64,000 bases of DNA, from contig VKHL01000010.1 of the NCBI GenBank assembly GCA_015146655.1, forward strand, positions 62,001-126,000, in the 5' to 3' direction. This DNA comes from Ochromonas danica (taxonomy: Eukaryota; Sar; Chrysophyceae; Chromulinales; Chromulinaceae). Shown piece after piece: positions 1 to 64,000 of this stretch (positions are counted from its first letter, which is position 1; the number at the start of each line of letters is the position of its first letter). Position numbers and translations under genes: made by a program. The notes beneath the pieces are model-generated. The model was not told the origin of the DNA, did not search any database, and saw nothing but the letters and a program-made list of their open reading frames with translations.

Positions 1-1953
1 TTCCATCAAAGGAAACCTCTCCAATTAACCAATCTACCCAAGCCTCTTCATACACTACGCGACCTTCGTTTCGTCGCTCATACCTTTCCTCCTCTTCATA
101 TTTAGCCCGAAGGATCTCTTCATCGCCAAGAAGGGATCCTAATTGTTCAGTGGTTGCCACTTTTAGTGTTTTGGGATCAAAACTGCTATCACGTTGCACA
201 AAGCCAACCATCTCTTGCAAACTGTATCCAGCATCCCAATAAGGTCTTGGAGTAGGTAAAGCGCCATTCTTGTAAGGCTTATCTCTGGCAGGAAACCACA
301 GCAAAGTTGGATAATTTTTGACTCCCCACAGAGCTGGTATATCATTGGCAGCACCATCTATTTTAGCTATTACGATTCGTGAATCTCCTTGAACAGCACG
401 TCCCAGAAGATCAAAAGTAGGCAGTAATTTCTTGCACTGTGCGCACCATGGCATGACAACAGCCAATAGTACGTCTTTATCAGGTGCAGAAACAGTCTCG
501 ATTACATTATTTCCAACCAGTCTTTTCACGGGGCCATTATTAGCCCCCTTCTTATGCAGTGGCTCAGATTTCAGCACCTTGGGGATTAATCCAGTGAGAA
601 CTCCTACCACAAACTCCTGCATTTCTTCAGCATTCCTTACATCAATTCGTTTGGATTTGAATTTTGAATCAGAAGTGGGCTGGTGCGCAGCAATCATAGG
701 GAGATCTTTCTCCGTGTCAATGCCAAAATATTCAATAACATCAGCAACTGATGACTCAGTCATGTAGGAGAAAATAGCTTTGCCAGCAAACAGAACAGAA
801 ATTTCCTTCCATGCAGCAATTACATCATCGTCAAGCATATGAGGCTTCAAGAGCAGAATGAACTTCAGCTTCTTCGAAGAAAAGAATTGTGTGGCATATA
901 GTTCACCTGAGAAGAAGTGTATGGAATGAGAATGGGCAACAAGAAAATTAAAATGGCTAGACTAATTGTCTCACCTGCACTGTTTGATACTGATAGTTCA
1001 CCCATTTCAGGTGAAGAATTTCGCAATACCCATTCGGAAATGCTCATTTCCAATATTTCTCCAGAATATCTGAGCAATCCATCGCCTTCGCTTGGCATCA
1101 TAAACAATGCAGGCAGGTCAGAATCTTTAAGCTTCAAGCTGGAAGCAATCTCTTCAGAAGAAATTACGAAAAAGTGAGCATGCCTATAAGTCGAAAGAGA
1201 TGATTATTGGTGTACATCTTCAAGTGATGATTGAACAATATACTAACCCTCGAAGAGCATCTGCTGCAGCCATGAACTGATTCCAGGGATCAATGGAATA
1301 CCCCTCCGGAGACTCGTCTACCATGTCTTCTTCTTTAAAGAATCCAAATACCGCAGTCTGGGTGACTATTTCAAGTACTCCTTTCATTTCTTGAATACTA
1401 GACACCCTCTTGACAGAAGGCTGGTTGCAAAATCATAGTGTTACTTGCATTTCTAGTGGAAGATTAGAGCATAGATATGATTATTACCAGAGAATCTTCT
1501 TTTAGGAAGTCAGCGATGCCTTCATCACTATCAAGTGGGCCGCGATATTCACTAATGATACCACGACGGAAAACTCGTATGCTAGGCACAGTGATTCCAT
1601 AGGCATCAATCAACTCTTTTAAGTCAGGTTCCGATCCTAAGGTCTATTAATCAAGCTTAAAATCAAACCTTGCAATTTTGTGCAAGGGAGAGTGTGGTGT
1701 GATAAGAACTCACCTTGGCAATTTCACAGTCTTCCGGCAGGTCTTCTTCTTTTAGAAGTGTCGCTGCATCTATCCATGCTTTTTCCAATCTCTTGCCTTG
1801 CAATGACTCATCATAGAAGAGGATAGCAATATATTTGTAAGCAGTTAAGGTTAACTCAAAATTGGTGCTTTCCAATTCCAAGACTATCCTTGCATTACTT
1901 ATGCAACAAAGTACTAGCAATAAACATGCAAGAATTGGCAAACTTCTTATCAT
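1..1953 (-). CDS. Protein disulfide isomerase family, 3' end outside the window
   Basis: ER oxidoreductase of the PDI family. I read five exons on the minus strand: 1953-1714, 1643-1488, 1420-1248, 1183-975 and 906 to the window edge, all with GT-AG introns and consistent phase. Residues 1-21 are a signal peptide (MIRSLPILACLLLVLCC...). The N-terminal thioredoxin fold has FYDESLQGKRLEKAW where active PDIs have FYAPWCGHCKKLAPEW, so its CxxC is gone. The middle part reads as thioredoxin-like b domains. A second catalytic domain encoded near 430-470 keeps a redox centre, PWCAQCKK (CAQC instead of CGHC), and is followed by the usual YPTLLWFP cis-proline strand. Past that the protein runs into a long charged tail that leaves the window, so I cannot see whether it ends in a KDEL-type signal. 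The family call is firm; the subfamily is not. Confidence 0.88.
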
Positions 1954-2493
1954 TTCTTGATTTATTGACTATCTTGAAATGATCTAATAAGAAAGAAGTA
2001 GTTTTGCAAGTATTAGAAGCAACGCAAAGAGGAAGGCAAAGGATGGGATGGGATGCTGACGACTTCTTCCACTCAAAGACACGAAGACCTCCTCTACAAC
2101 CAGCAGCCCACGCTGCCCGCTCTCTGTGTGTGAGCAGCAGAAGACCCGAGTGCGTGGAGAGACAGAGTGTCAGATTCTGGAGATTTGAAGAAGCCACGCA
2201 GGCAGAGTGGATTGCACGGCATTTCCGCCTCATGAAGTCGGACCGTACAGGCCTTTCGTATTTCGGGATTTTCGTGACGATAAAACGCGTTTAACAAGTC
2301 GTTTTCCGTGTGGTTTGTTGGATCCCGAAAATCCCGAAATACGAAAAGCCTGTACGGTCCGACTTCCAGCGTGTGAGTGGGGCGGAATCGCCGTGATTGT
2401 GGGAACCTTGTGTTTGTTGTTTGTCGTTGTTGTTTGATTCAGACTGTCTGTCCGTCCATTGTCTGATCATCCTTATTAACACTTACTTGAAAG
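1954..2493. promoter_or_regulatory. Divergent intergenic region between PDI and cyclophilin
   Basis: This 540-base spacer separates two genes that start in opposite directions, so it must hold both promoters. The open frames in it (for example 2004-2294 and 1895-2233) show no family resemblance and I treat them as chance. Its one clear structure is the long inverted repeat at 2234-2366. No TATA box stands out. Confidence 0.6.
2234..2366. repeat. 41-base inverted repeat with 51-base spacer
   Basis: The left arm 2234-2274 begins GAAGTCGGACCGTACAGGC. The right arm 2326-2366 is its reverse complement with one mismatch in 41 positions. The spacer 2275-2325 contains AAACGCGTTT, itself palindromic. 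I see no transposase and no obvious target-site duplication. It could be a small non-autonomous element, a cruciform or a palindromic regulatory element shared by the two divergent genes. Confidence 0.85.
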
Positions 2494-3126
2494 ATGCCTA
2501 ACCCTAGAGTGTTCTTTGACCTTACTATTGATAATGCTCCTGCTGGCAGAATTGAGTTTGAGCTCTTTGCTGATGTTGTTCCTCGCACCGCTGAGAACTT
2601 CCGGTAGTTTCCCTTGATCATCTTCACAATTCAAATCTTAGTCTGAGTTGTACAAAAATTCTCTTGTTTAATAGTCAGCTCTGCACTGGTGAGGCTGGCT
2701 TCGGCTACAAGGGATCCAGCTTCCATCGTGTGATTCCTGGCTTCATGGCTCAAGGTGGCGACTTCACCAACCACAATGGCACCGGTGGCCGCTCCATCTA
2801 CGGCGGAAAGTTTCAGGGTGAGTGCAGTTTGTCTTGTGATATGTGGAACTCGGTGACCAGTCTTTCATGGTTTATTAGATGAGAACTTTCAGTTGAAGCA
2901 CACCACTCCTGCTCTTCTCTCCATGGCTAACTCTGGTCCTAACACCAACGGCTCCCAGTTTTTCATCACTTTCGCTGTGACTGAATGGCTCGATGGAAAG
3001 CACGTCGTCTTCGGCAAGGTGGTTAAGGATGACTCCAAGCTCTTGAAAACTGTTGAAGGTGTCGGAAGCAGAACTGGCGCCACTTCCAAGCGCGTTGTTA
3101 TCGCAGACTGCGGTCAGCTTGCGTAG
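2494..3126 (+). CDS. Cyclophilin-type peptidyl-prolyl isomerase, cytosolic A type
   Basis: Catalyses cis-trans isomerisation of Xaa-Pro bonds; single-domain cyclophilin A type. Three exons: 2494-2603, 2675-2817 and 2879-3126. The start is the first ATG ([13 protein letters not shown]) and matches the family's usual N-terminus. The catalytic signature [15 protein letters not shown] (Arg and Phe of the active site), the NGSQFFI strand and [13 protein letters not shown] (cyclosporin-binding Trp) are all present. There is no signal peptide, transit peptide or C-terminal extension, so it is most likely cytosolic or nuclear. Codon use is notably C-ending and GC-richer than in neighbouring genes, as expected for a highly expressed gene. 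It is transcribed divergently from the PDI gene. Confidence 0.96.
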
Positions 3127-3313
3127 ATACTTGACTTGTAGCGTGTAGGTCGCCTGAAAGTACCTAAGCAACTATAAGAAAAGCAACCCTTCATCCAAAG
3201 ATAGCTAGGCTTGTAAAGAATCCGAACATGAAATCAATGAACACAAAGGTTCTGCGATGAAATTAATGCAAGAGGAATTATTTTTCTTAGTGTTCAATCG
3301 ACGTTTAAAGACA

Positions 3314-3775
3314 CTAGACCAACTCTAAAATAGCCATCTTGGCATTATCTCCTCGACGGGAGCCTTCCTCGTGAATGACACGGCAATAGCCACCTTGACG
3401 CTCGCCATAACGCTCAGGAGCTTGCTCAAAAAGAGATGCGACCAAATCTTTATCATAAATATAAGCCAAAGCTTGTCTGCGATGATGCAAAGTGCCTTTC
3501 TTGGCCAAAGTGATCATCTTATCAACACGTCTTTTCAATTCCTTAGCGCGAGCTAAAGTTGTGCGAATACGTCCATGACGAATGACTTCAGTAGTCAAGC
3601 CTCTAAGCAATGCTTTGCGCTGATCAGCAGGCAGGCCCAGTTTATTGAAGCCCATGCCATGACTGATCATCTGCAAATTCATTGGAGTTCTTGCAGCAGA
3701 AGGCATTGCATAAAATGCAGTGATGGTCATGCACATTGCCAACAAGAGAAAGAGTTTAATAATAGCACCCAACAT
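3314..3775 (-). CDS. Plastid-targeted large-subunit ribosomal protein bL17
   Basis: Component of a bacterial-type 50S subunit. The mature part runs from about residue 35 ([19 protein letters not shown]) to the end and carries the bL17 core: the [20 protein letters not shown] helix, the [12 protein letters not shown] segment and a [16 protein letters not shown]...ILELV finish. The first 20 residues ([20 protein letters not shown]) are a typical hydrophobic signal peptide, and the next residue is Phe ([12 protein letters not shown]). Signal peptide plus Phe at +1 of a Ser/Arg-rich transit peptide is the known entry signal for red-lineage complex plastids. I chose the ATG at 3775 because it begins this leader; the frame stays open upstream to 3991 but adds nothing family-like. 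A mitochondrial destination is less likely given the long hydrophobic core. No introns. Confidence 0.9.
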
Positions 3776-4194
3776 TTTTCCCCTAAGGAGTCTTTTTATC
3801 CTCGATTGCAACCAATGCAAGCCTGATAAAGTGTCATCATGGCTGGCATGGCTGCTCTCGGTGGACGACGACAGCACCGAACAGGCTGCGTGCACGAAAC
3901 CCGAAAACACAGCCTGCGGGCCAACCCAACCCAACCCGCGCATGGTTGAGTGCTGGCTCGTTGCACATGATATGAAACTCCACTTTCTCATATAACCAAC
4001 TCCGAGTTATTAATTTTAAACCTTCAGATCTACCAAGTGAGCCAAACAAAAGGAATGATTCATTAAACTATTCAATTTTTAATTAAATATGATTGAACAC
4101 TGAAGTTATTTATAATTCTTCTTACTTCAGTGATTCAACAACTATTCAAATTAATTATTACATAAAGAGATTTGGTTGGGAAGGGTGTGAGCAT

Positions 4195-5528
4195 ATGGTG
4201 GAAGTTCCCGAATCGTGGCTTTCTTCAACTGAGAGGGATGGATCCTCCGAAAATGGAAATTTGATCCCAACAACGGAGGAAAAGAAGAAAGATAGAGCCA
4301 ACACATCTAATTTAAGGTCATTTTGGGGATTCTCCAACCCTCTCACATTCCGATGGTTTGCTTCTGTGGTTGGTGCCGAATATTGTCATACATATTTCTG
4401 GATTGCGAAAGATCTTGCATGGATGCAATCTTGGAGACATTTTTCTATTGCATTTGGATTGCTTGCACTTTCATGGTCTGTATTGATACTTTATCATTCG
4501 TTGAGAACATTAAACTGGCACGAGGTTTGGAACTTTGTCGCTTTGTTTCTATGGTTATTTGCAAACTTTTGGTAAGTTTTGCTTGTTTCATCTCCTCTCA
4601 AGATGTTTATCCTCTAACTAACGTTGTTATTAAAAGGTGGATGATAGGGGAAGCGCATGACTATGAGTATCCTGATGCTAAACCTATAGCAATGGCTCAT
4701 ACTCTAACCAGTGCTTCAATCCTCCAAATTGCGCTTAGTTGGGTCCTCTTTTACTATCTCATTATCTTGCCATTTAACCTTTTACCTTGTCATCCATCGG
4801 CCTTAAGAGAATATGATGATGGAACTCTTCCCTCTCGTTGGCCTTGTTTTGCAAACTTTCGTCAATATGAAAACCTCCACATGATGTTTTGGATTGCGAA
4901 GGACCTTGCTTGGTGTCAATTACACCTCAGTATGTGGATTGTGTCCATGTTTCTTACATTGGGAGTTGCTTTAGATTGCATCCTTCTTGGTATCCGACAT
5001 CGTGCTGAGATAGAAGATGCTACTGTAGATATTGTTCATTACTGTGTTTCTTTCCTCTGGATTATTGGCAACTCTGTTTGGGCCTATGGAGATTTCTTTA
5101 TGGGCGATTTCAATGAACCTCAAGGTTTATGGATCACTGCAGCGGATACCTTTCTTACAGCCAGGTGGTACTCTTCGTGGATTCTATTCCTCGCGACCAT
5201 TCCTATCGGTGTAATGTATGGAATATGGATATCATTGACATGGTTAGGTCTCTTGGGAGAAAATAGTGAAGAAAGTGATGGGGCTTATGATGAATGGGAT
5301 ACTATGGCATTGAAAATGGAAGAAAGCGGCGATATTGAGCTAACCAATCTTGTGAATTCCCCTTTGTCTCTGCGAGGTAGCAATAGTGATAAAACAAGTG
5401 CTACTTCTGCTCGACCGCTAGTAGATTTGAGTCGTATCACTCAGCGCACGAGCACTTCGACAGCAACTTCTGCATCTTCAAGTGGAGCATTCAGCAGCAA
5501 ATCGACCCAGCAGCATTGGCGTAGCTAA
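4195..5528 (+). CDS. Uncharacterised multi-spanning membrane protein with internal duplication
   Basis: Two exons (4195-4571 and 4637-5528) give about 422 residues. I count roughly eight hydrophobic spans in two halves. Each half contains the exact motif FWIAKDLAW (once in exon 1, once in exon 2) followed by spans ending in similar Trp-rich stretches (LFANFWWMIGE and WIIGNSVWAYGDF). It therefore looks like a tandem duplication of a four-helix unit. The C-terminal 100 residues are Ser/Thr-rich and probably cytosolic. The N-terminal 45 residues are polar. The upstream in-frame ATG at 4093 would add 34 residues of low appeal; I prefer 4195. I do not recognise the family and assign no function. 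Confidence 0.75.
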
Positions 5529-5695
5529 GAAAAGTATTAGATAGTGAACGCCACAAATGTCCAGGATAGTCATCTCTTGAATTTAGTTTGAGACACATGA
5601 AGCCAATAAATTCTAGCAAATCCTATACTATATTCTGTTGTATATAATGTATTTCCACATAAACAAGATACTATGTCACTTAATGATTGGCAAGT

Positions 5696-7435
5696 TTACT
5701 TACACAAATATGCTTGAACGGCTTCTTCTATAGCATCTATCCATTCACTAAGTTCCTCTTTGCTACCAAACCCAGCATTAAGAGTAACTTCTTCCAGCAA
5801 AGAGCTCGGAACCTTGTCGTTAGCAGGCAGGACATTACTACCGCGAGTAATCAAGCCATTCAGTCCAATGTCACTGGTATCACTGGCGGTTAGATGCAAT
5901 GGCCGACTAAAGGTGAGCACGAGGTGGATCTTGCTATTAGGTGTGCTTTCTTTCCTTAATATCAATGCCTCCTTTGTCAGCACCAACCACACAGTCTTCT
6001 TGATAATCTTTTTTGTCAAGCCAGTGGGTCGTAAGGTCTGCACAGACCCTTGCTTGATTATACAAGATTCTTTCTTCGCCTGCTCTGATAGATTATAGAA
6101 CATATTGACTTCTACTTCATTCTTTGGTATTGAAATATCTTCATCGCTGCCAAATGCATTGAATGGCACTATTGGCGTTGTTGGTACCACTTGGGCGATT
6201 TCTGTCACAGCAACACCTTCAAAGTCTCCAAATTCGTCAAATGGATCTTGAGAAACATTGGGATAGGAATGGGGTTCTTCTGCAGTGGCAGTGGAGGGAG
6301 AAGGAGCGAGGGAGAAGTCTGCGAACATATTCTCCATCTCGGGAACTGCGGCAACAGTAGAAGCGGAAGGCACAGTCGAAAGCTCAAGTTGCTTAGTGCT
6401 GCTGACAACGCCATCCTCACCACTTGTACTTGGAACCTCATTGAACACTGGAGAAGGGGGAGAAGTGGCAGCAGGAACAGTGGCTGGAGGAACTGGAGGG
6501 GTCAAACTAGCTGCTGCAGTCGACAAATCCACCATTGGACATGTCCACAACTTCATTTCTTGTTGCAATTCCTTTAAACCCAATCTAAACTCTAACTCAG
6601 GTTTTAAGCAATTCTCTATCGTGTTTAAGTGATCCACTGGCCAGGGATGAATTGCTGGCAGACTGTATCTTCCAGACATTACAGCTAGTTTAGACAAACC
6701 TTCCACAGGAGATTCAAAAGGAGTACGAGAGAAATAAAATGCATAAATTAGACAACCAATAGCCCAAACATCAGCTTTGCCATTAATAATCATGTCTGGT
6801 GGACAGGGTTCAAAGAGTTCTGGTGCACGATAAGAGGCTGTGCTTAGTGTAGCAGCACGATCTTGTATAACTAATGCATCTGCACGAGTACGAACATATT
6901 GTTCAATAGGTTCTACACTTCCAAGATCAGTTAATACAGCATGACCATCTTGAGCAAGTAGGATATTAGCAGGTTTAAGATCACCATGTCGATATCCTGC
7001 AGCATGTATTGCTATTAGACCTTCTACACATTGATGAAGAATATTTAACACATCTAAACCATCACTAAAACCACTATAAGGAAACCCTCTTCCATTGTCT
7101 ATAATATGTTGTGCTGAGGTAGCATACAGTGGGAGTAGTAGATATGCTTCTCCACTATCTTGTTGTTTATTATTTTCACGAAAAGTATGACCTAATAAAG
7201 GAATCACACATGGATGTGACACTTGCATCATAGCTTCAATTTCTTTCTTGCAATCAGCAAGTTGTTCTGGAGTCTGACAAAGCATCTTCTTCAAGGCGAA
7301 ATGATCATATGGAGCATTATCATGAAGACTTTTCACACGATAGACCATTGAAAATCCACCTTCACCAAGCTTAGAAAGAATCTTATATTTCTTTCCATTA
7401 ATAGGAAGTGCTGGATTAAGTAATGAAGTGATCAT
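5696..7435 (-). CDS. STK16/NAK-type Ser/Thr protein kinase with DPF motif and PH-like tail
   Basis: Single-exon kinase of 579 residues. The kinase domain (about 15-290) has the glycine loop GEGGFSMVY, the ATP Lys in FALKK, HGDLKPANILL as catalytic loop, DLGSVEP in place of DFG, and SYRAPELFEP. The inserted stretch after DLGS that leads to the APE motif is characteristic of STK16 (MPSK1), a Golgi kinase of the Numb-associated kinase family. A Pro/Ser/Thr-rich linker (290-445) contains DPFDEFGDF, a classic clathrin-adaptor type motif. The last 130 residues (SCIIKQGSVQTLRPTG...EELSEWIDAIEEAV) look like a PH domain, including the terminal Trp helix. Animal and plant STK16 are about 300 residues and lack this tail. 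Inferred role: membrane traffic. Confidence 0.85.
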   Translation of the reverse strand: MITSLLNPALPINGKKYKILSKLGEGGFSMVYRVKSLHDNAPYDHFALKKMLCQTPEQLADCKKEIEAMMQVSHPCVIPLLGHTFRENNKQQDSGEAYLLLPLYATSAQHIIDNGRGFPYSGFSDGLDVLNILHQCVEGLIAIHAAGYRHGDLKPANILLAQDGHAVLTDLGSVEPIEQYVRTRADALVIQDRAATLSTASYRAPELFEPCPPDMIINGKADVWAIGCLIYAFYFSRTPFESPVEGLSKLAVMSGRYSLPAIHPWPVDHLNTIENCLKPELEFRLGLKELQQEMKLWTCPMVDLSTAAASLTPPVPPATVPAATSPPSPVFNEVPSTSGEDGVVSSTKQLELSTVPSASTVAAVPEMENMFADFSLAPSPSTATAEEPHSYPNVSQDPFDEFGDFEGVAVTEIAQVVPTTPIVPFNAFGSDEDISIPKNEVEVNMFYNLSEQAKKESCIIKQGSVQTLRPTGLTKKIIKKTVWLVLTKEALILRKESTPNSKIHLVLTFSRPLHLTASDTSDIGLNGLITRGSNVLPANDKVPSSLLEEVTLNAGFGSKEELSEWIDAIEEAVQAYLCK

Positions 7436-7605
7436 ATTTTATTAATGTAATGAACATCCAATCCTAACAAGTCATTCAATACTGCTGCTGTTGAGGGTTG
7501 AGGGGTGTGGTATTATTGCGTTGCGTGTGACTCTCTGTCTCCTCTCTAGAACAACAACATCACCGAACACACTTAATTCCATGTGATGCACCCAAAACAT
7601 TTGAA

Positions 7606-8103
7606 TTGAAACCTTGTGTTCCTGTTAATATATCACCATATGAAATCCGTATAAATATGAAAATGAAAACAGGACAATCGGAAATGCCTCTGTCCTTTTT
7701 CTGCAATCCTCCGAATGCCACGGACCCAATCATGACCGAGAATAGTCAACCAACCATGTCCATGCTAACCTGCTACACAACCAAGTTGTTTGCACGCTTC
7801 GACCTTCCTTCATTTGCTGACCATCCTTCAGTACACTACACACCACTGGACATGTCTGATTTGAATGTCAAGGACGACAAGTGGTTCAACCATGAAATGC
7901 ATGCAAACCAAGTGTCCAAATGGTTGCTGCAGCAAACAGAATCGGTCAAGCATCCTTTGCGTGGACACTTGGGCAAGTGGTTCAAACATCTCATGCGCGT
8001 GGAATCAAGACAAATACAGCAGTCGTTGCACCAAATGATCTGGTTTGTAGACACGGCAACCAGCATGCTTTGTGTTGGCATTTGGAATATCAGGTTTCAC
8101 TAA
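7606..8103 (+). CDS. Hypothetical 165-residue open frame
   Basis: An uninterrupted frame that begins MKPCVPVNISPYEIR and is rich in His, Trp and Met. It has no signal peptide, membrane span or motif I recognise. Two sub-segments resemble each other weakly (KWFNHEMHANQVSKWL and KWFKHLMRVESRQIQQ). It sits in the spacer between the kinase gene and a disturbed region holding a profilin fragment and a broken effector-type gene, so it may itself be a remnant. No splice sites or promoter elements support it. It is kept only because of its length and even composition. Confidence 0.25.
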   Translation: MKPCVPVNISPYEIRINMKMKTGQSEMPLSFFCNPPNATDPIMTENSQPTMSMLTCYTTKLFARFDLPSFADHPSVHYTPLDMSDLNVKDDKWFNHEMHANQVSKWLLQQTESVKHPLRGHLGKWFKHLMRVESRQIQQSLHQMIWFVDTATSMLCVGIWNIRFH

Positions 8104-8209
8104 CTGCTTGTCTGCTGTCTGATTGTCTGGTGGTGGAATTGGAAATGGTTCGCAGAGGTTGAACTTCCCACAACACAGCAGACAGGGACCAAAGCGTCAA
8201 CACGCTGAC

Positions 8210-8347
8210 TGTGCGCAGTACAATGGCGCAACCGCCCATGGCCTTCTTACCATAAACGGTATAGCATGTTGAGCTTTCATCTTCAAACTGGCGGATAATC
8301 TGGTATTTCGTTTGGTTGATGCGCAGCCCCTGGCTAGTCTTCAGCTT
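8210..8347 (-). pseudogene. Profilin-like fragment
   Basis: The minus-strand frame reads LKTSQGLRINQTKYQIIRQ followed by YGKKAMGGCAIVLRT. That is the profilin pattern SGL-x-xx-G-x-KY ... YGKKGxGG-x-x-I-x-KT. About 46 residues match. The N-terminal actin- and poly-Pro-binding region and the C-terminal helix are not visible in the flanks. Downstream, the frame continues for 40 residues of unlike sequence. Upstream lie telomere-type repeats and a hairpin. It could be one exon of a divergent gene, but I find no partner exons, so a broken or transposed fragment is more likely. Confidence 0.42.
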
Positions 8348-8356
8348 CTTAGTCGA

Positions 8357-8372
8357 CCCTAACCCTAACCCT
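8357..8372. repeat. Interstitial telomere-type repeat (CCCTAA)n
   Basis: CCCTAACCCTAACCCT, about 2.7 units of the TTAGGG-type telomere repeat, lies within 110 bases of a hairpin and next to the profilin-like fragment. Such short tracts arise at healed breaks or serve as telo-box promoter motifs. Related single units occur at 2497-2504 and 49918-49927. Confidence 0.8.
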
Positions 8373-8464
8373 ATAATCACAAAGGTGATAAATAAGACTC
8401 GCAAAGCGTTGTTGATGATATCTGGTTTATTGTTCTCACTTCCAAGCACGATCTGTTTTGGATG

Positions 8465-8518
8465 ACTGTTCGGTGACTACGTAATTTTTGGTGTAAAACT
8501 ACGTAGTCGCCGAACAGT
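8465..8518. repeat. Perfect-length hairpin, 19-base arms
   Basis: The left arm 8465-8483 (ACTGTTCGGTGACTACGTA) pairs with 8500-8518 over all 19 positions. The single difference would be a G-U wobble in RNA. The loop is 16 bases and AT-rich. It lies just past the 3' end of the broken effector-type gene. It may be a terminal repeat of a small element, a structured RNA or a transcription end signal. Confidence 0.75.
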
Positions 8519-8598
8519 ATGTAAAGATAGTCATTACAACTAACAAAACACCAAAGCACCCACTTCATATTAAACATATCCTTCACTCCACACACTGT

Positions 8599-10701
8599 CT
8601 AACCCACTGATTGACTAACTTCCATTGACGAGGAGCTTGGCCCCTTATACCAATCATTCGTTATATTCAAAGCCGAGGCCCACTCCTTAACACCAGTAGG
8701 TAGCAAGTCAAGGGCGGGAATGATCTCGACGCAATGATTTGCTGCCACAGCTTTGACATCTTCAGTCATCGGACGACTAGTTATCAAAAAACTTTTCACG
8801 TTCAAACGAGCAGTCTCATTGTCTTCGGCTTGAGAGAGCGCCTCTATCCAACTTTTCCCCTTTTCTAACTTATTGCAGATTTCCTGGACATCGGAAGGAT
8901 AAAGGTTTGAAGTGCCTAGCTTCACTTGGAACCGACAGAGAGTATTACAATCCTTCAAGTAGCATAAATCTGCTCCGATACAATCTGGTATATCCTTCAG
9001 TAAGTATTGCAAAAACTGACTTCGATTTACGGACTTCCCCACCAAAGACTCTTCGTCAATCAACATTTGGCTTAGCCCTGTTTTTTCTTTCCTTTGGGGT
9101 TGTTTTTTTCTCCGTGGTGCCAACGTGGTGGCAGCAGTAGAATCATTTAAACTGATCGTGCCAGTAGTCCGTTCTGCCACGGAAACCTTGAAGCGTAACC
9201 CAAGTGTTTTGCATCGGTATCCACCAGCTTCAACAATTCTTAGGTAGTGCTGAAGTATTCCTCTTCCAATGACCTCTTCAGCATCAATCCCCATAGGCCC
9301 ATATGGCTAGCGCAAACAGAGTTGTAGGTAGGGTGTGAACCACTTAGGGCATGGTGCAGACCTGTTAGCCATGTATAGAAACTGAGAGGGATACATAAAT
9401 CGCACCTTCGGCTGCAAGTCGGTGTCATTCAAAACGATTCCGCCCTCGTCATTAGCTTTGTATAAAGCACGTAATGAGTCTTCATCAAGACAGGTGAGTC
9501 TACCGATAGCATCCTTCAAATCTGTAGGTACTATCGAGCCATTGCTTAATAAGTTATCCTTTGTTTCGCGCAAACTGCTCACCGTAATCCATTCCAGCAT
9601 ATCAAATGGTGTAAGAGTTGTGGTTGATGATTCACCTGGCTGCAATAAGTGATGGTTCTGCACAGCAACCATCATCACAAACCAAAGGGGCTCATACTTA
9701 CCTGCTACTTTGAATATTTCTGAGTAATAACCCATGATACAGTTACTGCCAGAGCCCTGTTGCCAAGCAGTACTCACTTGCTTCCATTGATCATTCATTC
9801 GCTCAATAGCTCGTCTATTTCCACCAGTAGCTAAGAATAATGACTCTAAGAGTAGGTCCTTTGAACTTTCATCTTTGAATACTAATAAATCTGGGTATTG
9901 TGCTATGAGATACTGATTGAACTCCTGTTTACTTGTAAGACAGTCGAAACTGACAACAGTTGATCGCTGAGAATTTAGATTCGCTGCAACAGAGATGTAA
10001 GAAGGAAACTGTTCGATGCCTCCACTAAATTTTCCGTAGCAAAGTCCACGAAGATACACGCTGCTTCCGGCGACGATTACAAAATAAAATCCATTCACAT
10101 CGTTGATCATATGGTAAATCTGAGTTCGAAATGAGGCTGCAGCATCGGTAGTAAATGCTGCGTGATATTCGTCGACGACGAAGGTTATGCGCATCTTGTT
10201 ACTCTTCAACCACATCGATAAATGATTCAAATCGGTGGGGTTGAAATCGGTGGGAGGCGTGTGTCCCATCCTTTTTAAGGCTTTCGTTATTATCTGCGAC
10301 GGCAGATCCAAGTCCTGTGAACTTTTGTATTTACAATGTTCTTGAATAGCCGCACCTACGTCATGGTAAACTCCGACTACTAGAACACCAATCACTTGTA
10401 CGGTCTTCACAAAGCTTCGGAGAAACGTAGACTTTCCAGTTCCTTTTGGTCCATGAGCCAATATATGATGGCTGTTTCCACCTAACCTGAGAGTCTCCAT
10501 GTTGAATGTGGTTAAAACAGCTCCACTGAAGAATTTCACTCGATGTTGGTCGAAGTACGTTAGCCTATCGCCGGAGGCCATCACTGATTTCATGCAACGC
10601 TCAGCATACTCAACATAGGTTTTCCAATGTTCCTGCATCCATTCTTCGGAATCAAACAAGCGGTCTGGACAGAATGTAAAAGGTTCATTGATCATTTGCA
10701 A
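8599..10701 (-). pseudogene. Broken Crinkler/RHS-type (CR) P-loop NTPase plus nuclease-like gene
   Basis: Fossil of an effector/transposon-related gene. The upstream two thirds encode a P-loop NTPase: Walker A GPKGTGKST, Walker B-type strand ITFVVDEYHAAF, then a helical C-terminal region. The downstream third has a basic linker and a segment with the spacing of a PD-(D/E)xK nuclease core (GADLCY...CRFQVKLG). NTPase plus restriction-nuclease fold is the arrangement described for Crinkler and trypanosome RHS proteins. The copy looks nearly whole but reads as broken about once, unless an unrecognised splice is used. Because so little decay is visible it is probably young. An ORC4-like or plain AAA protein was considered. 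There is no repeat at either end that I can define, although a hairpin and telomere-type repeats lie just downstream. Confidence 0.5.
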
Positions 10702-10874
10702 AAGTCAAAATTTAACCCCGCTTCATCAAACTCCACTCGAAGCTCACCAATCATAGCAGTCACACAATCGACCTCCTCGTCGTTCTTGGGTGAATTATTC
10801 ATCGTTCTGCTATTGCTTTTAGTTCAATAAATTCAAACAAATGAATGAGCAATTTCTATATTTTATGATTATGA

Positions 10875-11957
10875 ATGACAAAGAGAAACAGGGAAAAACA
10901 GCCAAAAACCCAGCCAAACCCCATGTACAATTCCGTTGCAGCACAATTGGGATCGTTGCAGCACAACAACGAACCACACGAAAAACAATCACCCCCAGAA
11001 AAAAGGTTGATGATGGAAGAGGGAAAGAGAGAATTCTCCTTCCATTCTTTGGAAAGAATCCCTTTGAATGAGTTGACCAAAACATTCGGTGAAGCCTTTG
11101 CTGATTATGCTGTACATTTCAATGAATCCGAACTCCAAGCTATGTGGGTGAGACGTGGTTTCCAAGCTGACCTTTCCTTTGGCGCATTTCATACAGATCG
11201 CCTCGTTTCCTTCACTTTGAACGGAGTAGGCTTGCATGAAGGTCAGAAAACAGCCTATGATACTGGAACTGGAACAGTTCCTGCATGTCGTGGGCAGAAA
11301 CTAGTCAGTGCAGTCTTCACCCATTCTATCCCTTTCCTGAGACAAGCTGGGATCAAGCAATACCTTTTGGAAGTGTTGCAAGAGAACATCCCTGCTATTA
11401 CTATCTATAAAGGAATAGGATTTAAAGTCACTCGCGAGCTAGCGTATTTCAAACAGCAGGTGTCAGACCTAAGATTGACCACTGGCTCCACTACTGGAGA
11501 TGTAGGAAGGGAAGAAGATAGAAAGGTAGATTTTACTCTTCCCATAGACTATGCTCTGGAAGATATCCATCCTGCTGTCCTTGTAGAACAGTTGGCAGGC
11601 AGTACTTCTCTTTTTTGGGATGTTTCCCCTTCTTGGCAAAATTCGTTTGCTTCTGTGCTTCGAGCCCAACATAGTTTGGTCGCTAAGATCGTTAGAGAGT
11701 CAAATAGTGGAACGATTGCTGGATACTGCATCTTTGAACCGTCATCCGGAGATATTACCCAGATTGCTGTGGCAAAGAACCACCGACGCAAAGGCTTGGC
11801 CAGGGTTTTGCTTCACTCCGTGCTGCATCATCACTGCACAACTCCAACGATCAAGCTTGTTAACATTGAGGATACATGTGAGAGTGTCTTTGCCTTTGCC
11901 CACGCTATCGAGCTGCCTTTGAAGGGGAAACAGTTTGAGATGATCTTGGAGCTCTAA
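10875..11957 (+). CDS. Tandem GNAT-fold acetyltransferase
   Basis: Single exon, 360 residues. Two GNAT units are visible. The first (about 57-205) starts FHSLERIPLNELTKTFGEAFADY and contains GTGTVPACRGQKLVSAVF, which sits where the acetyl-CoA P-loop belongs, then ENIPAITIYKGIGF (the family's N-xx-A-xx-x-Y-xx-x-GF strand-helix). The second (about 225-360) has ITQIAVAKNHRRKGLARVLL, a textbook Q/R-xx-G-x-G/A coenzyme-A loop. The substrate cannot be told. The first ATG (10875) is used; Met17 at 10923 is an equally good start, and conservation begins only at residue 57. The gene is divergent from the broken NTPase gene. Confidence 0.8.
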   Translation: MTKRNREKQPKTQPNPMYNSVAAQLGSLQHNNEPHEKQSPPEKRLMMEEGKREFSFHSLERIPLNELTKTFGEAFADYAVHFNESELQAMWVRRGFQADLSFGAFHTDRLVSFTLNGVGLHEGQKTAYDTGTGTVPACRGQKLVSAVFTHSIPFLRQAGIKQYLLEVLQENIPAITIYKGIGFKVTRELAYFKQQVSDLRLTTGSTTGDVGREEDRKVDFTLPIDYALEDIHPAVLVEQLAGSTSLFWDVSPSWQNSFASVLRAQHSLVAKIVRESNSGTIAGYCIFEPSSGDITQIAVAKNHRRKGLARVLLHSVLHHHCTTPTIKLVNIEDTCESVFAFAHAIELPLKGKQFEMILEL

Positions 11958-12403
11958 ACAGAATGTTGCATAACCAATCTCGTATTAGAATAACGGGTAC
12001 ATAAATTTACTAGACTTTTTGACTCTATGCCCGGTATTGCAGTTGTAGATCTTTGTCGAAACAATGTATCAACTGTGTAGTTGTAACATGAAGTTCGCTA
12101 AACAATGCTCATTTTTTGCTATGCTGGTGCTGATATTTTGCACCGTGGCACTTTCCATAGATTCTTGATCCTGCCACTTTTGCCAATCTCAATCATTTAA
12201 TCCCCCAATTTAAATTATTGAACAGTTAATTTCGTCGAAAGTTATCGACATAAAACAATTTCGGCGCAAAAGTGGAGTTAAGTTAACCTCATTTTGAATG
12301 ACCAGCCGTTTTTGACGAAACGGACTTTTCTGTCTCCATGCTGGGTGGGTGGTGAAAGGCAAACAAGAATCAAATTACCTTTCGGCTTTCAGCAAACAGC
12401 GCC
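11958..12403. other. Intergenic region, no gene seen
   Basis: 446 AT-rich bases between the GNAT gene and the acidic-protein gene, both on the plus strand. I find no coding frame, RNA gene or repeat. The downstream part must hold the promoter of the acidic-protein gene. Confidence 0.5.
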
Positions 12404-12950
12404 ATGGCTCGAAGCAATCGTAAAGACGACAAGGAAAAGGAAGAGGAGGAAGAAGAAGAAGAGCAGGAGGAGCAGGAAGGAGAGGAAGAGGAAGGAGATG
12501 ATGACCAAGAAGAAGAGAATGAGGAAGATGACAATGGAGAATATGGCGTTGGAGAAGATGATGAGGACGATGAAGATGATGAAGAAAATGATGCAAACTT
12601 GCCTACCATGGCTGATCTAATTTCTGGGAAATATGTAAGTGCTTGATGACTCATTACTTCTCTGTAATCGACATTTCTTATGCTCCACTTCTTTGATGTT
12701 CGTCTAGAAACCTGGTGATAGCGACGGGGATGAGTCATTTGATGAGCAACCTGGACATGAAGGGGATGAGCAACCTGAAGATGAGGATGATGACGAAGAA
12801 GAAGAGAATGAGGACGACGACGGCTCTGACTTCGATGATGCGGAAGAAGAAGAAGAGGCTGACGAGGAAGAAGACGACGAGAAAAAGCCTGCAGGCAAGC
12901 GGAAAGCTACCTCACAGGATGGTCGCAACACCAAGGCTAGGACCGATTAG
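12404..12950 (+). CDS. Small highly acidic nuclear protein
   Basis: Two exons (12404-12634 and 12708-12950) give 157 residues, more than half Asp or Glu. Runs of Glu and Asp fill residues 12-65 and 90-140. Between them is the short ordinary segment NLPTMADLISGKY. The C-terminus carries a basic patch, KKPAGKRKATSQDGRN, likely a nuclear localisation signal. This composition is typical of histone chaperones and ANP32/prothymosin-like tails, but no folded domain is visible, so the role is only suggested. The start is the ATG at 12404 (MARSNRKDDK). Long Ser-rich frames on the opposite strand are reflections of the GAA/GAG/GAT codons. Confidence 0.7.
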
Positions 12951-13131
12951 TTGATATTTTAGCGTATTGTTGCATGAAGGTGCATTCGAGCAGTTAAGTT
13001 AGTTCAACAAAATGCCAGTAAGCGAACGCCTCAATAACGACTACAGTATATCCAAAAATGGGGAGCGAGAACAGAAAGTACTACGAGTATATTTCAAAAC
13101 AGTGACGAAATAGGAGCACAATGCCTGAGAC

Positions 13132-14260
13132 TTAAGCGTCCGCAGGAGGCTTAGAGAATTGAATGTCCAGAGTTCTCTGATAAGTGTAGAGCCCTGCATC
13201 TTGCATTGGAAGCACCCATGCAGGCTCATCCGTCTCGTTGTGATGACTGTGCCACCAACCTGGAGGCGTTGAGAACACAGCACCAGTCTTCCAAACACAC
13301 TTGACTGGATCCTTAACCCAACCCTCCTCATCAAGCTCAGGCCCCATGAGCGTGTACACCTGCTCGCCAGGTGGAGCAAATACGCAAAGATCCAAAGCAA
13401 CGGAGTTGTGACGATGAGGACGCTGTGCGTCACCACCAGGGATGGTGTTGAGGAGTGACCACAATGTGTGAGTCAAAGTCTTTGTATCATTCTCCGTAAT
13501 GCGATTTCCCAAGAGAATTCCCATTCGATTGCGATGTTCAGCACCAGGCTGGTGTGAAATACGTTCCACTTCAGCGAGAAGTCTCTCCTTGCGGAACAAA
13601 GTAGGCTTAAACTTCTGCAACGCTGGCTTCACACCGAGATAGGTCAATAAAGGCTGATCGTGTACCCAATAGAGGGCACTATCTGCAGATGATGAGTGGC
13701 TCACAGGGCCTTCGGTGGCAGGAATCACGAAGAGATCTCCTTGATGCCATTCAATCAACCCATGCTCACTCACAGAGCGACCTGACCCTCGGATAACATA
13801 GAAGGCTTGAGACGTTGCCACTGCGTTCGTGTCGATCTTCTCTTTAGATTCAATTCTGATAAAAGAAGCCAAGAGGTTCGGCGATGAGGCAGGATAGTCA
13901 ATATGCATTTGCTTGCTGAGGTCGAACGGAATAATACGCGTGGGCCCACTCTCATGCAAGGAAGAAGCATGGAAAGCAACCGGAATCTTATAGAATAAGC
14001 GTCGTAAGATTCCATAAGAACTGTTAGGAGAGGTCGTCAAACTTACCTCTGCCATGGTAGGGTTAGCAGCGGAACAGTATTCATAGATGCGAGCATCCTC
14101 TTCCAGCTTGGAATCACTCTAGGAATCAAAATCACCAACAGGAAAGGCGATAAGAAAAATGACAGAATGTGATAAAAGGGACCCTCCTTACCACATCCTC
14201 AGCCTTTCTCTTCTTTAGGAGAGTCTCATCGATTTGTTCAGTATGTGCGGTGAATGTCAT
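13132..14260 (-). CDS. Bicupin resembling gentisate 1,2-dioxygenase
   Basis: Two exons: 14260-14192 and 14118-13132, 351 residues. The N-terminal cupin (about 95-165) contains AFYVIRGSGRSVSEHG and EWHQGDLFVIPA. The C-terminal cupin holds PHRHNSVALDL and GWWHSHHN, giving the His-x-His ... His pattern expected of a mononuclear iron site. The arrangement and length fit gentisate/salicylate-type ring-cleaving bicupins, which open aromatic dihydroxy acids with O2. The first cupin seems to lack a full His triad, so only the second is likely to bind metal. No organelle leader is apparent. The first exon was chosen because the splice (GTAAGG...CTAG) keeps frame and gives a normal ATG; starting at 14055 would also be possible. 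Confidence 0.68.
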
Positions 14261-14432
14261 GATAACCAACCAAAGGCAAACTTGCGTGCAATTACTTTCC
14301 ACTGATTGGATTTTGAAGAATGGTCGTCGTTGGCTTCAGAACCAGAAGGAGAAGAGAAAAGCAACAGAAGGTCTTCCTTCTTCTTTCTCCTCTCAACTGC
14401 AGTCTTGGAAGTGTTCCGATTTGCTTTGCACT

Positions 14433-14440
14433 TGACGTCA
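14433..14440. promoter_or_regulatory. Perfect CRE palindrome TGACGTCA
   Basis: The 457-base spacer 14261-14717 lies between the divergent bicupin and glycosyltransferase genes. It contains one exact TGACGTCA, the bZIP/CREB-type site. Frames crossing it on either strand (14306-14542, 14257-14523) match nothing I know. The site is in a position to serve both genes. Confidence 0.4.
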
Positions 14441-14717
14441 TCAACTTCCACTCCCAACGCCGACAACCAGCTCTTCGCACCTCCTTGTTCCCGTGCAACT
14501 GCATCATCAATCACCCAAGCCACTATCGCAGAGGGGGATTAAATAAGAATGAAGTAAGACTGAAAGATCCCATTAACGCCTGAAAAGAACGTTAGCTATG
14601 ACGGATTATCTGTGGTTTTGATAGAGACCGTGTCTGTCACAATCAATTGGCTGATGCATCCTTCTGATCATCATCATTTTTATCATTCATTTAGTCTTTA
14701 ATACCGTAGCTTCTTTC

Positions 14718-15776
14718 ATGCGAATGACTTCTCGTCCATCAAATGGAGCAAGTACTGTTGTGACACATGAGACAACTACAAAAATGAGAGAAATGTTGCT
14801 TATTGTGATCACAATTATTGTCTCACTACTCTGTCTTATCGAGCTGTTCAATATTTTCAACCTCACTAAAAACAGCGAGTTTCCCAATAAAGAATTGAGC
14901 ATGATTCACAAGCCTTCTTTAAAACCTTCAACTTACAAAATCGCAATTGGCATAATATCTGTTGAAAGGCCAGGAGGTCCTGATTATGTCTATTTGGAAG
15001 TTTTGAGCATTCTAGATGCATTATTCGCAAAGCAGCCATACATTGAAGTGGATAAAGTTCATGTATTCGATGGGTCATTCAATGGTAGCCAAATTCGTTA
15101 CTTTAGATATTCACGAAACGTTATTGTTCATCCAATGGACAGGGAGGCTTTCAAGATTGTGGAACATTTCCCAGTTCATCGCAAGGCCTCTCTAAACTAC
15201 CTGCTTGCTCTAAAGTATCTGGTGCCAACCTATGGAAAGAACGTAGATGCATACTTAATGCTGGAAGATGATGTTCTCTTTGATCCTGAGTCATCAAAGA
15301 TTATCCATCAAGTCTTGGACAAGGTTCACTCGCATGAGCTATTCTTGGTGGATGGCTACGTTAAAAATGGTAAATGGTCCAAAGAGGAAGAAGATCAAGT
15401 TGTAATTCGTTTTAACGGAGATGCCAGGTGCTGCTCACAGGCTTTCTTACTTTCTCCGACAGCTGCTGCGACTTCGATTGGTCTAATTGAAAGGTCTCTC
15501 AATGGTTCCGCTGAATATTTACCACTTGATGTCTACATTACAACATCTTTGTTGAGAATTCCTGATTTCCATTTCTATTTTTCGGGTACTTGTTGGGTTC
15601 AGCATATCGGCTTTCCTGTCATGGGTTTGGGTATTTTCCACCGTGGTTGTTCCCGCATGGACTTCGATGAAGGATATGTGAATACCACTGACATAATTCT
15701 CAAGCAGGAAAGTGAGAGATTGAAAAGAATATATGAAGAACAGCAGGAGAAAGACAAGGCCAAAGCTGAACAGTGA
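14718..15776 (+). CDS. Type II membrane glycosyltransferase, PGAP4/MGAT4-like
   Basis: Single exon, 352 residues. A short cytosolic N-terminus is followed by one membrane anchor (about 24-45: MLLIVITIIVSLLCLIELF), then a luminal catalytic domain. The metal-binding acidic motif is YLMLEDDVLFD. Further marks are CCSQAFLLSPTAAA, the SLNGSAEYLPLDVYI segment and CWVQHIGFPVMGLG. The LEDDV and QHIG elements recall the GT-A fold enzymes of the MGAT4 and PGAP4 group, which add GlcNAc to N-glycans or GalNAc to GPI anchors. It probably acts in the Golgi. The donor and acceptor are not deducible. The C-terminus is a charged helix (ESERLKRIYEEQQEKDKAK). Confidence 0.68.
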   Translation: MRMTSRPSNGASTVVTHETTTKMREMLLIVITIIVSLLCLIELFNIFNLTKNSEFPNKELSMIHKPSLKPSTYKIAIGIISVERPGGPDYVYLEVLSILDALFAKQPYIEVDKVHVFDGSFNGSQIRYFRYSRNVIVHPMDREAFKIVEHFPVHRKASLNYLLALKYLVPTYGKNVDAYLMLEDDVLFDPESSKIIHQVLDKVHSHELFLVDGYVKNGKWSKEEEDQVVIRFNGDARCCSQAFLLSPTAAATSIGLIERSLNGSAEYLPLDVYITTSLLRIPDFHFYFSGTCWVQHIGFPVMGLGIFHRGCSRMDFDEGYVNTTDIILKQESERLKRIYEEQQEKDKAKAEQ

Positions 15777-15888
15777 GCTTTAACAGGGTGGTGACCAAAA
15801 TAAAAGACAACCTTGGGGGTTTTATGTAAATCATTAATATCAATAGTCATGCAGCTTGAATGAAAACAATAATCTTTCACATCCAAAT

Positions 15889-18800
15889 TTACATGTCCTC
15901 CCAAGGAATTCTCTCGATGTGAGAAAAGAAACGACCAGAATTGCCATCTTCTTCTCTGAAAACGCGGAAATAATATTCAGGCAAATTGAAATCTTTGTTA
16001 GTGGCCAATTCCGTACGCATAGTCTGGACGAAGTCTTCATCATGAGTAATAGCAATCAGCTGAAAGTTCTGCTGCTTTGCTCTACTCATAATGAGACGAG
16101 TTAGAGCCTGAGCCAATCCATGCTTATTGGCCTCATCAAGGTTTGTACTAGGTTCATCCAGTGCTAAAATACCACAATCTATGCAGAATGTCTCGGCCAA
16201 TGCCAATCTGATGACTATTGAGGCCAGTGCCTTCTGACCAGCTGAACAGCGACCACGCATGTCCAACGGTACATCACCCTTCTTCATGACCACTCGGTAA
16301 TTATACGAGCGACTGCTACTTGCAACAGCAGACTCAGCGCCATCACTTCCCGACTCAATTTCGATCGTATCAATATCTTGGCCTTGATAAATGAGTTGCC
16401 ACAGTTCTCGAATAATCTTATTGATTTCGCGAATTTTCAAAGTATGAAAGCTCTGCAATGCACCATCCCTATATAACATCATAACCAATGATTAAAAGCA
16501 TACAAGATAGAAACAAAAGAGCAATTCTTACAAAGCAGCATAGTAGTTCTCGAGATCAGTCACGGCCATATTGGTTGTTTCGTGCTCGATAAACTTCTTT
16601 CGATGCAATTCTTCAACTCCTTTGTAAGGAGCTCTACTAAGAACATTATTGAGATCTAGCACTCGCTGGCGATGAATCTCTAATTTACCACGCAAGGTAT
16701 CTCGCTCAGAAGCGGCAGCCTCTCGCTCGCGCTGTGCTTGTTGCATGGCTTGCTGGGCCTGCGTTAGCTGAGCTGCTCCACCACCCAGTTCATCCTCCTT
16801 TTCACGAAGTTGATCTTGTAAATCACGTAGCTCAACTTTGTTTGCACGCAAATCCAAATTAGCTGCAATATTTCGTCTCGTATGTTCCTGTGAGCTGAGC
16901 TCAGCATTGATACTACTAATGCGAGGAGTGAGGCCTTGCATTTCCTGCTCTTTGCTCTCGATTGAACGATAAACTTCTTGAAGAGTGGCATTGACTCTCT
17001 CCATATCTGCTTCTGCAAAACGTGCACTAAGATCATCTACTTGTTTCGATATTTTCTCCAGATTTTCCCGATCTGATTGCATCGTAGACATCTTGCTGTT
17101 CAGCTTTTCTTGCACTTGTTGAGCCTCCGACCGCTTGGAGTTCAATTGCACCTGAACTTCAGCTAGCTCGCGATTGAGGCGATCACGTTCACTGTTGAGA
17201 ACTTTCTTACGGGTATCGAGTTCCTCATGCTTGTTCTGGAGCTTCGCTATAAAAATATCAACATCCTCCGCTTTCTTTCCTTCCAGCTTGGCGTTGGCCA
17301 AGGCTTGTGTAGCTTCAGATAGCACATTTTTTACTTGGTATGACCGCTTATTCAGTAGGGACTCTTCATTTTGCGCACGTTCCTTCACAAGTTGGAAATG
17401 ATCTTTCTTCTCCATGCGATCTCGTTGCAAATGTTCTAGCTGTTCATAGGACATACCTCCAAGATCCGAGGACGTCAAGTAGCTCTGCGACTGACGTTTG
17501 CGTCGATCGGATACCTCAAGAGCGCGCTGCTCCACAGCTTTCCAGCGAATGTATAGATCCTGAAGACTGCTGTAGATTTTAGAAAGTCGGCTAGATCGCT
17601 TCTCCGATTCGGTTACAAGGCCCTCCGTTTGACGAAGTTGATCTTCAAGATCATGCTTTTCTTGCATAAGATTCAGAATAACTTGGTCGACTGCTTTGGC
17701 TTCTTCCTTGACAGATTGCAGAGGAAGAAGACGAACATACAGACGCTGCAGGTTTTCAAAAATCCTCTGACTTTCAGTTAACGTCTCCTTGTGTTCTTCA
17801 ACCGTGCCTTGTTGTTCTTCATCTCCAAAGGAGAAAAGAGTCTTTACCCGTTGTGCAAAACCATCCCGTACAGATGCATCAGCCATAACTTGACCGCAGC
17901 AAGGGCAATTGTTTGGATTTTGCTCCTTCATCTTTTTAATTCGTTTCAGGAAAACCTTTCCCGACTTGGCGATAACCAGAAGTTCTCTTGATTCGTCTTC
18001 TGTTGCTTTGGCGATATCCACGAGGTCCTTAGGAGAGATATCAATTCCAACATAATCTAAGCTAGCTCCAGCGAGGACCTTTCCGTTGCGAAGAGTATTT
18101 AGTTGAGGAATAAGATCTCTCATTTGCTTCGCAATTCCATCGTATTCTTGCTCTTTGGATCGTAGACCATCACGGTAGCTCCGCTGCTGCTTCAGCAATG
18201 CCTCCTTTCCAGCAAAAGCAGATCGTTTAGCAGTCAGCTCAGCTGCGGCTTCTTTGAGGGTTTTTTCAGCAGCTGCAGGCTGACCCAAAAACTCTTCAAG
18301 GAATAACTCCAACTTCGCGCTGCTTGTAGGGGTGACTGCATCACGCAACCACTCTCTATTCATTGCAAACAGTGTGTCGACATCGGATTGGATGGCATTA
18401 ATCTCATTGTTGATCTGATTCTCAGCAGCTTCCATCGCAGTAATCTGTCAAGAAAATGCAGGTGATCATCATGAGAAATCACCACAACTTTTCCAAAAGT
18501 AAAAGGTTGCAACCTCTTTGCGATGAAGGCTCAGCTCTTGCAGTAACTGGGCACCAGAATTTATATCTTCTTGCAAAGAGTGAATCTGATCTGTCGCTTC
18601 CTACTTGTTCAGCACAAAATTAGAAGTCAGAGCAAGCACAATATCGAGTTAAAGACTAGGATATCACCTTAATTTGACGCTTCAAATCTGCAGACTTGGT
18701 GGTAAATTGCTGCATGAATTCATCATGATTGCGTTGCGCATTGTCACACTCTGCGACAGCGCGCTGGGTGGCTGATCCAGCAGAAGCCAACCTGGTCTTC

Positions 18801-20320
18801 TCCAAACGTTTGGTGTCCCATTCTGCCAAAACAGCACTGTCTTCATCAGCCTTTAGTTTAAGCTCGACTTCTACTTCTTGGACTTGGCTTCGCAAACGCT
18901 GATAGATTCGATCTACTTCTTGGAGAGAGTTGCGAGCTCGATTCACCTGCTCTCGGATTTCTTGTTGAGCACGTTCCATCTGGAAAGGAAGTCCATTAGA
19001 TCACAATTAACCTCGAAAGGAGGAAATCAAGCTAACCTCAACAACAAGTGCCTGGGATAAGTCCGACAAAGCATGCGGAGAAGACTCTTCATTCACAGTG
19101 GGCAGTCCAGGATACCTTGTAGACAACTCCCTAGCCAACTGTGATTGCTGCTTCTTGCTCTGTTTGATTTGCTCTTGTAAAAGTTCTGCTTGTCCTTTCT
19201 TTGTGCTAAGTTTCGTAACTTCTTCTCGCATCTTCCCGATGCTTAACTTGATGGCTTGGACATTGCTGTTGAGAGATCCCAACTCTCTATTTTTAGCAGT
19301 CATCGTAGATTCAAAGTTATTGATCATGCGTTGCAGTTCCTCATCTGATGCATCAAGTCTTTGTTCCAAACCGCGCTCTTTCTCTAACACTCGACGCTCT
19401 GCTTCGCCCACAGCCCATTGCAAACGCTGCAGTTCCGCAGCCTGAGCTTGAGTACTATCTACAATGGCTTTGCTTTGGCGAATACGATCATCAATGCGAT
19501 CAAGACGGCCTTGTAATGTTTTGAGAGAATCTTCACAGGACTCTTGGCTTTCTACACAACTGGCCAACTCTTGTTCATGACGCTTGGCGGTGGACAGATG
19601 AGCAGACAGCTCAGCCAGATCAGTTTTAATATCCTTTGCCTTTGCTTGAAATTCTTTCTTGGATTTCATCAAAGCATCTAAAGCTTTGGTGTATCTGGTA
19701 GATTCAAAGATATCATCAAACCTCTTTTTCAAGACCATACCCTCTTGCATGGGCCAGTTACTATCCTCTTGATGAACAAAGATCACATTCTCAAGAATAG
19801 CGGAAGAAACACCTAGATTCTCAGGAATAATCCTATCAACTTCACCGCATTTCATACTGATACTGGACTTTTTCCCTTGAAGATCCAAAGTACTCAATGC
19901 TGCTTCAAGCGCTTTGTATTCCAGTTTGGTGCGTTTCTTGCTAACTTGCAATGCACGAGTAACCACACAAGTGTGCTCATTTCTATTTTTAAAACGAAGT
20001 TTAATATGTGCTTTCACTTCCGCAGCATCGGTCATACCAGGATCATTGATCATACTCTGACCCCTGCACAGACAGCATCATTGAGATAGCCAGTCAGCAC
20101 AAAGCAATAATTATACAATTGTCAAGGAATGCTCTTACGATTTTGTATTAGGTGGAAGAGCACCGGTACAAGCAAATTTCAAGCTTTCAATAATGGTAGT
20201 CTTGCCACAACCATTTGCTCCTACGATCATTGTAAGAGGAGAATAGAATTCAATGTTCTCATCAGACTCTGGGCTAAAGGAGCGAATGCCTCGAATCTGC
20301 ATCATTTGAATAAACGACAT
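15889..20320 (-). CDS. RAD50: DNA repair ATPase RAD50
   Basis: SMC-like ATPase of the MRE11-RAD50-NBS1 complex, which tethers and processes DNA double-strand breaks. Six exons: 20320-20139, 20063-19037, 18979-18668, 18600-18514, 18444-16532 and 16468-15889; they sum exactly to 1,366 residues, the usual length. Walker A is [10 protein letters not shown] (about residue 35), followed by [11 protein letters not shown] across the first intron. Long coiled coils flank the zinc hook [10 protein letters not shown] (Cys about 716 and 719). The C-terminal lobe has the signature [15 protein letters not shown] and Walker [18 protein letters not shown], then a D-loop and THDEDF. All catalytic features are intact. 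The exon 5-6 junction restores [24 protein letters not shown], a strongly conserved stretch. Confidence 0.97.
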
Positions 20321-20603
20321 GATCGAAGATTTATTTTTTCTTATTTAGAGTTTCTAACAATAGGAGGAGAATAGGACAAGAAGATGATGACAACAAAAGA
20401 GGGGATTTTGGATCATTTTGATGAGGCTCTGCTCTATTTTCAGGGAGGAAGACCTTTTTTCCGGTTTTTTGGTCAATTTTCGGGTTCATTTTTGGAGTTG
20501 GAATCGAACACACGAAAGTTCGAAATTCCCAAAAGGAAGCCCACCCTTCCAACCACTCATCGCATCACATTTCAATTCTCTGGTTGGAAGACCGAAGAAG
20601 GCA

Positions 20604-21452
20604 ATGGTTTACTTTGTATGTGAAGGTTGCAATGAGGTAGGGTTATCACCATCATCATCACTGTGATCATCATCTTCCTCTAATGATGGTATCCTTGGGT
20701 ATTTCTAATAGACCTTAAAGAAGAACCAAGTAGACAAGCATGCCTATTCTTGTAAAAGTTGTCATGCTGTGACATGTGTTGATTGTCAAGTCTCCTTTTA
20801 TGGTGATGATTATGCTGCACATGTCACATGTATCTCTGAAGCGGAGAAGTATGAGAAGAGCTTGTTCAAGCCTAAAGCGGCTGGCAAGCCCAAGGCCCAA
20901 GACATCTGGAATGAACTCATTGAAGGCGTCGTTGCCATGAAAAGCAAAGCTCCACCTCAAGTCCATCCTTATCTTGAACGCATTAGCAACTTGACGAATG
21001 TGCCACGAAACCAGAAGAAATTCTTGAACTTTGCTCGTAATTCACTTAACATTCGAAGTGATAGTCTGCTGGAAATGATCTGGAAGTTCCTCGATGGTTG
21101 TCGAGTTGAAAGAGAAAAGGAAGTTGAGAAGGAGTCGGCATCAGCCTCTCCACCTTCTAGCAGTGGTGCCAAGGCTGAGAAAGTAGCTGAACCTAGTCCT
21201 GCAGCTCCTGTGGTGGAAGAGAAGGAGAGTAAGAAGGCCAAGAAAGAAAAGCGCAAATTAGAAGAAGTTGTCGCTGAAGTCAAACCTGATGCAGTTAGTG
21301 AAGAGGCTGTTGATAATGATGAGCAAAAGAAGAAGAAGAAAAAGAAAGACAAAAAGGAGAAAGAAGAGGTTGTAGTAGAGGAGGAAGTGGAAGAGAAGAA
21401 GAAAGAGAAAAAGGAGAAGAAAGAAAAGAAGTCTAAGAAGGATAAAGCATGA
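20604..21452 (+). CDS. LYAR-type nucleolar zinc-finger protein
   Basis: Exon 1 is tiny (20604-20636: MVYFVCEGCNE); exon 2 is 20712-21452; total 257 residues. The split N-terminus rebuilds the paired LYAR zinc fingers: CEGCNE ... KKNQVDKHAYSC and CKSCHAVTCVDC ... YGDDYAAHVTC. The segment ISEAEKYEKSLF follows as in other LYAR proteins. LYAR is a nucleolar factor in pre-rRNA processing and ribosome production. Residues 60-135 form a helical region; the last 110 residues are a Lys/Glu repeat tail (KKKKKKKDKKEKEE...) that should act as a nucleolar signal. Without the 33-base exon the first finger would be missed. Confidence 0.9.
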
Positions 21453-21854
21453 TTGATTAGGTAAGAAGAACTTGTACATTTACTTCTGTTGTTGTTTGTT
21501 GGTGGCAATGATGTGAATCCTTTAATTGACTATCCGTGACTCATAATTATTAATCTTTGAGACCTGAGCCCCAAACTTACTGTATATATATGTCCTCCTA
21601 TTGAGTTACCTTTGTGACATTATGCTAACCGTTATTCTGTGTTTCGTTCCAGGCAAATGATCAATGGTCATATTCTTTATGTAGTGCCATATTAGTTCTT
21701 GTAGTGGATATATTGTTTATATTGAGGACATAATGTTAAAAGAAGTACCAGTATTCAGTGCACCAACTTCATCTAATTAACGTTTTCTACGAAAATCAAG
21801 GCCATTCTGTGTTAGCTACGTGGTGATAATGTGTTATGTACTAGCGACATGTTA
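21453..21854. other. Convergent intergenic region
   Basis: 402 AT-rich bases between the 3' ends of the LYAR and SEC10 genes. They contain 3'-UTR-like sequence and no recognisable gene or repeat. Confidence 0.5.
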
Positions 21855-24800
21855 TTATTTCGTGTTATGAGCAAAAAAGCTGGACATCTTTGTGAACATG
21901 TTTTTGGGAGCTTTCTGCTGACCAGAATCTGTAGAGCTTGTGCGAGTTGTGCGATCAACAGGCTCTCCAGACGATGAAATAGTTGTGGTACTTTTCCTTG
22001 CAGCAATAAGAGGATTGATACGTGCAGGAGGAGGAGTGCCCGCAGCCTCCACATTCAATGAGCTGGAAGAAGGGAGGAGGTTGGATGCGGAGGAAGAGTT
22101 CGAATTCTTCCTGCCCAAGCCATTACTAGCAATCCCTATGCTAGCACTGCTTGCCGCTCGATCCACACTAATGCTTCGTCCAACGGGATTACCACCATTC
22201 TTACTGGTCATGATGAGATCTGGTCGCATTACTGCTGTGGAAGGAGTTGAAGAATCATTACCACCTTTCCCACTATTCGCAGCCAAAACATCATCTGGAC
22301 GAGAGGGGAGAAACTTGGAAGATATCACTCTCCCTTTTTGTAATGATTCAGTCTGTCGAGAGATTTCATAATCTGTCTCTGCAGCACGAATATGATATTC
22401 AGCATCTTCCGACTCCAAGGCAGCAACATCAAGAGCAATAGCACCTGATCCCGACCTCTTTCGAGTTACAGCCACTGAATTAGGCCGTCCATTTGTTGAA
22501 TTCCTCATCATTTCTGTCTTAAATAAAGCTGACATTGAACCAGAAACTTTTCTCAACGAGTTCGGTCCTAACTGACGCATACTCTGTCCAGATTGCAGTG
22601 ATTCACTAAATGCCATCACTGTGAAGGGCTTCTTTGCTTCCCATACTAATGGGGTATCCCATTTATAATTCATAAAGGCCGAGCTAATGAATACATGCAA
22701 ACAAACCATAATAAGCTAACAGCACTAGAAACAATAGATAACAAATAAACAACTCACCTCAGCACTTTTGTCCAGTGTTCACTCTCTTTGTTACCACGAC
22801 TATTGAAGTCTGATCTAGCTCGTACCAAAGACAGTACAATGGAACTATCTAAGTGACGGAAATCATTAATGACCATCTATGAATCAAGTAACAACAACAG
22901 TTAACTGTCAATCATCTAGAATAGATGGAAATTGAATAAATGAGATAGTTTACCTGAGCAACATCTTCTCCATCAACAGAAAAGATTACACAAATCTCTT
23001 CGAGACAAGACATCATATCCATAGCATCAGGTGAGTTCATCATAGCCATAACATGTTTATATTCTTGTATATCTCTCATGAGTACTTTTGATCCTTCCAA
23101 TGTAATCTTCTGTTTTCGTAGATGACTAATCAGATTACCAATACATTGTGAACCAAATGGTTTCCAAAACAATGTATTCATATCTACACCAACCAGTTGA
23201 CTCTCATAATTACGTATAGCATTTGTAACTTGAATAATCACTTTGCAGACTGCATCACAAGCAGATGTACAGACTCCTCCGCTCTTCTGAGGATTATTTA
23301 ACAAATTAGTAATTGCATCAAATTTGGGAGCATAATCATATTTAGATTGTAAAGAAACAAGAAGCTTTTCAATATGAAAAGCAACTCCTAACGTCCAAGC
23401 ATGTAAACATTCTCGAACACTACTCATTAACATTTTGAATGTATTACGACGAGCTTCTTTACAAACAACAATTAGATTTGGACTACTCGATAAACTTCGC
23501 ATAAAGGTATCTTCAAAATGTATTTTAATCTGATTCTTTCCATAGATTAAGGAAGTAACAGCTGGTAAGAGATCCATGGGTGGTAAACTGGAATTAGCTG
23601 CTTTAGTAGAGCAGATTTTCAACAAAAAGTTTGTACACGCCTTTGCCCAAGGTATCATTAATCCATCAGAGAGGAAGTTTAATTGTAATATAAAGAGATC
23701 TTTTAGAGAATTGTATAATTTACGATCATCTCGTCCTATACTCTCCATTCGTAAGACAGCATCTGTTGTTACAGTGAAAATAGAATTCAAAAATGTTCGA
23801 TTTGCTACCGTTTTCACTAATAATGAGATAGTCTTCATCTTCTCTGCACGTAATTGAGGTATTTGCATTAAAGTTCCACCTGAAACACGACCAAGACTAG
23901 GTGAATCATCAACTGCCTTACGTAAGAGGTTACCATATTGTGACCGTGTATGAAGTAATTCCTTGTCGAAATAATCTGAAATATATCCTCCCAATACTTG
24001 TGCTATTTGTTCTTCAAAGAACTCACGAATTTCCATATCTGAACGCATTTGTTCTTCCATTTCTTCATCATCAGCTATTTTACTACCACCAAATGTACCT
24101 CCCTCCATATTACCATCTCCTCCTCCACTAATAGTGCCTTCACGACTCTGTCGACCACCCAAAACAATGGGTGCTTTCTTCGCTCTGCGAACAGACTCTC
24201 CTTCACTTCCCATTCCACGCATAACAGGATCAGCAGCACATTCGAGTAACAAGAGATTGAGAGCAGTGAGTTTCTCTCGAACTGTTAGTAAAGCATCCAG
24301 ATAGTCTGCTAACGGTAATTTAGGAGACGGTTCAGGTGGGTAGAGAATAGCATCCACTCTTGCTTGAATACCAAATGCAGGATCAGAAAAGATACGTTGG
24401 ATGAGAGATCTTGTAACTTGAGGAATAGTATTGACAGGAAATATTTTACGAATAAGAGCAAATTGCTCAATACAAACAGTATTGATCATTTGAAATAACC
24501 CTGATAAAAGGTCAATAAGTTGTAAAGACTGTTCTTCACCTTTTGTATGGAAAGCTTGTGTTGGCATGGGGGCTGTCTGTCCTTCGTCATCTTCATCTGA
24601 ATATCCTTCTGAACTCTCATCATCTCCATTTCCTTGATGTTGACGACGACCACCCATCAAAATGTTACCATTAGTTAATCCGTTATTACCATTGGCAACA
24701 GCTGCTGCAACAGAACCTGGTGGAGGAGCCGGTTTGAATTGATTGGCAAAGTCTCTCACTTTAGCCATTAAACTCTTATCCCGATCTTGACGGAAGAAGG

Positions 24801-25620
24801 CATCATTAGGAATACGTCTTTGAATGACACCAAAGATATAACGCTTTTGTAAGGCCACTCCACCATTAAAGAGATATAAACTCTCTGCTAATCCTCTAGC
24901 TTTCTCAATAGAAACTGTATTTTCAGGATCTTGCATGAGATCATTTAAAGCTGCATCGAATTGACCTAATAATTCCATTTCTACAACTCCACCTAGACTA
25001 TCAATTAACTTATTAGCTTTTCTTAAAGTAACAGATTTCGTATCTGGATCATAAGGTGCAATAATCCGTAAGGAATAGAACACTTGAGAAATACTACCCC
25101 AATCCTTGCTTGGTAGATCACCTGGTAGACTCTCACGTAACTTTTGAGAGTTAATAGCTAAGACATTCCCAAATAGATCATCTGAAGCATCTTCAAAATA
25201 TTGTATAAAGGAAAGTAATTCTAATGATTTTTCAATATTTGCACGTTCACGATCAGAAATAGTTAATCGACTACCAACACGTACAGCACCTTCACTAGTA
25301 TGATCAAAGCTTTCTTTAACATGATCAACATGTTTACTAACATCTGTTAATTTCTCATATTGATCATCTAAATCTTGGAATAATGCACTTTCCATAGACC
25401 AGGCGGATTCTTGTAATGTGACAACTTCTTTCTCAATATCTTGAGCGAGATCATCTAAATGATGGAATAAATCATCAAATAATTGACATAACATCTCTTC
25501 AGATGGGATGCCTCCTGTTGTTGTTGACAGGGTATCTACTTGATTGGAAATGAAAGTTGTTGGATCAAATGCTGGCGCATTGATTAATCGACGTGTTGCT
25601 ACCAACGTGGTAGGTTTCAT
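21855..25620 (-). CDS. SEC10: Exocyst subunit SEC10 (EXOC5)
   Basis: Tethers secretory vesicles to the plasma membrane as part of the octameric exocyst. Three exons: 25620-22954, 22876-22758 and 22683-21855, 1,204 residues. The N-terminal coiled coil (LFDDLFHHLDDLAQDIEKEV ... FQDLDDQYEKLTDVSKHVD) and the following SIEKARGLAESLYLFNGGVALQ-type helices match SEC10. The long middle helical bundle (YNSLKDLFILQLNFLSDGL...) continues the family fold. Two acidic, low-complexity inserts lie at about 325-360 and 495-530. The last 230 residues are Ser/Asn/Pro-rich, basic and unlike animal or yeast SEC10 (about 710-870 residues), so this is a lineage-specific tail. The gene is divergent from RSPH9 with a 336-base shared promoter. 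Confidence 0.82.
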
Positions 25621-25956
25621 TTGCGATTTAGAAGAATGAAACCTATGGAACCTACGAAAACTCTGGGGATCCTATAATACTACACTGTGGCAAGCAATAA
25701 TCAACTAAAAGCTGCAGAGAGGGAAGGAAAGGGGCAACGCTTCGCGCCATTTAGACAAATTTTGGATTGGGTTTGCGCCAGTTTTGCCAGTTTTGGACAT
25801 CCCCAATATCCGAATATTCGAATATTCGAAACTCGACTGGTGACCGTTTCACCCGATGATGGAATGAAGACCAAACAAGACCAACAAGCAACAAAGATAA
25901 ATCAGAGCATTTTTCAAAAAATATACATATCCTTTGTAAGTTTCCAGAGTTAGAAG
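25621..25956. promoter_or_regulatory. Shared SEC10/RSPH9 promoter with CGAATATT repeat
   Basis: The 336-base divergent spacer contains CGAATATTCGAATATTCGAA (25811-25830), a tandem and palindromic 8-mer. About 50-70 bases upstream of it lie two CGCC-containing boxes (TTCGCGCCATTT and TTTGCGCCAG) resembling E2F-type sites. No gene is seen. Confidence 0.45.
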
Positions 25957-27011
25957 ATGGACTTGCATCGTATACATCGTGTTGGACCTTTATTAGGCTT
26001 TGGTCTGAATACTGAAGAAGTCTCAGGTTTAGAAGTTGCTATGTTACAAAGAAAGTTACAAGAAAACTTAACTGGAGAGTTTTTCTTTTGGGGAAAAATC
26101 TTTGGTTCTACACAAGATTATCTTGTTGTCTATAATATTAATCCTTTTGATATATTTCCTGAGAAGAAATTCTATTTCTGGTTAGTTTCTCATTCACTGA
26201 CTGACAATCAACTTCATTGGCTAACTTGACTAACTGATTGACTGACTGTCACCGTCACTGTGTGATCTGGTTGACGTCGATTAATAGCATAACCTCAGAC
26301 TACACTTTGAGGTTACTACCTCACTTACCAGAAGACTATATCAAGCAAGCACAGAAGATTCGAACTGCCTTTCTGGGTGATCCTTCTTTTTTCGCATATA
26401 ATGGAGAAGATCCAGAACCTGAGGACCCAGAGGCGCCACCAGTCGAGCGTTTCCGTGAAGTACATCGTCTCTCTTATACAATCAAGGTGAAACTCCTTGT
26501 TCACTCTGTGCTGTAGTCTGTTATTGATGACATTTTTGTTTTGCTTTGTAGCAAATTGATCATGATTGCTTCTTAACTCCTCGTGGTGCCATTTGTATTG
26601 ATGCCACTAAGAAAGTTATCGCTAACTCCACTTTTGCGGGATTAAGTTATGATACTTCGAAATCTTTAAGAGCTTACATGCATATGCGATATCCCGAGAA
26701 CTTGCAAGGTGTTGCTTTGTTGAAAAGACCAGGAATTATCAAGACTGATGACTTTCTAGACTGTGTTGATAAAGATACACCAAAAGGTAAGAGAGATATG
26801 GTTTTATCATTGGCTCAGAAAGTATTATTGTTGACATAATATTTACACAGAAATGTGGGTGATTACTCATGATAATCCTGGACTCATCGTCTTCATGCGC
26901 AACATCTTCTGGGAGGGGTTTGGCTTCTACTCTATCCTTAGATCGGCAGAATTCGGGAATGTCTACTTTGGCAATGGTGTGCCCAATTATGACATTGCAT
27001 TCAGCCTCTAG
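25957..27011 (+). CDS. RSPH9: Radial spoke head protein 9
   Basis: Axonemal protein of the radial spoke head, which transmits signals from the central pair to dynein arms in motile flagella. Four exons: 25957-26180, 26288-26486, 26552-26786 and 26851-27011, giving 272 residues, the normal length. The second exon's acceptor is the AATAG at 26283-26287; a later CAG would create a stop, so the upstream one was chosen, and it rebuilds KFYFCITSDYTLRLLP. Family marks are MDLHRIHRVGPLLGFGL, FFFWGKIFG...DYLVVY, LKRPGIIKTDDFLD and the C-terminal GNVYFGNGVPNYDIAFSL. It implies the organism builds 9+2 flagella at some life stage. Confidence 0.93.
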
Positions 27012-27219
27012 ATTTCTTTATTAATGGAAGCTGTAAGCTGTGTGTGCTTTGTAACTCAACAAACAATGTGATAATGGCTAGCTGAGCTATACAGTCTTCA
27101 TTTTAATGGTCTATTTTATTTCCCACACATGGTGCCCCACCTTGCTTCGAGGAGATTACGTAAAACGAATAAAATTACACACAGTTAATCATGTGGTGTA
27201 CATGCAATAACACGTGACA

Positions 27220-28810
27220 CTAATAAATGGGACAGCCATACTTGCTTCTAACCTTCGTTTGAATAGATTGTAGACATTCCCGAAGACATGTACTCACTTC
27301 TGCCACAGTATGAGAGGAAAACCTAAATCCAGCTTTTCGGGGCAAAAGTTTACCCAATCCTTCGGGTGCAGAGAAGCGCTCAATGGAGCGTACGAGCGAT
27401 TGCACCTGAATTTCAAAAGAGCAAATAAAACAATGCAATCCAACAAAACAAGATGACACCCACCATATCCAAGTCTTCCTTTTCAAGGAGCCACACAGCG
27501 TAATTGTAGAGTAACGTATAAAGCCTGAACTTCACCTTCTTGCACAAGCCTTGGTTCTTGAAATCCAAAGTATCGCAGCAGTCTGCAAGGCATTTCTTCA
27601 GCGCCAAGTCTTGACCAATGCGAAAGGCACATTGAGCAGAAATACCAATCTTGTGTTCTTGCTGATTGATGAAATCAATAAATTGCTGTAAATCTTCGTT
27701 GGCAATTTGCTGATTCTCCACAACATCAGCTCTCCTCACAGAGCAAGCTTCCATGTTCTCGTTCAAAGAGGTTGAAGAACGAGGCGCTTTATCAACACCA
27801 TCATCTGCACTAGCACATTCATCAACATAGGTAGTATGACCACTCTTTCCACTCCTGGTACAGCTGCTATCACTTCTTACGATTGTATGAGAACCACTGC
27901 TACCAGCAATTCCATGAGTAATTGAAGTCACTCCCTGTTGAGGTCGTTGTAAGTTAGACTGAAGTTGCATCAATGCCTCATTACGTAATTCTTCAGGAAG
28001 TGAAGAGATAAAATCTCGCTGGTATCCACTTAATGAAGAGAGCACTTCAGGACTGCTCAAAATCTCTATAACATCGCAATCCTTCTTTCTTATCGTGGCA
28101 GAGGTTGAAACACACTCTGATTCGGGAGTAGATAGAATAGTAACATCAGCATGAAGGGAGGAAGAGGAAGAGGAAGAAGAGGAAGAAGAAGATGAAGAAG
28201 ATGAAGAGGGAGAAGATGAAGAAGAGGAAGGCGTCGGATTGGAGGTTGCAGTGGCAAAGAGTTTTGTGATATTTGCACCAAATCGTCCCTTCAAACCTGC
28301 CGGAGCATATAAACTCTCACTTTGCCTAAGTCCTCTATTAACTGAGTCAACAACCCATTTTGCCGTAACATGAAACATTTTTGCTTTGCTGGAGGTAAAT
28401 TTCGATCTGGAATACTCTTGTTTCAGCTGTGCCTCGGTAAGGTAGTCACAGACCAGATGTGTAATCACTCCAACTTTGTAAGCCAAAGCCTTTCCACCAT
28501 GGAGTGTAATCAATCGACGAATTTCTTCTATGGGTGGATTGGTGATGCCATTGACATAAACGACACAGTCCTTGAAAATATGGGACTCTCTCTTTTGTCC
28601 AGCAAGGTGATGAATCTCATCTAATTTAGCTATCTTATGGGACATATATACATGAAAACTCCCTCCATGATGTTTACCAAGGCTTTGAATGGCTGCTTCA
28701 CTCTCATCTTGAACAAATTCCAGCGAGGTTCTCTTCATTCGATGTGGGTTTTTGGGTTGTGCTATTGCTATTTTGCGTGGGAGGCAACACAACTTTTGCT
28801 GTTTTGGCAT
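27220..28810 (-). CDS. REV1-like protein lacking the Y-family polymerase core
   Basis: Two exons (28810-27464 and 27405-27220), 510 residues. Residues 48-165 are a REV1-type BRCT domain: GGSFHVYMSHKIAKLDE, IFKDCVVYVNGITNPPIEE, LITLHGGKALAY, AKWVVDSVNRG. A Ser-run linker follows (about 205-235). Residues 270-290 (ISSLPEELRNEALMQLQ) fit a ubiquitin-binding motif. The last 110 residues resemble the REV1 C-terminal domain (WLLEKEDLDMVQSLVRSIER ... CLQSIQTKVRSKYG), which binds other translesion polymerases and REV7. The catalytic fingers-palm-thumb region of some 450 residues, normally between BRCT and UBM, is absent, and no space exists for it. Met24-25 (near 28738) is an alternative start. The first ATG is 23 bases from the PTGES2 stop on the same strand. 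Confidence 0.8.
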
Positions 28811-28833
28811 TTAGAGTTTCAATCCTATCCATA

Positions 28834-29670
28834 CTAATGCTTTCTATCCAATCTGCAAACTTCTTGACTATGGACTTCACCTGCGACAGCGTCATACCAC
28901 TTTTTAACAGCAGGCTTCTCCATAACTACATCAAATGTAGGGCAACCTTCAATTGCACGAAGCACACCAAACACCATCAAATCAGGCATGGTGATCTTCT
29001 CTCCATGAAGGAAACGCTTTTCACCAACAGCCTCAGTCCATTCATCAAGGACTGCCAATAGTTCGGCTCTCTCATCTTGAATAGAGTACTTCTTCTTGAT
29101 GCGACCATTGGCGAAGAACATCGCCACCGGTCCGGATGTCCTCACAAGCAAACGCTGTACCGCAGACCACTCATTCACATCCTCTGCATAGGAGAAGCAT
29201 TGCCAACTTTCTGCAAAAGTGCGAGTGATATTAGGATACAGAAGAATAGCCAACCGCTTCTCACTCCATTCCATCCACTTTTCGGTGTCTTCAGTCATTA
29301 GTTCCTTCACTTTGTCACTTGCATGAGTAGAAGAAATACGGGAAATGATCACATCCGATCCATTAAGGACTGCATCGTCAATCTTCGCAATAGGTACCTT
29401 CTTGTATTCTGAAAAGGACAACTCGGCCTTTGTGAGAGGGTTTACTTCCACAGTTTCGTAAGGAATTTGTAAATAATCCAAATAAGCCTTTACTCTGTGG
29501 CAAAAAGGGCATATTTTATATTGGTAGACGATGGGGATATCGTTCTGTTTTTGGATGTTGCCATCACAGAGAGCTCGGGGTCGAAGAAGCAAGGCGGTAC
29601 CACCAATTAAAGCAGCACGATTGGCATAAGTACGAATATTAGCAGCCGCAAAACGAGCACCAAAAGACAT
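28834..29670 (-). CDS. Prostaglandin E synthase 2-like glutaredoxin/GST fusion protein
   Basis: 278 residues in one exon. An N-terminal basic/Ala-rich segment (MSFGARFAAANIRTYANRA) and a short hydrophobic span (IGGTALLLRPRAL) look like a mitochondrial leader or anchor. Then comes a glutaredoxin-like fold with the active site YKICPFCHRVKAYLDY (CPFC), and a GST C-terminal helical domain (DTEKWMEWSEKRLA ... ITMPDLMVFGVLRAIEG). Order and length match PTGES2, whose in-vivo function outside animals is uncertain (heme/GSH binding has been described). I chose the ATG at 29670 because the 31 upstream in-frame residues have no conserved character. It is followed after 23 bases by the REV1-like gene. 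Confidence 0.9.
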   Translation of the reverse strand: MSFGARFAAANIRTYANRAALIGGTALLLRPRALCDGNIQKQNDIPIVYQYKICPFCHRVKAYLDYLQIPYETVEVNPLTKAELSFSEYKKVPIAKIDDAVLNGSDVIISRISSTHASDKVKELMTEDTEKWMEWSEKRLAILLYPNITRTFAESWQCFSYAEDVNEWSAVQRLLVRTSGPVAMFFANGRIKKKYSIQDERAELLAVLDEWTEAVGEKRFLHGEKITMPDLMVFGVLRAIEGCPTFDVVMEKPAVKKWYDAVAGEVHSQEVCRLDRKH

Positions 29671-29959
29671 GGTTAACAGTTGATTCCAAACAAGTTGAGG
29701 GTGTTGTTCTTGTCTGTGGATGAGCGCAGTAGAGCACCAAGCAGGGCAAGGTGGTTCAAGCAAACAATGTGCAAGTAATTGTTGTGGCGCGCGGGAATGG
29801 AGGGGTTGGTAGACTAGGTCAATCCCTCACCCTCACACACGCTGTACCCCAGGTATTGGATGACTTATTAGGAAACAAAATTGAAATAGCATCGCGAGGA
29901 AGAATTAGATAACAGAATAGTTGTGTTTTTTTTAGCATAGTTAACTACTACTAGGAAGA

Positions 29960-31074
29960 ATGTATTATCAAAATAAGGATGAAAGCAATCAGCAACTCCC
30001 CACTCATATTGAGGAAAATCTGTCTATGACAGAGAGAAGTGATATCACTGCTAAGACATTACCCATTGTGACATTCTTTCTCGTCCTAATCTTATGTAAG
30101 AAGAACTTGCATCGTTTATCCTCACCTGACATCAACTGCAATTCTTAGGGGCAGCATTCTTTATCGGACTAGCAACAACCTATCCCACTTTTCCATCTTC
30201 TTGGGTGAAAGATGTATCTCCTAACTATGAGTATCTTTGGTTCTATACTATTGAACCTTGGCCGGAATGTGTGGACGTGCGACCGCAAGTATGGCGCATC
30301 TGGAGTGCCCAGATAGTTCACGGTAAGATAAACCCATCTCCTTGCATTCACAATCTCACTTCAATTGTTTTTTCTCAAGATGGCTTTCTCCACTTGGTTG
30401 CTAACTGTATCATTCTTGCCCTCTATGGAGGATTGGTGGAGAGATGCTATCCATTTGGTCATTTCTCAATGCTTCTGTCCTTTCAACTATCTATGTGTGC
30501 TGGAACGATTGGGTTTGGTTTGATCTATCCTTATCGGGGAATGATAGGAGCTTCTCCTGGTATTTACGGGATGATGGGAAGCATTATTGTCTTGCTTTTG
30601 ATGAAGCGCCATATTCTACCTCCATTAATACGCTTTACGTTTCCCATTGTGCTGGCGGTGCATCTCGGAGTGGATATTCTTCTGTTTTACGTCTATCATG
30701 ATGCCAAAACTGCGTATTCCTCCCATTTCTTTGGGCTCATCACTGGGTTTTTATTGGGTCTCGCAATCATTCTCTTCTCTTCCAGACCCAAAAACAAAGT
30801 GCGCATTTGGTTAGGGTTTGTTACTACATTTGTGCTAGCAAGTTTGTTGGCATTAATGATGACCCAGCGATATGCAAGCGATCCTCCTACTCCTTTGTTT
30901 AGCAGCGGCCATCCCATTATTCATTACCGGGCTGGCGAAGCTCAAAGTTGCTGTCAAGGCTATCTAACATACATCCAAAGATATCCTAAATTGATCCATG
31001 ATTCCGCGGATTCACTTGGTTACTGCGACGGCTATACATTTCATGCATACAACTCCTCTCTACTGCAAGTTTAG
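29960..31074 (+). CDS. Rhomboid-family intramembrane serine protease
   Basis: Three exons: 29960-30095, 30149-30322 and 30380-31074, 334 residues. The N-terminal 45 residues are polar, followed by the first span. After the second intron comes HDGFLHLVANCIILALYG, the family's H-xx-x-N helix. The catalytic serine lies in GASPGIYGMMGSI (GxSxxxYG) and the histidine in SSHFFGLITGFLLGL, so the Ser-His dyad looks intact. About seven spans are present. The luminal or cytosolic tail of 90 residues contains five Cys and could be disulfide-linked. Substrate and organelle are unknown; no clear mitochondrial (PARL) or plastid leader is visible. Confidence 0.88.
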
Positions 31075-31219
31075 AAACTGTTGCTTGACGTTAACTTAAT
31101 AGGATTGATGAACGAAGCGGTTGGTCTTCCCGTTTCCGGGTCCTGTTGCAGTAAGGTACAGCACAATAAATTTGATCAATAAAATTGCTCCCTGAAAAAG
31201 CGAGCGCCGATCAAACATC

Positions 31220-33100
31220 ATGGGCTTTTCTGACTTTTTCATTAGTGTAGAAACCCTGCCTGAAAATGGCTACGGCTTTGTTCAGTTGCTCTTTTTGGGG
31301 GCGGTCTATGGCTATGGTTTGACCTATGCCAGCAACTTGATTTCTGATGGATCTGAGCTGTTGTTGCTTGTTCCGGCATGGGCAGGATTAATCGGAAGTG
31401 TTGTGCTACCCGTACTAGGTGCTGTTCCTGATGGATGCATAGTGTTCTTTTCTGGAATGGGACCCAATGCTCAAGGTAAGTTGTTACTTTTTGTCGTGAG
31501 TTGAAGTTGTTATTTCTTTTTGTGTCTATAACTCGACAGAGCAATTAAATGTTGGTGTGGGAGCTCTTGCTGGATCTACTATAATGTTATTGACAATTCC
31601 CTGGTTTTTGAGTGTGATTGGTGGACGGGTCAATATTGATCCTGCCACTGGCAAACCCAACTACAAGCCACCCAAGCTTTCTCCACCTGACTATTTTCAC
31701 TTGACTGAGACAGGAGTGTCTGTTTCATCGGCTGTAAACAATGGTGCCTATGTTGTTCTTCTCACTGCTGTAAGTTATTTTATTCTGCAGGTGCCAGGCT
31801 TGGTATATTTGAATGCTGAACCTGAAGAGCAAGCTGCTGGCGAAAAGCGCTGGGCACAGTTGGGTGCTGTTGCATGCTTGATCTTCTTTTTAGGATATCT
31901 CTATCAGCAATATAAGCTATCGCAAGAAAATTTAGTTCAAAAGCGCACCAGAGAACAGTATTTGCGACAGGCAATTCTCAACAAGAAAATTACCTTAGCT
32001 GGCGTTATGATTGCAGAGCTTGAAGCCTTTAAGCTTCTAGAGCCTTCCAAAAGTGTCTCTGCAAATGGTAGTTATCAATTGGAAGCTCGAGAGCAATCCA
32101 GGCTACTCGCCAAATCTTCCAGTCAAAATTTGATTGAAAAAGGTGTACCTGAAGATTTCATCGAACATTTAGAGCGAATTTTGAAACCTTTTTACGCCTA
32201 CTATGATGAAAACGGCGATGGTGTTTTGAATAAAGATGAACTAGTTGCGGTTTTCCGCGAATTGGGTGAAGATCTTTCAGCAGATGAAGTTAAAACTCTG
32301 TTTGCTGAGTTCGATACGGACAACTCAGGTTCCGTTGAGTATCCCGAGTTTGTTGCGGGTGTCACCAAATACATCGTGGATCATCGTGAAATTCGTCAGC
32401 GTCATCTTCTTCGCAGACGATCAACCAGTAGTGAAGGGAGCAGGGTCCGTGAAGCTCTCAAGGCGACCACTGACGACGATGACAATGAAGAAGAAGACGA
32501 GGTTCCTGATGACATGAAGAATCTGAGTCCCGAAGAGCAGCAAAATAGAATTAAGCTTCGCTCTGCTATAATGATGGGTATTGGTACTATTATTGTCTTG
32601 CTTGTTTCCGATCCAATGGTTGATGTGATGAGCGAGTTGGGAAAGAGAACTGGAATCCCTGCTTTCTACATTGCCTTTGTGCTTGCTCCTCTCGCATCTA
32701 ATGCATCTGAGTTGATTGCTTCTTATAACTATGCTTTGAAGAAAACTCCTACCACTATTTCAATTTCTATGGCCACCCTAGAGGGAGCTGCTGTGATGAA
32801 TAACACTTTTGTGCTAGGTAAGGTTGTCGCTTGAGAGTCGCAGTCCACAATTTTTTTGTCATAATTAGTGTTTGCTGTGATTGATTTGTATTCTTAGGTA
32901 TTTTCATGCTGCTCATTTGTACCCAATCACTGGTGTGGGAATTCTTCGCCGAAACTTTGTCCATCCTTCTTGTTGAAGTGGTTATTGCTATCTTTGCTTT
33001 GAAGAAAACACATACGATACTCGATGCTTTCCTCATCCTTTCTCTTTATCCTCTTTCATTGGGGTTTGTTGCCGGACTGGAAGCTATGGGATGGAACTAA
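31220..33100 (+). CDS. EF-hand Na+/Ca2+ exchanger-like transporter (NCL type)
   Basis: Three exons: 31220-31475, 31540-32817 and 32898-33100, 578 residues. Two alpha-repeat halves of the cation/Ca2+ exchanger fold are present: GAVPDGCIVFFSG ... GVGALAGSTIMLL in the first and LAPLASNASELIASYNYA ... MATLEGAAVMNNTFVLG in the second. Between them a soluble region carries two EF-hands, DENGDGVLNKDE and DTDNSGSVEYPE, both with complete calcium ligands. This fusion of exchanger and EF-hands is that of plant and algal NCL proteins, thought to move Na+ and Ca2+ across internal membranes under Ca2+ control. An acidic stretch after the EF-hands (DDDDNEEEDEVPDD) may be a further regulatory segment. Confidence 0.9.
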
Positions 33101-33458
33101 AATCAATGGGATCTGCCGTGTTAGACTGTAACCGCTGAATATCTCTGTGCTTTAATTAGTTTTTGGATATGTAACGTAGCAAAAAGTGGTTTTGCGTTAA
33201 TTCTTCTTTCATTGGCATTAGCAATCTTAAGTCTTTCGCGGCTTTGTGCAAGATGTAGCGCCAGATGTGGCCTATCCGAACAACAGAATCAATAAACACT
33301 TGTCAACAGAGTCGTTGCTCCAATTAGAGGTCAAATATTCAATTGTTTTTCACTTAATGGCAAAATGTGATTTGCTAAGTTGGAATAATTACACAATGTT
33401 CGTAGATTTCGATCATGACCAATCAATGGTGACAGTGGTTCATTAACTTAAGAGGGAG
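33101..33458. other. Intergenic region, no gene seen
   Basis: 358 bases between the exchanger and RRP7 genes, both on the plus strand. One open frame (33246-33446) is unconvincing. No repeat or RNA gene is apparent. Confidence 0.45.
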
Positions 33459-34346
33459 ATGCAGTCCTCCCAACCAAATGCAGATAAAAAGAAAGAAATG
33501 GCCACTGTGAAGGGATATCGAATATTGAATCTACCCATTCATGAAGATGGAAATGTCTTCCATCAAGTATATTTGAAAGAACATAATGATAAGCGATATC
33601 AAGGTCGTGCCTTGTTCTTTGGCAATGTCGAAGTTCGACCTGATATCGAGGCAGATAAGATTGATCGTTTTCTGAAGGCTTTATTGTCACGCTTTGGAGA
33701 GATTGATGAGATTTCATTAAGTGAAGCCTCACCTGATGAAGCACGCTTTGCTCATGTTATCTTTAATAAGAAAGGCAGTCTGAAAGTCGCTCTGACAGCA
33801 TCTGATCAAGACTACTTGGAAACCTGGTCTGAAACAGGAAAGAAATTAGGATTAATTCAAACAGCGGCATCATTATCAAAGTCAGAAGCACAAATAAGGC
33901 GTATGTTAGCTTGGAAAGAGGTTGACTATGAGAAGCTAAAGCATGAAGTGGATGCCTTCATGATGGTCTTTGACGATCAGGAAGCACAAGAAAGGCAAGA
34001 GCTCAAGAATGCCAGTGAAACTCCTGGCGAAGATGGTTTTGTTTTAGTCACCTCTAAGTAAGCCTCTTGTTTGTTCATAATCCACCTTACCGTGACTCTC
34101 TAATGTTCTTCTCCTTCTCATTGTAGGAATAAGAGAAGACTAGAAGATGCGACCAATCCTGCCACTAAACGTGCTCATCATCAACGTACTCGAAAGAATA
34201 AGAAGAATCTTGAACTAAAGAACTTTTATCGTTTCCAGATTCGTGAGGAGAAGATGAAGCAGTTAGATGTATTGAGACAGAAATTCGAAGAAGACAAGGA
34301 GAAAGTAGCACGCATGAAGGAAAGCAGGAAATTTAAGCCTTTCTAA
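33459..34346 (+). CDS. Ribosomal RNA-processing protein 7 (RRP7)
   Basis: Small-subunit processome factor needed for 18S rRNA maturation. Two exons: 33459-34057 and 34127-34346, 272 residues. An RRM-like N-terminal part (ALFFGNVEV ... LSRFGEIDEISLSE ... FAHVIFNKK) is followed by a linker and the diagnostic ending GEDGFVLVTSKNKRR and NFYRFQIREEKMKQLD ... KFEEDKEKVARMKESRKFKPF. The terminal RKFKPF box is the family hallmark. The start is the ATG at 33459; Met14 is a possible alternative. With LYAR this window holds two ribosome-assembly genes, but nothing suggests joint control. Confidence 0.92.
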
Positions 34347-34701
34347 GATAGATGTTGTTCTGTTATGCTTAAGAAAATTCGTAAAGTGTGGAATGAGTTG
34401 ACTTGAGTGATTGCCGAGAACTGATAAGTTACACAGTCAACAATGCTTGGCACGCACACACCGTATAGTCTGAATTAGGGGGTGAGGTATCAAACAGTCT
34501 CTTAGAGTACAATACACCAATTTCATATGGGTATCATATCATAGAGAGGAGAGGAGAGTGATTGACCGAAAACAAAACGTAAATGACCTCCAATAAGCAC
34601 ACAACACTTCATAACCATTCAATGCCCATCCAACAAAGTGAACAGAATAGACCACCAAGGCATTACAAGGCATTAGGTAGACGAAAGTCTATGATTTACG
34701 T
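34347..34701. other. Convergent intergenic region
   Basis: 355 bases between the 3' ends of RRP7 and the coiled-coil gene. They contain no open frame or repeat that I can support. Confidence 0.45.
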
Positions 34702-35559
34702 TCACAGCTGATGCTGAGCAGGAGAAGTGGCTGGTCTAGACATAGAAATGGAGGCAGAAGAGAAGAGTATAGAGGATTCTTCTTCAAAGTCACCATCAGG
34801 ATCTCCAAATTCGTGTTGCAATTTTCGCAACTTCTCTATGGTTGATTGCTATAGATGGTTGATAGAAAAAGAGAGACATTAATGAATGTATTTCCTTTTC
34901 ATGATAACAGAAAGGAGGAAGGGATGGAGGAAACTTACCAATTTGTGTTTTAACATGGAAGTATCAGATTTCAGATTAGCAATATGATTTTGCAAACGTT
35001 TATTTTCTGTTGCTTGTAATTCAAACCTACAGTACAACACGACAAGACAATAAGCAGTGAGTGAGACGATATGTATAGTAACGTGATAAAGTAGTAGTGG
35101 TAGCAGTGGTAGTTGCAGCTAGTGGCCATGAGGTTAGTCAATCACGTGACAGTACCTGTGGTCATATTCCTTCTTCATTTGATTCACTTTCGCATCAAAG
35201 TTATCCTGAGTTTGCTTCAACAGAGTTAGAATCATATCTTCAGCAGAATGTAGATTCGTATTCAAATCAGCTACAGTTCGATTATTTGTTTGATTATATT
35301 CTGTTTGTGCTTCCACGACAGCTTCCAAAACTTGTAATCGACCTTTAACACTTGCTTCAGGATTTAATGGTGGAAAAGGAATAGCTGTCAGTTCTTGATA
35401 AGATGCATTAAATTTATCCACACAATTCTTGACATTGTCAGGAATAGGTGGTACATCTCGTCCATTGCGACTTGTTGGACGAAGTGGTGAAGATGGTGGG
35501 ATAGTAGTTGATTGACTTCCAGGAATAGCTGGAAATGAAATACGACCCGATTCATTCAT
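34702..35559 (-). CDS. Small coiled-coil protein, unknown function
   Basis: Three exons: 35559-35156, 35026-34939 and 34848-34702, 212 residues. The N-terminal 45 residues are Ser/Pro-rich. Residues 70-180 are predicted coiled coil with regular hydrophobic spacing (LQVLEAVVEAQTEYNQTNNR ... FDAKVNQMKKEYDHRFELQATENKRLQNHIANLK). The C-terminus is acidic then Ser-rich, ending SPAQHQL. All three junctions keep phase, and the splice between exons 1 and 2 sits within the heptads, which supports the model. I do not recognise a family. Basal-body or cytoskeletal proteins often look like this, but that is only a resemblance. Confidence 0.75.
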
Positions 35560-35767
35560 TTTAACAATGTACTAGGTTATAAGTATTCACAGGACAGGAG
35601 ATAGTTAGCAGTAACTCCCAAACCAAAAGCAAAGCAGAAAGCAAACCGTTATACTTGATTGACCATCACCTACATTAGAAACAACGCGTTTGTCACTGAA
35701 ACGCGTTTGCGTTTTATGTAAAACCTTAATTGCCAATTTGACCAGTAGTTCCAATGATGAGTAAAAT

Positions 35768-37402
35768 AGAAAAGAAAGATTGAAAAACAATCATGAATAA
35801 TAGCAACGATTTCTTACAAGATTGTCCTTACCTTGAATATCGTATTCTTAATATTAGTGAGACTTTGAATAGGTTAGTTTAGTTAATGTATTATATTGAA
35901 TCACATTGAAATATATTGACATGATTTGTTTTGTGTTATGTTGAATTATCGTGTTGTTTTATGTTGTTTTGTGTTGTGGTATGGATCTTTTCTTCTTCTT
36001 CTTGTCATCATCATAATGTTTGTTATTGGGTGATAGGTTACCACAGTTTTTACAACGATCCTTATGTTTTCGATTCTCCTTTTGGAATATTCAATCAATA
36101 CGTATTTCAGAGAATGCGGAGTACAGCTTGCCATTAGCAGAGGGTAATCCTTCTTGTCGAGTAGATCTAACTAGACTAATAGAAGAGAATCATAGTGGTA
36201 ATAGTATGGGTAACTCTGCTGGTATTGGTGGAAAAGAAGCTTTTCTCTATATTGATCTGATCGATGAGAAGTCAGGCATTCCCTTGTGTTGGGGTGCAGG
36301 TCGTATAGTTTTTCAAGACAGTCTACAAGGTCATTCTCATTCTAACACAGCCAATAGCCACCATAAGATCTATGGTAGTAGTGGTAGTAGTGGTCATCAG
36401 CCAACAGAGAGTATTTCGTGTTTTACAACTGGTGACAAGGAAAGATTTACTGTCTTATTACGTTTCAATGACTTGATAGATGGTTTCAAATATAGTGGTT
36501 CATGTAGCCTCACCATTGAGAGTTGCCTAGTCTTTGGCTCGCATGATGAGCAGCAGGTAGTATCAACCACTACAATGAAATACCTTCGCCCTCATCCTCA
36601 AAGTGGAATTACTTGGATACAAGAACAACATAAGAAAAAGAATGCTATGTATATAACCATTCAAGATGCTTTATTGTCACCGGTAATAAGATCCTCTTAT
36701 AGTATTAACCTACTGTACTGTAAGTATCGTATACTAACCAACCAGGTTGATGTTACAGGATATCACAGAAGTATATGCTGGAAGAACTATATTGGTAGGT
36801 TATCACTTCTCTGTATGATGATTCGCTAGTTTGGTTTGGTCTTATGCTAGGTATTGATTTGCTGTAGATTTGTTCGAGAGCAGGTAAATCTGGTAGACGT
36901 TGTTTTCTTGGTTCAATCCAAGAAGGAAAAGGTAAAGTACATTTGTTATTATGTTTGTTTCCTTGGTTACTTCTCTCGTGAGTAATAGTTATACTGTAAT
37001 AGGAAATTGGCTAGAGAGTAATGAACTCCAGGCTCAATTGACTTTAGATGAATTACTTATTGAAGTGTTTCTCGCTCATTTTTCTACAACTGATGGTTGG
37101 AGAGAGACTCCAGTTTGTCAAGGTAGCTTGCTGCCAGAACATAAGCTGTCTGTACAGAAGAAGTCGAAGCGAAACAACTGGACGAGCGGGGCTTTCGAGT
37201 GCCGATTAACCACTTCGATCCGCTCCAGACAATCTCCTTCCCTGATGGGTGCTGCTGCTCATCAAGGAGAAAGAAAGAAGGATAATGTCCAAGAGCAAAC
37301 GGTTAAAGTGGGGAAAGTTCGACTGTCGTTGTTCATGGATAATGGACAACTGGTTATCCCTTACAAAGTCAATCCAGATCAAATTAGTGACGAGTGGCTG
37401 TC
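35768..37402 (+). repeat. Upstream copy of a 1.6 kb direct duplication
   Basis: Matches 38505-40139 at a constant offset of 2,737 bases, introns included. I see only a handful of differences, clustered in the first 65 bases (for example GATTGTCCTTACC here, GATTATCCTTGCC there). The match ends abruptly after GAGTGGCTGTC at 37402. Near-identity in introns means the event is recent or that gene conversion is ongoing. Confidence 0.93.
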
Positions 37403-37514
37403 CGTTCACAATTTAATTTATTTTATTTTATTTACAAATAAGTTCGCAAACATTACTACAATTCTGGAAATTCAATTACACAATCTTCTAAGAATGAAAT
37501 TTCATTCGTACTGA
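35793..37514 (+). pseudogene. Truncated 5' copy of the 2,343-residue orphan gene
   Basis: Carries the same start (MNNSNDFLQD), the same five introns' worth of structure and the same residues as the first 395 or so of the gene at 38530-46301. It then breaks off at the duplication edge inside exon 5. From there the frame reads 37 unrelated residues and stops at 37514, which lies inside the 3' end of the oppositely oriented protease-fold gene. If transcribed it would make the N-terminal domain alone and an antisense overlap with its neighbour. I call it a gene fragment, but a functional short product cannot be excluded because it keeps the presumed start and all splice sites. Confidence 0.8.
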
Positions 37515-38385
37515 AGTCATATTTTAGTCTCAGCTTTTTGGCGCCACTTTTACCAAGATTAGCAGAACCGTGTGCCATATGCTTCACTGGGCTAGGATTG
37601 TTCACGGGAATACTAGTGGTATCATTCAAAGGCAAATTAGTCGAGGAACGCTTTTCAGGTGTTGAGGTTACTACAGAGGGATAATTTATAGGAGTGTCAT
37701 CTTTCTCAGTTGCGTCGTCCTTGCACTTGGCTTTCTCAGCAGCGAGCTTATCGCGAAAAGCTCTTGGAAGTGCCTCCATGGGCACCTCTTTCAGTTTGAC
37801 CCAGACATCAAGGTAAGCACTCCTTTCAGTAATTTTACCATCCACTGAAACTAAAGCAAATTTGACCAGCACATCTGGGATCATCCTTGCTACAGCTAAT
37901 TTCCCATCCGCTTGATTTATTTCCTTGATGTATTTTGTTACCCTCAAATTGAACTTTCTTGCATCATGGTAAGTCAAAACCAAATCGCATGCAGTATTCC
38001 CTGAGTCAATAAGCAGTTCGCAGTTGGGAATTGTGATGATGTTGTCGTCGTCAACATCTTGGACCATACAACACAAATAGACCGGCTTGTCAATCTCTTC
38101 AACACTACTCAAAACTCCAGCAGATTGATCTGTTCCAGAAAATATATCATATGGGAGAAGTAGATAGATTGATAGTGAAGAGAGTAAGATGAAAGATAAA
38201 AGAGAGAAAATGGTACCTGAAGATGGATGATTGGCAACACGACAGCGGACATTACAATCTTCGAGGCAAATTGGGCAAAAATCATCCACGTCCAATGGAT
38301 TCTTTTTCTTGTTTAGCAGATCCTCTTTAGTGGCTTTACAACCTTCTGCTGGATGCCTTTGAAGAACAGCTGATGCAGCTTCCAT
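37456..38385 (-). CDS. Retropepsin-fold protein with Cys-rich N-terminal motif
   Basis: Two exons (38385-38217 and 38129-37456), 280 residues if spliced. The N-terminal part has FCPICLEDCNVRC, half of a RING-like zinc motif. The central part (about 70-190 after splicing) reads CELLIDSGNTACDLVLTY ... QADGKLAVARMIPDVLVKF ... AYLDVWV. That is the layout of single-domain clan AA aspartic proteases (catalytic DSG, then the psi-loop strands) found in retroelements and in domesticated host genes such as DDI1. The tail is Pro/Ser/Lys-rich with an acidic end. The 87-base intron (38216-38130) has no stop and keeps frame, so retention would insert a hydrophobic span. The frame looks whole; I see no reverse transcriptase or LTRs nearby. 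It lies exactly between the two copies of the 1.6 kb duplication. Confidence 0.6.
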   Translation of the reverse strand: MEAASAVLQRHPAEGCKATKEDLLNKKKNPLDVDDFCPICLEDCNVRCRVANHPSSGTIFSLLSFILLSSLSIYLLLPYDIFSGTDQSAGVLSSVEEIDKPVYLCCMVQDVDDDNIITIPNCELLIDSGNTACDLVLTYHDARKFNLRVTKYIKEINQADGKLAVARMIPDVLVKFALVSVDGKITERSAYLDVWVKLKEVPMEALPRAFRDKLAAEKAKCKDDATEKDDTPINYPSVVTSTPEKRSSTNLPLNDTTSIPVNNPSPVKHMAHGSANLGKSGAKKLRLKYDFSTNEISFLEDCVIEFPEL

Positions 38386-38504
38386 TGTTATAAGTTTTCA
38401 AAATGAGCACAAGATCGACAAGATGTTGAGAATGATTGATTCAGCGCCAAGAGGAAATAAAGCGTTTCACCACCCAAGGCGTTTTGTGTTGAACGGTCCA
38501 GAAA

Positions 38505-40139
38505 AGAAAAGACAGATTGGAAAACAATCATGAATAATAGCAACGATTTCTTACAAGATTATCCTTGCCTTGAATATCGTATTCTTAATATTAGTGAGAC
38601 TTTGAATAGGTTAGTTTAGTTAATGTATTATATTGAATCACATTGAAATATATTGACATGATTTGTTTTGTGTTATGTTGAATTATCGTGTTGTTTTATG
38701 TTGTTTTGTGTTGTGGTATGGATCTTTTCTTCTTCTTCTTGTCATCATCATAATGTTTGTTATTGGGTGATAGGTTACCACAGTTTTTACAACGATCCTT
38801 ATGTTTTCGATTCTCCTTTTGGAATATTCAATCAATACGTATTTCAGAGAATGCGGAGTACAGCTTGCCATTAGCAGAGGGTAATCCTTCTTGTCGAGTA
38901 GATCTAACTAGACTAATAGAAGAGAATCATAGTGGTAATAGTATGGGTAACTCTGCTGGTATTGGTGGAAAAGAAGCTTTTCTCTATATTGATCTGATCG
39001 ATGAGAAGTCAGGCATTCCCTTGTGTTGGGGTGCAGGTCGTATAGTTTTTCAAGACAGTCTACAAGGTCATTCTCATTCTAACACAGCCAATAGCCACCA
39101 TAAGATCTATGGTAGTAGTGGTAGTAGTGGTCATCAGCCAACAGAGAGTATTTCGTGTTTTACAACTGGTGACAAGGAAAGATTTACTGTCTTATTACGT
39201 TTCAATGACTTGATAGATGGTTTCAAATATAGTGGTTCATGTAGCCTCACCATTGAGAGTTGCCTAGTCTTTGGCTCGCATGATGAGCAGCAGGTAGTAT
39301 CAACCACTACAATGAAATACCTTCGCCCTCATCCTCAAAGTGGAATTACTTGGATACAAGAACAACATAAGAAAAAGAATGCTATGTATATAACCATTCA
39401 AGATGCTTTATTGTCACCGGTAATAAGATCCTCTTATAGTATTAACCTACTGTACTGTAAGTATCGTATACTAACCAACCAGGTTGATGTTACAGGATAT
39501 CACAGAAGTATATGCTGGAAGAACTATATTGGTAGGTTATCACTTCTCTGTATGATGATTCGCTAGTTTGGTTTGGTCTTATGCTAGGTATTGATTTGCT
39601 GTAGATTTGTTCGAGAGCAGGTAAATCTGGTAGACGTTGTTTTCTTGGTTCAATCCAAGAAGGAAAAGGTAAAGTACATTTGTTATTATGTTTGTTTCCT
39701 TGGTTACTTCTCTCGTGAGTAATAGTTATACTGTAATAGGAAATTGGCTAGAGAGTAATGAACTCCAGGCTCAATTGACTTTAGATGAATTACTTATTGA
39801 AGTGTTTCTCGCTCATTTTTCTACAACTGATGGTTGGAGAGAGACTCCAGTTTGTCAAGGTAGCTTGCTGCCAGAACATAAGCTGTCTGTACAGAAGAAG
39901 TCGAAGCGAAACAACTGGACGAGCGGGGCTTTCGAGTGCCGATTAACCACTTCGATCCGCTCCAGACAATCTCCTTCCCTGATGGGTGCTGCTGCTCATC
40001 AAGGAGAAAGAAAGAAGGATAATGTCCAAGAGCAAACGGTTAAAGTGGGGAAAGTTCGACTGTCGTTGTTCATGGATAATGGACAACTGGTTATCCCTTA
40101 CAAAGTCAATCCAGATCAAATTAGTGACGAGTGGCTGTC
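38505..40139 (+). repeat. Downstream copy of the 1.6 kb direct duplication
   Basis: Partner of 35768-37402. Here the sequence continues without a seam into the rest of the long gene, so this copy is taken as the parental one. Its upstream flank is the short spacer that also serves the protease-fold gene. Confidence 0.93.
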
Positions 40140-43100
40140 AGAACAAATTGCTCAACTTGTCTCATCTGATGAGGTTTTGTCATCAAAGCTACTGTGTGTA
40201 GTCTACCTATTGGGATTGTTAGACATTGAGAATCCTGTTCGCAATGCTATCAATCTAGAATATACCAACCACTTATTAGGATTACTGACTCGATGGGGTA
40301 TTTGGCAGAATAGTGTCTTATCTACTCTGACTGTTGTTATTGTCCAGCTGCAACTACCACAGCGATTACTTTTTCTTCTCAATATGTTATTTGAGGTAAT
40401 TATTTCTGATTTAGTAACGAGTTAGTTTGTGAATTGAATTAATGAGATTTCTGACTGTTAGGAATGGCTCACATCAGATGGTCTACAAGAGCTGATCACG
40501 TTCTCAAGAAAACCTCCTGATGGTCGTGTGATCACGACAGAACATACAGTTGATAGTTTACAAGATCAGATCGAAGGTCTGGAGAGAGCATTACTCACTC
40601 TCTCCATAAGTTACATTCTCCATAAGAATTGGGGAGACAGTTTAGAGTTTTTGGAGAACATCTTGGATCTCGATTCCATACAAGAGCTTTCAGGAGATTT
40701 ACTTACCGTTATTTATACATGCAAATATCAACTACTCCAACGGTTGATGAAGTTATTTGAAGAATCAGCTATTATTCCTCTTGGTAAAGCTGTCTACTTG
40801 TTGAACAAATTGCTGCAACTTGAAGTAAAGTTACAGGATATGTACCCAGAAGCTTTGAGTTATTCTATTCAGATGCATGCCTTAATTGCTTGTCGTCTGG
40901 AGGTGCAGTATCTGTTTTATGTTCGAGAGAAGGATCCCATCAAGATTCTTCTTCAAGAACATGATTTCTATTCCCTTGTACACTATGTCTCCAAGCAAAT
41001 TCATCATTTTAGTCATCAAGTGAAGTATCTATGTTCCAAAGAACCACCTGGTCTTTCTATTCTTCGGATTGCTAATCCTTTCTTGGGTATTCTAGATGGT
41101 TATAATCGTTTTATACGACTTGGATTTCCTCTTGTGAAGTCCTTCATGGAGTATTTTGTGATTGAAGAGGCTATGATGGGTTCATTTGACATTCTCAATG
41201 GTCTACTTGATCGAATCCTTTGTCTGTCGAATACAGAGGAGTTGAAAAGAGATGAAGCTATGGATGGGATGGAAGATGAAATAGATGAGACTACTTTACA
41301 AGAGTATTCAACGTCTTTCCAAAGTTTAACAAGTCTATTGGAAGGAATGCATTATCAAGATTATTCTCATGGACAGCCTAGTGGGAACAGTGTGAGTGAT
41401 AAGATGACTGGCAACAGAGAAGGAGGGAGCACTCGTAGACCTTCTCAAAGTCAAAAAGTCTCTGAAGCTGTGCGAGCCAGTCGAAGAGTGTCTTATGTAT
41501 CAATTACGAGAAGTAATTCACATCCAGAGTCTCTTACACAGTCTTCATCTGCATTTTCCTTACCCACCAATGCGGTGACTGTTAAAAGAGTTGCTTTTGA
41601 CGAGCCAACGGGTAGTTCAGATGACCAGGTAGTGAAGGATCTCAGTGGGGAGACAAAAGACCTTGGCAAAGGAGGAAGTTCACTATTCGACAGTCCGAAC
41701 AGGCACTTTCGTAAGCCGTCTCCCTTAATAATCCCTTCACATTCAGATAGCCCCGTCACAGCTCGTGTTAAGGTCCTGTCTGCTTCGACTTCATCATCTG
41801 GTTCAGCTTCTCCAATGAATGCCACTGCTGCTACAACAAACGATGGTGACCATAGCTTCTATCAACAACTAGAGCTTATGAATAGTTTTCAAGGAAGTGC
41901 CATGTTACTGTTGCTAGAAATATGCCAACCATTATTCTCAGTATTGATCACGACGGTTCAAACTCTTCGTGAACTTTTGCGCATTGAAGCTAAAAGTCGA
42001 TCCCTTCAGATATATGCGTTATTTCACAAACTACAAGGATCATTGCTAAAGATCTTGGGACGAATTATTGGTGAGAATACTGTGCAAGCTGGGACTCTTC
42101 AGGTAAGGAAACAATGACATTCTACTGTTAATATAGCCTCTCATAGTGCGCTTACAGTCTGTTCTTCTGAGATATTGCTCTGCGGTGGGTCATTTAGGCT
42201 CTCACCTTCGGTCTGGTTTGCAGACATTTCTTCTCTTTGCTGTTATTTTTAGTCGATTGTATCGAGAGACTTGCTTGCAGTCTTCTAACGAGGTCAGATT
42301 CCTCTTCCCCATTTTCCTTGTCTATTAGTTGTTAATGAACCTAATCTTGCTTCTCATTGCCATATGAATAGATTATGAATAGAAAGCTTTGGGATTACTA
42401 TCTTCAAACAGCATTGATATTTTCCGTCATGAAGCGACTCTATGGTGATAATTACATGCTCGCGGATACGTTTTGTCGTGTAGTGGATGTCTACAGTCCT
42501 CCTTCTACTTCATTTCTACATGAAGAATTCTATCTCTATTCTCCTAAAGACTCTCCTAGTGAACGTGCTGCGAAGTTAAGGGAAGAGTCTGTGGAAACTA
42601 TACGTGTATTGTTATTGTCCTTAAATCAACTATTAGTGAAAGGTCGGAAACGAAATGTTAAGAAGCAGATGAATGATTTCGATGAGAATGCTATTATGCT
42701 ACTCTTTCATGGTACTATTCTCTCTGCTATGCAAGTATTCTGTTCAATCTTACATAGTATTATTGATATGAAAGTTTTATATTCTATTTCTCGTAATCCT
42801 GATGCAATCATAGGATTACAATCACTCTTTCATGCTGACCATTTGAAACAATTATTAACTATATTGTTAGATACAGCTTGTGTATTACAAGGATATCTCC
42901 CTTCCAAAGACTTCTCAGAACCTACTTTGATATTGGAAGGTATCTTTACTGATATTCGTTACTATCTATTACAATTAGTTTTGGAGATATCTATGGTCAT
43001 GAAGCCAATCGCTTTGCCCAAGTCTTCTTCCTATTTGCCAATGCATCGACAATTTCTACAACAGACTAAACTTCAAATGAATGATCACTTAAGAAATAGT

Positions 43101-46100
43101 ATTGCTCGTCTTTTGATGGAATGTTCTGAGATTTATGATACTAAAATAATGGGGAAAAAGTCAAATACTATTAACTCTACTGATGTGATTGGTATACTCT
43201 TTCAATGTGGATGGAATAAAAGTGATTTTGAAGGAGATAAGATAAGTTGCAGTGATAATAGTAGTCAATATCAGAGTACTATTAGAAACGGTGATGATGA
43301 AAGAAGAGTAGAATGTAGTGATGGGAGATCAAAAGGTCAATGTGTACGAGATTTAATGCAAGTGTTGAGTTTATCACTTATTGCAGATGATGATGTAGAT
43401 GATTGTCTTGTATTATATACTGAATCAACCATCATTGCTAGACAATCTTATCATTCTCTTCATCTTTATAAATCACCACATAATAGTTTGGGACTACCAT
43501 TTGGTATTTTATTCCAAACAAACTTGATTGGTCATCGCTCGTTGTTTTGGTTACAAGGATTAATACAAAAACAATCTGAGTCACAAGATGATGAAGAAAA
43601 GAGAAATGAATTGATTACGATTCTTCGCTCTTCTTTGAAACACTTACATAGTGACTTGCGTCAAATAACTTCTTTTGTAAATCATTCTCCGTATTGGTGT
43701 CGATTTATGGGATTTAGTGCTCATGCTTTTGTATCTTTCATTCTCTTTTATCTTCATCGTTATGAAGCACAATGGGAGGATAGAGGTGATATGAAGAACA
43801 ATAGTCTTAATGAATTAAGCAACAAGGGAAAAGATGGGTCTATCACTCCTCCTAAAGGATCATTTCTTCATCGAGAACGAGAATTACAATATCTACGTGA
43901 TTGTCTAACTGCTTTTGTTGCAACTGGATATTGGGAGATAGGATTACGTATTGCTTCTCTTTATCGTGCCTTTCAAACAGCAGATAAAACATTAGCCTCG
44001 AAAGTAGCAGCTGATCAAGGCCATTTCTCTAACTCACCACGACTGCTTACTTCAACATCTCGTAAGAATTTCACATCTCAAGTCTTTTCGTTTGATATTA
44101 TTTCTCCTCATTCTCCAACTATTCGTATGAATAAGAGTATGTTATTTGGTAACTCTTCACCTATGCCTTCTACACCATATAGTAATAATAGTAATAATCC
44201 CAATATTAATAATACTATTGGAGAGGTGATGTCACCCCAAAGAACTGCTACTATTACTAGTGAATTAGGGAGAGTATTGTCTAAATTAGAGGAGAAGCTA
44301 AAGCATGAAGGTTCATTACGTATGCCATCAGTCTTTTATGCATTACGGTTTGTTTCTTTTGCTCCTTTGGATATTAGTGCTTCAATGTTAGACTCATTGA
44401 ATGAAGATTTACCATCATCTCAGATAGAGAGATGTAATCTGACTAATGTCTATATTCATCAACAAGGTGTAGAGAATGTTGATTGGTATGAAGAGTGGTT
44501 TCTCTTACGATATGATTTATCATCTTTTGCATCAGCTGCACAGTTCTATCGAGACTATTTAAGATCTAATCAGACTGTACCAACATCTCAGCAACGAGAG
44601 TCTGCCAATAGTCTTCATCATCCACTGTCATTCCATCAAACTGCTCAACAGGTATTCTTTCCTTTTCTCTTCTTTCTTAATGGTTTGTTTTACTCATATT
44701 GTTGATCTATTCATTTTAGCTCGCTAACCATTTCCCCGGCTTTGTGTTACTTCCTAATCATTTCACATTAGAAACTCTAATGACTTCTTTGGTACAGTCT
44801 AATCAACGTAATACACGATTCCTACAATGTTTTGCAGCTTATCCTGCGAAAGTTTGTCAAGAAGCACATGATCTAACTTTATACTCGGAACCACTTCTTC
44901 AGTATAAACAACGTAAAGTACGACGGCGACTAGGCCGTCATGACGATTCAGGCAATGATTTGAGTGAAGAAGGAGGTAATGATCATGAAGAGGAAGAAGA
45001 GGATAGCAGCGATGATGATAGCGATGGGGACATCATTCAAAGCTCTGATCTGAATGAATTGCTGGAAATGGGTGATTATCAAAGAGAACCACGTTTTGAT
45101 GTTGAAAACGATGCAGGCAAATGGAGGATTAAGCGGAATGCCTTAGAGAAACAATACTTATCATTTGATGGGTTTCCAAAGGACTTCTTTGTTTATAGTG
45201 TGATGAGTACTGAAGAGAATGGTGTGATGGTGCGCCGCTATTCCCTTGCCACAAGCCAAAAGCACATCTCCGTGGAAGATATCACAAAATTGAAACAGAA
45301 ATGGCAAGGAAAAACTGTTAACACATCAACTGGATTGGCGCGGGATGAACAAGTTGATGGTGGGAAAAATGGTAATAGTAATGGAAAAGGCAAATTCAAG
45401 CAGTTAACAGATGGAGAAGACTATCATATCACTGCTGCCTCACTTAGTCCACTAATATCTGTTGCTCATGTTCATACAGAAGATATACTCACTCTAACTG
45501 CTTCAACAGAAGTTATGTTGTATAACAATGTGAAACTTGCTCGAATCTATCGATGCATGAAGCATTGCAATAGTCTGACTATCACAGAGCTTGCCAATCA
45601 ACCAGAGACAGCATTATTACATAGTGATCATCTCTTCCAGACTGCATTTTGTATGCTTTCTAATCTATTAGCTACCCCATCTATAAGTCCAATTGGGTTA
45701 GCCAATGTCGATACTATTGTAAGACTACTCCCTCTTCTCGTTATTGTGCTGCTGTGATGTGCTGATCTTTGCTATCCCTGTTGTTGTCTGTCTACTCTTC
45801 TCATAGTTGCTAAAGGAGCGTGAAAGCATTGAATCGAAATGGCAAAATATGCGCAAGCATGCCAAACGTGAATATATGCGTGAAATTAGCGTTTTCCAGC
45901 AATCTACTCGTGATTTGTTGCAGCACAGGACGATGGAAGTACCCAAGAAACCACAAGAACCAGATCTTGATGCTTTGAAAGCTGCATATGACCAACAAGC
46001 TGGGTTGGAGAAGGTTTCTCTTTTACAACAACATCGTGATTTGGCATATGATTATGTCAAGAAGATCACAAAGGAGATGCGCAAGTTTGCTGAAGCTCTT

Positions 46101-46301
46101 CTGGCAGCACAACAAAGTGAAGGAGAGACAAAGAAGTTTGCATCTCTCAATCCACTTTCTCCATCTTCCTATAACCTCTCAACTCAACCTCACAATGAAA
46201 TGAACCCTATGGAAGCAGATAGCAGTGCGACAATCAAATTGAAACAATGTCTCTATATTGAGGCACTTTATCATGCGATAGATCTTGGTATGGTCTTGTG
46301 A
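38530..46301 (+). CDS. Very large orphan protein (2,343 residues)
   Basis: Ten exons: 38530-38609, 38774-39419, 39496-39531, 39605-39668, 39740-40395, 40462-42102, 42158-42292, 42372-44651, 44720-45718 and 45807-46301. Every junction is GT-AG and in phase, and the total divides exactly. The first 250 residues have beta-rich, C2-like character (EAFLYIDLIDEKSGIPLCWGAG). The bulk is helical and Leu-rich. A Ser-rich linker covers about 770-910, an acidic run (EEEEEDSSDDDSDGD) lies near 1,890, and the C-terminal 150 residues are a charged coiled coil (ESKWQNMRKHAKREYMREI). There is no signal peptide or membrane span. I considered gamma-tubulin complex, DOCK and NPHP4 proteins, but the diagnostic motifs are missing. 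A large cytoskeletal or ciliary scaffold is possible. Confidence 0.8.
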
Positions 46302-46510
46302 TAAAACCAATTAAACTAGTACTAGTATTAAGGTAGTATTGTTTAACAACAAGTTAATCAACAAGGTTACATACTTCCCATCATGTATGTTATAACTAGG
46401 CTACATCAGGCTGGGAATAGAGTATGTAATGTGTTGGTGCTATCATACAGACTAGACTAGTAGATATTTAGTTATCTAGTACTAGATACTGTATGACACA
46501 GACACAGTGT

Positions 46511-46819
46511 TCACGAGAACTTGAACCCTCTTTTCGACAAATCCGCCCGAGCTGCTTGAATGTCTTGTTCTAACTTCACTCTTTCATCTGGATAGTCTTT
46601 GAAAGTCAACATATCACGGCCTAGTCTTCCTAGAAGATAACATCCTAATGAGACCAAGGCATAGAATGGCAAAGAAGCAACAATCCATCGAAGAGAAATA
46701 GTCCACGCTTCTTGTTGCTTAGGGTTAATATATAAAAATGCATAGTAGAAGAGAAACAAATAAGAAAAAATGGCAATAAAGAAAGAGAGAAGAAACTTTT
46801 GATGAAGCTTCATGTTCAC
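46511..46819 (-). CDS. DPM3: Dolichol-phosphate mannosyltransferase subunit 3
   Basis: Small ER membrane subunit that holds the catalytic DPM1 at the membrane, supplying dolichol-P-mannose for N-glycans, GPI anchors and O-mannosylation. 102 residues with two membrane spans (about 10-30 and 43-66) and a conserved C-terminal coiled segment: RDMLTFKDYPDERVKLEQDI followed by QAARADLSKRGFKFS. The ARADL-x-x-RG-x-x-F ending is the DPM3 signature. The second ATG (46813) could also be the start. Its 5' side faces a 1.2 kb gene-poor stretch. Confidence 0.93.
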   Translation of the reverse strand: MNMKLHQKFLLSFFIAIFSYLFLFYYAFLYINPKQQEAWTISLRWIVASLPFYALVSLGCYLLGRLGRDMLTFKDYPDERVKLEQDIQAARADLSKRGFKFS

Positions 46820-48031
46820 TTCTTCTCTATCTCATCGATTGATTGACAACTCAAGACCACCTCAAACCAATTACACTAACTTGATAAGGAATTACATTAT
46901 TGAACATTGCCAGCAAAACTCACAATTTTGAACTTTTAAACAAACTAAAATCTCGCTGATTAAAGCCAATTGGGAGCACTTGCTCGGGAACGAGAACATA
47001 CATATATCAAGTTAATTGAGTCTAGAGAGCAGAGAGCGTTCCATTCGTTGTTGAAGAGGGGCTGTTAATGTCCCTGCCTCCCCAAATAGGCAAACTGTTT
47101 GTATTTGCATTTTTTCGTCGAACTAAGTGAGATAAGAGAAGATACTATCAGCGGAATAAAAGGATTTAAAAGCAATTATTTTAACTCTTGCAAATTGATG
47201 TGCTAACTCGATGTCCAAATGTTTATTAAGTTATTCGTGCTGTATAATGTTTTAAAGCACCTCACGCAATACGCATCTCTTCACACTTTCAGATTGAGTG
47301 TGAGGGACGAGCAGAGAGAAAATATTCATCAATATCTTCTATTATCTCGCCTAGTTCCTCGAGATATCTAAATAGTACGCAATTTTGCCTGTGGGAAAGT
47401 TGACATTAACCTCGCAGCATCATTAGTGGGATGTATAATCCATAGCGCAACATCTTTCTTGTACTAGTAGTAGTTGCAGTTGGTATAGAATATCATCACT
47501 TTGGGACGGTATATCTCCTTGAAGAGATCTATAAAGGCCTTGGCTAGATGCATAAAGGATGCTTTGTCTCCTGGCCTAGTTAATGAAAGCGCTTTTGCTT
47601 TTTGAATGCTGAGAACATTGAAGCCACACAATGCGGTTCCTGGGCGTAGTTATTCATAAATCTAGATCTTCAAGTAGCTCCATTCATCCATCTAATAACG
47701 ACAGAAACAAAACTGCGACCCATCATATATTAACAAATGACTATGATGTGGCTAATCGAATATCTTATGAGCAATGCAAATATTCCTCCAATATCTTTTG
47801 AACCCTCTTTATTAATGACTCCAGAATTGTAAACCCCCAAACTTCGCGTTCAAACTGGGACCCTTCAAACAAAGTTTGGTTGCCATCCCAAAATGTGGAA
47901 ATCACTTTTCATTATCTATAAACTCAATAATCCACACTTTTAACCCTCTCGGAAACAAACTTTGGTTAGCTTCTCCAGGTTTTGTTGTCATCTTACAACA
48001 TAATCATCCTCCACAACCATAAAAAGCAGCC
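46820..48031. other. 1.2 kb gene-poor spacer with a decayed gene remnant
   Basis: The longest non-genic stretch of the window, between the divergent DPM3 and first GT77-like genes. Apart from the remnant at 47368-47646 it is AT-rich and without an open frame. I found no tRNA or other RNA gene. The last 100 bases are the promoter and leader of the glycosyltransferase gene. Confidence 0.5.
47368..47646 (-). pseudogene. Decayed transposase-like (possibly MULE) remnant
   Basis: A minus-strand frame, broken by one stop near 47465, reads in pieces CGFNVLSIQKAKALSLTRPG, DKASFMHLAKAFIDLFKEIY, RPKVMIFYTN and, beyond the stop, NDAARLMSTFPQAKL. The order resembles the core of Mutator-like DDE transposases (a strand, DK-x-x-F-x-x-x-x-x-xF, P-x-VIITD, AL-x-x-A-x-x-x-x-FP-x-A-x-x-R). 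A further frame-shifted stretch (FRYLEELGEIIEDIDEYF) follows to about 47305. The catalytic Asp positions are not intact. No terminal inverted repeats could be matched. It could instead be a pseudogene of an unknown host gene. Confidence 0.35.
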
Positions 48032-49524
48032 ATGTTGTGGTTGTTCCACTTCTTTGTCTTGCTTACCTTCGTCTGCCATACGCTAGCCCATGATGGCAAT
48101 TCCACCACTAAAGTCTTGGATCCTATTGATGCTCTAAATGAAGTCTTTCTTCGTCGTGCTGTAAACCGAACCGATCCTAATCGATTGGAGAGAGCGAATG
48201 AAGTGTTCGAAAATGCTTCGGGAATCTATTCCGCAAAACAATTCAACGTTCATCACCTAGCATTGAACAACACCATATTGATGACTGTGATGGGAAATAG
48301 TGATTCATATAACTCGCACTACATCTACTTCCTGAGGAACTTCCTGTGCTTTACGAAAACTCATCACTTGAAGCCTGTGGTCGTTATTCTACATCAGAAT
48401 GAATCTTACTTCTGGGAAGTGTCTGAGATGGTGAAGAGGCAAGGAGGGTTGGCGTTGGCTTATCCAGAGGCTCTCTTCTGGAGAACAGTGAGCTTGAAGA
48501 AGACTCCAGTGGTGCATGGACGAGGTCGAGGAGAGTACAACGCAGACTTCCCTCACTTCCTGTCTTATGGTGCTTTGGTGATGTTGGTTCCAGTGTTGGA
48601 AGCTCTTCAGTTGGGGTACAACGTGATCTACATGGATGTGGATGTGGCGATGGTGCAAGATCCTCTTCCTTATCTATTACGAGGGAATGCTGATCTGACG
48701 CTCTCAGTGGAGACGCGTCACTGTCAGGATTACTATTCCATCGCCAACCCCGAATATTTCAATTGGGACAGAACTGAGCCGAACTCCGGTGTGATGCATG
48801 TTCGATCTACAGGAGCTGGAATAAAAGCGTTTAGAAGATGGTTGGAGCTGATCGTGGATGCGAATGTGATGAATGATCAAGTCTCATTCAATCGACGAGA
48901 GATGCATCTTCAGTATGACAATAGTTGTCATAGTAGTCAGTATGAGCGAGCAGGCGATCCGAGGAGTCCACGTAAAGGCAACGTTAGCGATAGTTCTTCG
49001 TCATCACCATCTTCATCTGGAGGTGGTAGTTATTGCTTTGTGGACGAGATCTTGTTTCAGAATGGGATGATGGGCATGGTGTGTCCGAGCAAGAAAGTAT
49101 TCCGCGACGAATATTCAGTACAGCTGTTTGAACATGGAGTTCGTCTTCCAGGAGGAGGAGTATCGCCAGTGATTTTTCATGTTAACTACTGTGGTGACAA
49201 GGTGAAGGAATTGTATGCTCGAGGGTTTTGGTTGTTCGGCGGTGACGATCGTCCTGATCATTGTCATGCATATGATGTAGAGCAAACTTACTTTGGCAGA
49301 CATAATTGGACGGAGGAAGTGAGAAGAGTGCGTGATCAGAGAAGAGAAATGTTTGAATTATATGTGAAGAATGGCAGTTTGGTGAGGAGTTTAGCTTCAT
49401 CAACAGTCTATTATGTGGATGAGAACTTGACGCTTCATCAACTGCCCAATCTGGACACAATGTTAGTAAACTTCGGAGAAGATAGAGGTCAAGTGCATGC
49501 TTTACCGACGATAGTGTTAAACAA
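48006..49524 (+). repeat. Near-identical block, first tandem GT77-like gene
   Basis: Matches 50182-51700 at a constant offset of 2,176 bases with no difference that I can find, including in unread frames. It starts 26 bases before the ATG and ends 80 bases before the stop. The flanks on both sides are unrelated in sequence. Confidence 0.92.
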
Positions 49525-49603
49525 ATTGAATTATGGGGATGTTTATCCTCCTGCAACTCCTAAACAGATTAAAACTTATCGGCTAAAACATACAACAAAT
49601 TAG
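48032..49603 (+). CDS. GT77-like secreted/Golgi glycosyltransferase, copy 1
   Basis: 523 residues, no intron. Residues 1-19 are a signal peptide or N-terminal anchor (MLWLFHFFVLLTFVCHTLA). The catalytic domain has the nucleotide-sugar Asp motif YMDVDVAMVQDPLPYL (DVD at 202-204), preceded by FLSYGALVMLVPVLEAL, as in GT77 enzymes (plant RGXT xylosyltransferases and arabinosyltransferases). GVMHVRSTGAGIKAFRRWL and the late FHVNYCGDKVKELY complete the usual order. About six Asn-x-Ser/Thr sites fit a luminal enzyme. A Ser/Gly-rich loop (SDSSSSSPSSSGGGS) interrupts the domain near 328. The C-terminal 25 residues differ from copy 2. Probably acts on wall or scale polysaccharides or on glycoproteins; donor unknown. 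Confidence 0.82.
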   Translation: MLWLFHFFVLLTFVCHTLAHDGNSTTKVLDPIDALNEVFLRRAVNRTDPNRLERANEVFENASGIYSAKQFNVHHLALNNTILMTVMGNSDSYNSHYIYFLRNFLCFTKTHHLKPVVVILHQNESYFWEVSEMVKRQGGLALAYPEALFWRTVSLKKTPVVHGRGRGEYNADFPHFLSYGALVMLVPVLEALQLGYNVIYMDVDVAMVQDPLPYLLRGNADLTLSVETRHCQDYYSIANPEYFNWDRTEPNSGVMHVRSTGAGIKAFRRWLELIVDANVMNDQVSFNRREMHLQYDNSCHSSQYERAGDPRSPRKGNVSDSSSSSPSSSGGGSYCFVDEILFQNGMMGMVCPSKKVFRDEYSVQLFEHGVRLPGGGVSPVIFHVNYCGDKVKELYARGFWLFGGDDRPDHCHAYDVEQTYFGRHNWTEEVRRVRDQRREMFELYVKNGSLVRSLASSTVYYVDENLTLHQLPNLDTMLVNFGEDRGQVHALPTIVLNKLNYGDVYPPATPKQIKTYRLKHTTN

Positions 49604-50207
49604 ATATTTGTTTTCCATATGAGATGAATGTGTTGTATCCTCTACATCCTCTTTTAGTTTGATGTTATGACTGAGTTCTTTGATGGCGTATTTGGGGGTT
49701 ATTTTGCTTTTTATTTTAAAAGAAGATTATTTGATTAACCTGCTCGAAATATGAATATGAATAGTTTTTATGATTTAAATATGAATAGATTTTCTTTGTT
49801 GGTTTGCAATTATTAGGATTGAAGTTCATGGATATTCAAGGTACGCAAAGAAGAAATCAATAAAAATATACTAAATCACCATATAGAACTCATCTGCAAA
49901 GCTTGCCTTATCTTCCTAACCCTAACCTATTCATAAAGAGGATCTAAATTTATCTCGGAGTGAACGACACATTTCTAACCATTATTTGCCACAGGACTTT
50001 TGGTTGACGAACAAATTTTGGTTGTGATTCCACACCAACCAACTATATCCGAAACTCGCAACACCGTGTCGACAAACTGAGCAATCAGCGCTTTTAAACC
50101 GCCAAGAATAGTGGAAAGTGGTTGCCAAATGATGACAGAAGAGGAAAACAAAGTTGAGGAACATGAATAGCAAAAGAATATATCCTCCACAACCATAAAA
50201 AGCAGCC
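49604..50207. other. Spacer between tandem GT77-like genes
   Basis: 604 AT-rich bases, unrelated to the sequence upstream of copy 1 or downstream of copy 2. It includes a telomere-type CTAACCCTAACC at 49918-49929. No gene was found; antisense frames at 49975-50284 overlap the leader of copy 2 and are not supported. Confidence 0.5.
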
Positions 50208-51700
50208 ATGTTGTGGTTGTTCCACTTCTTTGTCTTGCTTACCTTCGTCTGCCATACGCTAGCCCATGATGGCAATTCCACCACTAAAGTCTTGGATCCT
50301 ATTGATGCTCTAAATGAAGTCTTTCTTCGTCGTGCTGTAAACCGAACCGATCCTAATCGATTGGAGAGAGCGAATGAAGTGTTCGAAAATGCTTCGGGAA
50401 TCTATTCCGCAAAACAATTCAACGTTCATCACCTAGCATTGAACAACACCATATTGATGACTGTGATGGGAAATAGTGATTCATATAACTCGCACTACAT
50501 CTACTTCCTGAGGAACTTCCTGTGCTTTACGAAAACTCATCACTTGAAGCCTGTGGTCGTTATTCTACATCAGAATGAATCTTACTTCTGGGAAGTGTCT
50601 GAGATGGTGAAGAGGCAAGGAGGGTTGGCGTTGGCTTATCCAGAGGCTCTCTTCTGGAGAACAGTGAGCTTGAAGAAGACTCCAGTGGTGCATGGACGAG
50701 GTCGAGGAGAGTACAACGCAGACTTCCCTCACTTCCTGTCTTATGGTGCTTTGGTGATGTTGGTTCCAGTGTTGGAAGCTCTTCAGTTGGGGTACAACGT
50801 GATCTACATGGATGTGGATGTGGCGATGGTGCAAGATCCTCTTCCTTATCTATTACGAGGGAATGCTGATCTGACGCTCTCAGTGGAGACGCGTCACTGT
50901 CAGGATTACTATTCCATCGCCAACCCCGAATATTTCAATTGGGACAGAACTGAGCCGAACTCCGGTGTGATGCATGTTCGATCTACAGGAGCTGGAATAA
51001 AAGCGTTTAGAAGATGGTTGGAGCTGATCGTGGATGCGAATGTGATGAATGATCAAGTCTCATTCAATCGACGAGAGATGCATCTTCAGTATGACAATAG
51101 TTGTCATAGTAGTCAGTATGAGCGAGCAGGCGATCCGAGGAGTCCACGTAAAGGCAACGTTAGCGATAGTTCTTCGTCATCACCATCTTCATCTGGAGGT
51201 GGTAGTTATTGCTTTGTGGACGAGATCTTGTTTCAGAATGGGATGATGGGCATGGTGTGTCCGAGCAAGAAAGTATTCCGCGACGAATATTCAGTACAGC
51301 TGTTTGAACATGGAGTTCGTCTTCCAGGAGGAGGAGTATCGCCAGTGATTTTTCATGTTAACTACTGTGGTGACAAGGTGAAGGAATTGTATGCTCGAGG
51401 GTTTTGGTTGTTCGGCGGTGACGATCGTCCTGATCATTGTCATGCATATGATGTAGAGCAAACTTACTTTGGCAGACATAATTGGACGGAGGAAGTGAGA
51501 AGAGTGCGTGATCAGAGAAGAGAAATGTTTGAATTATATGTGAAGAATGGCAGTTTGGTGAGGAGTTTAGCTTCATCAACAGTCTATTATGTGGATGAGA
51601 ACTTGACGCTTCATCAACTGCCCAATCTGGACACAATGTTAGTAAACTTCGGAGAAGATAGAGGTCAAGTGCATGCTTTACCGACGATAGTGTTAAACAA
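50182..51700 (+). repeat. Near-identical block, second tandem GT77-like gene
   Basis: Partner of 48006-49524. Divergence resumes abruptly at 51701, where AAGTTGTATTTTG replaces AAATTGAATTATG, still inside the coding region. Confidence 0.92.
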
Positions 51701-51779
51701 GTTGTATTTTGGGGATGTTTATCCTCCTGCAACTCCTAAACAGATTGAAGCTTATCATGATAAACAAAAGGTACATTAA
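50208..51779 (+). CDS. GT77-like glycosyltransferase, copy 2
   Basis: Identical to copy 1 over residues 1-497 and then different only in the last 26 residues (LYFGDVYPPATPKQIEAYHD against LNYGDVYPPATPKQIKTYRL). Same signal peptide, DVD motif and glycosylation sites. The promoter and both UTRs are unlike those of copy 1, so the two genes may be expressed under different conditions while keeping the same enzyme. The identity stops inside the last exon segment, not at a gene boundary, which points to gene conversion rather than a fresh whole-gene duplication. Confidence 0.82.
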   Translation: MLWLFHFFVLLTFVCHTLAHDGNSTTKVLDPIDALNEVFLRRAVNRTDPNRLERANEVFENASGIYSAKQFNVHHLALNNTILMTVMGNSDSYNSHYIYFLRNFLCFTKTHHLKPVVVILHQNESYFWEVSEMVKRQGGLALAYPEALFWRTVSLKKTPVVHGRGRGEYNADFPHFLSYGALVMLVPVLEALQLGYNVIYMDVDVAMVQDPLPYLLRGNADLTLSVETRHCQDYYSIANPEYFNWDRTEPNSGVMHVRSTGAGIKAFRRWLELIVDANVMNDQVSFNRREMHLQYDNSCHSSQYERAGDPRSPRKGNVSDSSSSSPSSSGGGSYCFVDEILFQNGMMGMVCPSKKVFRDEYSVQLFEHGVRLPGGGVSPVIFHVNYCGDKVKELYARGFWLFGGDDRPDHCHAYDVEQTYFGRHNWTEEVRRVRDQRREMFELYVKNGSLVRSLASSTVYYVDENLTLHQLPNLDTMLVNFGEDRGQVHALPTIVLNKLYFGDVYPPATPKQIEAYHDKQKVH

Positions 51780-52462
51780 TCCATATACTAACACTGTATG
51801 GTCCCACGTTCTCTGCGACTACCGAGATACGGTTGGGTTCTAATCAATCAAGTTTCAATTAGCCGAGTTGCCCGCTGAGGCAATTTCTGGCGTTTATGTT
51901 TGTTTGTATGTGTCCATTATAATAAATCAATTCGATATTTAGAGACTGACAACGGTTTTTAAATGATAATAAAGTGGTGATGTCTGATATTTTCTTCTTT
52001 ACTTAGCACAGGCAGGTTAGTAATATTAGTTCCTATCTTTGTTTATCTCATAGAGTCCCAGGGGTTTTCATTTGTTACGAGAGAACTTCCATCACCATCT
52101 TGACACTCACACTCCTTGACTTCCACACATTGAACCAATACCGAAGGAAGGATGAAAGATTGAAAAGACTAATCAAGGCCAGAATTCTTATGATTAATGA
52201 GGAGGAATTGTCTATTCAGTTCTCTTCCTCTCAGCTCCTTTTATTGTATTGCTCTCCAACAGTACACTAACAGTACAACATTCCATACATTCAAAATCTT
52301 CAGAAACTTGCAATCAGGTCATTAAAGACAATCAAATGCTTTTAGCAGAGTTCTAATGAATCATTAGAGACAACAATAGTTCTTTCTTCGCTTATCTATC
52401 ACCATACAATATTCAACTACTTTCAATAGCCAGATGTCTATATCAATTATAGAGAAAAGACC
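51780..52462. other. Convergent spacer between GT77-like copies 2 and 3
   Basis: 683 bases between two 3' ends. AT-rich with no supported gene. A GGTTGGGTTCTAATC stretch near 51830 resembles a tRNA T-arm, but I could not build a cloverleaf. Confidence 0.45.
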
Positions 52463-54280
52463 TTATGCACCACCTCCATCAGCCTGCGCATGAAGATTAG
52501 GAACAAAGAATGGATCACCTAATGCTAAAGAAAGCACGACAGTAGTCGGCAGAACATGGACACGTCCCCAATCATCACCAAACAAAGACTCAAATACTTC
52601 CTTACTTGGAATCTCATGACGTGTAAGATTCACATCAAGATAATAGACAGAAGCAGCAGACATGCTCTTCACCAAACTGCCATTCTTCACATATAATTCA
52701 AACATTTCTCTTCTCTGATCACGCACTCTTCTCACTTCCTCCGTCCAATTATGTCTGCCAAAGTAAGTTTGCTCTACATCATATGCATGACAATGATCAG
52801 GATTATGGTCATCGCCGATTAGCCACAAACCTCGAACATACAATTCCTTCATCTTATCCTTCACATAATTCACATGGAACATCACTGGCGATACTCCCCC
52901 TCCTGGAAGACGAACTCCATGTTCAAACAGCTGCACTGAATATTCGTCGCGGAATACTTTCTTGTTCGGACACACCATGCCCATCATCCCATTCTGAAAC
53001 AAGATCTCGTCCACAAAGCAATAACTACCACCTCCAGATGAAGATGGTGATGACGAAGAACTATCGCTAACGTTGCCTTTACGTGGACTCCTCGGATCGC
53101 CTGCTCGCTCATACTGACTACTATGACAACTATTGTCATACTGAAGATGCAGCAATCTTCGACTAAATGAGAACTGATCATTCATCACATTCGCATCCAC
53201 GATCAGCTCCAACCATCTTCTGAATGATGTTGTCCCAGTAACTGTGGAACGAACATGCATCACACCGGAGTTCGGCTCAGTTCTATTCCACTCGAAATAA
53301 TTTGGATTCGAGATAGAATAGTAATCCTGACAGCGACGCGTCTCCACTGAGAACGTCAGATCAGCATTCCCTCGTAACAGATAAGGAAGAGGATCTTGCA
53401 CCATCGCCACATCCACATCCATGTAGATCACGTTGTACCCCAACTGAAGAGCTTCCAACACTGGAACCAACATCACCAAAGCACCATAAGACAGGAAGTG
53501 AGGGAAGTCTGCGTTGTACTCTCCTCGACCTCGTCCATGCACCACTGGAGTCTTCTTCAAGCTCACTGTTCTCCAGAAGAGAGCCTCTGGATAAGCCAAC
53601 GCCAACCCTCCTTGCCTCTTCACCATCTCAGACACTTCCCAGAAGTAAGATTCATTCTGATGTAGAATAACGACCACAGGCTTCAAGTGATGAGTTTTCG
53701 TAAAGCACAGGAAGTTCCTCAGGAAGTAGATGTAGTGCGAGTTATATGAATCACTATTTCCCATCACAGTCATCAATATGGTGTTGTTCAATGCTAGGTG
53801 ATGAACGTTGAATTGTTTTGCGGAATAGATTCCCGAAGCATTTTCGAACACTTCATTCGCTCTCTCCAATCGATTAGGATCGGTTCGGTTTACAGCACGA
53901 CGAAGAAAGACTTGACGAGCAGCAAGAACCTCTGCATCATAAGGGTTCTTTTGGTTCAGTTTGTTGTTGTTATTGTGAGCTGGTGGTGGTAGTGGTTGTT
54001 GTTGTTGTCTGTTGTTTGGAGGAGAACGAGGGCGAGGAAGAGTACGAGGAACATTATTTGCTGCATGAATACCAGAAAAATATCTTTCAGTCAAGCCAAA
54101 TATTACTATAAAGCAAAATAGTAACTTGGATCGCATCATGTCCAAACTATTTGAGTGACTAACTAGTCTATGTCTGTTGAAACCAACAAGAGCAACAAGA
54201 ACGAGAAACAAGACCATCTTTGGCTTTAACTTAAGAAGAAATGTAGTGGTACAGTAATAAGGCGAAGTTTTGGATCTCAC
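52463..54280 (-). CDS. GT77-like glycosyltransferase, inverted divergent copy 3
   Basis: Frame of 605 residues. The catalytic domain from FLRRAVNRTDPNRLERANEV onward is largely identical to copies 1 and 2, including the DVD motif. Clusters of changes occur around residues 310-365 (FSVETRRCQDYYSISNPNYF; QFSFSRRLLHLQYDN) and over the last 150 residues. The N-terminus is entirely different. It has two hydrophobic stretches and a Pro/Gln/Asn-rich stem (RPRSPPNNRQQQQPLPPP). The most likely start is the Met at 54139 (MMRSKLLFCFIVIFGL), which gives one clean signal anchor; starting at 54280 would add a second one. Identical runs next to divergent ones make the gene a mosaic. Confidence 0.8.
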   Translation of the reverse strand: MRSKTSPYYCTTTFLLKLKPKMVLFLVLVALVGFNRHRLVSHSNSLDMMRSKLLFCFIVIFGLTERYFSGIHAANNVPRTLPRPRSPPNNRQQQQPLPPPAHNNNNKLNQKNPYDAEVLAARQVFLRRAVNRTDPNRLERANEVFENASGIYSAKQFNVHHLALNNTILMTVMGNSDSYNSHYIYFLRNFLCFTKTHHLKPVVVILHQNESYFWEVSEMVKRQGGLALAYPEALFWRTVSLKKTPVVHGRGRGEYNADFPHFLSYGALVMLVPVLEALQLGYNVIYMDVDVAMVQDPLPYLLRGNADLTFSVETRRCQDYYSISNPNYFEWNRTEPNSGVMHVRSTVTGTTSFRRWLELIVDANVMNDQFSFSRRLLHLQYDNSCHSSQYERAGDPRSPRKGNVSDSSSSSPSSSGGGSYCFVDEILFQNGMMGMVCPNKKVFRDEYSVQLFEHGVRLPGGGVSPVMFHVNYVKDKMKELYVRGLWLIGDDHNPDHCHAYDVEQTYFGRHNWTEEVRRVRDQRREMFELYVKNGSLVKSMSAASVYYLDVNLTRHEIPSKEVFESLFGDDWGRVHVLPTTVVLSLALGDPFFVPNLHAQADGGGA

Positions 54281-54333
54281 CGTGCGAGTTTTACAGAATG
54301 TAGCACGAGTACAATGGATAGTCTCTACATGGG

Positions 54334-55920
54334 CTAATATATGTAGAGAACGTGATTCATGAGATAGTCATGAATACTTGCCTCAGCTTCAGGCTTACAT
54401 GCTATTATCATTCGATCTGGATGACACCAAAGCAAATATTTTGCACTTTTCAGATTTTCTACCAGGGTGTTGAAAAGCGACTGATTCATTGCCGTCATTT
54501 CGCGGAAGTCTGCTACAATCGCATCTGTCGTTTGAATGCGCTTTGTTTCCGCTTCCCATAGAACTAACTGATCAGAAACATTCTCTGGAATGACAGTTGT
54601 CTGCTTCTTTCTTGTCACAGGATGAGCATGGACAGTCAAGAAGTCAATGATCTGTGCAGCTGTAATACCAGATCGAAAAGCTTCTCTGGACTTTTCACGA
54701 GTAAGTCTACCCATGGCCATATTCGGAAGACGAATATTAACGTCTACAAAGAGTCGTAACATGGCAAGATGAAGGTCACTTGTAACATAGGCAATGACTT
54801 GCAGGTTGGTTTCCACAATGATCTCGAGCTGTGATGTTCCATCTACACGAGCCATACCTGTTGTAGCAGATTGATGCGAATTTGTTATAGAAGAGGAAGA
54901 AATCTGCTGTGGGAATAGCATTTCGGAAGAAATACGACAAGGATAGAATATGGAGCTTCCTTTCATCATGACCAAACCAACCTGAGAAAACTCAAAGATG
55001 ATCTGCTTTTGTATCTTTGTCAAAGCTTCCATGGCATATCCTCGACCATATTGACAATAAGCAAGCATAAAGAGCAATTGATAACATTCCTCACGACCAG
55101 GACAATGTTTCAAGACATCCTGTACGTACTCCCACACTTGACTCCGATAATCTTTTAACATAAACTCATATCCTCTGGAAGTAATTAAATAAGCAGGTGC
55201 CTTTGTCTGTTCTCTCAAGAAAGCAATAGTAAAGCTATTAGGAGCTGAAGAGGAGATAGATGAAGAGGATGGATTAGGAACCATGAGACCTGCTCGCAGG
55301 ACATACTTCTCCATATACTTCTCTGCACTAACAGCTGTTGGTTGAGAAGGGGAAACATTCACTAACATTGATAATAGACGATTCCAGCATTCTTGACTAT
55401 GTCGCTCTAACTGTTCTACTTGTAATGTTCCATTGGCTGCGGCTGTTGTATTTGTATTCATGGAGGGTCTGCCTGCAACTACCCATGGCTCTTGTGGTTG
55501 AACCATGGATGATTTAAATCCAGCTCGAAACTTTGGATTAATAATAAACTTCTGATTCTCATTTATAGCAAGAGGAGGGGAAGAGGAGTCGGTCAGATCG
55601 ACCAGATCGCCCATTCCTTCCGTCTCTTGTCCTCCTTCCTCAACAATGACCCACAAGGACTGCAACTCTTCCATTGCCTGAGAAATTATTAAGTGTGTCG
55701 CATTGCATAGTATGATAGAGATATCTTTGCCTGTGAAAGACGATTCCAAGAAGATGAGGCGCATGACCAAACATTGGGCAACAGGTGACAAAGACTGGAA
55801 AATGGCTTGACATACCCAACTAGGCGAATAGACACCTGACCCATCATGATTGGGAGGATAATACAGTCTATCTAACACTATCCGAGGCTCTGAAGTGAGC
55901 AGCTTAAAAATGGTCGCCAT
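54334..55920 (-). CDS. TFB2: TFIIH subunit p52 (TFB2/GTF2H4)
   Basis: Core TFIIH subunit that anchors and stimulates the XPB helicase in transcription initiation and nucleotide excision repair. 528 residues from the ATG at 55920 (MATIFKLLTSEPRIVLDRLY); the frame stays open for 10 more codons. Diagnostic stretches are LSPVAQCLVMRLIFLESS, ITSRGYEFMLKDYRSQVWEY, GLVMMKGSSIFYPCRIS and IIVETNLQVIAYVTSDLHLA. Then follow LPNMAMGRLTREKSREAFRS and GITAAQIIDFLTVHAHPV, and the C-terminal XPB/p8-binding end (LLWCHPDRMIIACKPEAE). Ser-rich inserts lengthen it by some 65 residues over the human protein. No intron is evident. Confidence 0.93.
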   Translation of the reverse strand: MATIFKLLTSEPRIVLDRLYYPPNHDGSGVYSPSWVCQAIFQSLSPVAQCLVMRLIFLESSFTGKDISIILCNATHLIISQAMEELQSLWVIVEEGGQETEGMGDLVDLTDSSSPPLAINENQKFIINPKFRAGFKSSMVQPQEPWVVAGRPSMNTNTTAAANGTLQVEQLERHSQECWNRLLSMLVNVSPSQPTAVSAEKYMEKYVLRAGLMVPNPSSSSISSSAPNSFTIAFLREQTKAPAYLITSRGYEFMLKDYRSQVWEYVQDVLKHCPGREECYQLLFMLAYCQYGRGYAMEALTKIQKQIIFEFSQVGLVMMKGSSIFYPCRISSEMLFPQQISSSSITNSHQSATTGMARVDGTSQLEIIVETNLQVIAYVTSDLHLAMLRLFVDVNIRLPNMAMGRLTREKSREAFRSGITAAQIIDFLTVHAHPVTRKKQTTVIPENVSDQLVLWEAETKRIQTTDAIVADFREMTAMNQSLFNTLVENLKSAKYLLWCHPDRMIIACKPEAEASIHDYLMNHVLYIY

Positions 55921-55950
55921 TCTTCCAGTCAAAGTGGGGACGACAAACAA

Positions 55951-56645
55951 GACAGCAGCAGAAGCTCAATTGTTATGTTGCGTGCGAGCATGTGATGGGA
56001 AAGATGGCAGCAATGTTTGACTTCAATAAATGCCATGGGCTGGTAAAAGAGAAAGTCGGAGGGTATACTTATATTGCCTAGATCAAAGTATATACATATA
56101 TGCTTATTAGCTATGACTAAGCAATGTCCATTCTGCTTTTGTTTTCCATAGAATCTTGCTTTCAAAACATTATATGATAAGATGTCGATAAATACTTTCC
56201 ATCGACATTTTTTATCCATGGAATTGTTACTATCAGTATGGTTAGTTATCTAACTTCCTAACTCTGGCATAAGTTAGTCTACTGCTGTCTAGACTACTGT
56301 ACAAAACTGTAAATCCTCACATTGCCAGAAATCCAAATCAAAATCTGGTGCGCTCGCTCTCTGCTCAGTGCTGTGTGCTGTGCGGGGTGGTGTGCGTCTT
56401 GAGCAGACACCTCACCGGGCCCGCCGGGAAGGAGAGAGGACTGACTGAGAGGCGCATGAGGAGCACTGACAGACTGCTGAGCAGCAGCGATGATGAAGAT
56501 TGGCTATCCTCTCTAGTCTATTGACAAACCAATTGTCCAATCTTCTCCCTTCTTATTGCTACAACTTTTGTTCTGATAAAGATCTAAGCTGTTTAGTCTT
56601 TCTTTGTGCTTGTTTTATCTGTATTTGTCTCGTTGATCCGCCAGT
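55951..56645. promoter_or_regulatory. Divergent promoter region, TFB2 and C2-protein genes
   Basis: About 700 bases between two divergent genes. The middle (roughly 56350-56480) is clearly GC-richer than the rest, with CCGGGCCCGCCGGG at its centre, and resembles a small CpG-type promoter island. A 96-residue frame at 55929-56219 (minus) has no coding character that I trust. Confidence 0.45.
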
Positions 56646-59600
56646 ATGGAACGTAGTCCCTTTACCTTAGAAGTGCAAGTGGTTTCAGGAAGTCATCTTC
56701 CAATCGCTGATGCCTGGAAAAGATCTAGCGATCCATATGTAGAGCTTTGGATTGGTGATCGACAGATCGGAAGAACGAAGACCATCTACAGTAATCTGAA
56801 TCCTACATGGAATGAGACGTTCCAGTGCAATCTATTGCATAGACAATGCAACATGGAATTGAAAGTGTTTGATGAAGATATGGCTGATCCCGACTTTCTT
56901 GGTTCTATTAAGATTGAAGTTAATGAGCTTCCTGTGAATAGGGAGGTGCAAATAGCTTACTCTGTTGATGTTGCTGAAGCTTTCAAAAAGGTCGCTACCA
57001 CTCAACCAAAAGTGAAGGTTGGCCTGCAACTCAAGAGAAATAACAATCTCATTCTGATTGTTCCACAGCAGCAGCAACAACCAGAGGCTATGTTAAAGCT
57101 AGAAGATAAGGTGGCTTCTGTAGCTTCTTTGTCCTGCGAGCCTGTCAATGCGATTGTCAATGATTCTGCTTGGAATGAACTGCCACATCCAATTCGTCAA
57201 ACGTTTCTTGACTTGGCAATCGAAGGCTATTCCAAAGATTGTGATGAACCTCTTATTTTTGATTTATTGCGTGATACCAAGTCTTTGTTTGACGGTCAAG
57301 ATCTGAACACAGACAAGTTCATCAGGCGCCGTGAGCTGAAAATCCAAAATGCCTCTGAACTTTGCTTTGATGATCTTCAATATAGCAAGCGATATCACCC
57401 TTTGCAAAATAACACTATAGAGCTTCGTTATCACAGCTCGCGAAACTTGAAAAAAGGAAGGCCAAATCAATCAGATGACAGTTACGAGTTTCTTCTGCTG
57501 CATTTCCCTGACCGTTTAACTACTTGGCTGTGGATTAAATGGCTTCGTGCAGCGTATGAGATTTGGAGAAGTCGTATCGTCAAGGCTGGACGTCCAGAAT
57601 GGACAAAGGTGAATTCTATCCAGGCTCTGGGTTCCGTCAAGTCATCTGATGGTAGAAGTTGTGAAGGAAAGCTAACTTTGAATCTTGATAAGGAGTATTG
57701 CATTGTTTGTGGGGATCAAGTGTTTGGTATGGGAGCTTTGGATCCTTTCTTTGCTGTGGCGGTGGATACGTGGGAGCCAAAGGCTTACTGTTTGGAAGTG
57801 GAATTGCTTTCCATCCAAGCCGGTGAAAATGCTCAGAGGAACTCTATACGTGGAACAGGCGATTCTTCCAAGCCTCATCATCAAATGAAGAATGTTTTAA
57901 ATGTTGTTACGGCCATTTCTAAATCGAAAGAAAAGCATCTTTCGGCGACTTTTCGTGTTGGTAATCATCAACATCGTTTCCCTGACGTCTCTGCTTCCTC
58001 GCCAACAAATGTGATCGAACCTTCTTCACCTGCTGATTTCCTTCGACAAAGCATGCAAGTTGATTACAATAGTGGAGATTTGAAGACGTTTGCTTTAAAT
58101 GCAACCCAACGCTCCGGCAGTCCCATGATCATGGATTTGTTTGTTTCTCGTGGCTACGAAGGAAAGGAGAAGATCATGGGATACCAACATGTGAAAGTTA
58201 ATTCGATCATGCAATCTATCGGTAGCTTTAACACTGCAACAACTTTCAACGAGTGGCATGAAGCAGACATTGCCTTGAGCGGAAGCATAGGTAATGCTAC
58301 TCTAACGTTGCGAACTTAAAACAAAGTATTGGCTGATACATGGATGAAACTTGATAGGCTTTGAAATTCTAATCGAGAAGATCAAGCTTCTTAGTGCAAG
58401 CAACATCGCAAATGTGGGGCGATCAAGAGGCAATTTCGTCATCAAGTATAATCTAACTGATCAAAACGGAGAAGCTTTGCATGAACCAAGGCGTTGTTCC
58501 CCTGTAGAAGCAGGAGCAGAGAAGGAGTTTCCTGTTAGCGTCCAAGTTCTTTTTAACAGTGAAGATCCTGTCGATCGTGCTTTGACAGTAGCCTTTGAGT
58601 TGATGCTTGAAACGCAATCTACAGTGTTGTCACTCGGTCATGCAATTCTTCCGATGGAATATTTTTCTCTAAAGGGGCAGAGTTATACCTTGCCGTTAAG
58701 ACGCACACTTTCCTCTTCGAGCCATGAGTCAGTGGTTAACTTATTCCCCGAAGATGCGTTATTACGAGGGGAATTGAAAGTGAAAGTTAAAAAGGTCAGC
58801 AATGAAATGCCTCAAGATCCTGACAAGCAACTCTCCGTGAGGCTGAGAACAAGAATTTTGGAGAGTCACTTGGTGAACAACTTCTGGTTTGGAGAGAGTA
58901 TGATAAGAAGAGGACTAGTGAATACTTCTTCGTCTTCTCCAGAGATGCTTATGGTGGCTGTGGTATTGTCGGGCTTAAAAGTGGAACTTTTACCAAGTTC
59001 GAGTGGTTTGCAATCACCTTTAGCAAGTAGTCGCCGCAGAGCTCATTCTTTCAATGGAGGCAATGATACCGTTTTGATTCCTTGGGACTCTATCTTGGAT
59101 TGGAATGTTCTGTCGCCATCAATTCTCTCGGTGGGATGTCGGGTGGAACGAGGTCTTATATCTGAGAGAAGTCAACGAGCTGTTGAGACGGTTGAAATTG
59201 ATATATTTATAAGCAATTGTCCATCTTATACTCTTCATGGCTTTATTGCTCAACGCATGATGTTTCATGACTATCGTGATGGCATACAAGATCTCATATC
59301 CTCTCAATCGATATATGGTAGTAGCAAACCGGTATTTCTTACCAAACGTAGCGATGACAAAGAGGAGGTTTTCGAAGAAAGTAAAGGCTCTAAAATCTTC
59401 TCAGTACTTAACGATGAGATTGAGGATGTTATTCATCGTATAGCCGCGGTTCAGGAAGAACTTGATTGTCGCTTTGACAAGATACGTGAACAAGAGAAAA
59501 TATTTCTTGTGAGTCAATTGTGTCGTTGCCGTTTATACAAAGCGGCCTTATTATCCGCTGGGTTAACTAGTGCATACAATTTCTATGACTTAGAGGAAAC

Positions 59601-62309
59601 ACAAAGTTTACTTGATGCCGAACTCTATCGCGTCTATCATTTTGAAAGAGAGGATGTCGTCACAACGGCTAACTATCGAATTCAATGGCTGATTAATCTT
59701 GGACGCGATAATATTATTGATTCCATTCTATCCGCTTCTAAATATTTTGAAGAAGATAAGAACTATGATATCTGGATTGAAGGAGTCAAACTGATCAGCA
59801 ATGGGATTTTCACTGAATTACTCAATATCCTCTTGGCTATCTTTAACAATACCACGGAAAATGAAGTAAAGGTAAGCGTTTTATGCTGTTCTCGTCTATT
59901 ATTATTGTTGCTGCTGGATTGACTTGTTTGTGTTTGGTTAACTAGGGCTTGAAAAACAAGTTGACATTGTTACACACTTATTTCCAGTGTGACAATAGTT
60001 TAGGTGAATATCTGGAGAAAGTCTTACAACCTTTCCATCTTCAACCTAGCGGTGCTATTACTTTATCTTCTTTTGTTAACCAAGCCATTATTACTTCGTG
60101 GTATTCTGCAGAGTTGTCAGAAGAAATGAAACGATCTGTTGATCGAGTATTAGATGCATGGAAAGATCCTGAGAAAAATGGCTCCAATCTAAGAAGTGAA
60201 TACCATCACGACTTGCCGTGGTATCCACATCAAGAACCAAGTAAAATCTTATACAGTTTCATTCCAGAGGATCTTATCAGTTATCTCAACAATTATATAA
60301 AGCAAGCTCGTTTCCCTCGAAATGAACTCTCTCCAAAGTTATGGCCTACTCTAGACAAATTGGAATCTAAAGTGTGCGTGGCTTATTGCAATGCATTTAT
60401 TTTCCTGGCTGAAAACTATCTCAGTGCATTAAAGAGCAAAGATTTGTCCAACCTTGCAGACAGTGAATTCTCTGAATATACCACATTCCTCCTGTCTGCA
60501 ATCAACGATTGTCGTCGTATCTTGTATTACGATATAGTTGGTCTACAACTTTCATCTGCTAGTCGTTCTGAGAATAGAATGATCAAGCCCAAAGTTGACA
60601 TCAAGATTGTTGATCCTTCTGTCTTGATCTTACCGGAGATGAAATCATTGGTGAGTCATACTTTAGAGACTTTTGAAGATATTGAAGCCATTGCGTCCGA
60701 TCAATTGTGTTGTATGATTGCTCGCTTTGTGATTTTTGATTATGTAAAGAAGCCAGATCTTATCAACGGTTATCATTGGCTAGATGCTTGCCGTCCAGCA
60801 TCGACAAATTCTCCTACACATGATATCACCTGTCTCTATGAGATCGTGGATGGCATGCTTGAAGCCGTCGATGACAATTCTGAATTTTTAATGAATTGCA
60901 GCTGGCGAATCTTGAAACATGTCTTCGTCAACAAGATTCTGCTACTGGTCTTTATTCTGTTTTACCAAGCTGATAAGCAACAATTGGAACTAAGTCCAGA
61001 TGATCCATTGGTGACTGGCATCAGCCAGGCCGTGGCATGGTTGGACAGTAAATTATCGGCTTGGGTACTGAAGCACACCTTTGGCGATGAAGACCAAAAG
61101 GAGAATGATATTCTGACCATGTCATTCAGAATCCTAAAACTTATTCCAATACTGTTGCAAGAATCCGACCCATCATGTTTAGTTGATGCCCTAACGCAAA
61201 TGCAGTCTATTGTCAAGCCATTGGTATTTTCAGATCGTTTCGCAGTGGCAGTTCTTCTCAAAGCTTGTTTGAAGATTCGTGGCATTCCTCTTGACAGTCA
61301 AGAGCATGCCCCTTCGGCGTCGCCCTCACCCTCGCCATCCCCTTCAATTACTGCATCATCAGGAAAACCTGACAAGTCCCGTAACTTGAGCATTTTGGCT
61401 CATGGTCGCAGGCTGTTGGGTAGTTGGGCAACGAATCCGCCTTCGAGTTCTCCTAAGGTAGACCCGAGACGGTCAATACGCTTGTCACAATGTGGATTAA
61501 CTGATTCCGTCGACGATGTCACTCGCAAAGAACAAGCGTTAAAAGATACTTTGTCAATCTGCTTGGATGATTTACTTACGGTTTCTGGTCAAAACAGTAA
61601 GCCGAGAGAAGGGGCTTTGAAGATCATTAACACTCCTATTTCCTTGGTCTTTAGTGCATCATCCAATCTTGATGGATCCTTGGGCGGATTCTTATTGTCT
61701 TCCCTAGTGAATGATCTGCAACAAACCGATGCATGCGAGATTCAAGTTGGAAAGCTGTCCAGGGCTGGACACGTTGATTTTTGCAGCATTGGTGGATCTC
61801 GACTGCACAATTTGTTATGTACTCTGCGTTTACGTAGTAGTGATTCTCAAGATGAGAATAAGGCTGCTATTAATCGGGGGATCGAGCCTGAGCGTTTTCT
61901 GCTACTACGTGATCTCCAAGTTACCAATCTTTTTCATCTGAACTTCTTTCATCCTCCTCGACCTTACTTTGAGATTTCATTGGGCGATTGGAAGCAGCGA
62001 ACACCTAATCGACCAAGCGCTCAATCAGCCGATTGGAGAGAAGAGAAACCTTTTCTTCTTCCAATTTATCGCCAACGTTCTACTGCAACACAAGAGCTAA
62101 AAATATCTTTATTTTATGAGGGTGTTCGCTGTGATCATCTTGTCGGAAGTTGGCATTTGCCTATCGACCTTCATTCTCCACAGGCTTTTCAAGAGAAGAG
62201 TTTTGAATTAAATGATGTTGGTCAAGAGGCCCAACGTGCGGCCATGAAAGCCAAGAGCGAAGGCCGGTCTTTACCTGTACTTTCTTTTACACTGCTGCCT
62301 TCTGAGTGA
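56646..62309 (+). CDS. Large C2-domain protein, possibly Munc13/UNC13-related
   Basis: Three exons: 56646-58290, 58358-59871 and 59946-62309, 1,840 residues. Residues 8-95 form a C2 domain with the calcium-binding Asp loops (SSDPYVELWIG, LNPTWNETFQC, FDEDMADPDFLGSI). Residues 180-320 look PH-like, ending in LTTWLWIKWLRAAYEIW. The middle (about 900-1,500) is a long helical region with the flavour of the MUN/MHD fold of Munc13-type vesicle-priming factors, including DKLESKVCVAYCNAFIFLAE. A second C2-like domain (FLLLRDLQVTNLFHL ... PYFEISLGDW ... ELKISLFYEG) closes the protein. The order C2-MUN-C2 suggests a tether or primer for regulated secretion, but the MUN assignment rests on general pattern only. 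Confidence 0.72.
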
Positions 62310-62433
62310 GTAACAATCGCGGCTTCATGAATAATATTTAGTTTCTTCCACTTTTTGTTGCCGGACTTACTCAGTAATTGAATGCGTATTTTCGATCAAG
62401 CTTAATTAATTCTATAATATTAACATGAGTAGA

Positions 62434-63939
62434 TTATGGCATACATTTTCGGATAAAGACAACCTCCTGAGAAGTCACTGACACATCATCCTCTGATGCA
62501 ATGCTACTAGAGTCAACTCTTAACAACTCAGGTTGCGCTTCTTCTTCGGCTTCGTCATCTTCTTCCTCCATCTGATTATTTTCTGGGAAACTTCCTGACT
62601 CGACCAACTCATCCTTTTCCACCTCTTTCGTCTCCTCCTTCTCCTCATTGTGTGGTTCCTCCCTCTCCTTATCCATGTCTTTCTTCTCCTCCAGTTCTTT
62701 GTTATCTTCTCCTTCTTCAACGAAGTCTGCCTCATCCCAATAGGTTTTAGACTCTTCTGAGGGCGACTCAACCGCGCACATATCACATGTGTAGTTATTA
62801 CGAAAATAGACATGAAGCTTCTTGGAAGCTAATTGCTTGCAGCAGGTTGGATGCACATAGTGATTGCATGACAAGCCTTTCACACAGTACAAGAACTCCG
62901 TGCGAGGACCATAAGATTTTTGACAAAAGCACAGCTTTAGGCTGCGTTGCTTCCCAGCAGGAAGTGGTGGCTCCATAATCATCGTTCCGTAATATTCGTT
63001 GGACAAAGAAACCGCGTAAGTGGCACCATCATTGTCATCACGCACAGTAGTATGCGCTACATGCGATGAATCAACAGAACTCGACACTTGAAGTAATTTC
63101 AAAGGTTCAGGTTCGGGTTTAGGTGGAGGTGGTTGTGGGGGAGGAGCAGTCACGGCCTTGACAACTTTCATCGGTCTATGACTGCGCGATTCACGTTGTG
63201 AAGAAGATGATGCTTTTGATGTCAATAGAGGTCTAGTTGGTTCAGATTCCAAGCACTTTGAACACACAAAATCCCGAAAGTAAAGTGCATAATGAGCCAT
63301 CTTCACATAGTAGATGTTATCCACACAATGCTTGTGAACAAAATGATTACAATATTTCCCACTCTGACAAAATACAAATTCTGCTTGACGAATGTTCGCT
63401 TGCACACCACAAAAGCAGACTGAAATAGAACTTAATTTGAGAGAAGGTTTGCTTTGAAGATAACCAAAGCAAACGTCTGAAAGAGACAAGACGTAAGTTG
63501 CTCGCTCATGGGTAAGACTAACCTCATATCCTTTCACTTTCATGTTGTAAAGGTCATAAACACTGCTGGTGCTAGGACGCATCGTCATAGTTAACCTGCG
63601 ACTTCCATCATCTCTCGATGCCCCGCGCGTGGAGCGAGGCACAGCATTAGAGCTCGTCCCTGAGGCTTTCTTTTCTTCTTCCTTGGACACGGCCACGATG
63701 ATATCAGCTTCCATTTGTTCAGTGTCCAACGGCTGGTCAAACAGATCGTCAGACAATATGATGGATTTGCTTGACTCCACATGATTACCACCAGAATGAT
63801 CAGCAGGGTCGTCGTCTTCATCAGATATCTGAATCCTTCTACTTCTTGTTCGTTTAACTTGATGGGATGATTCCACGGAGTATCCATCATCACTTTGATC
63901 AAGGAATGCAAAGTCGTCATCGAGCAGGTTCATGTTCAT
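62434..63939 (-). CDS. Protein with two PHD-like zinc fingers; 5' end may lie outside the window
   Basis: 501 residues from the first ATG, but the frame is open to the window edge with a very basic run upstream (RRATIRRSGRRTRYR), so the true start may be further out or in another exon. Two units of about 100 residues repeat: each has a TY-x-x-SLS strand then C-x-C-x12-C-x5-C-x1-H-x2-H-x2-C ... C-x2-C. The fingers are CFCGVQANIRQAEFVFC...CNHFVHKHC...CSKC and CFCQKSYGPRTEFLYC...CNHYVHPTCC...CDMC. This ligand pattern is that of PHD/RING-related fingers. The acidic N-terminus contains KRTRSRRIQISDEDDD, a likely nuclear signal. The C-terminal 120 residues are Glu-rich. Probably a chromatin reader or adaptor; the family is unknown to me. 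Confidence 0.68.
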   Translation of the reverse strand: MNMNLLDDDFAFLDQSDDGYSVESSHQVKRTRSRRIQISDEDDDPADHSGGNHVESSKSIILSDDLFDQPLDTEQMEADIIVAVSKEEEKKASGTSSNAVPRSTRGASRDDGSRRLTMTMRPSTSSVYDLYNMKVKGYEVSLTHERATYVLSLSDVCFGYLQSKPSLKLSSISVCFCGVQANIRQAEFVFCQSGKYCNHFVHKHCVDNIYYVKMAHYALYFRDFVCSKCLESEPTRPLLTSKASSSSQRESRSHRPMKVVKAVTAPPPQPPPPKPEPEPLKLLQVSSSVDSSHVAHTTVRDDNDGATYAVSLSNEYYGTMIMEPPLPAGKQRSLKLCFCQKSYGPRTEFLYCVKGLSCNHYVHPTCCKQLASKKLHVYFRNNYTCDMCAVESPSEESKTYWDEADFVEEGEDNKELEEKKDMDKEREEPHNEEKEETKEVEKDELVESGSFPENNQMEEEDDEAEEEAQPELLRVDSSSIASEDDVSVTSQEVVFIRKCMP

Positions 63940-64000
63940 TCGATAACGTGTTCTTCGGCCAGAGCGTCTGATTGTTGCCCTTCTCTCACTACGACTATGT

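Follow-up and report, generated by a model that had tools for sequence, protein, structure and literature searches.

The chrysophyte alga Ochromonas danica probably carries REV1 as two genes: a scaffold half, located in the 64,000-nucleotide stretch of DNA analyzed here (the window; contig VKHL01000010.1, positions 62,001 to 126,000, assembly GCA_015146655.1), and a catalytic half on a different contig, C34. The sequences show the two genes with their domains; the partners each half would bind, the division of labor between them, and an origin by duplication with complementary loss are what we infer. Evolution thereby seems to have pulled apart the polymerase and scaffold roles that are fused in yeast and humans. 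No earlier report of a split REV1 was found in the literature searched, from which subscription papers were mostly out of reach.

The scaffold half is read from the minus strand and comprises two exons. Its features, together with the neighboring gene, are as follows.

27220..28810, minus strand: entire gene for the scaffold half of REV1 (first ATG at 28810, stop at 27222-27220)
27464..28810, minus strand: exon 1, residues 1-449, a single open frame of 449 codons
27406..27463, minus strand: intron of 58 nt, GT..AG
27220..27405, minus strand: exon 2, residues 450-510 and the stop
28616..28666, minus strand: M1-like helix, residues 49-65 (GGSFHVYMSHKIAKLDE), from a sequence pattern and a helix in the structure model
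28325..28579, minus strand: BRCT of REV1 type, residues 78-162, from Pfam and PDB sequence matches
27947..28015, minus strand: UBM-like motif, residues 266-288, from PF14377
27223..27700, minus strand: C-terminal helical region, residues 371-510, with the intron within it, from HMM, profile-profile comparison, and structure model
28834..29826, minus strand: neighboring upstream gene, glutathione-transferase-like by eye

A preliminary description had given the gene 510 residues, and 510 codons are indeed counted from the first ATG; the start, as far as sequence can tell, is probably Met25 at 28738, giving 486 amino acids, because the relatives mostly begin MKR. Upstream, a minus-strand frame ends at 28834, and with the neighboring gene at 28834..29826 there is no room for further 5′ exons. 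Nor is there room for a polymerase core, since the way from the BRCT to the C-terminal domain (CTD) consists of exon 1 and one 58-nt intron, which bears out the original claim that the catalytic core is missing and that the exons leave no space for it. When the intron site was compared by eye with 20 relatives (alignment A2), the alignment was lost exactly there in 14, continued through in five, and was ambiguous in one; the 14 losses suggest a shared intron in frames left unspliced. Among the database matches, this genome's core half is represented (P0008), but the product of the window gene is absent. Elsewhere in the window, a long minus-strand frame (22912-25671) has, by eye, the look of an exocyst subunit (Sec10-like).

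Ahead of its C-terminal region the protein carries three scaffold elements. Its single BRCT is of REV1 type, as first proposed: two Pfam families exceed their cut-offs (PF16589, E 6.1e-7; PF00533, E 3.2e-6), and the best five matches of the protein among PDB sequences are all REV1 entries, reached via the BRCT with E between 6e-9 and 7e-8. Fold searches with the relative P0002 also point to BRCT structures. The UBM-like motif, which follows a serine-rich stretch, aligns at the same place in relatives, and its PF14377 score (20.3 bits) lies below the 23.3 cut-off, which leaves it a candidate UBM; UBM-like was also the original wording. To the domains originally listed, an M1-like helix upstream of the BRCT can be added. 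An M1 pattern shaped on these same scaffold sequences is found in 24 of 24 scaffold halves (window included) versus 0 of 22 core halves, and a stricter version in two of nine REV1s with a core that were tried. Position and helix are the grounds for equating this element with yeast M1, as described in PMC12871630, and it is accordingly termed M1-like. Pfam gave no IMS match to the window protein, and none of the 24 scaffold halves has the palm motif. By itself, then, the window gene encodes the scaffold half of a REV1 and not a REV1 polymerase.

The C-terminus fits a divergent REV1 CTD, as judged by sequence profiles, over helices 2-4 (residues 434-509). Against a purpose-built HMM of 44 REV1 tails, the window tail scored 16.7 bits, the best of 2000 shuffles scoring 8.2 and the best unrelated frame among 560 ORFs 3.2. 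Profile-profile comparison with hhalign gave 94.2% (E 1e-7), compared with at most 0.4% for 100 column shuffles and 0.2% for the reversed profile. Furthermore, helices 2-4 end in KYG-x-[LI], as in other REV1 tails. The resemblance to the REV1 CTD that had been noted initially is thus upheld for these helices; helix 1, the RIR-binding side, found no match by profile, and neither Pfam REV1_C nor the PDB sequence search matched the window CTD (a six-frame Pfam search of the DNA cannot join the two exons). Among the six complete tails of relatives, those of P0002, P0137, and P0138 did not rise above their respective shuffles with the REV1-tail HMM, and the score of P0142 was equaled once. A single-sequence structure model of P0002 reached pLDDT 33; a 20-row model gave helices with block pLDDT of 73-90 across residues 321-400. 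In fold searches with P0002, yeast Rev1 (8tlq_B) aligned over 21..413 with an rmsd of 34, a multidomain match in a listing filled by BRCT, and the best 50 matches listed in either search, dominated by BRCT structures, contained no stand-alone REV1 CTD.

These results bear on the alternative that the scaffold half has drifted into a BRCT-UBM adaptor acting on PCNA, with C-terminal helices that no longer bind REV7 or polymerases. We consider this unlikely: the CTD is the least conserved part of the scaffold halves in the alignment of relatives, its helix 1 is unmatched, and Pfam REV1_C is negative, all of which such drift would accommodate, but helices 2-4 with their KYG-x-[LI] ending are recognizable well above controls, and REV3 and a REV7 fragment exist in the genome. 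REV3, located on C134, matches pol zeta at E 3e-74, ahead of delta in second place at 4e-20. The REV7 fragment, close to the end of C250, matches MAD2B (E 1.6e-10) ahead of MAD2A (1.1e-7) and is weak by HORMA family (E 0.001, below cut-off).

The preliminary description had named two options, a natural scaffold-only gene and half of a split gene, and proposed a search for a separate catalytic core. The two options fit together, as the catalytic half is present as an intact gene of its own. A PF00817 search of the genome contigs (31.2 Mb, 337 contigs) returned three Y-family genes, one of which, on C34, has a frame of 782 codons that runs intact between a start and a stop of its own. Pfam assigns it IMS (E 4.3e-41), and its best PDB match is the human REV1 core (3gqc, E 4.7e-81). 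The frame carries the template-arginine segment SRLHHLS as well as HVDMDCFF and SCDE, and it terminates in a UBM-like motif; BRCT and REV1_C are absent by Pfam. The gene upstream lies on the opposite strand, and no CTD-like frame was seen by eye in the 3′ flank. By eye and by Pfam, the other two Y-family genes are pol kappa-like (C14) and pol eta-like (C29). A full-length REV1 elsewhere in the genome is rejected: none of the three Y-family genes has a BRCT or REV1_C (Pfam on the main frames), and P0002 as a query found a single strong M1-BRCT locus, the window gene, with the next match at E 0.55. The pol eta-like gene (C29, L007:2139-3764, minus strand) has a C-terminal UBM-like motif of its own (PF14377, 14.7 bits, below cut-off) and a PCNA-box-like C-terminus (KLTSWLAK).

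The same scaffold architecture, whose presence in related species had been suggested as a check, recurs in 23 further proteins retrieved by two database searches. Because the length limits of these searches exclude most fused REV1s, what the lists document is a recurrent architecture and not the absence of a fused REV1 from species with a scaffold half; the presence of both halves in one organism was checked in this one genome. Across 20 relatives, the scaffold halves share 34 invariant columns. One of them, P0002 (EON65_05850), is named "archaeon" in its record and is a eukaryotic REV1 scaffold half, a mislabeled metagenome record.

The search with the core half permitted fused REV1s, and its top matches were nonetheless core-only. 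We followed 22 core-only entries, this genome's own EukProt model (P0008) among them, picked by rank and by reading from 120 listed matches; P0015 and P0028 are apparently alternative models of a single gene, and P0034, P0052, P0055, P0057, and P0098 were left outside the set though they also are without Pfam BRCT or REV1_C. All 22 have the palm motif and 20 the template-arginine segment, the other two (P0028 and P0117) being cut at the N-terminus. This segment starts at residue 18-52 in the core-only entries; of the 99 other entries, 63 have it, with a median start at 205. P0034, P0076, and P0091 also start near the core, and a missing BRCT alone is thus not unique to the core-half clade. A rapidly built tree of 72 rows places the 21 labeled core-only entries and P0117 on one branch (SH-aLRT 98); without P0117, support for the label boundary is 77. 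P0076, from Sorochytrium milnesiophthora, has core, UBM, and REV1_C with the BRCT absent, and its core begins near residue 12; this fungus may have lost the BRCT, or the model may be incomplete.

An assembly or gene-model artifact, in which a normal REV1 would have had its catalytic exons misplaced, is largely refuted. Such an error might be sought in a draft assembly of 337 contigs, but it is highly improbable here: BRCT and CTD are joined by one open exon and a 58-nt intron, the arrangement recurs in 23 other database proteins, and the core half begins and ends with a start and a stop of its own, is represented by a EukProt model (P0008), and has 21 core-only counterparts besides. Likewise highly improbable is a decaying REV1 copy that lost its core. 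The single copy and the serine-rich low-complexity stretch might point that way, but the frame is open, 34 columns are invariant across 20 relatives, the intron position seems to be common to relatives, and the set of retained domains is exactly the scaffold one.

The tails of the core halves are distinguished by PCNA-box-like motifs. The pattern [ILMV]xx[FYW][FW], which we take to be the core of the PCNA box and which was chosen after the core tails had been inspected, occurs 26 times, compared with 1.6 expected from shuffles, and is spread over 19 of the 21 core tails. In the core-to-CTD linkers of other REV1s, it occurs once, in one of 45 (3.2 expected); 45 of 48 linkers were used, as P0044, P0054, and P0127 have no recognizable core end, and the control tails and linkers are mostly fungal. 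An earlier run with 38 of the 48 linkers usable gave the same picture (one motif, 2.4 expected). The two exceptional core tails, P0019 and P0023, end in W-type boxes. A looser pattern, [ILMV]xx[FYW][FWLYMR], reaches all 21 core tails, with 45 motifs where 7.8 are expected, and 19 of 45 linkers, with 22 motifs where 20.5 are expected. The UBM-like LPxx[IVLM] is present in 20 of 21 core tails. Ten of the 21 core tails contain the strict RIR pattern FF[^P]4 (3.7 expected), as do five of 45 linkers (4.4 expected). FF motifs as a general link to the CTD are rejected on this count, the PCNA-box interpretation being the one that applies generally, and the core half may bind the CTD in only a subset of species.

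Compared with yeast Rev1 and human REV1, the window gene has the same parts in the same order, namely an M1-like helix, BRCT, UBM-like motif, and CTD-like C-terminus, and the C34 gene has the core with the template-arginine segment and catalytic motifs. The difference is that yeast and human REV1 are each one gene, while here the ends are separated from the middle on two genes of different contigs, and that the core half bears PCNA-box-like motifs from which the REV1 linkers tested are mostly free. According to PMC12871630, yeast Rev1 regulates pol zeta without recourse to its catalytic activity but requires M1 and the CTD to do so. Among the separation-of-function mutants described there (catalytic-dead, delta-M1, and delta-CTD), the latter two concern the very parts kept by the window gene; the algal separation differs in being natural and complete, with the core on a different polypeptide. 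In layout, the C34 core half also resembles pol eta and pol kappa, in which, again per PMC12871630, a catalytic core is followed by a tail with PCNA-box and ubiquitin-binding motifs. The difference is that the C34 core is REV1's own, both by sequence and by tree.

A division of labor can be proposed on this basis. The M1-BRCT region of the window protein would bind PCNA and primer-template DNA, its UBM-like motif would bind ubiquitylated PCNA, and its CTD would be the docking site for REV7 (pol zeta) and perhaps for further Y-family polymerases. The C34 half, being without a BRCT, would reach PCNA itself through its PCNA-box-like motifs, as Y-family polymerases in general do; in certain species a half of this type might also bind the CTD via an FF motif. 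The polymerase would then be a PCNA-recruited client and the window gene product a scaffold that calls pol zeta.

As to how the split arose, simple fission is rejected. In fused REV1, the BRCT and CTD flank the core, yet here they stayed together, and one break cannot explain two ends kept together with the middle apart. Duplication with complementary loss would work, as would export of the core followed by its deletion; the retention of a UBM-like motif in each half is in keeping with such an origin.

For the algal clade as a whole, we put at about even the chances of a two-component REV1 composed of a PCNA-recruited dCMP transferase and a polymerase-free scaffold, which would rejoin on PCNA or by FF-CTD contact; under this two-component reading, the layout suggests that the gene was duplicated and that the two copies then lost complementary domains. 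Whether the polymerase and scaffold roles of REV1 need to reside on one chain has so far been probed with engineered mutants. In many related sequences, the two roles now appear on different polypeptides, with catalytic motifs and scaffold domains both kept, providing a natural system in which either role could be removed without touching the other. The arrangement also yields a prediction, namely that the polymerase needs a PCNA motif after losing its covalent link to the scaffold.

Apart from REV1, the genome gave 47 light-harvesting-protein matches, counted exon by exon, which mark it as that of an alga. Four of equal score lie at an exact spacing of 2407 bases in C224:8673-16382, either a tandem array of recent origin or a repeat produced by the assembly.
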